Source: Verrucomicrobiota bacterium (lineage in GTDB: Bacteria > Verrucomicrobiota > Verrucomicrobiia > Opitutales > Opitutaceae). From it: a stretch of 32,413 bases of DNA. This document shows positions 1-32,413 of this stretch, piece by piece. The translations under genes were made by a program, and so were the position numbers. The notes under the pieces were generated by a model. That model was not told the DNA's origin. It worked only from the letters and a program-made list of their open reading frames with translations, and did no database searches. Position 1 is the first letter of the stretch, and the number at the start of each line of letters is the position of its first letter. The stretch is from NCBI GenBank assembly GCA_028293565.1, contig JAQGON010000078.1, forward strand, positions 1-32,413. The letters run 5' to 3'.

Positions 1-62
1 TCCATGCACGCGTCCTCGAACACATCCGGACCGAGGCCGAGAGGGAGGCCGCGGTCCAATGA
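1..62 (+). CDS. C-terminal tail of an unidentified protein (partial)
   Basis: Reading frame 3 is open from the window edge and encodes about 19 residues, ending EAEREAAVQ before a TGA at 60-62. The stop overlaps the ATG of the next gene as ATGA (59-62), which is the usual layout of translationally coupled genes. The tail is charged and probably helical. The family cannot be named from so little sequence. That it is coding rests on the overlap and on the codon pattern. Confidence 0.45.
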   Translation, partial: HARVLEHIRTEAEREAAVQ

Positions 63-754
63 AATCCCGGCGCGTGCTCGGCTTCGATGCCGACGATACC
101 CTCTGGCACAACGAGAACATTTTCGAGCAGGTCCACGAACGGTACCGCGCGCTGCTTGCGCGCCACCACGACGCGGCCACGGTGGACCGCACGCTGTTCG
201 CGACGGAGATGAGGAATCTCGAGCTCTACGGCTACGGCGTGAAAGGATTCACCTTGTCGGCGATCGAGACGGCCATCGCGCTCACGGACGGCCGCATCGG
301 CGCCGAGGAAATCCGGACGCTGATCAACCTGGGGCGCGACATGCTCTCGCATCCCGTCGAGCTGCTCGAGGGAGTGGCCGAGACGCTCGCGATGCTCGCT
401 CCGTCGCACCGGCTCCTGCTGATCACCAAGGGCGACCTGCGGGACCAGCAGCGGAAGCTCGTGAAATCCGGGCTGGGTGCGCACTTCGAGCAGGTGGAGA
501 TCCTGTCGGAAAAGGATGAAGCCGCCTATGCGAGCGTGCTGCGCCGCCACCAGGTCGCACCCCAGGATTTTCTGATGGTCGGAAACTCGTTGAAGTCGGA
601 CATCCTGCCGGTCCTCGCCCTCGGCGCATCGGGCGCGCACATCCCCTACCCTCTCACGTGGGGCCACGAGCGCACCGAGGAGCTTCCGGACGCTCCCGGG
701 CGTTTCTTCGAGCTCGGTCATATCCGGGAGCTCCCCGCCTTGCTCGGCCGGTAG
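59..754 (+). CDS. HAD-superfamily hydrolase (phosphatase)
   Basis: The 231-residue protein has the haloacid-dehalogenase phosphatase motifs in order: motif I DADDTL near residues 10-14, with nucleophile Asp10 and acid/base Asp12; motif II ITKGD around 122-126; and motif III VGNSLKSD around 173-180, whose acidic residue would bind Mg2+. A helical cap of the C1 type fits between motifs I and II, as in YigB/Gph-like phosphatases of similar length. The substrate cannot be told from sequence; small phosphorylated metabolites are usual for the family. The ATG at 59 overlaps the stop of the upstream frame as ATGA, which supports this start and coupling to that gene. It is cytoplasmic, with no signal peptide. 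Confidence 0.85.
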   Translation: MKSRRVLGFDADDTLWHNENIFEQVHERYRALLARHHDAATVDRTLFATEMRNLELYGYGVKGFTLSAIETAIALTDGRIGAEEIRTLINLGRDMLSHPVELLEGVAETLAMLAPSHRLLLITKGDLRDQQRKLVKSGLGAHFEQVEILSEKDEAAYASVLRRHQVAPQDFLMVGNSLKSDILPVLALGASGAHIPYPLTWGHERTEELPDAPGRFFELGHIRELPALLGR

Positions 755-772
755 CCGGCGGAAGGAGAAGCC

Positions 773-800
773 GGAATTCGGAATTGGGAATTCGGAATTC
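773..800. repeat. Four tandem copies of a 7-bp unit
   Basis: Between the HAD gene and the LptF/G-like gene, the unit GGAATTC occurs four times head to tail (773-779, 780-786 with a final G instead of C, 787-793, 794-800). It lies in an 88-118 bp gap, depending on the start of the next gene. A longer degenerate array with the same 7-bp period lies at 11230-11285. No coding function is visible. Confidence 0.8.
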
Positions 801-872
801 GCGCCCGCTTCGGTTTCAGCCGACCGTTGCGGATTGTCAGCGATGAGTTCGTCTGCGAGGAACACCGCTGCG

Positions 873-2021
873 ATGACTCTCATCGACCGCTATATTTTTC
901 GCAGCGTCCTGGCCACCTGCGCCGCGGCGGTGGGCGTGTTCACCTTCATCGTCCTCGTGCCGAATGTCATCCGCGACATGCTCAGCTATGTCCTGCAGGG
1001 ACTCCTGTCGCCGCTGATGTTCTGCGAACTCATCCTGACGCTGCTGCCGTTTGCGGTCACGCTGGCGCTGCCAATGGGATTGCTCACGGGCGTTCTCTTG
1101 ACCCTTGGGCGTTTGTCGGCCGACAGCGAGGTCACCGCCATGCGCTCGGTCGGATTGAGCCTGCCGCGGATCTCGTGGCCGATTCTCCTGCTCGCGTTTC
1201 TCGGGTGCGCGGTCGGGTTATACTGTAATTTCGAGGCCATGCCGCGCGCGCGCGTCACCTACGAGAAGAACTTCGCCGCCGCGGTCGCGTCGAATCCCCT
1301 CCAGCTGATCGTGCCGAAGACCTTCATCCGCAATTTCTCGAACTGCGTCATCTACGTCGATCAGAAGGAAGGATCGGTCATGAAGGACGTCTGGGTCTGG
1401 AAGCTCGACGGCGAAAAACGCGTCAAGACCCTGATCCATGCCGAATCCGGCTACATCGACTACGCGGAGGCGACCAACGAGCTGATCGTGACGCTCACGC
1501 AGGCGCGGGTCGAAAACCGCGACGAGAAGGATCCGGAAAATTTCGTCGACAGCCCGTACGTCGCCACCTTCGGAAAGATCGAGGCCGCGCGGCTGTCGCT
1601 CGACCGTTTCTTCGGCCATGGCGGCGTGCGGGTGAAGCAGGAATGGCTGACGCTGCGTCAGCTCCAGGACGAACGCGCCCGGGTGGCGGCGCTCCCGCGA
1701 CCGAGCGGTCCGGAAGGCCGGCAGTTTGACCGCGACCGGATGAAGCTGGAGCTGGTTTACCACGACAAGCTCAACACCGCCCTCGCCGTCTTCTCGCTCG
1801 CGCTGCTGGGAATTCCGCTCGGGATAAAGGTGTCGCGGCGCGAAACCTCCGCCAACTTCGGCGTCGCCCTGCTGCTGACGCTGGGATATTATTTGCTGAC
1901 GGTCGCGGTGAAGGCCCTCGATCGCCACCCCGAGTATCGTCCCGATCTCCTGCTCTGGCTGCCCAACCTGCTCATCATCACGGTGGGCGTGTGGCTGTTT
2001 TCCCGCATCGACAGGAAGTAG
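873..2021 (+). CDS. LptF/LptG family permease (YjgP/YjgQ)
   Basis: A membrane protein of about 382 residues of the YjgP/YjgQ family, the inner-membrane permease half of the Lpt machine that extracts lipopolysaccharide and passes it to the periplasmic bridge. The sequence opens with MTLIDRYIFRSVLATC, the typical family start, followed by hydrophobic segments near the N-terminus. A long hydrophilic stretch in the middle fits the periplasmic jelly-roll domain, and hydrophobic helices close the protein (AVFSLALLGIPLGIKVSR, then two more). The ATG at 873 is preferred because homology begins there and GAGG lies 12 nt upstream; ATG 843 or TTG 834 would add 10-13 residues. LptF and LptG cannot be told apart here, and no partner lies beside it. 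The neighbouring lipid A modification operon acts on the same molecule. Confidence 0.88.
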   Translation: MTLIDRYIFRSVLATCAAAVGVFTFIVLVPNVIRDMLSYVLQGLLSPLMFCELILTLLPFAVTLALPMGLLTGVLLTLGRLSADSEVTAMRSVGLSLPRISWPILLLAFLGCAVGLYCNFEAMPRARVTYEKNFAAAVASNPLQLIVPKTFIRNFSNCVIYVDQKEGSVMKDVWVWKLDGEKRVKTLIHAESGYIDYAEATNELIVTLTQARVENRDEKDPENFVDSPYVATFGKIEAARLSLDRFFGHGGVRVKQEWLTLRQLQDERARVAALPRPSGPEGRQFDRDRMKLELVYHDKLNTALAVFSLALLGIPLGIKVSRRETSANFGVALLLTLGYYLLTVAVKALDRHPEYRPDLLLWLPNLLIITVGVWLFSRIDRK

Positions 2022-2031
2022 AAGCAGGGCG

Positions 2032-2050
2032 CGGCGCCTGCGCCGTTTTT
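2032..2050 (+). terminator. Rho-independent terminator after the LptF/G-like gene
   Basis: Eleven bases after the stop codon, a 5-bp GC stem (CGGCG/CGCCG) with the loop CCTG is followed at once by TTTTT (2046-2050). The last T is also part of the arnD stop codon on the other strand, so the convergent genes are packed end to end. Confidence 0.65.
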
Positions 2051-2952
2051 CATCCCGCCTGCATCGCGACGGCGCCGGAGCGTCCGTCGACCGCTCCCAT
2101 CACCTGGTCGCGCACCGGGAGGGCCGCGCGGTTGGCCAGAAGCTCGTTCGCCAGGTCGTCCATCCGGATGAATTTCACTCCCGCCCGCTGGCAGGCTGCC
2201 AGCAGGTCACGGAACAGGTTGCGCCGGCCCATTCCCTCGATCTCGGCGTGGAGCGTGAACACGTTCGCCCGGTCCTCGCGCAGCAGCGACATCAGGTGCG
2301 GCACGATCGCGCGGTCCGGAAATTCCGGCCGCCCCATCAGCTCATCCAGCGTCGGCAGCGTCGTGGGGATCTCGAGGGTCTTGAAGACGTGTCCGCCGAT
2401 CCGGGGAAAAAACGGCGGGCCGCCCCGCGTGTCGCTCGCGTAAAGCAACTCCGCCTCGTCGTAAGCCTGCCGGCTGTGGGCGCTGCTTTGCCAGCCGGCC
2501 GCCCCGGCCGTCCGGGATTCCCGGCCGAACACGCGGAGAAACTCCGCCCGCGCCGCGATGAACTCGGCGCGCACCTCGCCGATCGACATGTGATGCAGGT
2601 GGTCCTGCCAGCGGTAATGGTTGTGGCAGTGGATCCCTGTCTCGAAGCCCGACTCGCCGACGCCGCGCATCACGTGCGCGTTGCGGCGGCCGATGTGCGG
2701 CGCCGGCAGGAGCGTGCCGTTGAGCAGCGTCCGGACGCCGTAGAGCTGGACGACGCTCGTGCGGCTGACCTTCCTGAAAAAGCCCGGCCGAAAAACCCGG
2801 GTGATCGCCCGTCCGGTCTGGTCCGGCCCGAGCGAGAAAAGAAAACACGCCGGCGCATCGAAATCCTGGCAGTCCGAAACCAGGTTCGGCACCCCGATCC
2901 GCGTGCCGCGGTCCGTGTCGACGTCAACTTTGAGCGCAAGCCGAGGAGCCAT
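2050..2952 (-). CDS. arnD: 4-deoxy-4-formamido-L-arabinose-phosphoundecaprenol deformylase ArnD
   Basis: The 300-residue protein is close to the usual ArnD length. ArnD belongs to the NodB/polysaccharide deacetylase fold and removes the formyl group from undecaprenyl-phosphate-bound 4-formamido-4-deoxy-L-arabinose, which allows the sugar to be flipped and used. The metal-site motif DVDTDRGTRIGVPNL lies at residues 10-24, and the histidine-rich motif GIHCHNHYRWQD at 106-117 carries His108, His110 and His112. Both match the ArnD subgroup rather than general chitin deacetylases. It is the last gene of a minus-strand arn operon, 97 nt after the arnA dehydrogenase gene, and that gap is filled by a repeat element. 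The ATG start at 2952 has no clear ribosome binding site. Confidence 0.9.
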   Translation of the reverse strand: MAPRLALKVDVDTDRGTRIGVPNLVSDCQDFDAPACFLFSLGPDQTGRAITRVFRPGFFRKVSRTSVVQLYGVRTLLNGTLLPAPHIGRRNAHVMRGVGESGFETGIHCHNHYRWQDHLHHMSIGEVRAEFIAARAEFLRVFGRESRTAGAAGWQSSAHSRQAYDEAELLYASDTRGGPPFFPRIGGHVFKTLEIPTTLPTLDELMGRPEFPDRAIVPHLMSLLREDRANVFTLHAEIEGMGRRNLFRDLLAACQRAGVKFIRMDDLANELLANRAALPVRDQVMGAVDGRSGAVAMQAG

Positions 2953-2962
2953 ACGTTTCAGG

Positions 2963-3041
2963 ATTTACCGCGAAGAACGCGAAGGCCGCCCGGAGCACGC
3001 CGCCGCCCGACTCTGCAGTTTTCGCGTTCCGGGCGGTGAAA
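2963..3041. repeat. REP-like inverted repeat in the arnA(DH)-arnD gap
   Basis: The gap holds an imperfect inverted repeat: TTTACCGCGAAGAACGCGAA at 2964-2983 and, inverted, a related arm at 3017-3041. The two share TTT(A/C)ACCGC and GAACGCGAA blocks and are separated by about 33 nt. The core ACCGC-AAG-ACGCGAAG recurs at 4136-4164 and in both arms at 26287-26406, so it is a dispersed family. In the arn transcript it could fold as a hairpin. Confidence 0.6.
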
Positions 3042-3049
3042 GGGGCCGG

Positions 3050-4087
3050 TCACTCCAGCTGATAATCCTTGTGCGCAAGATGGTAGTCGAGCGTCAGCCT
3101 GATGGCCGTCTTCAGGTTCACCTTCGGCGTCCAGCCGAGCCGTTTCTTCGCGTTCGCGATCGAGGGGACCCGCTTCTGGATGTCCTGGTAGTATTTTCCG
3201 AAGTACTTGCCCGAGGGCACAACGACCGTCTTCGCCTTCGCGGCGTGCTCGCGGTACTCGGGATAGTTCCTGAACGCGGCGATGATCAGCTTCGCCAGCT
3301 CGGCGACGCTCACGTCGTTCCGCGGATTGCCGAGGTTGAAGATCTGGCGCGAGGCGCAGCCGTCCTTGTTCTCGATGATCCGCAGCAGGGCGTCGACGCC
3401 GTCGTCGATGAAGGTGAAGGAGCGGCTCTGGCGCCCGCCATCGACGAGCTGCAGCGGCTTCTGGAAAATCACGTTGGAGATGAACTGGGTGAACAGGCGC
3501 GAGCTGCCCTCCTTCGGCTCCATCACGTCGTCGAGCTTCGGGCCGATCCAGTTGAAGGGGCGGAAAAGCGTGTAGTCCACGTTGTCGCGCACGCCGTAGG
3601 CGTAGATCACCCGGTCGAGCAGCTGCTTCGAGCACGCATAGATCCAGCGCTGGCGGTCGATCGGGCCGTACACCAGCGACGTCGTGGCTTCGTCGAGCTT
3701 GGCGTCGGTGCTCATGCCGTAGACCTCGGAGGTGGAGGGAAAAATGATCCGCTTCCGGTATTTCGCGCACTGGCGGACGACCGCGAGGTTCGCCTCGAAA
3801 TCGAGCTCGAAGACACGCAGCGGATCCTTGACGTACTGGATCGGGTTCGCGATCGCGACGAGCGGGATGATCGCGTCGCATTTCTTCACGTGATACTCGA
3901 TGTACTCGCGGTTGATCGTGATGTCGCCCTCGACGAACTTGAAGCGCGGATCGCCGAGGCTGTCCTCGAGCTTATGGCTGCCGATATCCATGCCGTAGAC
4001 CTCCCAGTTCTTCTGCTTGAGGATGGCGCGCGTCAGGGAGCTGCCGATGAATCCGTTCGCGCCGAGAATGAGAACTTTGAGAGGCAT
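3050..4087 (-). CDS. arnA: UDP-glucuronate decarboxylase/dehydrogenase (ArnA C-terminal domain as a separate protein)
   Basis: A short-chain dehydrogenase/epimerase-fold protein of 345 residues matching the C-terminal half of Proteobacterial ArnA. That domain oxidises UDP-glucuronic acid with NAD+ and decarboxylates it to UDP-4-keto-pentose, the first dedicated step to L-Ara4N. Visible: the nucleotide motif GANGFIG near residues 9-15; PSTSEVYGM at 117-125, with the Ser-Glu pair known as catalytic in ArnA (Ser120, Glu121); and Y-ACS-K at 150-154. FRPFNWIGP and the C-terminal GWTPK also match the family. The ATG at 4087 is chosen because homology begins at MPLKVLILGANGF; an in-frame GTG at 4105 would add six residues. 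In E. coli this domain is fused to the formyltransferase; here the two are separate genes in the same order as the fused domains. Confidence 0.92.
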   Translation of the reverse strand: MPLKVLILGANGFIGSSLTRAILKQKNWEVYGMDIGSHKLEDSLGDPRFKFVEGDITINREYIEYHVKKCDAIIPLVAIANPIQYVKDPLRVFELDFEANLAVVRQCAKYRKRIIFPSTSEVYGMSTDAKLDEATTSLVYGPIDRQRWIYACSKQLLDRVIYAYGVRDNVDYTLFRPFNWIGPKLDDVMEPKEGSSRLFTQFISNVIFQKPLQLVDGGRQSRSFTFIDDGVDALLRIIENKDGCASRQIFNLGNPRNDVSVAELAKLIIAAFRNYPEYREHAAKAKTVVVPSGKYFGKYYQDIQKRVPSIANAKKRLGWTPKVNLKTAIRLTLDYHLAHKDYQLE

Positions 4088-4106
4088 GGTGGGGGGATTA
4101 ACCACG

Positions 4107-4170
4107 AAAATCCGGAAATGACACGACAGAAGATTTCACCGCAAAGCGCGCGAAGGACGCGAAGATCGGA
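4107..4170. repeat. REP-like repeat in the gap between the two arnA genes
   Basis: The 90-nt gap between the formyltransferase and dehydrogenase genes carries ACCACGAAA-type sequence (from about 4111) and then ACCGCAAAGCGCGCGAAGG (4138-4156) with a further ACGCGAAG. It matches the repeats at 2964-2984 and 26369-26406. No gene is visible in the gap. Confidence 0.6.
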
Positions 4171-4177
4171 AAAATAG

Positions 4178-5083
4178 TCAGAGCCGCTGCCCGATCGTCA
4201 TCGCCGCCCCGGCGGTCCCCCGCCATTCAGTGCGCGTGAGTTCCAGCGCGCCATCGGCCGTGGCCACGACCAGGGGCGAGACCAAGAGGACTTCCCCCGG
4301 CGCGCCGCGCCGGCCGCGCGCCGCGGGCGAATCCGGCTCAGCCCACCAGACCATGAGGCGCGCGCCGCCGACATCGGTGAAGGCGCCCGGATAGGGATCG
4401 GTCACGGCGCGGATGAGATTGAAAATCTCCCGCGACGGCTGCGTCCAGTTTATCCGGCCGTCCTCCGGCGTGCGTCCGCCGAAATACGTGGCCTTCGCCT
4501 CATCCTGCGGAGTTTCCCGCGCGGTGCCGGCGAGCAGCGCGTCGATCTGCCGCGCGAGCACCGTTCGCGCGCAGGGCAGGACTTTCCGGAACGCCTGCTC
4601 CGCCGTGTCGCGCGGGCCGATCGTCACGCCCTCCTGGTCGACGATCGCCCCCGCGTCGGCGCTCTTCACCATCCGGTGAAGCGTCATCCCGATTCGCTCC
4701 TCCCCGTGCAGCACGGCCCAGTTGATCGGCGCGCGTCCGCGGTAGGCCGGGAGCAGCGAACCATGCAGGTTCCACGCGCCGAGCCGCGGCAGGCCGAGGA
4801 TCTTCGTGCCGATCATGTGGCGGTAATACACCGACAGAATGAGCTCGGGCTCCAGGGCCGCGATCCGCTCCCGCCACTCCGGGGTGTTCACGCTTTCCGG
4901 GGTGAAAACCGGAACGCCTTTCTCCCGCGCGGCGGCCGCAGGCGTCTTGAACCAGATTTTTTCGGCCGGGTTGTCCTCGTGCGTCACCAGGGCCACGACA
5001 TCGTCCCCGCGCCCCAGCAGCAGCGACAGGCATTCGTAGCCGACCTCGCTGTAACCAAAAAAAAGAATTCGCGGCTTCACCAT
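4178..5083 (-). CDS. arnA: UDP-4-amino-4-deoxy-L-arabinose formyltransferase (ArnA N-terminal domain as a separate protein)
   Basis: A 301-residue protein of the formyl transferase fold matching the N-terminal half of ArnA. It uses N10-formyl-tetrahydrofolate to formylate UDP-L-Ara4N, making the substrate for ArnC. The active-site set is visible: WNLHGSLLPAYRGRAPINW with Asn105 and His107, and SADAGAIVDQE with Asp143. These correspond to Asn102, His104 and Asp140 of the E. coli enzyme. The C-terminal subdomain follows from about residue 205. It sits 18 nt after arnC and 90 nt before the separate dehydrogenase gene, with a stop codon and a repeat element between them, so this is a true split and not one long frame. 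It is cytoplasmic. The relative Fmt (Met-tRNA formyltransferase) is less likely given the arn context. Confidence 0.9.
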   Translation of the reverse strand: MVKPRILFFGYSEVGYECLSLLLGRGDDVVALVTHEDNPAEKIWFKTPAAAAREKGVPVFTPESVNTPEWRERIAALEPELILSVYYRHMIGTKILGLPRLGAWNLHGSLLPAYRGRAPINWAVLHGEERIGMTLHRMVKSADAGAIVDQEGVTIGPRDTAEQAFRKVLPCARTVLARQIDALLAGTARETPQDEAKATYFGGRTPEDGRINWTQPSREIFNLIRAVTDPYPGAFTDVGGARLMVWWAEPDSPAARGRRGAPGEVLLVSPLVVATADGALELTRTEWRGTAGAAMTIGQRL

Positions 5084-5101
5084 GCGATCTGACTCACGCG
5101 C

Positions 5102-6049
5102 TCACTCCTTCGTCTCGAGGATTTCCTTCACGAAGTACCGCTGGCGCGCGCGGACCACCTGGTAGGTGCGCCCCACGTATTCGCCGATCAGGCCGATCCC
5201 GACCATCGCGACGCTGAGTAGGAAGAACAGGATTCCGAAGAGCGTGAAGATCCCCTCCGCTTCCGCGCCGAGGAAGATACGGCGGTAGGCGAGGTACAGC
5301 ACCAGCAGGAAACTGCCCACGGAACACAGCCCGGAGAACATCGTGAAATACTGGAGTGGCGCGAGGGAGAATCCGGTGATCAGGTCGAAATTCAGCCGGA
5401 TCAGGGAAAAAAACGAATAGTTCGAAACGCCGGCGTGGCGCTCCTCGTGTTTCACCCCCACCTCGGCCGGATTGCCGGCGAAGCTGTAGGCCAGCGCGGG
5501 GATGAACGTGTTGATCGCCCCGCTGCGCACGATCGCGTCGATGATGGGGCGCGTATAGGCGCGGAGCATGCATCCCTGGTCGCGCATCTCGATGCTCGTG
5601 GTCCGCTCCCGGACGAAATTGATGAGCCGCGAGGCATACTTTCGGAAAAACGAATCCCGGCGATTCAGGCGATAACCGCCGACGTAATCGTGGCCCGCGG
5701 CGATTTGCTCGAGCAGCTTGGGGATTTCTTCCGGCGGATTCTGCAGGTCGGCATCCAGCGTCACGATGACGTCGCCCCGCACGCGCTCGAATGCGGCCAT
5801 GATGGCCATGTGCTGGCCGTAGTTCGCGTTGAAATCGATCACCCGCGTGACATCCGGCCGCGCCGCGTGCTGCGCCTTGAGCAACTCGATCGAACGATCC
5901 TGCGACCCGTCGTTCGTGAAGATCACCTCGTAGCGCCGCCCGATCGAATCCAGCACCGGATACAGGCGCGCAAACAGGGTGGGCAGGTTCAGCTCCTCGT
6001 TATAAACCGGGATGACCACCGAAAGCCGCACCGGGGATTCCGCGCTCAT
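5102..6049 (-). CDS. arnC: Undecaprenyl-phosphate 4-deoxy-4-formamido-L-arabinose transferase ArnC
   Basis: A GT2-family glycosyltransferase of 315 residues, near the usual ArnC length. It transfers formylated L-Ara4N from UDP to undecaprenyl phosphate on the cytoplasmic face. The GT-A start SVVIPVYNEELNLP (9-22), the metal-binding DAD at 99-101 within TLDADLQNPPEEIPKLL, and the acceptor-region motif RDQGCMLRAY are present. Two hydrophobic membrane segments lie near the C-terminus (about 225-290), as in ArnC and dolichol-phosphate-mannose-type enzymes. Its start overlaps the arnB stop as ATGA (6046-6049), so the two are probably translationally coupled. On its own it could be read as a generic GtrB/DPM enzyme; the operon fixes the call. 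Confidence 0.9.
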   Translation of the reverse strand: MSAESPVRLSVVIPVYNEELNLPTLFARLYPVLDSIGRRYEVIFTNDGSQDRSIELLKAQHAARPDVTRVIDFNANYGQHMAIMAAFERVRGDVIVTLDADLQNPPEEIPKLLEQIAAGHDYVGGYRLNRRDSFFRKYASRLINFVRERTTSIEMRDQGCMLRAYTRPIIDAIVRSGAINTFIPALAYSFAGNPAEVGVKHEERHAGVSNYSFFSLIRLNFDLITGFSLAPLQYFTMFSGLCSVGSFLLVLYLAYRRIFLGAEAEGIFTLFGILFFLLSVAMVGIGLIGEYVGRTYQVVRARQRYFVKEILETKE

Positions 6050-7233
6050 GATTTTTGATGGCCCCGCAGGATGGACGCGAGCGTCTCGACGACCCGGACC
6101 ACGTCCGCCCGCGTCATCGCCGGGAACAGCGGGATCGTCATCGTGTTTCGGCCGGTGTATTCCGCCTGCGGGAAATCGCCGGGCTTCCAGCCAAGGCGCC
6201 GGTAAAGCGCGAACAGGTGAATCGCCGGATAATGGATGCCTGTGCCGATCCCGGCCGCGTGCATCAGCGCCATCACCTCGGCGCGCTTGATCGTCAGCCG
6301 CTCCTCGGGCAGCACCACCTGGAACATGTGCCAGTTGGTCTGCGTGAAATCCGCCGGCGGCAGCCGCAGGCCGAGCCCGCGGACGGCCGGCGCCGCGAGC
6401 AGCTCGAAATAAACCCGCGCCAGCTCGCCGCGCTTCGCGTTGAACTCCTCCAGGTGCGGAAGTTGCCCCAGCCCCACCCGCGCCGCGACATCCGTGAGAT
6501 TGTATTTTCCGCCGACGAGCTCGACCTCCATGCCGTCAAAGCCCGTGCGCACCACCCCCTGCAGACGGTATTGCTCGGCCAGCCTGGCCTCGCGCTCGTC
6601 GTTCAGCACCAGGGCTCCCCCTTCGATGCTCGTGATGTTCTTGTTCGGATGAAAGCTGAAGGACACGAAGTCCCCAAAGCTGCCGATCCGCCGGCCGTTC
6701 CAGTGGCTCCCGAAGGACTGCGCGGCGTCCTCGACGACCCGCAGGCCGTGTTTCTTCGCAATCGCGTAAAGCCGGTCGCGATCGACGGGAAGCCCGCCGA
6801 GATCGACCGGGATGATCGCCCTCGTCGCCGGGGTGATCGCAGCCTCGATCCGCCCGAGGTCGATGTTCCGCGTCGCCGGATCGATGTCGACGAACACCGG
6901 CCGCGCCCCGACCTCCAGCACCACGTTGCTCGTCGCCACCCACGAAAGCGGCGTGGTGATCACCTCGTGCCCCGGCCCCACGCCGGCGATCCGGAGCGCG
7001 ATCTCCATCGTGCAGGTGCCGGAATTGAAGACGCGCACCGGACGACCGCCGCAATGCTCGGAAAGTTTCGCCTCGAACGCGCGCGCCTGCGGGCCGGTCG
7101 TCAGCTGCCCCGAGCGCAGCACCTCGACCACCCCCGCGATCGTGGCCTCGTCGACCGACGGCCGGGAAAACGGCAGGAACGCGGCGGCGGCCTGGGTGGC
7201 TTGAAGCGGCTTCGTTGGGGCGGAGGCGGACAT
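6046..7233 (-). CDS. arnB: UDP-4-amino-4-deoxy-L-arabinose--oxoglutarate aminotransferase ArnB
   Basis: A 395-residue PLP-dependent DegT/DnrJ/EryC1-family aminotransferase. It converts the UDP-4-keto-pentose from the ArnA dehydrogenase into UDP-L-Ara4N with glutamate as donor. The PLP lysine is Lys198 in SFHPNKNITSIEGG, and VVEDAAQSFGSHWNGR supplies the Asp-Ala and Ser that hold the cofactor. FNSGTCTMEIAL near 69-80 is the phosphate-binding loop. The gene begins 1 nt from the arnT stop and ends in an ATGA overlap with arnC, so it is in the middle of a tight operon. The N-terminal 15-20 residues are Ala-rich and extend beyond the usual family start. Confidence 0.92.
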   Translation of the reverse strand: MSASAPTKPLQATQAAAAFLPFSRPSVDEATIAGVVEVLRSGQLTTGPQARAFEAKLSEHCGGRPVRVFNSGTCTMEIALRIAGVGPGHEVITTPLSWVATSNVVLEVGARPVFVDIDPATRNIDLGRIEAAITPATRAIIPVDLGGLPVDRDRLYAIAKKHGLRVVEDAAQSFGSHWNGRRIGSFGDFVSFSFHPNKNITSIEGGALVLNDEREARLAEQYRLQGVVRTGFDGMEVELVGGKYNLTDVAARVGLGQLPHLEEFNAKRGELARVYFELLAAPAVRGLGLRLPPADFTQTNWHMFQVVLPEERLTIKRAEVMALMHAAGIGTGIHYPAIHLFALYRRLGWKPGDFPQAEYTGRNTMTIPLFPAMTRADVVRVVETLASILRGHQKS

Positions 7234-7234
7234 G

Positions 7235-8932
7235 TCAGGGCTGGTTGCTGAAGAGATAATGGCCCGCGGACTGCCCGAGCAAATGATAATGAAACGCCGG
7301 ATCGGCCAGCAGATCCTTCACATCCCGGCGGCGGGCGACGACCCAGATCCGCCCGGGTGCGTCCCACAGCCGCCGAAACTCGGCTTCGCCGATGAAGCGC
7401 CCGCTCGCGCGCGCCGCCGCGTCCTCCTCGAGCTCGAGCTCGCCCTTGAAATCCACGAGGTCGACCGTGCGCGCCGAGTAGTAGGTGAAATCGTGGAAAA
7501 ATTCATGGTAGTGCATCACGCGGTCGCCCTCGCGCGCCAGCGCGCGGACCTGGAGGGCCAGTTCCTTCGTCCCCGGCCGCATGATGTGCGGCGCCGCAAA
7601 CTGGAGCACGGCGAAGAACGCCGCCATCGTGACAAACACCGCGGTCAGCGCGGCCAGGCTTCCGCGAACCTTCGCCAGCCACGGGGCGAACACGCCGCCG
7701 AGGACCAGGACCGCCGCCATCGCGAATGCGGCCGGTCGCAGCGCCAGCGCCTGCGCCGGATCCAGGCGAAACACCGCCGGCCGCATCACGGCGACCGACA
7801 GCGCCACCGCCAGCAGGCCGCTGAGAAACGAAAAGACCCCGAAGCCGAAGCGGAGCCGGCGCGGCTCGCCGGCCTCCACTACCTTCGCGAGCCACGCGCC
7901 GATCAGCACCGCCAGCGCGGGAAACACGGGAAGGATGTACGGCGGCAGCTTCGACGCCGACTTCGTGAAGAAGAGAAAGACAAACACCACCCACGTCACG
8001 AGAAACCACGCCTCGGCGTTCCGGCCGCGCGCCGCCCAGCCGCCCCGCAGATGGTCGCGCAGCGCCGGGGCGAGGAATCCGACCCAGGGAATCAATCCCG
8101 CGAAGACGATTCCGATGTAATACCACCAGGCGGCGGTCCGCGACGCCGCCGGCGTCATGAACCGCAGCCAATGCTCGTACACGAAATACCGGTGGGCCCA
8201 CGTTTCGTTGCGCGAGGCCGCCAGGAGATGCCACGGCACCGTGATCGCGAGAAAAAGGACCAGCCCGGTCGGGAGATAAAACGGGCGCAGCCGCTTCCAT
8301 TGGTTGAAGACGAGCAGCCAGAGAAACATCACGGCGCCCGTCACCAGCACGCCGATCAGCCCTTTCGTCAGCGTCGCGCAGGCCGCTCCCAGATACAGTC
8401 CATAAAAGAGCCGGCGCCGGCGCGGACCGGCGGGCTCGTTCACGCCGAGGATGAAGCAGAACAGCGCCGCGCTCATCAGGACCGACACCGCCATGTCGAG
8501 CAGGAGGATGTGCGCGAGCGCGAAATAGAGCAGCGACGTGCCGAGCACGAGCGCCGACGCGATGCCGGCGTCGCGCCCATAGAGCCGGCGCGCCGCGGCG
8601 TACGTCAGCAGCACGCCGCCGAGGGCGAACAGCGCGGCCGGCGCACGGGCCGACCACTCGCCGGGCCCGAGGACGCGCAGCGCCGCGGCCGTCGCCCAAT
8701 ACATGAGCGGCGGCTTTTCGAAATAGTTCACGCCGTTGAGCCGCGGCGTCACCCAGTCTCCCGCGGCAATCATCTCGCGCGGGATTTCCGCGTACCGGCC
8801 CTCGTCGGGATTGCCCAGCGGATAACTTCCCAGCCGGAACCCGAACAGCAGCGCGAACAGCAGCGCGAGCCAGAGCAGGTCGCGCGACCAGGCGACGGGG
8901 GCCGGCGCGGCGGGGGATTCAGGGCGAAACAT
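7235..8932 (-). CDS. arnT: 4-amino-4-deoxy-L-arabinose lipid A transferase ArnT
   Basis: A 565-residue polytopic membrane glycosyltransferase of the GT83/PMT-like family, close to the roughly 550 residues of E. coli ArnT. It moves L-Ara4N from undecaprenyl phosphate to the lipid A phosphates on the periplasmic side, which lowers negative charge and gives resistance to polymyxin and cationic peptides in the organisms studied. After the first membrane helix comes YPLGNPDEGRYAEIPREM, whose Asp43-Glu44 lie in the first periplasmic loop where the catalytic Asp of the fold sits; YFEKPPLMYW follows, also typical. About a dozen hydrophobic segments are visible, then a soluble C-terminal domain from roughly residue 440. 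It is the first gene of the operon, unlike the arnBCADTEF order of enterobacteria. Confidence 0.9.
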   Translation of the reverse strand: MFRPESPAAPAPVAWSRDLLWLALLFALLFGFRLGSYPLGNPDEGRYAEIPREMIAAGDWVTPRLNGVNYFEKPPLMYWATAAALRVLGPGEWSARAPAALFALGGVLLTYAAARRLYGRDAGIASALVLGTSLLYFALAHILLLDMAVSVLMSAALFCFILGVNEPAGPRRRRLFYGLYLGAACATLTKGLIGVLVTGAVMFLWLLVFNQWKRLRPFYLPTGLVLFLAITVPWHLLAASRNETWAHRYFVYEHWLRFMTPAASRTAAWWYYIGIVFAGLIPWVGFLAPALRDHLRGGWAARGRNAEAWFLVTWVVFVFLFFTKSASKLPPYILPVFPALAVLIGAWLAKVVEAGEPRRLRFGFGVFSFLSGLLAVALSVAVMRPAVFRLDPAQALALRPAAFAMAAVLVLGGVFAPWLAKVRGSLAALTAVFVTMAAFFAVLQFAAPHIMRPGTKELALQVRALAREGDRVMHYHEFFHDFTYYSARTVDLVDFKGELELEEDAAARASGRFIGEAEFRRLWDAPGRIWVVARRRDVKDLLADPAFHYHLLGQSAGHYLFSNQP

Positions 8933-8942
8933 GACGGAAGGT

Positions 8943-8958
8943 CGCCGGCCGGCCGGCG
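8943..8958. promoter_or_regulatory. 16-bp perfect palindrome upstream of arnT
   Basis: CGCCGGCCGGCCGGCG is perfectly self-complementary and lies 10 nt upstream of the arnT start, in the 115-bp divergent region between arnT and holA. It could be a protein-binding site or form a hairpin in the arnT leader that limits translation. GC-rich palindromes also arise by chance in DNA of this composition. Confidence 0.35.
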
Positions 8959-9047
8959 TGGTTCAAGGGAGCAGGCTGGAAGGCGCAGGAGGTTTGGCGA
9001 TTTTTTTCGTGCGCCCGGGCGGCGTTGCGCGCCAAATCGGCGGCGAC

Positions 9048-10142
9048 ATGGCGGCGGCGAAAAATTTCACCTTCATCTGCGGCTCCGACGATTTCCTCGT
9101 CGGCCGCCTCGGCCAGCAGCGCTTCGACGCGCTCGCGGCGGAGGCGTCCGACGAATTTTCCCGCGAAGTGCTGAACGGGTTTGCCGCCAACGTCGGCGAG
9201 GTCGAGACCACCCTCAGCCGGTTCCGGGAAAGCGTGCAGACCGTCCCGATGTTCGGCGGCCGGCGCGTCATCTGGCTCAAGGATGTGAATTTTCTCGCCG
9301 ACACCGTCACGGGCCGCGCGGAAAGCACCCTGCAGCTGGTGGAGGATCTCCAGCAGGTTCTCCAATCGGTGAACCCGGACGAGACGGCGGTGCTCGTCAC
9401 CGCCGCGCCCGTCGACCGCCGCCGCTCCTTCCCGAAATGGTGCGAGAAGAATGCCGACTTCACGCTGGTGGGCGGCGACGAGGGCGACGGCGCGCTGGAG
9501 GCCGTGGTCCTCGCCGAGGCGCAGGCCGTCGGCGCCGCGCTGTCGCCCGATGCGGCGCGTCTCCTGCTCGCGAAGATCGGCGGCAACACCCGGCTTCTCG
9601 TCGAGGAGGTCCACAAGCTCGCCACCTACGTCGGCATCGGCGAGACGATCCAGGACACGCACGTCGCCGAGCTCACGCCCAATGTCGCCGAAGGGGATTT
9701 CTTCGAGGCGGCCGAGGCCTTTTTCAGCGGCGACCTGCAGTGGACGCTGGCGGCGCTGCAGCGGCATTTCTTTTCCGGCGGCGATGCGCGGCCGGTGATT
9801 TCCGCCCTGCAGAACCGGAACCGCATCCTCCTGCAGGTGCGGGCGCTCGTCGATGCGGGCGACGTGCGCGTGGGCCCGCGGGGACTCGACGGATTCGCGA
9901 AGGCCCAGGCAGCGCATGCCGGGAAATTCGCGGGGGTCACCGAGAAGAGTTCGTACCATCTTTTCACCCAGAACCCCTGGTACCTCGGCAAGCTCGCGGG
10001 CAGCGCCAAACTCCCGACGCTGCGCCGGCTGATCGACAACCAGCAGGAATTCATCGGCGCCTTCGAGGAGATCACGCGCCGGGCCCACGAGCAGGAGGAA
10101 GTCCTCCGGGAGATGACCGTCCGCTGCCTGGCGGTCACCTGA
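9048..10142 (+). CDS. holA: DNA polymerase III subunit delta
   Basis: A 364-residue protein matching HolA, the clamp-loader subunit that opens the beta clamp. The N-terminal segment FTFICGSDDFLVGRL is the family signature (usually a Y-L-hydrophobic-G-x-D/E start). PMFGGRRVIWLKD near residues 65-77 and the middle DAARLLLAKIGGNTRLLVEEVHKLA are also typical. The C-terminal helical collar ends with QEEVLREMTVRCLA. The ATG at 9048 is taken because homology begins there, but it has no good ribosome binding site. A strong AGGAGG at 8987-8992 lies upstream in the same open frame (see findings). The gene is divergent from arnT and overlaps the convergent methyltransferase by 8 nt. Confidence 0.85.
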   Translation: MAAAKNFTFICGSDDFLVGRLGQQRFDALAAEASDEFSREVLNGFAANVGEVETTLSRFRESVQTVPMFGGRRVIWLKDVNFLADTVTGRAESTLQLVEDLQQVLQSVNPDETAVLVTAAPVDRRRSFPKWCEKNADFTLVGGDEGDGALEAVVLAEAQAVGAALSPDAARLLLAKIGGNTRLLVEEVHKLATYVGIGETIQDTHVAELTPNVAEGDFFEAAEAFFSGDLQWTLAALQRHFFSGGDARPVISALQNRNRILLQVRALVDAGDVRVGPRGLDGFAKAQAAHAGKFAGVTEKSSYHLFTQNPWYLGKLAGSAKLPTLRRLIDNQQEFIGAFEEITRRAHEQEEVLREMTVRCLAVT

Positions 10143-10815
10143 CGCCGCCGAAGACCGTGAAGGGCGCGTCGCGCCAAAAGCACTCGGGCTCGCTGAAACC
10201 GGCCGACCGCAGCAGCTCGAGTTCGACGCTGAGCGGCGGATAATAATCCTGTTTTCCCCACTCGGCGAAATAGTCGCGGGCCTGGCGCTCGGCGATGCCC
10301 TGGGTGCCCATGAAATCCGCCCACCACTGGAACGTCGCGTCCCGGAGCCATGGCGTGGTGCTCATCGTCGTGTCCGCGTTCGCGAACAGCCCGCCGGGCC
10401 GCAGCGCCTGATGAATGCTGGCGTAGATTTTCCCCTTGGCCGCGAGGTCCTTCACGTGGTGCAGCGCGATGCAGCCGACCACCGCGTCGCAGCGCGTCAG
10501 CGGCTCGGCAAACGAGCGCTCGACCAGCCGGACGCGGTCGCCGAAGCGGGCGCAGCGTTCCCGCGCCACCTCGAGCATCGCGGGATCGGTGTCCCAGATT
10601 TCAACCCGCACCCCGGGAAATTTCTCCGCGACGGCCGCGGCCAGCGCGCCGGTGCCGCCGCCCAGGTCCAGCACGGTGCCGCCGGGCGGCAGCCTGCCGG
10701 CCAGCAGCTTCAGCTGCACGGTCCGCATCGTGTCGTAGTTCGGAATCACCGTGCGGATGAACCGGTCGTAGTCCGAGATCCGGACGTGAAGGTGCGCGGA
10801 AACCGAATGGGCCAC
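10135..10815 (-). CDS. Class I SAM-dependent methyltransferase
   Basis: A 226-residue Rossmann-fold methyltransferase. Motif I is VLDLGGGTGALAAAVAEKF, which binds SAM; the acidic end of strand 2 is EIWDTDPAMLEVARERC; strand 4 gives DAVVGCIALHHVKD; and LRPGGLFANAD follows. This order is that of the methyltransferase 12/25 group acting on small molecules. The substrate cannot be inferred. The GTG at 10815 is chosen because CAGGG lies 7 nt before it and the protein then begins VAHSVSAHLHVRISDYDRF; the frame runs open much further upstream, but that part overlaps ppnP on the other strand and looks non-coding. The 3' end overlaps holA by 8 nt, convergent. Confidence 0.8.
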   Translation of the reverse strand: MAHSVSAHLHVRISDYDRFIRTVIPNYDTMRTVQLKLLAGRLPPGGTVLDLGGGTGALAAAVAEKFPGVRVEIWDTDPAMLEVARERCARFGDRVRLVERSFAEPLTRCDAVVGCIALHHVKDLAAKGKIYASIHQALRPGGLFANADTTMSTTPWLRDATFQWWADFMGTQGIAERQARDYFAEWGKQDYYPPLSVELELLRSAGFSEPECFWRDAPFTVFGGVR

Positions 10816-10899
10816 GCCGCGACCCTGCAAAAATCCGCGGCCGAGGCGAGTCCGGAGCGCGCTCTTGCGTCGGACGCGGGGACGACTTGAGCTTCCGCG

Positions 10900-11226
10900 A
10901 TGACCTCCCTCCCCACGCAATTTTCCGGTGTGACCGTCACGGCGAAGGCCAATGTCTACTTCGACGGCAAGGTCGTCAGCCACACGGTGCTCTTTCCCGA
11001 CGGCGCGAAGAAAACGCTTGGGCTGATTTTCCCCGGCTCGTTCCACTTCAACACCGGCGTCCCGGAACGGATGGAAATCGTCGCCGGAAAATGCCGGGTG
11101 ACCCTCGACAATGGGGACTCCACGCGGGACTACGCCGACGGCGAGCATTTCGACGTCGCGGGAAAGAGCGGGTTCACGATCAAGGTCGCGAACGGAACCT
11201 GCGAGTACATCTGCTCGTTTTTGTAA
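10900..11226 (+). CDS. ppnP: Pyrimidine/purine nucleoside phosphorylase PpnP (DUF1255)
   Basis: A 108-residue cupin-fold protein of the YaiE/PpnP family, which phosphorolyses several nucleosides to the base and ribose 1-phosphate in E. coli. The family features are visible: F-G-V-TAKANVYFDGKVVSHTV, then the hallmark LGLIFPGSFHFNTGVPERMEIVAGKCRV (about 43-70), GEHFDVAGKSGF, and the terminal CEYICSFL. The length is slightly above the E. coli protein. It is divergent from the methyltransferase gene and lies upstream of purB, so both plus-strand genes serve nucleotide metabolism. The ATG at 10900 has no clear ribosome binding site. Confidence 0.9.
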   Translation: MTSLPTQFSGVTVTAKANVYFDGKVVSHTVLFPDGAKKTLGLIFPGSFHFNTGVPERMEIVAGKCRVTLDNGDSTRDYADGEHFDVAGKSGFTIKVANGTCEYICSFL

Positions 11227-11227
11227 T

Positions 11228-11358
11228 CGGGAATCGCGGATCGCGATCGCAGTTCGGAGATCGTAGTTCGGAGTTCGGTTTCGGGTTGTCTTGCCGACGA
11301 CCAGCGAGGTGCCTGGAACTTTTCGCGATCCGCGATCCACAATTGAACATTGGCATCG
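11228..11358. repeat. 7-bp-periodic intergenic array bounded by 13-bp inverted repeats
   Basis: Immediately after the ppnP stop the sequence runs in steps of seven: units such as GGAATCG, CGGATCG, AGTTCGG, AGATCGT, AGTTCGG and AGTTCGG occupy 11230-11285. After a 38-nt spacer, two copies of CGCGATC (11324-11337) and weaker heptads follow. ATCGCGGATCGCG at 11233-11245 is perfectly inverted at 11324-11336, so the transcript could fold into a long hairpin. It fills the 164-bp ppnP-purB gap. It shares its period and the TTCGGA core with the array at 773-800. Confidence 0.65.
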
Positions 11359-11390
11359 GGCGCGCCCCCTGCTTATTCAGCGGGCTTGCT

Positions 11391-12833
11391 GTGAACGACC
11401 TCTCGCCGACCTCCGACCCGATTCCCAACGTCCTGGCCGAACGTTATGCGTCGTCGGCGATGAAGGACGTCTGGTCGCGGCACGGCCGCGTGGCGCTCGA
11501 ACGCGATTTCTGGATCGCAGTGATGAAGGCGCAGCGCGACCTCGGCGTGCCGATTCCGGCCGACGCGATCCGGGACTACGAGAAGGTGAAGGACCAGATC
11601 GACCTGGCGTCGATCGCGAAGCGCGAGCGCGTGACGCTGCACGACGTGAAGGCGCGCATCGAGGAATTCTCCGAGCTGGCCAAGCGCCAGTTCATCCACC
11701 TCGGCCTCACGAGCCGCGACCTGACCGAGAACGTCGAGCAGCTGCAGATTTTCCGCGCGCTCAAGGTGGTGCATTTCAAGGCGGCCGCCGCGCTGCTCGC
11801 GCTTTCCCGCCAGGCCGAGGCGCACCGCGACCTGATGATCACCGCGCGCACCCACAATGTCCCGGCCCAGCCGACGACGTTCGGGAAACGGCTGGCGATG
11901 TTCGGACAGGAACTGCTCATCGCGTTCGTGCGGGTGGAGGAGCTGCTGGCGCGGTATCCGGTCCGCGGACTCAAGGGCGCCGTCGGCACGCAGCTCGACC
12001 AGCTCACTCTCCTCGGCGGCGACGCGGCGAAGGTCGACCAGCTCGAGGCGCGCGTGCTGAAGCATCTCGGGTTTCACGCGTCGCTCGGCGCGGTCGGCCA
12101 GGTTTATCCGCGGTCGCTCGATTTTGAAGTCGTCACCGCGCTTCATCAGGCCGGCGCCGCCGCCGCGAGCTGCGCCACGACGCTGCGCCTCATGGCCGGA
12201 GCGGGACTGCTGACCGAGGGATTCCAGGACGGCCAGGTCGGCTCCTCCGCGATGCCGCACAAGGTCAACGCCCGGAACTGCGAGCGCATCTGCGGCTTCT
12301 CGACGATTCTCGCGGGCTATGTCGCGATGACCGCGGGCCTAGCCGGGCACCAGTGGAACGAGGGCGACGTGTCCTGCTCCGTCGTCCGCCGCGTCGCGCT
12401 GCCCGATGCGTTTTTTGCGATCGACGGATTGCTCGAGACTTACCTGACCGTCCTCCGCCAGATGGAGGTGTTTCCCGCCGCGGTAGGCGCCGAGAACCAG
12501 CGCAACCTGCCGTTCCTGGCGACGACCACGATCCTGATGGAGGCGGTGAAGCATGGCGCCGGGCGCGAGACGGCGCACGAGGCGATCAAGGAGCACGCCC
12601 TCGCCGCCGCGAAGGCGCTGCGCTCCGGGGGCGCCGACGCCGACCTGCTCACCCGCCTCGCAGGCGACAAGCGCGTCGGCCTCGGAAAAAAAGCGCTGCA
12701 GGCGATCCTCGCGGAGAACGCGCGTTTCGTCGGCGCGGCGCCGCACCAGGTCGACGCCTTCCTGGCCGAAGTGAAGCCCCTCGCGAAAAAGCACAAGGGC
12801 GCCGCGGAATACCGTCCGGCGCGGCTGCTCTGA
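11391..12833 (+). CDS. purB: Adenylosuccinate lyase
   Basis: A 480-residue lyase of the fumarase/aspartase superfamily. PurB cleaves SAICAR to AICAR and adenylosuccinate to AMP, each releasing fumarate, so it serves purine synthesis twice. The signature loop is GSSAMPHKVNARNCER near residue 285-300; the catalytic Ser lies in this flexible loop. TARTHNVPAQPTTFGKR and LTSRDLTENVEQLQ are the other two conserved blocks. The MPHKVN form resembles the actinobacterial PurB subgroup rather than MPYKRNP. The GTG at 11391 is chosen because homology begins soon after (IPNVLAERYASSAMKDVW); the frame is open upstream but covers the repeat array. It follows ppnP with a 164-bp gap. Confidence 0.92.
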   Translation: MNDLSPTSDPIPNVLAERYASSAMKDVWSRHGRVALERDFWIAVMKAQRDLGVPIPADAIRDYEKVKDQIDLASIAKRERVTLHDVKARIEEFSELAKRQFIHLGLTSRDLTENVEQLQIFRALKVVHFKAAAALLALSRQAEAHRDLMITARTHNVPAQPTTFGKRLAMFGQELLIAFVRVEELLARYPVRGLKGAVGTQLDQLTLLGGDAAKVDQLEARVLKHLGFHASLGAVGQVYPRSLDFEVVTALHQAGAAAASCATTLRLMAGAGLLTEGFQDGQVGSSAMPHKVNARNCERICGFSTILAGYVAMTAGLAGHQWNEGDVSCSVVRRVALPDAFFAIDGLLETYLTVLRQMEVFPAAVGAENQRNLPFLATTTILMEAVKHGAGRETAHEAIKEHALAAAKALRSGGADADLLTRLAGDKRVGLGKKALQAILAENARFVGAAPHQVDAFLAEVKPLAKKHKGAAEYRPARLL

Positions 12834-12874
12834 CTGCCGCACCGGGGAAGGGCCGGATTGCGCGTCATTTTTCC

Positions 12875-12890
12875 GGCGGATTTCGCCGCC
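12875..12890 (+). terminator. Possible weak terminator hairpin after purB
   Basis: GGCGG and CCGCC (12875-12879 and 12886-12890) can pair around the loop ATTTCG, 41 nt after the purB stop. The following sequence is CGAAAATTGGGTTTG, without a good T tract, so termination is doubtful. Confidence 0.25.
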
Positions 12891-12971
12891 CGAAAATTGG
12901 GTTTGCATACCTAGTGACCGACGCGCTTTCTTGCCCGTTCACGTTGTTTCCAACCCTTTATTCATACTGTC

Positions 12972-14228
12972 ATGGCTGAACTAGCAGGAAATGTTTTGGT
13001 GGGCCAGTCCGGTGGCCCCACCGCCGTCGTCAACGCCAGTGTCGCGGGCATCATCGCCGAGGCCTTGAACCACGATTGCGTGGAGGAAATTTACGGTTCG
13101 CTCAACGGCGTGCTCGGCCTCCTGCAGGAAGACCTGATCGACCTGGCTTCGGAGTCGCAGCAGCAGATCCGCGCCCTCCGGCACACGCCCGGAGCCGCCC
13201 TCGGGTCCTGCCGCTACAAGCTCAAGAAACAGGCCGACTACGACCGCGTGCTCGAGGTGTTCAAGGCGCACAACATCCGCTACTTTTTCTACATCGGCGG
13301 CAACGACTCCCAGGACACCGCCGCGAAGATCTCGGCGCACGCCAAGGCGCAGGGCTACGAGCTGCGCGTGATCGGCGTCCCGAAAACCGCCGACAACGAC
13401 CTGCCGGCGACGGATCATTGCCCCGGCTACGGCAGCGCGGCGAAGTTCATCGCCACCACCGTCCGCGAGCTCGCGGCCGACAACGAGGCGATGGGCCAGG
13501 GCGACCTGGTTTCGATCATCGAGGTGATGGGCCGGGGCGCCGGCTGGATCGCCGCCAGCGCCGCCCTCGCGAAACGCCGCGACCAGCCGCACGATTCGCC
13601 GCACCTGATCTACCTGCCGGAAATTCCCTTCAGCCAGGAAAAGTGCCTCGAGGACATCCGCCGCGTGCTCAAGCGCGAGAAGTTCTGCCAGATCGTCGTC
13701 GCCGAGGGGCTGACCGACGCCGACGGCAACTACGTCTCCGCCGATCCGGCGACCGACGCGTTCGGCCATGCCCAGCTCGGCGGCGTCGGCGAATTTCTCA
13801 AGGACCTCGTCGAAACCAACCTGCCCGGCGTGAAGGCGCGCCTGGCGGCGCCCGGCCTGATGCAGCGCTGCGCCGCGCACGCCGCGTCGAAGACGGATGC
13901 GGACGAGGCCTTCCTCGCCGGCCAGGGAGCGGTCAAGGCGGCGATCGACGGCGAAACGGACAAGCTCATCACGCTCGTCCGCGGCGACACCGACACGTAC
14001 TCCTGCGAAACCGGGCTCGCGCCGCTGGCCGACGTCGCGAACAACGTGAAGAAACTTCCCCGCGAATGGATCAACGAGGACGGCGTGAGCATGAACTTCC
14101 AGTTCATCCGCTATGCGCAGCCCCTCATCCAGGGAGAAGTGACGATCCCCCACGACAGCGGCGTGCCGGTGTTTGCGCGGCTGGATCGGGTCCGGGTCGA
14201 AAAGGTCCTGCCGGCATACGTCGCGTAA
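12972..14228 (+). CDS. Pyrophosphate-type 6-phosphofructokinase
   Basis: A 418-residue phosphofructokinase. It interconverts fructose 6-phosphate and fructose 1,6-bisphosphate; the sequence class points to pyrophosphate as phosphoryl donor, making the step reversible. GQSGGPTAVVNASVAG (11-26) is the phosphate loop. YIGGNDSQDTA at 107-117 has Asp112 at the position where PPi enzymes carry Asp and ATP enzymes carry Gly; the preceding residue is Asn111 instead of the usual Asp. GVPKTADNDLPATDHCPGYGSAAKF carries the Lys138 and Asp141/Asp143 catalytic pattern (PKT-DND), and EVMGRGAGWIAA follows. A 138-bp leader precedes it, and a strong terminator follows 24 nt after the stop, so it is probably transcribed alone. 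No clear ribosome binding site is seen. Confidence 0.9.
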   Translation: MAELAGNVLVGQSGGPTAVVNASVAGIIAEALNHDCVEEIYGSLNGVLGLLQEDLIDLASESQQQIRALRHTPGAALGSCRYKLKKQADYDRVLEVFKAHNIRYFFYIGGNDSQDTAAKISAHAKAQGYELRVIGVPKTADNDLPATDHCPGYGSAAKFIATTVRELAADNEAMGQGDLVSIIEVMGRGAGWIAASAALAKRRDQPHDSPHLIYLPEIPFSQEKCLEDIRRVLKREKFCQIVVAEGLTDADGNYVSADPATDAFGHAQLGGVGEFLKDLVETNLPGVKARLAAPGLMQRCAAHAASKTDADEAFLAGQGAVKAAIDGETDKLITLVRGDTDTYSCETGLAPLADVANNVKKLPREWINEDGVSMNFQFIRYAQPLIQGEVTIPHDSGVPVFARLDRVRVEKVLPAYVA

Positions 14229-14252
14229 TCCCGCGCAAGGTCTTCTGCTTTC

Positions 14253-14282
14253 AAAGCCGGTCCCGCAAGGACCGGCTTTTTT
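14253..14282 (+). terminator. Strong rho-independent terminator after the phosphofructokinase
   Basis: A perfect 11-bp stem (AAAGCCGGTCC/GGACCGGCTTT) with the 5-nt loop CGCAA ends in six T residues (14277-14282). It is the clearest terminator in the window and also separates the convergent dioxygenase gene. Confidence 0.92.
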
Positions 14283-14314
14283 GCGGGTGGAATATTGGCG
14301 CCAACGCGCTCCGC

Positions 14315-15055
14315 TTATTTCCCGTTCCGTCGCTCGCCGTTCACGATGAACGGTTCGGCAAACGCGATGAGCTCGCCGTTGGGACGCCGCAGCGGCTCGC
14401 CGGAATACTGCGGGAGATAAACCCGCCGCCAATGCGGCGTCGTGTTGTACCCGCTGCGGTGCAGGACCGTGCTCGAGAAGACCGCGATGCTCCCGGCCGG
14501 GACGATCACCGGGTCGCCGGGGTCGGCGCCAAAATAACCCTCGAGATCCTGGCTCTCCGGATTTTTCCGGTGCGGGAAAACCTCGCGCGATCCCGCGCGC
14601 GAGTAAGGCAGCAGGTGGACCGTGCCGTTGGCCTCGTTGACGTCGTCCAGCGTCACCCAGCAGGTGATGTACGGCCGGTGCGCGGTGCCGACGTAGGCGG
14701 AATCCTGGTGCCAGCTGAACTTGGTGCCCTTTTCCGGGCCCTTCACCACGAATTGCTCCCAAAACAGATAGGCGTTGTCGCCGAGCGTCGCGCGGCAGAT
14801 CTCGGCCATCACATCGCTGTAGATGAACTCGGCGAGACGGCTGCCCTTGTGGCGGTTCGCGATGAAGTACCGGCTGCCCCTGATGTTCAACCCCTGCTGT
14901 GTTTCGCCCGCGGCCTCCATTTCGTCATCGTAGGCCGAGATGAACTGCCCGCAGACCTCCCGCATCATCGCCAGGTGCGCCGGCGGGACCACGCTCGTGA
15001 GGATGAAAAACCCTTCATCGTGAAACTGCTGAACCTGGCTGGTGGTGATCGGCAT
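14315..15055 (-). CDS. Phytanoyl-CoA dioxygenase (PhyH) family protein
   Basis: A 246-residue Fe(II)/2-oxoglutarate-dependent oxygenase of the PhyH family. The iron ligands are visible: HQD at 116-118 (His116, Asp118) within KFSWHQDSAYVG, and the distal His199 in VLHRSGYN. The Arg that would hold 2-oxoglutarate lies shortly after in PHWRRVYLPQYS. The N-terminus QVQQFHDEGFFIL is the common family start. Such proteins hydroxylate varied small substrates, and the substrate cannot be told here. The ATG at 15055 is preferred; an in-frame GTG at 15073 would add six residues. It lies 87 nt downstream of cstA on the same strand and may be cotranscribed, though no functional link is obvious. Confidence 0.85.
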   Translation of the reverse strand: MPITTSQVQQFHDEGFFILTSVVPPAHLAMMREVCGQFISAYDDEMEAAGETQQGLNIRGSRYFIANRHKGSRLAEFIYSDVMAEICRATLGDNAYLFWEQFVVKGPEKGTKFSWHQDSAYVGTAHRPYITCWVTLDDVNEANGTVHLLPYSRAGSREVFPHRKNPESQDLEGYFGADPGDPVIVPAGSIAVFSSTVLHRSGYNTTPHWRRVYLPQYSGEPLRRPNGELIAFAEPFIVNGERRNGK

Positions 15056-15142
15056 TCCGCCGGGAGCTGACACGAAAACCGGCCGAAGCGGAACCAGATT
15101 TTCCGCGTCCCGAATTCAGGCCCGGGCAAATCCGGAGAAGCC

Positions 15143-17206
<2,064 letters not shown>

Positions 17207-17210
17207 GGGG

Positions 17211-17237
17211 TCAAAATCGAGGTGCTCGTGGAACCAT
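17211..17237 (-). CDS. Possible 8-codon upstream ORF (leader peptide) of cstA
   Basis: On the minus strand, GGGAGG (17247-17252) lies 9 nt before an ATG at 17237 that opens an eight-codon frame, MVPRAPRF, ending in TGA at 17211-17213. Only four bases separate the stop from the cstA ATG. This is the best ribosome binding site near cstA, and cstA itself has none at a working distance, so translation of the short frame followed by re-initiation is a reasonable inference. Chance occurrence cannot be excluded. Confidence 0.45.
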   Translation of the reverse strand: MVPRAPRF

Positions 17238-17333
17238 GAGAACTCACCTCCCGTGCGCAAGCGCTTCGATTCAGCCCTGCCCACCCGCGACCACTCATCC
17301 AGGGACCCGCTCCTGCCTCCCGTCCTTCGTCTG

Positions 17334-17376
17334 AAAACCAATGGGTCAGCCCCTTATCTTTGAGGTGCCAGCCCAT
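17334..17376 (-). terminator. Possible terminator after marR (REP-like hairpin)
   Basis: Read on the minus strand, ATGGG...CCCAT (17341-17345 and 17372-17376) with the inner arms GCACCT/AGGGGC (one mismatch) can form a hairpin just after the marR stop, followed by TGGTTTTC. The sequence also resembles the widespread GGGTC-AG-CCCCTT type of REP repeat, seen here in degenerate form. Confidence 0.4.
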
Positions 17377-17380
17377 GTGT

Positions 17381-17809
17381 TCAGGTGTCGTTATCGCCGA
17401 TTGATTCCAAAAGACGCCGCAGTTCGGGACTGACGTGACGCAGTTCCGCCAGATGCGCGGCGGACAGCTGGCTGATCATTTTTTCGCCCTTGGGAGTGAT
17501 TTTCACCTCGATCCTCCGTCGATCGGCCTTCGAAGGCACCCGGCGGAGCAGCTGGCGCTTCGCGAGGCGATCGATCAGCCCGACGGCGCTGTGATGCCGC
17601 AACTGGAGGCGCTCTGCGATTTCCCCGATCGAAGCGGGATCCCTTCCCGGAAAACCCTTGATCGCCAGCAGGGCCTGGTGCTGCTGCGGCGTCAGGCCCG
17701 TCTCGCGCGCCTTTTCCTGGCTGAAACGCTGGAATCGGCGGAGCGCATGGCGCCATGCGGCCAGGAGCTCGTAATGCGATTGCGAAAGCCGCGGTCGGGA
17801 GGAGGCCAT
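17381..17809 (-). CDS. MarR-family transcriptional regulator
   Basis: A 142-residue winged-helix regulator. Helix 1 and the dimer helices span LSQSHYELLAAWRHALRRFQRFSQEKARETGLTPQQHQALLAI. The DNA-binding part contains ASIGEIAERLQLRHHSAVGLIDRLAKRQLLRRVPSKADRRRIEVKITPKG, with the recognition helix around RHHSAVGLIDRL and the wing DRRRIEV, both typical of MarR. Such proteins usually bind palindromes and release DNA upon ligand binding or oxidation. It is divergent from the CLC-family gene; a perfect 15-bp palindrome (17865-17879) and a 16-bp palindrome touching its own start codon (17810-17825) lie between them. The ATG at 17809 is preferred; a TTG at 17851 would place the second palindrome inside the gene. 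Confidence 0.88.
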   Translation of the reverse strand: MASSRPRLSQSHYELLAAWRHALRRFQRFSQEKARETGLTPQQHQALLAIKGFPGRDPASIGEIAERLQLRHHSAVGLIDRLAKRQLLRRVPSKADRRRIEVKITPKGEKMISQLSAAHLAELRHVSPELRRLLESIGDNDT

Positions 17810-17825
17810 GGTCGGGGCCCCGACC
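17810..17825. promoter_or_regulatory. 16-bp perfect palindrome adjoining the marR start codon
   Basis: GGTCGGGGCCCCGACC directly precedes the marR ATG (minus strand). In RNA it would be a stable hairpin covering the ribosome binding region; as DNA it could be an operator. No Shine-Dalgarno is visible for marR. Its sequence is unrelated to the 17865-17879 palindrome. Confidence 0.4.
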
Positions 17826-17856
17826 AAACGCGCGTCGGCCGGATGGCACAACCCTT

Positions 17857-17883
17857 TTGAGTTGTATCGTAGTACGATATAAT
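17857..17883 (+). promoter_or_regulatory. Promoter of the CLC-family gene
   Basis: TATAAT at 17878-17883 is a perfect -10 hexamer. A -35 of TTGAGT (17857-17862, spacer 15) or TTTTGA (17855-17860, spacer 17) is possible. The predicted transcript start, about 17890, lies only about 9 nt before the ATG at 17899, so the mRNA would be almost leaderless. Confidence 0.6.
17865..17879. promoter_or_regulatory. Palindromic operator, probably for the MarR regulator
   Basis: TATCGTAGTACGATA is a perfect inverted repeat of 7 bp around one central base. It lies between the -35 and -10 of the clc promoter and overlaps the first two bases of the -10 box. It is also in the marR upstream region. Size and position fit a MarR dimer site repressing both genes; the binding itself is inferred. 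Confidence 0.6.
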
Positions 17884-17898
17884 TACTCGTCTCCCTTT

Positions 17899-19683
17899 AT
17901 GCCAGCCCAAGCCGCCGCGCACCCGCCCTCCGCCCTGTCCGATTTCAGCACCGACCGCCGGGTGCTCCTGCTTTGCGCGCTCGCCCTGCCGGTCGGCGCA
18001 GCCGGCGCCGTGATCGCCAAGGCGCTCCTCTGGCTCATCGCCGTGATCACGAACGCCTCGTTCTTCCTCCGGTTTTCGTCCGCCCCCGCGGCGCCCGAGG
18101 CGAACGCTCTCGGCCTGGCGGTCATCCTCGTGCCCGCCGTCGGCTCCCTGCTGATCGGGCTGATGGCGCGCTACGGTTCCGAAAAAATCCGCGGTCACGG
18201 CATCCCGGAGGCGCTCGAGGCGATTCTCCTCGGCAGGAGCCTGATCGACCCGAAGGTCGCCGTGCTGAAGCCCGTGTCCTCCGCGATCTCGATCGGCACC
18301 GGCGGACCGTTCGGCGCGGAAGGGCCGATCATCATGACCGGGGGGGCGCTGGGATCGATCTTCGCCCAGCGCTTTCACCTCTCGGCCGCCGAGCGCAAGA
18401 CGCTCCTCGTGGCCGGAGCCGCCGCGGGGATGTCCGCGGTTTTCGCGACGCCGGTCGCCGCCGTGCTCCTCGCGGTCGAACTCCTGCTTTTCGAGTGGAA
18501 GCCGCGCAGCTTCATTCCCGTGGCCGTCGCCGCGATCGCCGCGTCAATCCTGCGTGTTCCCCTTCTGGGCGAAGGACCGATCTTTCCCGTGCCGCCCCAT
18601 CCGTCGCTTGCGCCGGCGGCGCTCGGCTTTGCGGTGGTGATCGGCGTGGCGGCGGGCCTCGGCTCGGGGCTTCTCACCGGGCTCGTCTATGCCTGCGAGG
18701 ATCTGTTCGCGAAGCTGCCGGTTCATTGGATGTGGTGGCCCGCGATCGGCGGCCTCGTGGTGGGCGTCGGCGGCTACCTCGACCCGCGCGTGCTCGGAGT
18801 CGGGTACGGCACGATCCATCATCTGATGCTCGGCCAACTGCTGGGCGCGTCGCTCGTGGCGCTGGTCGTCGCCAAGGGCCTCGTCTGGGCCGTCGCGCTC
18901 GGCTCGGGCACTTCGGGGGGCGTGCTCGCGCCGCTGCTCATGATCGGCGGAGCCATTGGCGCCCTCGTGGGCGCGCGTTCGGGAATCGGCGATCCGGGAC
19001 TGTGGGCGATGGTGGGCATGGCGGGAATGATGGGCGGAACGATGCGTTCGCCGCTGACCGGAATGGTCTTCGTCCTCGAGATGACGCATGACCTCAACGC
19101 GCTGCCGGCGCTCCTCATCGGCAGCGTGGCCGCGCTCTGCGTGACCGTGCTGCTCCTGCGCCGGTCGATCCTCACCGAAAAACTCGCCCGCCGCGGCCAG
19201 CACATTGCGCGCGAATACAGCGTCGACGTATTCGAGCTCTCCCGCGTCGCCGACGTGATGGATCGCCATCCGCCAATCGTGCCGGCGTCGATGTCCGTCG
19301 CCGCGCTGTCCGACCGGATCGCCGCCGGCGATCCCGCGCTCGCCGGCCGGCAAGGCACGCTGCTCGTCGATCCGGACGGAAACCTCGCGGGCGTGGTCAC
19401 CCGGGGCGATCTCATGCGCGTCCTCCAGGACGGAAACGCCAGCCGCGTTCCCCTGGGCGAGATCGCGGAGAAAAACCTCGCGGTGGCTCACCCCGATGAG
19501 ACGCTGCACGATGCCATCGCGAAAATGCTGAAGCGGGACGTCGGTCGCCTGCCCGTGGTCGAGCGCGCGAATCCGAACAAAATCGTCGGTTACCTCGGCC
19601 GCGCCGACATTCTCGCCGCCCGCAGGCGCCTGCACGAGGAGGAGGAACACCGGGAAAGGGCGCCGTTTGCGCGCCGCGCCTGA
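17899..19683 (+). CDS. CLC-family chloride channel/antiporter with C-terminal CBS pair
   Basis: A 594-residue membrane protein of the CLC family. The anion-path motifs are GHGIPEALEAI (99-109), GAEGPIIMTGG (139-149) with the gating Glu141, and GSGTSGGVLAPLLMIGG from residue 335. The first motif has His100 where classical chloride CLCs have Ser (GSGIP). The C-terminal part from about residue 447 holds two CBS domains (VADVMDRHPPIVPA... and EIAEKNLAVAHPDETLHDAIAKML...), which usually bind adenine nucleotides and regulate transport. It may be a channel or an H+-coupled exchanger, and the anion is not fixed by sequence. The ATG at 17899 lies 15 nt after a perfect TATAAT and has no ribosome binding site. 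It is divergent from and probably controlled by the marR gene. Confidence 0.9.
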   Translation: MPAQAAAHPPSALSDFSTDRRVLLLCALALPVGAAGAVIAKALLWLIAVITNASFFLRFSSAPAAPEANALGLAVILVPAVGSLLIGLMARYGSEKIRGHGIPEALEAILLGRSLIDPKVAVLKPVSSAISIGTGGPFGAEGPIIMTGGALGSIFAQRFHLSAAERKTLLVAGAAAGMSAVFATPVAAVLLAVELLLFEWKPRSFIPVAVAAIAASILRVPLLGEGPIFPVPPHPSLAPAALGFAVVIGVAAGLGSGLLTGLVYACEDLFAKLPVHWMWWPAIGGLVVGVGGYLDPRVLGVGYGTIHHLMLGQLLGASLVALVVAKGLVWAVALGSGTSGGVLAPLLMIGGAIGALVGARSGIGDPGLWAMVGMAGMMGGTMRSPLTGMVFVLEMTHDLNALPALLIGSVAALCVTVLLLRRSILTEKLARRGQHIAREYSVDVFELSRVADVMDRHPPIVPASMSVAALSDRIAAGDPALAGRQGTLLVDPDGNLAGVVTRGDLMRVLQDGNASRVPLGEIAEKNLAVAHPDETLHDAIAKMLKRDVGRLPVVERANPNKIVGYLGRADILAARRRLHEEEEHRERAPFARRA

Positions 19684-19817
19684 CGAAGAAATTCCGCGGG
19701 TCGCGGCGCAGGAGCTGCTTACCCGGGAAGCTCATCATGAAATTTGCGCGCATCCGGAATCGATTCCGCCGGCTGGAATCAAAGGAACCGCGCGCCTTGA
19801 TCGGATGACGATGACTT

Positions 19818-20750
19818 GTGCCGCCCACGCCGAAATTTGACCTGACGCTCCGCGTCGGCTGCAGCCTGGGCTATGAGGCCACCGGGCCCGCCTGGGTGCT
19901 CCTGAACGTGCAGCCCCTGCCCGCGCGCAACCACGCGGTCGTGTTCCAGGCCCTCGCCCTGGGAAATAATCTCCCCGCCGACGAATTCACCGACAGCCAC
20001 GGGAACCGCGTCTGGCGGGTCAGGCTCGCGTCCGGCAGCAACGCCATCCGGCACGACGCGATCATCGCGGCGCAGTCGGGCCCCGACAACCACGACGTGC
20101 CTTCCGGCTCGCCGGTCTCGCCCGGCGAACTGCCGCCGGAATTGCTCCGCTACACGCTGCCGAGCCGCTACTGCGACTCGGACAAGCTCTCGAATTTCGC
20201 GTGGGAAAAATTCGGGCGGATCGAACACGGCCTCCCGCGCGTGCGGGCGATCAGCCGATGGCTGCACGAAAACATCGAATACCGCTACGGGTCGGGCCGG
20301 CCGGACCTCTCGGCGTGGGACGTCCTCCAGCGCGGCTACGGCGTCTGCCGCGACTTCGCCCACCTCGCGGTCGCGCTGAACCGGACCTTCAACCTTCCGG
20401 CGCGCTACGTCACGGGACATCTCGCGGACATCGGGTTTCCCGATCCGGAAAACCACATGGACTTCCACGCCTACGGAGAGGTCCACGTCGGCGGGAACTG
20501 GCACACGACCGACGCGCGTTTTCACGTCCCGCGGATCGGGCGGATCAAGATTTCCTGCGGCGCCGATGCGGTCGACGGCGCATTTTCGACGATCTATGGA
20601 GGAGCCACGCTGACGTACTTCCAGGTCTGGGCCTACCAGGTCCCGCGCGGCGCCGTCGGGGTCGGCGATCCCCTCGACTTTTCCCGCCGGCTGGACAACA
20701 CCACGATGGTCCGGGTCGAGGAGCCTTATTCCGTCGAGGTCAGAAATTGA
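19818..20750 (+). CDS. Transglutaminase-like domain protein
   Basis: A 310-residue protein with an N-terminal beta-rich region (1-110, transglutaminase N-terminal-like) and a transglutaminase-like cysteine protease core. The triad is visible: Cys177 in GYGVCRDFAHLAVAL, His217 in MDFHAYGEVHVGG and Asp232 in WHTTDARFH. The segment ISRWLHENIEYRYG precedes it, as usual. Bacterial members act as peptidases or amidases, often on cell-wall peptides or in peptide tailoring, but no partner gene is near. No signal peptide is seen, so it is probably cytoplasmic. The start is a GTG at 19818 with no clear ribosome binding site. A 134-bp gap separates it from the CLC gene; nothing is visible in it. The 3' end overlaps the convergent binding-protein gene by 11 nt. 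Confidence 0.85.
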   Translation: MPPTPKFDLTLRVGCSLGYEATGPAWVLLNVQPLPARNHAVVFQALALGNNLPADEFTDSHGNRVWRVRLASGSNAIRHDAIIAAQSGPDNHDVPSGSPVSPGELPPELLRYTLPSRYCDSDKLSNFAWEKFGRIEHGLPRVRAISRWLHENIEYRYGSGRPDLSAWDVLQRGYGVCRDFAHLAVALNRTFNLPARYVTGHLADIGFPDPENHMDFHAYGEVHVGGNWHTTDARFHVPRIGRIKISCGADAVDGAFSTIYGGATLTYFQVWAYQVPRGAVGVGDPLDFSRRLDNTTMVRVEEPYSVEVRN

Positions 20751-21711
20751 AGCGATCGCTATTATCGCGCGTGAAGATGAACGGTTCGCCGAGAAGAACG
20801 TTGTCCCCGACGACCCGCTTTTCGCCGAGCGAGCCGGCCTTGAAACTCGTTGCGCCGGGCTTCAGTTCGCCCGTGACCAGTTTCACGGCGGTGTAGGCGG
20901 TCAGGTATCCGAGGTCGCCCGTGTTCCAAAGAATCACGCAGTCGGTCACGCCCTCCTTCACGTACCGGCGGTTTTCGTTGGGCAGCCCAAGCCCCATCAC
21001 TTTCACTTTGCCGGCCTTGCCGGCCTGCTTCACGGCTTCGGCGGCTCCGGGCACGCCGGGGGTGCAGATCGCCATGATGAGCTTCAGGTCCGGGTACGCG
21101 CTCATCAGCGCGGTCGCCTCGGACTGCGCCCGGTCCTTGAGATCGTCGCTCGGCCGCACCGCGACCACCTTCATGCGCGGGTATTTTTCCGCGAGGCGCG
21201 GTTCGATGCGCTTCAGCCATTCGCGCTGATTCGAGGCCGTCAGCGTCGCGGTGATGATCGCAATCTCCCCTTCCCCGCCCGTCAGCCGCGCCGCCTCGTC
21301 GGCCAGCGTGTTCGCGATCCCCTCAGGCGTCGCCTGGTTCACGAAAAAGCTCCGCGCGTCCGGCGCCGCGTCGGAATCGAACGCGATCACCTTGATGCCC
21401 TGCCGCTGCGCTTTCCGGAGGGCGGTCGAAAGGCTTTCCTTGTTCTCCGCCGCGACGGCGATGACGTCCACGCCGAGGGTGATCCAGTTCTCCACGATTT
21501 CGTTCTGCTTCGCCGCGTTGGTGTCGACCGGCCCGTCGAAGAGCAGTTCGGCGCCAAGCTCCTTCGCCGCGATGTCCGCGCCGGCCTTGCACGAAATGAA
21601 GTACGCGTTGCCCTTGGCCTTGGGCATCATTGCGACGACGACTTTCTGTTCGGCCGCACCGGCGGCGGCCAGCGCGGAAACGAAGAGCAGGCAGAGAAGG
21701 GGTATTTTCAT
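20740..21711 (-). CDS. Sugar ABC transporter substrate-binding protein (RhaS/LsrB type)
   Basis: A 323-residue periplasmic binding protein of the type I fold (Peripla_BP_4). The signal peptide is MKIPLLCLLFVSALAAAGAA, cut after Ala-Gly-Ala-Ala or close by. The mature part begins with EQKVVVAMMPKAKGNAYF, and LLFDGPVDTNAAKQNEIVENWITLGVDVIAV and AFDSDAAPDARSFFVNQATPEGI strongly recall rhamnose-binding RhaS and autoinducer-2-binding LsrB. The closing IFTRDNSDRFNF has the same pattern as LsrB. It probably delivers a deoxy-sugar or a related polyol to the two permeases. It is the last gene of the operon, with its start overlapping the preceding permease stop as ATGA (21708-21711). The ligand cannot be decided between rhamnose, AI-2 and others. 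Confidence 0.87.
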   Translation of the reverse strand: MKIPLLCLLFVSALAAAGAAEQKVVVAMMPKAKGNAYFISCKAGADIAAKELGAELLFDGPVDTNAAKQNEIVENWITLGVDVIAVAAENKESLSTALRKAQRQGIKVIAFDSDAAPDARSFFVNQATPEGIANTLADEAARLTGGEGEIAIITATLTASNQREWLKRIEPRLAEKYPRMKVVAVRPSDDLKDRAQSEATALMSAYPDLKLIMAICTPGVPGAAEAVKQAGKAGKVKVMGLGLPNENRRYVKEGVTDCVILWNTGDLGYLTAYTAVKLVTGELKPGATSFKAGSLGEKRVVGDNVLLGEPFIFTRDNSDRFNF

Positions 21712-22778
21712 GGGGATTTTGGGATGGGGAGATTTTCGGGCAGAGGGGTTCGCGGCCGCCGCGCGGACAGGAGTTTCGGGGCCGCACCCAGGGCCAGCGC
21801 GACCAGGAGCAGCATTCCGGTGAGCAGGCCGGCCGATTCCTCGGCCGCGTTCAAGCGGATAACCGCCGGGAGCGCCGCCAGTCCGTTCTTCAGCACGGCG
21901 ATCACCGCGATGCCGAGCAGGGTACCGGGCACCGTTCCGCGCCCGCCAAAAATACTCGTGCCACCCAGCACCACTGCCGTGATCGCGAAAAGCTCGTAGC
22001 CAACGGCGGCGTCCGCCTTCGCCTGGCCCAGCCGCGCGGTGTAGATGAGCGCCGCCAGCGCGGCGATCGCTCCCGCCATCACGTACGCCAGCGCCGTCGT
22101 CCGCCCGACCGCGAGACCGGCGTAACGCGCGCCTTCCGGCGAGAATCCGATCACCCGGAAGACGCGGCCCGTCATTCTCCGATGCACGAGCGTCCAGATG
22201 AACAGCGCGACCACGAGGAAGACCCACGCCTGCGTCGGCAGACCCAGCCATCGCTCCTGGCCGAGAAAAAGAAATCCCACGGGAAAATCCGTGTAGGTCA
22301 CGGCCCCGCGCGTCAACGCCTCGGCCAGCCCGCGAAAGAGCGAGTACGTTCCCAGGGTCACGATCAGGGGCGGGAGCCTGAAGCGCGCGATGAAGAGCGC
22401 GTTGACGCCTCCGGCCGCGGCGCCGGCCAGCAGCGTCGCCCCCGCCGCGCACCAGACCGGCAGGCCGGCATCGTGCCAGAGCCGGCCAAAGACCACGGCG
22501 CAGAAACCAAGCACCGAGGCCACCGAGAGATCGATTCCCGCGGTGAGGATCACGGGCGTCAGGGCCAGCGCCAGCAGGCCGATTTCGCAGGAATGGCGGA
22601 GGATGTCGAACTGACGCTCCATCGTCCCGAAGCCGACGACGATCCCGCGACGGTTGGTCGACGTCCCAAACCGGTAAAACACCAGCCACTCGATCACGAG
22701 CAGGACCACGAGCAGCGTCTCGTAGCGGAAAACGATCCGCCGCCACCCCGGCGCCGCGCCTGTCGTCGGGCGCTTCAT
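21708..22778 (-). CDS. Sugar ABC transporter permease (second)
   Basis: A 356-residue inner-membrane permease of the BPD_transp_2 (RbsC-like) family. Motifs of the family are visible: LTAGIDLSVASVLGFCAVV, FRLPPLIVTLGTYSLFRGLAEALT, and the cytoplasmic coupling part AVVLGGTSIFGGRGTVPGTLLGI. Eight to ten hydrophobic segments can be counted. It forms the membrane pore with the other permease, matching RhaQ or LsrD in gene order. Both ends overlap neighbours as ATGA. The frame continues upstream of 22778, but that part overlaps the other permease and does not match the family. Confidence 0.88.
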   Translation of the reverse strand: MKRPTTGAAPGWRRIVFRYETLLVVLLVIEWLVFYRFGTSTNRRGIVVGFGTMERQFDILRHSCEIGLLALALTPVILTAGIDLSVASVLGFCAVVFGRLWHDAGLPVWCAAGATLLAGAAAGGVNALFIARFRLPPLIVTLGTYSLFRGLAEALTRGAVTYTDFPVGFLFLGQERWLGLPTQAWVFLVVALFIWTLVHRRMTGRVFRVIGFSPEGARYAGLAVGRTTALAYVMAGAIAALAALIYTARLGQAKADAAVGYELFAITAVVLGGTSIFGGRGTVPGTLLGIAVIAVLKNGLAALPAVIRLNAAEESAGLLTGMLLLVALALGAAPKLLSARRPRTPLPENLPIPKSP

Positions 22779-23722
22779 GCCGCCGCGGCCTTCGCCGGTG
22801 GAGATTTTTTCGCACGCGGCCGCGCGATTTCGGTGGCGCAAGCCAGGAGAATGATTCCGCCCTGGATCGCCTTCTCCCAATACGCCTCGATCCGCAGATG
22901 CGTCAGCGCGGACGGAATGCACGCCAGCAGCAGCAGCCCGATCGCCCCGCCCCACACGCTGCCGCGTCCGCCGGAAATGGCGACGCCGCCGACGACGACC
23001 GCCGCGATCGCCTTCAATTCCAGGCCGGCGCCCGCGAGAGGCTGGACCTGCGGGGACTGGACGATGTTCATCACCGCCGCCAGGCCGCACAGCGCGCCCA
23101 TCCCGGCAAACGCGGCAAACGTCACGCGGCGCGGCCTAATTCCCGCGAGCCGCGCCGCCTCCGCATCGGAACCGACGGCATAAAAATGACGCCCCGCGGC
23201 GAACGAGTGCAGCGCGAACGCGGATCCCGCCAGCACGGCCAGCGCGATGGCGAGCACCGACCACTGGCCGGGCGTCTGCTCCAGTCCGAACCATTGCACG
23301 CGGTCCGGCAGGTTCACGAATTCGCCCTGCTGCACGAGGTTCAACCCCTGCCGCAGCGTCACCATCGTCGCGAGCGTCACGACGATCGAGGGCAGACCCA
23401 GGCCCGCCACGAGCGCTCCGTTGACCGCCCCGAGGAAGAAACCCAAAAACACGGCGAACGGAATCACGGCGCCGATCGGCCATCCGTGGGCGGCGAGCAG
23501 CCCGGCAGCCACGCTGCAGACCGAAAATTGCGAGCCGACCGAGATGTCGATCTGCCGGGTGAGAATGACCACGGTCATCCCGCACGCCATCACCAGCACC
23601 GGAGCCTCGCGGGTCAGGAGCGAGCGCAGCGGCTGTCCCTGGAAAAACGACGGGGCCCGGAGCGCGAGCACGAGCAGCAGCACCGCGAGCACCCCCGCCA
23701 CGGCAAGTTCGCGGCGCCTCAT
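22775..23722 (-). CDS. Sugar ABC transporter permease (first)
   Basis: A 315-residue RbsC-like permease. LTRQIDISVGSQFSVCSVAAG, LGLPSIVVTLATMVTLRQGLNLVQQGEFVNLP and the coupling segment AAVVVGGVAISGGRGSVWGGAIG are the family landmarks. GEFVNLP also appears in rhamnose-type permeases (RhaP). It pairs with the next permease and is powered by the ATPase encoded just before. Its start overlaps the ATPase stop (23719-23722) and its stop overlaps the next start (22775-22778), each as ATGA. Confidence 0.88.
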   Translation of the reverse strand: MRRRELAVAGVLAVLLLVLALRAPSFFQGQPLRSLLTREAPVLVMACGMTVVILTRQIDISVGSQFSVCSVAAGLLAAHGWPIGAVIPFAVFLGFFLGAVNGALVAGLGLPSIVVTLATMVTLRQGLNLVQQGEFVNLPDRVQWFGLEQTPGQWSVLAIALAVLAGSAFALHSFAAGRHFYAVGSDAEAARLAGIRPRRVTFAAFAGMGALCGLAAVMNIVQSPQVQPLAGAGLELKAIAAVVVGGVAISGGRGSVWGGAIGLLLLACIPSALTHLRIEAYWEKAIQGGIILLACATEIARPRAKKSPPAKAAAA

Positions 23723-25230
23723 GCCGCGCCCTTTCGTTCCGCCGAACCGAGCGTGGCGGTCATCACCGCGGACGCGGAAGCGCCCCCGGGCAGGATGCCG
23801 GCCAGTCTGCCGCCGCGCATCACGCCGATCCGGTCGCTCATGCCGATGATTTCAGGCAGGTCGCTCGAAATCAAAATCACCGCCAGCCCCGTGACGGCGA
23901 GCTCGCGGATCAGCCGGTGAAGTTCCGCCTTGGCGCCGATGTCCACCCCCTGGGTCGGTTCATCGAGGATCAGCACCCGCGGCCGGACCGCCAGCCACCG
24001 CGCGACCGCGACCTTCTGCTGGTTCCCGCCGCTCAGCGTGCCCGCCGCCGCATCGGGGCCGGCGGTGCGGATCGCGAGCCGTGCAATGAATTCCTCCGCA
24101 ATTCTTCGCTCCTCCGCGGCGTCGAGCCATCCGCGCGGAAAAATCCGCCGGTGCGCGGCGAGCGTGATGTTGTGGCTCACGGGAAGCTCGAGCACCGCGC
24201 CGTGGCGGCGCCGATCCTCGGGGACGTACGCGATGCCGTGCCGAAGGGCCGCCATCGGGGAGCCGATCTTCACCGCGCGGCCCTCCAGCCGGATTTCGCC
24301 GGCGTCCGCGGGATTCAGGCCGAACAAAACCCGCGCGAGTTCGGTCCGCCCGGCGCCGACGAGTCCGGCCAGGCCGAAAATTTCGCCGCGGCGCACCGCG
24401 AAGCTCACGTCCGCGACGCCGACCTCCGCGCAGCCCGCGCCGCAGACCTCGACACCGATCCCGTCGGAGGCCGGCTGGGCGGCCGGATAAAGCTGCGAGA
24501 GTTCGCGCCCCACCATCAGGTGGATCAGCGCCGGCGGATCAACTGCGTCCGCCGCGAACGTGCCGACGCTCCGTCCGTCGCGCAGGACGGTGACGCGATC
24601 CGCCAGCTCCGCAATTTCCTCGAGGCGGTGGGAGATGTAAACGATCCCGGCGCCGTCGTCCCGGAGCTTCCGCACGATGCCGAAGAGCCGCTCCTGTTCC
24701 CGGCGCGTGAGCGAGGAGGTCGGTTCGTCCATGATGACGATCCGCGCGCCCGATCCGATGGCGGCGGCGATTTCCACCAGCTGCTGTTCCGGCATGGAAA
24801 GGTCCCGCACTTCCGCTTCGGCCGAAAATTCCGCGCCGACCCCGCGCAGCAGCTCCAGCGCGCGGACCCGGCGGCCACGCCAGTCGACGCGCCGCAAGGC
24901 GCCGGCCGGCTCCAGCCGCAGGCCCAGATTTTCGGCGACCGTGAGGTCGGGGAACAGCGCGGGCTGCTGGTAGATGCACGCGATCCCGGCCGCGCGCGCC
25001 GTGGACGGGGTCAGCGCCGCATGGCGTCGCTGCCCGACAACGATCGCGCCGCCATCGGGAACGTGCGCGCCGGTTGCGACCTTGATCAGTGTCGACTTGC
25101 CGGCGCCGTTTTCCCCGAGCAGCGCATGGACTTCGCCGGGGCGCAGGTCGAAGCTGACGCCCTGCAAGGCGCGCACGGCGCCAAACGACTTGGTGATGTT
25201 TTCAAAGGCCAGCAGCGGGGGAACGGACAT
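23719..25230 (-). CDS. Sugar ABC transporter ATP-binding protein (RbsA/MglA type, two NBDs)
   Basis: A 503-residue ATPase with two nucleotide-binding domains, as in RbsA, MglA, RhaT and LsrA. Domain 1: Walker A GENGAGKST at 39-47, signature LSMPEQQLVEI, Walker B ARIVIMDEPTSSL, and switch His in YISHRLEEI. Domain 2: a degenerate Walker A GLVGAGRTE, as usual for the family, signature LSGGNQQKVAVARW, and Walker B RVLILDEPTQGVDIGAKAE. It heads a four-gene operon (ATPase, permease, permease, binding protein). The ATG at 25230 is preferred; a TTG at 25248 would add six residues. No Shine-Dalgarno is seen. Confidence 0.92.
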   Translation of the reverse strand: MSVPPLLAFENITKSFGAVRALQGVSFDLRPGEVHALLGENGAGKSTLIKVATGAHVPDGGAIVVGQRRHAALTPSTARAAGIACIYQQPALFPDLTVAENLGLRLEPAGALRRVDWRGRRVRALELLRGVGAEFSAEAEVRDLSMPEQQLVEIAAAIGSGARIVIMDEPTSSLTRREQERLFGIVRKLRDDGAGIVYISHRLEEIAELADRVTVLRDGRSVGTFAADAVDPPALIHLMVGRELSQLYPAAQPASDGIGVEVCGAGCAEVGVADVSFAVRRGEIFGLAGLVGAGRTELARVLFGLNPADAGEIRLEGRAVKIGSPMAALRHGIAYVPEDRRRHGAVLELPVSHNITLAAHRRIFPRGWLDAAEERRIAEEFIARLAIRTAGPDAAAGTLSGGNQQKVAVARWLAVRPRVLILDEPTQGVDIGAKAELHRLIRELAVTGLAVILISSDLPEIIGMSDRIGVMRGGRLAGILPGGASASAVMTATLGSAERKGAA

Positions 25231-25583
25231 GAATGAGGTCGGAGCCAAGGGGTTCGCGGTGGAGACCGCCGCCGATTCCGATTCAACGCGGACCGGGGTC
25301 CTGCGCGAGCGGAATTGCGTCCGATGTGAACCCTAGGCGTCCGCCGCGGTCTGGTTAAGTGCGGCCGCACCGACCCTCGATCCATCCCTCAGCCAGCCCG
25401 TCCGTCGGAATTTAATTTACGCTGCCGCCCGTTTTAACCACACCTTCGGGTCATGATTTGCGGGAAACATCCGGACGGAAAGAAATCCCGCGCGCGTTCA
25501 TTGCCTTGAAAAACATCCCACCCACCCGCCGGGGTCCGCCTGCGGACCGATTGAGCCTCCCCCGCTGGGCTTCGCTGCGCCGT
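25231..25583. other. Divergent intergenic region with small palindromes
   Basis: No gene is supported here, although the frame of the next gene is open from 25458. Two perfect inverted repeats stand out: GGACC-GG-GGTCC at 25290-25301 and GGTCCGC-CT-GCGGACC at 25533-25548, which share GGTCC. An AT-rich stretch near 25409-25421 is the likeliest promoter zone for one or both flanking genes, but no clear -10/-35 pair could be assigned. Confidence 0.4.
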
Positions 25584-26276
25584 GTGGTCCGTCAGACTGG
25601 CGCGCGCCTGCTGCTGTTCGCGGCGGTGCTTTTGGCCGGGGAAAGGGCGTCCGCCGCGCCGGCGGCGCCGTTTTCGCGCTATCAGGTCGAGGCGGTGTTT
25701 CTGTTTAACTTCGCGCAGTTCGTCGCGTGGCCGGCCCTCTCGTTTCCAGGCCCGGACGCCCCGCTGGTCATCGGCGTGATCGGGCAGGATCCCTTCGGAC
25801 GGCTGCTTGACGAAGTGGTCCGCGGCGAGCGCATGAACGGCCGGACGCTCACGATCCGCCGCTTCGCCCAGGTCCAGGACGTCGACGCCTGTCACATCCT
25901 GTTCGTCGCCCGCTCCGAGGAGGCCCGCCTCGGGGCGATTCTCGAGAGCCTGAAAAACCGCCCCATTCTGACCGTGAGCGACATCCCCGAGTTTGCGAAG
26001 CGGGGGGGCATGATTGAATTCATGCAGGAAAAGGACCGCATCCGTCTCCGGATCGCGCTGCAGCGGGCGCGGTCCGAATCGCTTGAAATCAGCGCGAAGC
26101 TGCTCCGGCCGGCGGAAATCGTGTTCCGGTTCCCGCCGGGGTCCGAATATGCGGGAAATTTCCCTGCGCCGAGGGGCGAAAATTATTTCGTGGCGCGGTT
26201 GCTCGCTCCGGCCCTGGCCGAACTTGTGCGGTTGTCCTTCGAAACCGAAGTGTCCCTCTCCCCCGCCCTGCGGTGA
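25584..26276 (+). CDS. YfiR family protein (DUF4154), periplasmic
   Basis: A protein of about 230 residues with a convincing signal peptide, VVRQTGARLLLFAAVLL followed by AGERASA, cut before APAAPFSRY. The mature domain is DUF4154: YQVEAVFLFNFAQFVAWP, PLVIGVIGQDPFG, CHILFVARSEE, ILTVSDIPEFAKRGGMIEF and RIRLRIALQRARSESLEISAKLL. YfiR of Pseudomonas is a periplasmic inhibitor of the diguanylate cyclase YfiN; no YfiN or YfiB gene is next to this one. After the family domain, about 45 further residues follow (from IVFRFPPGSEYAG), which is longer than usual. The GTG at 25584 is chosen for the signal peptide; TTG at 25506 or 25458 would place up to 42 residues before it. Confidence 0.8.
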   Translation: MVRQTGARLLLFAAVLLAGERASAAPAAPFSRYQVEAVFLFNFAQFVAWPALSFPGPDAPLVIGVIGQDPFGRLLDEVVRGERMNGRTLTIRRFAQVQDVDACHILFVARSEEARLGAILESLKNRPILTVSDIPEFAKRGGMIEFMQEKDRIRLRIALQRARSESLEISAKLLRPAEIVFRFPPGSEYAGNFPAPRGENYFVARLLAPALAELVRLSFETEVSLSPALR

Positions 26277-26286
26277 CGCCGAGACC

Positions 26287-26406
26287 GGCTCGACCTTCGC
26301 GTCCTTCGCGCCCTTTGCGGTAAACAAATCCGCGCGAGCTCGGCCTGCGGGACCGCAGAGCAACTGTTTTTACCGCAAAGGACGCGAAGGACGCGAAGGT
26401 CGAGCC
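26287..26406. repeat. Long inverted repeat (REP/BIME-like) between convergent genes
   Basis: Two 38-bp arms, 26287-26324 and 26369-26406, are inverted copies with one mismatch, around a 44-nt loop. Each arm contains TTTACCGCAAAGG and ACGCGAAGG repeated, ending in TCGAGCC. They fill the gap between the YfiR-like gene and the dnaJ-like gene, which converge, and could act as a two-way terminator. The same core appears twice in the arn operon. Confidence 0.85.
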
Positions 26407-26418
26407 AGTCTGGGGCGC

Positions 26419-27399
26419 TTACGTTGAGCGGGGGTTGAAGCGGGAAGTCTTGGAAAGTTTTTCCCAGAGTTCCCGCTCCTCGGCGGTGATCTCCGCCGGG
26501 ACTTCGATCCGGGTGGTCACATAAAGATCCCCGCGGTCGGGACCCGCGCCTGTGGGAAGTCCCTGGCTGCGCACCCGCAGCTGATGATTGGCGGGAGTTC
26601 CGGCCGGAATCTTCATCTTGACCCGGCCGGTGAGAGTGGGGACCAGAACCTGCGCCCCGAGCACCGCCTCCCACGGGGCCAGTTCGAGCTCGTGATAAAG
26701 ATCCGCGCCCTTCACCTCGAAATCCGGGTGCGCCTCGATCCGCACCCGCAGGTAAAGGTCTCCGGATTCCCCTCCACCGATTCCCGGGCCGCCCTTTCCC
26801 GGAACCCGGATCCGGCGACTTTCCTGTGCCCCGGGCGGGATGCGGACCTTGAAGGTCTCGACGCGCCGCTGGCCGGTGCCCGGGTCGGCGTGCTGGAGGG
26901 ACAGGGAACGGATCGAGCCGTGCATCACCTCGTCGAGCGTGACGAGAATATCGCCCTCGATGTCCGCGCCGCGCATGACGTAACCCGGCTCGCGATCGGC
27001 CCGGCCGCTGCGGTTGGCCTCGCGAAACGCCGCGTCGAAGTCCGGATTCAGCCCGCCGCCGCCGCCGAAAAACTGCTCGAAGAAATCGCTGAAGCCGGTG
27101 CCGCCGAAGTGGAACTCCTGGCCGCGCGCCGCCGGCCCGCGCGGCGAGGTCCGCGGCGGCCCGCCGCCGGATTCCCAGCCCGGCCCGAGCTCGTCGTATT
27201 TCCGGCGCTTCACCGGGTCGCTCAGGACCTCGTGCGCCTCGTTGATCTCCTTGAATTTCGCCTCGGCCGTCTTCTTGTCCTTGGCGACGTCGGGATGATA
27301 TTTCCGCGCGAGCTTCCGGAAGGCCTTCTTGATTTCGTCGTCGTTGGCGGTGCGGGCCACGCCAAGCACCGCATAGTAATCTTTAAACTCAACCGCCAT
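26419..27399 (-). CDS. DnaJ-type (class B, CbpA-like) co-chaperone
   Basis: A 326-residue J-protein. The J domain is at 5-72 with the HPD tripeptide at 35-37 (ARKYHPDVAK), which stimulates DnaK ATPase. A Gly/Phe-rich stretch follows (around 95-120, FHFGGTGFSDFFEQFFGGGGG). There is no CxxCxGxG zinc-binding region, so it is of the CbpA/class B type. The two C-terminal beta domains carry DILVTLDEVMHGSIRSLSL and GDLYLRVRIEAHPDFEVKGADLYHELELAPWEAVLG, and GRVKMKIPAGTPANHQLRVRSQGLP. Its start overlaps grpE by 11 nt. It is the last gene of an operon with an HPF-like gene and grpE; dnaK itself is not in the window. Confidence 0.93.
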   Translation of the reverse strand: MAVEFKDYYAVLGVARTANDDEIKKAFRKLARKYHPDVAKDKKTAEAKFKEINEAHEVLSDPVKRRKYDELGPGWESGGGPPRTSPRGPAARGQEFHFGGTGFSDFFEQFFGGGGGLNPDFDAAFREANRSGRADREPGYVMRGADIEGDILVTLDEVMHGSIRSLSLQHADPGTGQRRVETFKVRIPPGAQESRRIRVPGKGGPGIGGGESGDLYLRVRIEAHPDFEVKGADLYHELELAPWEAVLGAQVLVPTLTGRVKMKIPAGTPANHQLRVRSQGLPTGAGPDRGDLYVTTRIEVPAEITAEERELWEKLSKTSRFNPRST

Positions 27400-27928
27400 T
27401 CGCGTCGGGGTCCGCCAGCTCCAGGTCGTTGACGATCACCTGCGCCGGGCGGATGATTTCATTTCCCCGGCGATAGCCTCTTTGCATGACCTCCACTACC
27501 ACGTGGTCCGGTTCGCCTGCAACAAAACGCGCGCTGATCGCCTCGTGCCGGTGCGGATCAAAGGCCTCGCCGACGTTGTCGTCGGCTTCGACGCCGTGGC
27601 GCTTCAGCAGGGCGGCCAGCTGCTGCTGCGTCAGCTCGATGCCGCCCCGCAGTTGCTCCGGCTTCGTCGAGGGATGGCTCGCCAGCGCCCGCTCGAGATT
27701 GTCCGCGATCGGCAGCAGCTCGCGCAGGAGCGCATCGTTGCGCGCCGCCGTCGTCCGCTCGGCATCGCGGGCGGTGCGTTTCCGGAAGTTTTCGAAGTCC
27801 GCCGCCAGCCGCTGGTAGCGCTCCGCCAGGAGCGCAAGCTCGTCCACGGCCGACGGCATGCCGTCCGCCGTGCGAAGGCCGCCGCCATGATCATGGGGCG
27901 TCCCGGAACTGCGTTCGCGGCGGGTCAT
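27389..27928 (-). CDS. grpE: Nucleotide exchange factor GrpE
   Basis: A 179-residue GrpE, the exchange factor that releases ADP from DnaK. The long N-terminal coiled coil is ERYQRLAADFENFRKRTARDAERT, with the family hallmark D-ENFRKR. The four-helix part includes LLPIADNLERAL, and the beta domain has FDPHRHEAISARFVAGEPDHVVVEVMQRGYRRGNEIIRPAQVIV, matching the conserved Q-GY--ge-vlRPA-V-V pattern. The ATG at 27928 overlaps the upstream stop as ATGA, and the 3' end overlaps the dnaJ-like start by 11 nt, so all three are probably coupled. Confidence 0.93.
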   Translation of the reverse strand: MTRRERSSGTPHDHGGGLRTADGMPSAVDELALLAERYQRLAADFENFRKRTARDAERTTAARNDALLRELLPIADNLERALASHPSTKPEQLRGGIELTQQQLAALLKRHGVEADDNVGEAFDPHRHEAISARFVAGEPDHVVVEVMQRGYRRGNEIIRPAQVIVNDLELADPDANGG

Positions 27929-28299
27929 GCGGGCCCGCCGCCGAGGGCGTTCTTCATCGAATTGAGCTCGCCAAGCAACGCCTTGACCGCCGCATCGTAG
28001 GCGCTGAGCGGATCCTCGGCCGTCTGCTCCACATAAATGATCTGCGCGGCGGCCCGCATGGTCAGCCGCACGGTGCAGGGGGGCTCGTGATCGGGCCCCT
28101 CGATCACCACCCGCAGATGCACGAGACCGGAGGGGAGATGGGTGATGGATTCCACGGGTTTCCCGTCGTTTTCGGTCGTTTCATTTTTCCCTCGGGTCCA
28201 CCGGACCATCGTCAGGGGATTGGCGATGAAGTTCCGCCAAAATCCGAAAGGCGCGATTTCCCGGACCGCCCACGGCCGGTATTTTGGCTTTGCCTTCAT
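27925..28299 (-). CDS. HPF/RaiA-like ribosome-associated protein (divergent)
   Basis: A 124-residue protein whose second half resembles the hibernation-promoting factor fold: LVHLRVVIEGPDHEPPCTVRLTMRAAAQIIYVEQTAEDPLSAYDAAVKALLGEL. The pattern of strand, strand, acidic -ED- and final helix is that of HPF/RaiA, which inactivates ribosomes in stress. The first half (KPKYRPWAVREIAPFGFWRNFIANPLTMVRWTRGK) does not match the usual N-terminus and is specific to this subgroup or to the lineage. The ATG at 28299 is chosen because the upstream frame looks non-coding. It heads an operon with grpE and a dnaJ-like gene, which supports a stress role. A palindrome spans its start codon. Confidence 0.6.
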   Translation of the reverse strand: MKAKPKYRPWAVREIAPFGFWRNFIANPLTMVRWTRGKNETTENDGKPVESITHLPSGLVHLRVVIEGPDHEPPCTVRLTMRAAAQIIYVEQTAEDPLSAYDAAVKALLGELNSMKNALGGGPA

Positions 28300-28313
28300 T
28301 TCACAATGTGAAA
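28299..28313. promoter_or_regulatory. Palindrome over the start of the HPF-like gene
   Basis: TTTCACAATGTGAAA is a perfect inverted repeat (6 bp around AAT) whose edge is the first base of the minus-strand ATG at 28299. It lies in the 164-bp divergent region before the SDR gene. As DNA it could be a repressor site for the stress operon; as RNA the stem is short. Confidence 0.4.
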
Positions 28314-28463
28314 CAGATGTTCCGGCAAATAGAACCCGCGCGTGCTGATCGACCGTCCCTATTTCCTCGGCCCGCTTCCGTCTTTTACCCGACCGGGCGC
28401 TCTCCTTTCGGCCGTGAGGCAGCAGGGCTGGCGCACTCCGAACCCCGCGCCGCGGGCCGCCCA

Positions 28464-29216
28464 ATGACCCCGGATTTCTCACTCGCCGGACATGCGGCTC
28501 TCGTGACGGGCTCGTCGCAGGGGATCGGCCTCGCGATCGCCCGGGGAATTCACGAAGCCGGCGGCCGCGTCGTCCTTCATGGCAAGGCCGGGGCCGCGCC
28601 GGATTTCCCGGTGGCCACGCCCTGCCTCGTCGCGGATCTGCTCGAGGCGGGGGCCGGGGCGCGCCTCGTCGGCGAGGCGTTCCGGATCTTTCCCGCGCTC
28701 GACCTCCTGGTCTGCAACGCCGGAAGTTTTTTTGACCAGCCGTTCCTTGAGATCGCGCGGGAAAACTGGGACCGGACCCTGCAGCTGAACGTCAGCGCCA
28801 ATTATTTTTTGGCCCAGGCCTTCGCCCGGGAACTCGTGGCGCGCCAGCGCCCCGGCGCCATCGTGACGACGTGCTCGACCAACGGGTTCCTGCCCGAGGA
28901 GAATTCGACGGCGTACGACACTTCCAAGGGTGCGCTGGTGATGATGACCCGGACCCTCGCGCAGGCTCTGGCCCCGCACGCGATCCGGGTCAACGGCATC
29001 GCCCCGGGTCTCATCCGCACGCCGCTGAGCGCCGGCGCGATCAGCCCGGATAAGATCGCGCACTACGAACGGAAGATCCTGCAGGGCCGGCTCGGCGAAC
29101 CGGAGGACTGCGCGGGGGCCGTCGTCTTCCTGCTTTCTCCGGCCGCCGCGTATGTGACCGGCCAGATCGTCACCATCGACGGCGGACTCACCGTCGGGCA
29201 AATCGGACGAATGTAA
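28464..29216 (+). CDS. SDR-family oxidoreductase
   Basis: A 250-residue classical short-chain dehydrogenase. The NAD(P) motif is TGSSQGIG (15-22), CNAG follows, and the catalytic set is Ser138 (TTCSTNG), Tyr151 and Lys155 (YDTSKGA). The C-terminal VTGQIVTIDGGLTV is typical. It would oxidise or reduce a hydroxyl/keto group on a small molecule such as a sugar acid; the substrate is unknown. The next gene, an MFS transporter of the sugar-acid-like group, begins 9 nt later, so the two are probably cotranscribed and may handle one substrate. The ATG at 28464 is where homology begins; there is no clear ribosome binding site. Confidence 0.9.
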   Translation: MTPDFSLAGHAALVTGSSQGIGLAIARGIHEAGGRVVLHGKAGAAPDFPVATPCLVADLLEAGAGARLVGEAFRIFPALDLLVCNAGSFFDQPFLEIARENWDRTLQLNVSANYFLAQAFARELVARQRPGAIVTTCSTNGFLPEENSTAYDTSKGALVMMTRTLAQALAPHAIRVNGIAPGLIRTPLSAGAISPDKIAHYERKILQGRLGEPEDCAGAVVFLLSPAAAYVTGQIVTIDGGLTVGQIGRM

Positions 29217-29225
29217 CCCGCCGCC

Positions 29226-30473
29226 ATGCTCCCGGACATCTACCTTCCCCGACGTGCCTGGCTGATCGTCGGACTCCTGTGGGTGGTCGGCTGCCTCAAT
29301 TACCTCGACCGCGTGATGCTGATCACGATGCGTCTGTCGATCAAGGAGGCGATCCCGATGACCGACGCGCAGTTCGGGCTGCTCACAACGGTGTTCCTGC
29401 TGGTGTACTCCGTCCTCTGCCCGCTGGGCGGATTTCTCGCCGACCGCTACAGCTGCAGCCGCATCATCATTTTCTCCCTCTGCGCCTGGTCGGGCATCAC
29501 CTGGCTGACTGCGCACGCGACCACGTTCAGCGAACTGCTGGTTTCACGCGCGCTGATGGGCGTGAGCGAAGCCTGCTATCTCCCGGCGGCGGGCGCGCTG
29601 ATCGCGAACTACCACAAGAACGCGACGCGTTCGCTCGCGAACGGAATCCACCTGAGCGGTGTGATGGTCGGCTCGGGGCTGGGCGGGCTCGGTGGACTCC
29701 TCGCGGAAAAATACAGCTGGAGCTTCGCCTTCCAGCTCTTTGGCGTGATCGGCGTGGTTTACTCGGCGATCCTCATCGCCTTCCTGCGCGACCTGCCGGT
29801 GGAAACCTCGGCGACGCGCGGATCCCCCGCCTCCGCCGGAGCGCCCGAGCCCGCGATCCGGCTGATCGATTCGCTGCGCAGCCTGTTCAGCCGCGGACAT
29901 TTCATTCTCGCGCTGCTTTTCTGGGCGCTGCTCGGGATCACCAGCTGGGCGTTCACGGGCTGGATGCCGACTTATCTCAGCGAACATTTCAACCTGCCGC
30001 AGGGAAAGGCCGGGCTGATCGCCACGGGTTTCATCTACAGCGGCGCGCTGGTGGGCATGGTCGTCAGCGGCGCATGGGCGGACCGCTGGAGCCGCACGCA
30101 TCCCGAAGGCCGCGCCTGGGTCGGATTGATCGGGCTCGCGGTGTGCGTGCCCTGCGTGCTGCTGGTGGCGAACACCAGCATCCAGGGCGTCGCGATGGCG
30201 GGCCTCGTCGTCTACGGACTCACACGCGCGTTTCCCGACGCGAACATGATGCCGATCCTCTTTCAGATCACCGATCACCGGTACCGCGCCACCGCGCTCG
30301 GCCTGCTGAACGGCTGCGGAACCCTCGCCGGCGGAATCACGATCTATGTCGGCGGAGCCCTGCGCGACGCCCACGTCGATATCACCCGCGTTTTTTACGG
30401 CGGCGCCATTGGATTGTCCATTTGCGCGCTCCTGCTGTGGATCATCCGGCCGCGGACGATTCCGGCGAACTGA
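29226..30473 (+). CDS. MFS transporter (anion:cation symporter-like)
   Basis: A 415-residue major facilitator with about twelve hydrophobic segments. The first helix ends with CLNYLDRVMLITM, the D-R pattern typical of the ACS family (hexuronate, glucarate and phthalate transporters). The loop 2-3 motif is GGFLADRYSCSR. A longer central loop (about 190-215) is Ala/Pro-rich, and the second half repeats the pattern with SGAWADRWSRTHPEG. It is probably a proton symporter for an organic acid or sugar acid. It follows the SDR gene by 9 nt and precedes the PSCyt1 gene by 30 nt on the same strand. Confidence 0.88.
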   Translation: MLPDIYLPRRAWLIVGLLWVVGCLNYLDRVMLITMRLSIKEAIPMTDAQFGLLTTVFLLVYSVLCPLGGFLADRYSCSRIIIFSLCAWSGITWLTAHATTFSELLVSRALMGVSEACYLPAAGALIANYHKNATRSLANGIHLSGVMVGSGLGGLGGLLAEKYSWSFAFQLFGVIGVVYSAILIAFLRDLPVETSATRGSPASAGAPEPAIRLIDSLRSLFSRGHFILALLFWALLGITSWAFTGWMPTYLSEHFNLPQGKAGLIATGFIYSGALVGMVVSGAWADRWSRTHPEGRAWVGLIGLAVCVPCVLLVANTSIQGVAMAGLVVYGLTRAFPDANMMPILFQITDHRYRATALGLLNGCGTLAGGITIYVGGALRDAHVDITRVFYGGAIGLSICALLLWIIRPRTIPAN

Positions 30474-30503
30474 TTCCTCTCCCGACCGGTTGACCCTGCT
30501 GTG

Positions 30504-32396
30504 ATGCGAAATCCGAAGACGTCTTCCCGAATCGCCGCCGGCGCAATCCTCACCCTCGCCTGCGCAGGCGCGGTCGTCTTTCAGATCCGTCAGCGGAGGC
30601 TCGCGTCCAATCCCCCTCGGCAGGAAACCATCGCCGGTTCTTTCGCCCCGTCCCAGAAGCTGTCGTTCAACGAGGACATCGAGCCGATCCTCTCGGAGAA
30701 CTGTTATGTGTGCCACGGCCCCGATCCCGGCACGCGCAAGGCGGGGCTGCGGCTCGACCGGCCGGAATTCGCGCTGGCGCCGCACGAGAAGAGCGGGCCG
30801 GCGATCGTGCGTGGAAAACCCGACCAGAGTCCGCTGGTCGAGCGCGTCGAATCGCCCGACCCGAAGCATTTCATGCCGCCGCCCGAGGCCCACAGGACGC
30901 TCAAGCCCGCGCAGGTTGCCCGGCTGCGGCGCTGGGTCCAGGAGGGCGCCGAGTACCAGGAACACTGGTCGTTCATCCCGCCGCTGCGCGCGGCCCCGCC
31001 GGCGACAAAAATTTCCGGCTGGGCGCGCAACGACATCGACCGCTTCGTTCTCGCCCGGCTCGAGCGCGAGGGGCTTTCCCCTTCCCCCGAGGCGGATCGG
31101 CGCACGCTGCTGCGCCGGGTCTCCTACGACCTCACCGGCCTGCCGCCGACGCCGGAGGAAGCCAACGCCTTCGTCCGCGATCCGTCACCTGATGCCTATG
31201 AAAAAGTCGTCGACCGGCTGCTCGCCAGCCCCCGCTACGGAGAGCACCGCGCGCACTACTGGCTCGATGTCGTCCGCTACGCCGACACGCACGGGCTGCA
31301 CATGGACAAGTACCGCAGCGTCTGGCCGTACCGCGACTACGTCATCCGGTCGTTCAACCAGAACAAGCCCTTCGACCAGTTCACCCGCGAGCAGCTGGCG
31401 GGCGACCTCCTTCCTGCCGAGAACGTCGAGCAGCTCGTCGCGACGGCGATGATCCGCTCCGGCATCAGCAATTCCGAAGGCGGCTCCATCGAGGAGGAGC
31501 TCCGGACCACGCTGCAGAAGGAGCGGACCGAGGCGTTCGGCGCGGTTTACCTCGGGATGACCGTCGGCTGCGCGACGTGCCACGATCACAAGTTCGACCC
31601 GACGACGCAGAAGGATTTCTACCGGCTCACGGCGTTTTTCAACAACCTCGCCGAATTTCCCAGCAACAAGATTTCCGCCGAGTGGCCGCCCTTCGTCCGC
31701 GTGCCCCGCGAGGAAAAGCGCCCCGCGTTCGACGCCGTGCTCGCCGAGCGGGCCGCTCTCCAGCGCGAACTCGCGGCCCGCCAGCTTGACGCGCCCGCGC
31801 TTGTCGCCGCCTGGCTCAAGGCCGCGGACTCCCCTCCGCGCCATGTCTCTTCCGCCGCGCTGGAGCTGCGGCTGCGGCTCGACGAAGGCCAGGGGTCGAA
31901 CATCGCGAACTCCGCGCCCGGCGCGGCGGCGCGCGCCGTCACGCTGACGGGCGCCGCGCCCGAATGGGGCGAAAACACCTGGTTCTGGCCGACGTTCCGC
32001 ATGGCACCGACCACCCGCGTCGAACTGCCGGAATGCGGAAACATGGAAGCGCGGCAGGCCTTTTCCGTGGGAACGTGGCTCATGCCGCAATACGAGGACG
32101 GCGCGTCGCTGACGCCACCCTTCGGCACGATTCTCGCGCGCGCCGACTCGACGGCGGACGGGCGCGGCTGGGGACTTTATCTCGACGGCGAGGGAAAACC
32201 CTCCGAACTGGGCCGGCTGTGTTTCCGCCTCGCGGCCAAGTGGCCCGCGAACGCCATCGAGGTGAAGACCGTGAAATCGGCGCTCGCGCGCGCGCGCGGG
32301 AAACACGTCCTGGCCACCAACGACGGGTCCGGCAAGGCCCCCGGCGGGCGCCGGTTCAGCGACGGCGTTCCCCAGGCGGGCTCGGGGACACACTAA
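30504..32396 (+). CDS. PSCyt1/PSCyt2 (DUF1549) domain protein with LamG-like domain, broken at the 3' end
   Basis: A protein typical of Planctomycetes and Verrucomicrobia. After an N-terminal anchor (ILTLACAGAVVFQI) comes the PSCyt1 haem motif CYVCHGP with RKAGLRLD and HFMPPP, as in cytochrome-c-like domains. The PSCyt2/DUF1549 part has NDIDRFVLARLEREGL, SYDLTGLPPTPEE, HYWLDVVRYADTHG and a second CxxCH, CATCHDHKFDP. From about residue 455 a LamG/concanavalin-like domain begins. Full proteins of this family go on to a PSD1/DUF1553 domain and reach about 1000 residues; here a TAA at 32394-32396 ends the frame at 630 residues, 17 nt from the window edge. The last 40 codons look error-laden (see findings). 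The function of the family is unproven; a role in polysaccharide oxidation is often suggested. GTG 30501 is an alternative start. Confidence 0.85.
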   Translation: MRNPKTSSRIAAGAILTLACAGAVVFQIRQRRLASNPPRQETIAGSFAPSQKLSFNEDIEPILSENCYVCHGPDPGTRKAGLRLDRPEFALAPHEKSGPAIVRGKPDQSPLVERVESPDPKHFMPPPEAHRTLKPAQVARLRRWVQEGAEYQEHWSFIPPLRAAPPATKISGWARNDIDRFVLARLEREGLSPSPEADRRTLLRRVSYDLTGLPPTPEEANAFVRDPSPDAYEKVVDRLLASPRYGEHRAHYWLDVVRYADTHGLHMDKYRSVWPYRDYVIRSFNQNKPFDQFTREQLAGDLLPAENVEQLVATAMIRSGISNSEGGSIEEELRTTLQKERTEAFGAVYLGMTVGCATCHDHKFDPTTQKDFYRLTAFFNNLAEFPSNKISAEWPPFVRVPREEKRPAFDAVLAERAALQRELAARQLDAPALVAAWLKAADSPPRHVSSAALELRLRLDEGQGSNIANSAPGAAARAVTLTGAAPEWGENTWFWPTFRMAPTTRVELPECGNMEARQAFSVGTWLMPQYEDGASLTPPFGTILARADSTADGRGWGLYLDGEGKPSELGRLCFRLAAKWPANAIEVKTVKSALARARGKHVLATNDGSGKAPGGRRFSDGVPQAGSGTH

Positions 32397-32413
32397 GCGC
32401 TCGACGGCGACAA

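Follow-up and report, generated by a model that had tools for sequence, protein, structure and literature searches.

A conserved palindrome between divergent marR and clc genes as the putative operator of a compact anion-transport switch

A marR gene and a clc gene diverge from a short intergenic region in a Verrucomicrobiota contig, with a palindrome lying on the clc promoter. What does this palindrome control, and which signal would release that control? The original prediction read the segment 17855–17899 of the window (the whole 32,413-nt stretch of DNA analysed) as a MarR-type repressor site on a nearly leaderless clc promoter, and this segment does hold the palindrome, a TATAAT box and the clc start. 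From sequence comparison we consider it highly likely that the neighbouring MarR uses the palindrome as its operator and thereby represses clc.

The palindrome, TATCGTA-G-TACGATA (TATCGTAGTACGATA, 17865–17879, no strand assigned), has two 7-nt arms on either side of G17872, and the exact or a near-exact pattern is kept upstream of most marR relatives compared. A −35-like TTGAGT (17857–17862, plus strand) ends 2 nt ahead of it, and the first two bases of the clc −10 box TATAAT (17878–17883, plus strand) are its last two, so the overlap with a perfect TATAAT had been correctly recognised. The other end of the palindrome is overlapped by a weak −10-like TACAAC (17861–17866, minus strand) that may belong to marR; this hexamer is TACAAT in two relatives (G006 and G007) and TATAAT in another (G033). 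TTGAGT and TATAAT are separated by 15 nt. A promoter and terminator scan of the window returned no match; the scanner takes spacers of 16–18 nt, so a promoter with the 15-nt clc spacer would escape it. With up to 3 mismatches the 15-mer was expected 0.03 times and found at one place on both strands of the 32-kb window. Across the 4.16-Mb genome TATCGTANTACGATA occurs once, and one further place, C164:354 within a predicted ORF, is added when 1 mismatch to TATCGTNNNACGATA is allowed. In this genome the marR–clc switch looks local.

The regulator gene (17381–17809, minus strand) encodes a 142-aa MarR-family winged-helix protein without cysteine (PF12802, E 4.4e-16), whose 59.2 bits against a cut-off of 27 place it within the MarR-domain family. 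It is divergent from clc as anticipated; its ATG at 17809 lies 55 nt from the palindrome rather than the 56 nt first given. The best NCBIfam MarR equivalog score was 42.8 bits against a cut-off of 200, so the protein is not an orthologue of such an equivalog. An AlphaFold model (pLDDT 89.3) retrieved MarR-type regulators among the Foldseek matches listed, and these generic matches held no clue to the ligand. A thiol-sensing MarR of the OhrR type was considered and rejected: the window protein is free of cysteine, and the 8 of 58 relatives that hold any carry it in scattered columns. Further out, the pair is flanked by genes for CstA and a transglutaminase-like protein. The CstA gene (15143–17206) is on the same strand as marR and begins some 175 nt past its end; CstA is also encoded close to marR–clc in two other loci (L118 and L119).

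Conservation of the site was followed in a GTDB scan for marR relatives, in which related genomes are not independent. By their titles the loci come from Verrucomicrobiota, Chloroflexota, Alpha-, Beta- and Gammaproteobacteria, Acidobacteriota and a few others. In the top 80 of at least 508 relatives, the 250 nt ahead of marR contain TATCG-N5-CGATA exactly in 61 and with up to 1 mismatch in 69, while dinucleotide shuffles gave 0.00 exact and 0.62 at up to 1 mismatch and the reversed pattern gave 0. Letters 3–5 (TCG) and 12–14 (GAT) are identical in all 69 sites, which were themselves selected at up to 1 mismatch. A CLC relative is present in 65 of the 80 loci, divergent from marR in every one. 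Eleven loci have no site within the 250 nt: two carry it farther upstream beside clc (L145, L149), two carry a symmetric variant, and in the remaining seven clc is not in the stretch read, which is short in L123 and L164. The two variants, both from Acidobacteria (L182 and L192), read TATGTCGTA-A-TACGACATA about 90 nt upstream of marR, with both arms altered alike at the second letter from either end of the 15-mer. These two loci alone among 58 MarR sequences have Asn at MarR position 61, which makes the altered site and Asn61 a candidate recognition pair and suggests a testable recognition rule; the two variants may be a single event. On a Klebsiella plasmid whose marR is without clc (L311), the marR match is preceded at 57 nt by TATCACA-A-TGTGATA, whose arms are likewise altered alike. 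The repressor-site reading thus gains from the cross-phylum footprint, the position between −35 and −10 and the symmetric variant, all of which would suit a site bound by MarR.

The strict pattern TATCGYANNRCGATA occurs in 37 of 49 MarR genomes, at a single place in 31 of these, and its reversed control gave 5 strand matches in 4 of the 49. Among 286 genomes sampled from the class, 25 of the 41 with MarR carry the strict site versus 22 of the 245 without. Eleven of the 16 MarR genomes that lack it were read; nine have a looser site and two have none (G263, G364). Five of the 22 MarR-free genomes with the strict site were examined (G298, G128, G155, G274, G229), and in each the site is in or at the edge of predicted ORFs, most likely by chance. 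One genome (G158, L265–L272) has eight strict sites besides that of marR, with no shared gene type found among them. Nineteen marR loci from the class sample, which overlap partly in genomes with the 80, show the exact looser site in 12 and a site with up to 1 mismatch in 17; clc is on the same strand in 5 (L291, L299, L300, L301, L304) and divergent in 6, and no CLC is in the stretch in 8. The operator serves as a genomic marker of the module.

The genome of the window was also compared with its relatives, 57 genomes in all. This MarR is found at 48% identity or more in 11, and this CLC at 42% or more in the same 11 (Fisher p 5.4e-12, kinship left uncorrected). The two genes diverge in the window and in four relatives, are tandem in G015 and are unlinked in five. 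Ahead of marR, 9 of the 11 have a site with no more than 3 mismatches to TATCGTANTACGATA; G017 has only candidates with 4 mismatches some 700 nt upstream, and in G030 the site is behind marR, ahead of an HPP gene. Among the unlinked clc genes, those of G016 and G018 retain a site, and that of G030, which carries an in-frame stop, has a weaker one. No site within 2 mismatches was found at the clc start of G014 or G017, the match in the latter covering residues 145–589 only.

The product of clc (17899–19683, plus strand) is a 594-aa CLC channel or transporter with two CBS domains (PF00571) and clear membership of the Voltage_CLC family (PF00654, E 5.5e-78; 263 bits, cut-off 24.8). It scores well below the NCBIfam ClcA and ClcB equivalogs (150.9 against 350, 226.7 against 482 and 125.5 against 425 bits). 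In a phmmer alignment with Escherichia coli ClcA, Glu148 is retained as Glu141, Ser107 corresponds to His100 and Glu203 to Leu195; we take Ser107 to be the selectivity serine and Glu203 the proton glutamate. The signature of a ClcA-type H+/Cl− exchanger, Ser107 in GSGIP together with Glu203, is thus absent. The motifs GHGIPE and GAEGP recur in all 64 CLCs covered among the 80 loci, and residue 195 is Leu in 62 of them, with one Val and one Gln, so that the Glu203 equivalent is Glu in none. Both motifs are also present in 7 of 7 plasmid copies, two of which have Val195. None of 19 other CLC paralogues has GHGIPE or GAEGP; all 19 have GREGP and six have GSGIP. Comparison of these sequences places the window CLC in a distinct branch. 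Loss of the inner glutamate alone does not decide between channel and exchanger, and we know of no physiological role for most bacterial CLC proteins. Near clc, 14 of the 80 loci have a 128-aa protein without a Pfam family and 12 a class I methyltransferase, as for example in L122 (4973–5997).

Which other genes carry the site, or adjoin the pair? It precedes genes for Cys/Met PLP enzymes in G014, G018 and G030, for cysteine synthase-like proteins (PF00291) in L140 and L188, for a GST-like protein and a sulfite reductase hemoprotein in G016, and for HPP proteins in G030 and G145, in the last of which a CLC follows. A cytidylate-kinase-like gene is behind the site in L126, and in G033 if a later start codon is used; with the same proviso, a cbb3-like oxidase gene in G014 is divergent from marR with a site ahead of it. 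Raw counts of neighbours in the 80 loci, given without a background, are 9 for HPP, 9 for Crp-like, 4 for DUF2249, 4 for DGC, 3 for cysteine synthase and 1 for a quinol-type NO reductase. Since the strict site occupies one place in most genomes that have it, this wider gene set speaks for few lineages. NO sensing by way of hcp was considered and downgraded, as this gene is just a neighbour in G016: it lies ahead of marR in the same orientation, and the site falls between the two, before marR. HPP proteins have a role in nitrite transport of cyanobacteria and chloroplasts, according to excerpts of PMC7438415. In L097 (4203–7563) and L093 (2378–5905) a diverged cbb3-like oxidase and a FixO-like cytochrome c are near marR; the L097 oxidase scores 240 against a ccoN cut-off of 583, and these could be an unrecognised type of oxidase or NO reductase.

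Plasmids carry the module as well. A MarR relative is present in 154 plasmid records, of which we examined 10. The pair adjoins genes for sulfite reductase and peroxiredoxin, metB and cydAB in Mesorhizobium, is near genes for DUF488 and HPP proteins and metB in Rhizobium rhizogenes, and is accompanied by metB in Novosphingobium. In R. leguminosarum, Acidiphilium, Methylocella and Sphingobium the pair is present with none of these sulfur, HPP or oxidase-type neighbours, and no CLC was found within 5 kb in Rhodococcus, Klebsiella or Bradyrhizobium. The Rhodococcus plasmid (L310) has two exact sites, at 3732 and 4914; one of them precedes marR, the other a DUF3040 gene. On an R. rhizogenes plasmid a 1-mismatch site (L316, 13158) precedes a cluster of LLM flavin oxidoreductase and ABC transporter genes, presumably of sulfonate type by its look.

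The prediction of a compact anion-transport switch stands, and for its inducer candidates can be named. The sites and neighbours at sulfur-enzyme, HPP and terminal-oxidase genes in some lineages hint at cyanide, nitrite/NO or a sulfur compound. We therefore suggest, tentatively, that the inducer may be a small respiratory or haem poison or a reactive sulfur or nitrogen species (cyanide, nitrite/NO, sulfite or sulfide); any single member of this class would be an unlikely choice taken alone. The neighbour set recalls cyanide-induced clusters, but nitrite/NO and sulfur stress would fit equally. The channel might carry an anion related to the inducer. CLC proteins are classically chloride transporters, and a plain switch for chloride or acid homeostasis, induced by chloride, pH or an osmotic cue and with the sulfur and respiratory neighbours as lineage-specific extras, is possible if rather doubtful. 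It would suit this reading that the strict site occurs once in the window's genome, at marR–clc, and at a single place in 31 of 37 genomes that carry it; the recurrence of sites at sulfur-enzyme and HPP genes argues against it, as do the His at ClcA Ser107 and the absence of Glu at Glu203 in 64 of 64 CLCs, unlike the 19 GREGP paralogues. The fullest form of the poison-type reading is a long shot: a module spread across phyla and carried partly on plasmids, whose Cys-free MarR would sense a respiratory poison or its product (cyanide or thiocyanate, nitrite/NO, or sulfite) and derepress a CLC of new ion selectivity, with His for the selectivity serine and no proton glutamate, which would transport that anion and in some lineages act together with poison-tolerant oxidases and sulfite reductase.

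How would the switch work at the promoter? A MarR dimer on the palindrome would cover the clc spacer, part of the clc −10 and the probable marR −10; because the site lies between −35 and −10, it should block clc and probably marR too, so that bound MarR would repress both genes until a ligand frees it from the operator. In 62 of the 65 divergent clc loci distances could be measured, and a TTGN hexamer ends 1–5 nt ahead of the palindrome in 52 of these. A −10 matching at least 4 of 6 letters, two of which the palindrome supplies, recurs at the offset seen in the window in 32 of 37 loci with a short leader and 19 of 25 others, and several Chloroflexota loci have TTGAAT-N17-TATAAT with the palindrome as spacer. 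A non-standard promoter spacer can need a regulator's help, and the 15-nt spacer of the window would accord with a MarR that activates clc, or one that represses itself alone with clc constitutive. We regard this as improbable, given that the palindrome overlaps the −10 itself and that in Chloroflexota it fills a normal 17-nt spacer, where a bound protein would be expected to occlude polymerase.

Under the repressor reading, clc translation after release would start near the 5′ end of a short-leader mRNA. The clc ATG (17899–17901) follows the −10 box by 15 nt (17884–17898, plus strand), as predicted, and this stretch is without GGAG, GAGG or AGGA, in agreement with the proposed lack of a ribosome binding site. 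From the −10 position, transcription is predicted to start near 17890, leaving a leader of about 7–9 nt. Excerpts of PMC3160421 give as a criterion for leaderless genes a TANNNT about 12 nt ahead of the start codon, counted from its first T; the distance in the window is 21 nt, which argues for such a short leader rather than a truly leaderless mRNA, so the "nearly leaderless" claim survives in its milder form, with the comparison of 37 loci behind it. In these 37 of the 62 measured loci clc starts no more than 24 nt behind the site, with a Shine-Dalgarno core in one; in 35 the start is 10–24 nt behind it, and the other two (L120, L160) have doubtful starts. Four loci (L127, L130, L139, L180) would come to 13–14 nt if the −10 is at the same offset, where their letters fit poorly. 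Judged by title, Verrucomicrobiota account for 33 of these 37 loci, and Proteobacteria and Anaerolineales for one each, while none of the 25 longer-leader loci, 16 of which have a Shine-Dalgarno core, has a verrucomicrobial title. In these sequences the operator is shared and the translation start differs: short and without Shine-Dalgarno mainly in Verrucomicrobiota, ordinary in Chloroflexota and others, a natural comparison for near-leaderless initiation. That the clc message begins farther upstream, or is translated from ATG 17755, to which the frame is open, with the short leader an artefact, is very improbable, as such a frame would run through part of marR plus the operator, the starts in those 37 loci lie close to the site, and the relatives G006, G010 and G018 have no ATG, GTG or TTG in frame upstream of the equivalent of 17899, which makes 17899 the likely start.

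Classical divergent MarR autorepressor modules such as PecS–pecM have a palindromic operator over their promoters. The divergence of PecS–pecM is described in excerpts of PMC6391409. The marR–clc pair shares with such modules the divergent regulator and membrane transporter, the palindrome over the promoters and the MarR fold; it differs in its CLC target, its operator TATCGYANTRCGATA and the absence of a conserved cysteine. The window CLC has PF00654 and the gating glutamate (E141, equivalent to E148) in common with E. coli ClcA and ClcB-like CLCs. Unlike ClcA, however, it has GHGIPE instead of GSGIPE, GAEGP instead of GREGP, Leu195 at Glu203 and a C-terminal pair of CBS domains, and unlike ClcB-like CLCs it stays, at 226.7 bits, below the cut-off of 482 of their model. 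We found no description of the pair, the operator or the GHGIP motif in the accessible portions of the open-licence PMC literature.

Two cyanide-induced clusters offer a likeness in gene content, as far as excerpts of the sources go: the cio cluster of Pseudomonas pseudoalcaligenes (PMC6368324, PMC5333837), which the surroundings of the Mesorhizobium pair resemble (PMC6368324) and which holds a cysteine synthase, as found beside some MarR–clc pairs, and PA4129–34 of P. aeruginosa, with NirA and CcoN4 (PMC12688703). Some MarR–clc pairs similarly adjoin a sulfite/nitrite reductase hemoprotein and a cyanide-insensitive or orphan terminal oxidase. MpaR controls PA4129–34, and GntR-family (mocR) genes are part of the cio cluster; in those excerpts neither is described with a CLC or a MarR. 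Since one CLC branch has, across phyla, a regulator of its own and an operator that hardly varies, a single protein and a 40-bp DNA would suffice to test for the inducer, and hence the purpose. Set beside these systems, marR–clc has an ordinary architecture with an unusual target and reach: its operator is conserved, and judging by the sequences compared, it is very probably a repressor switch.
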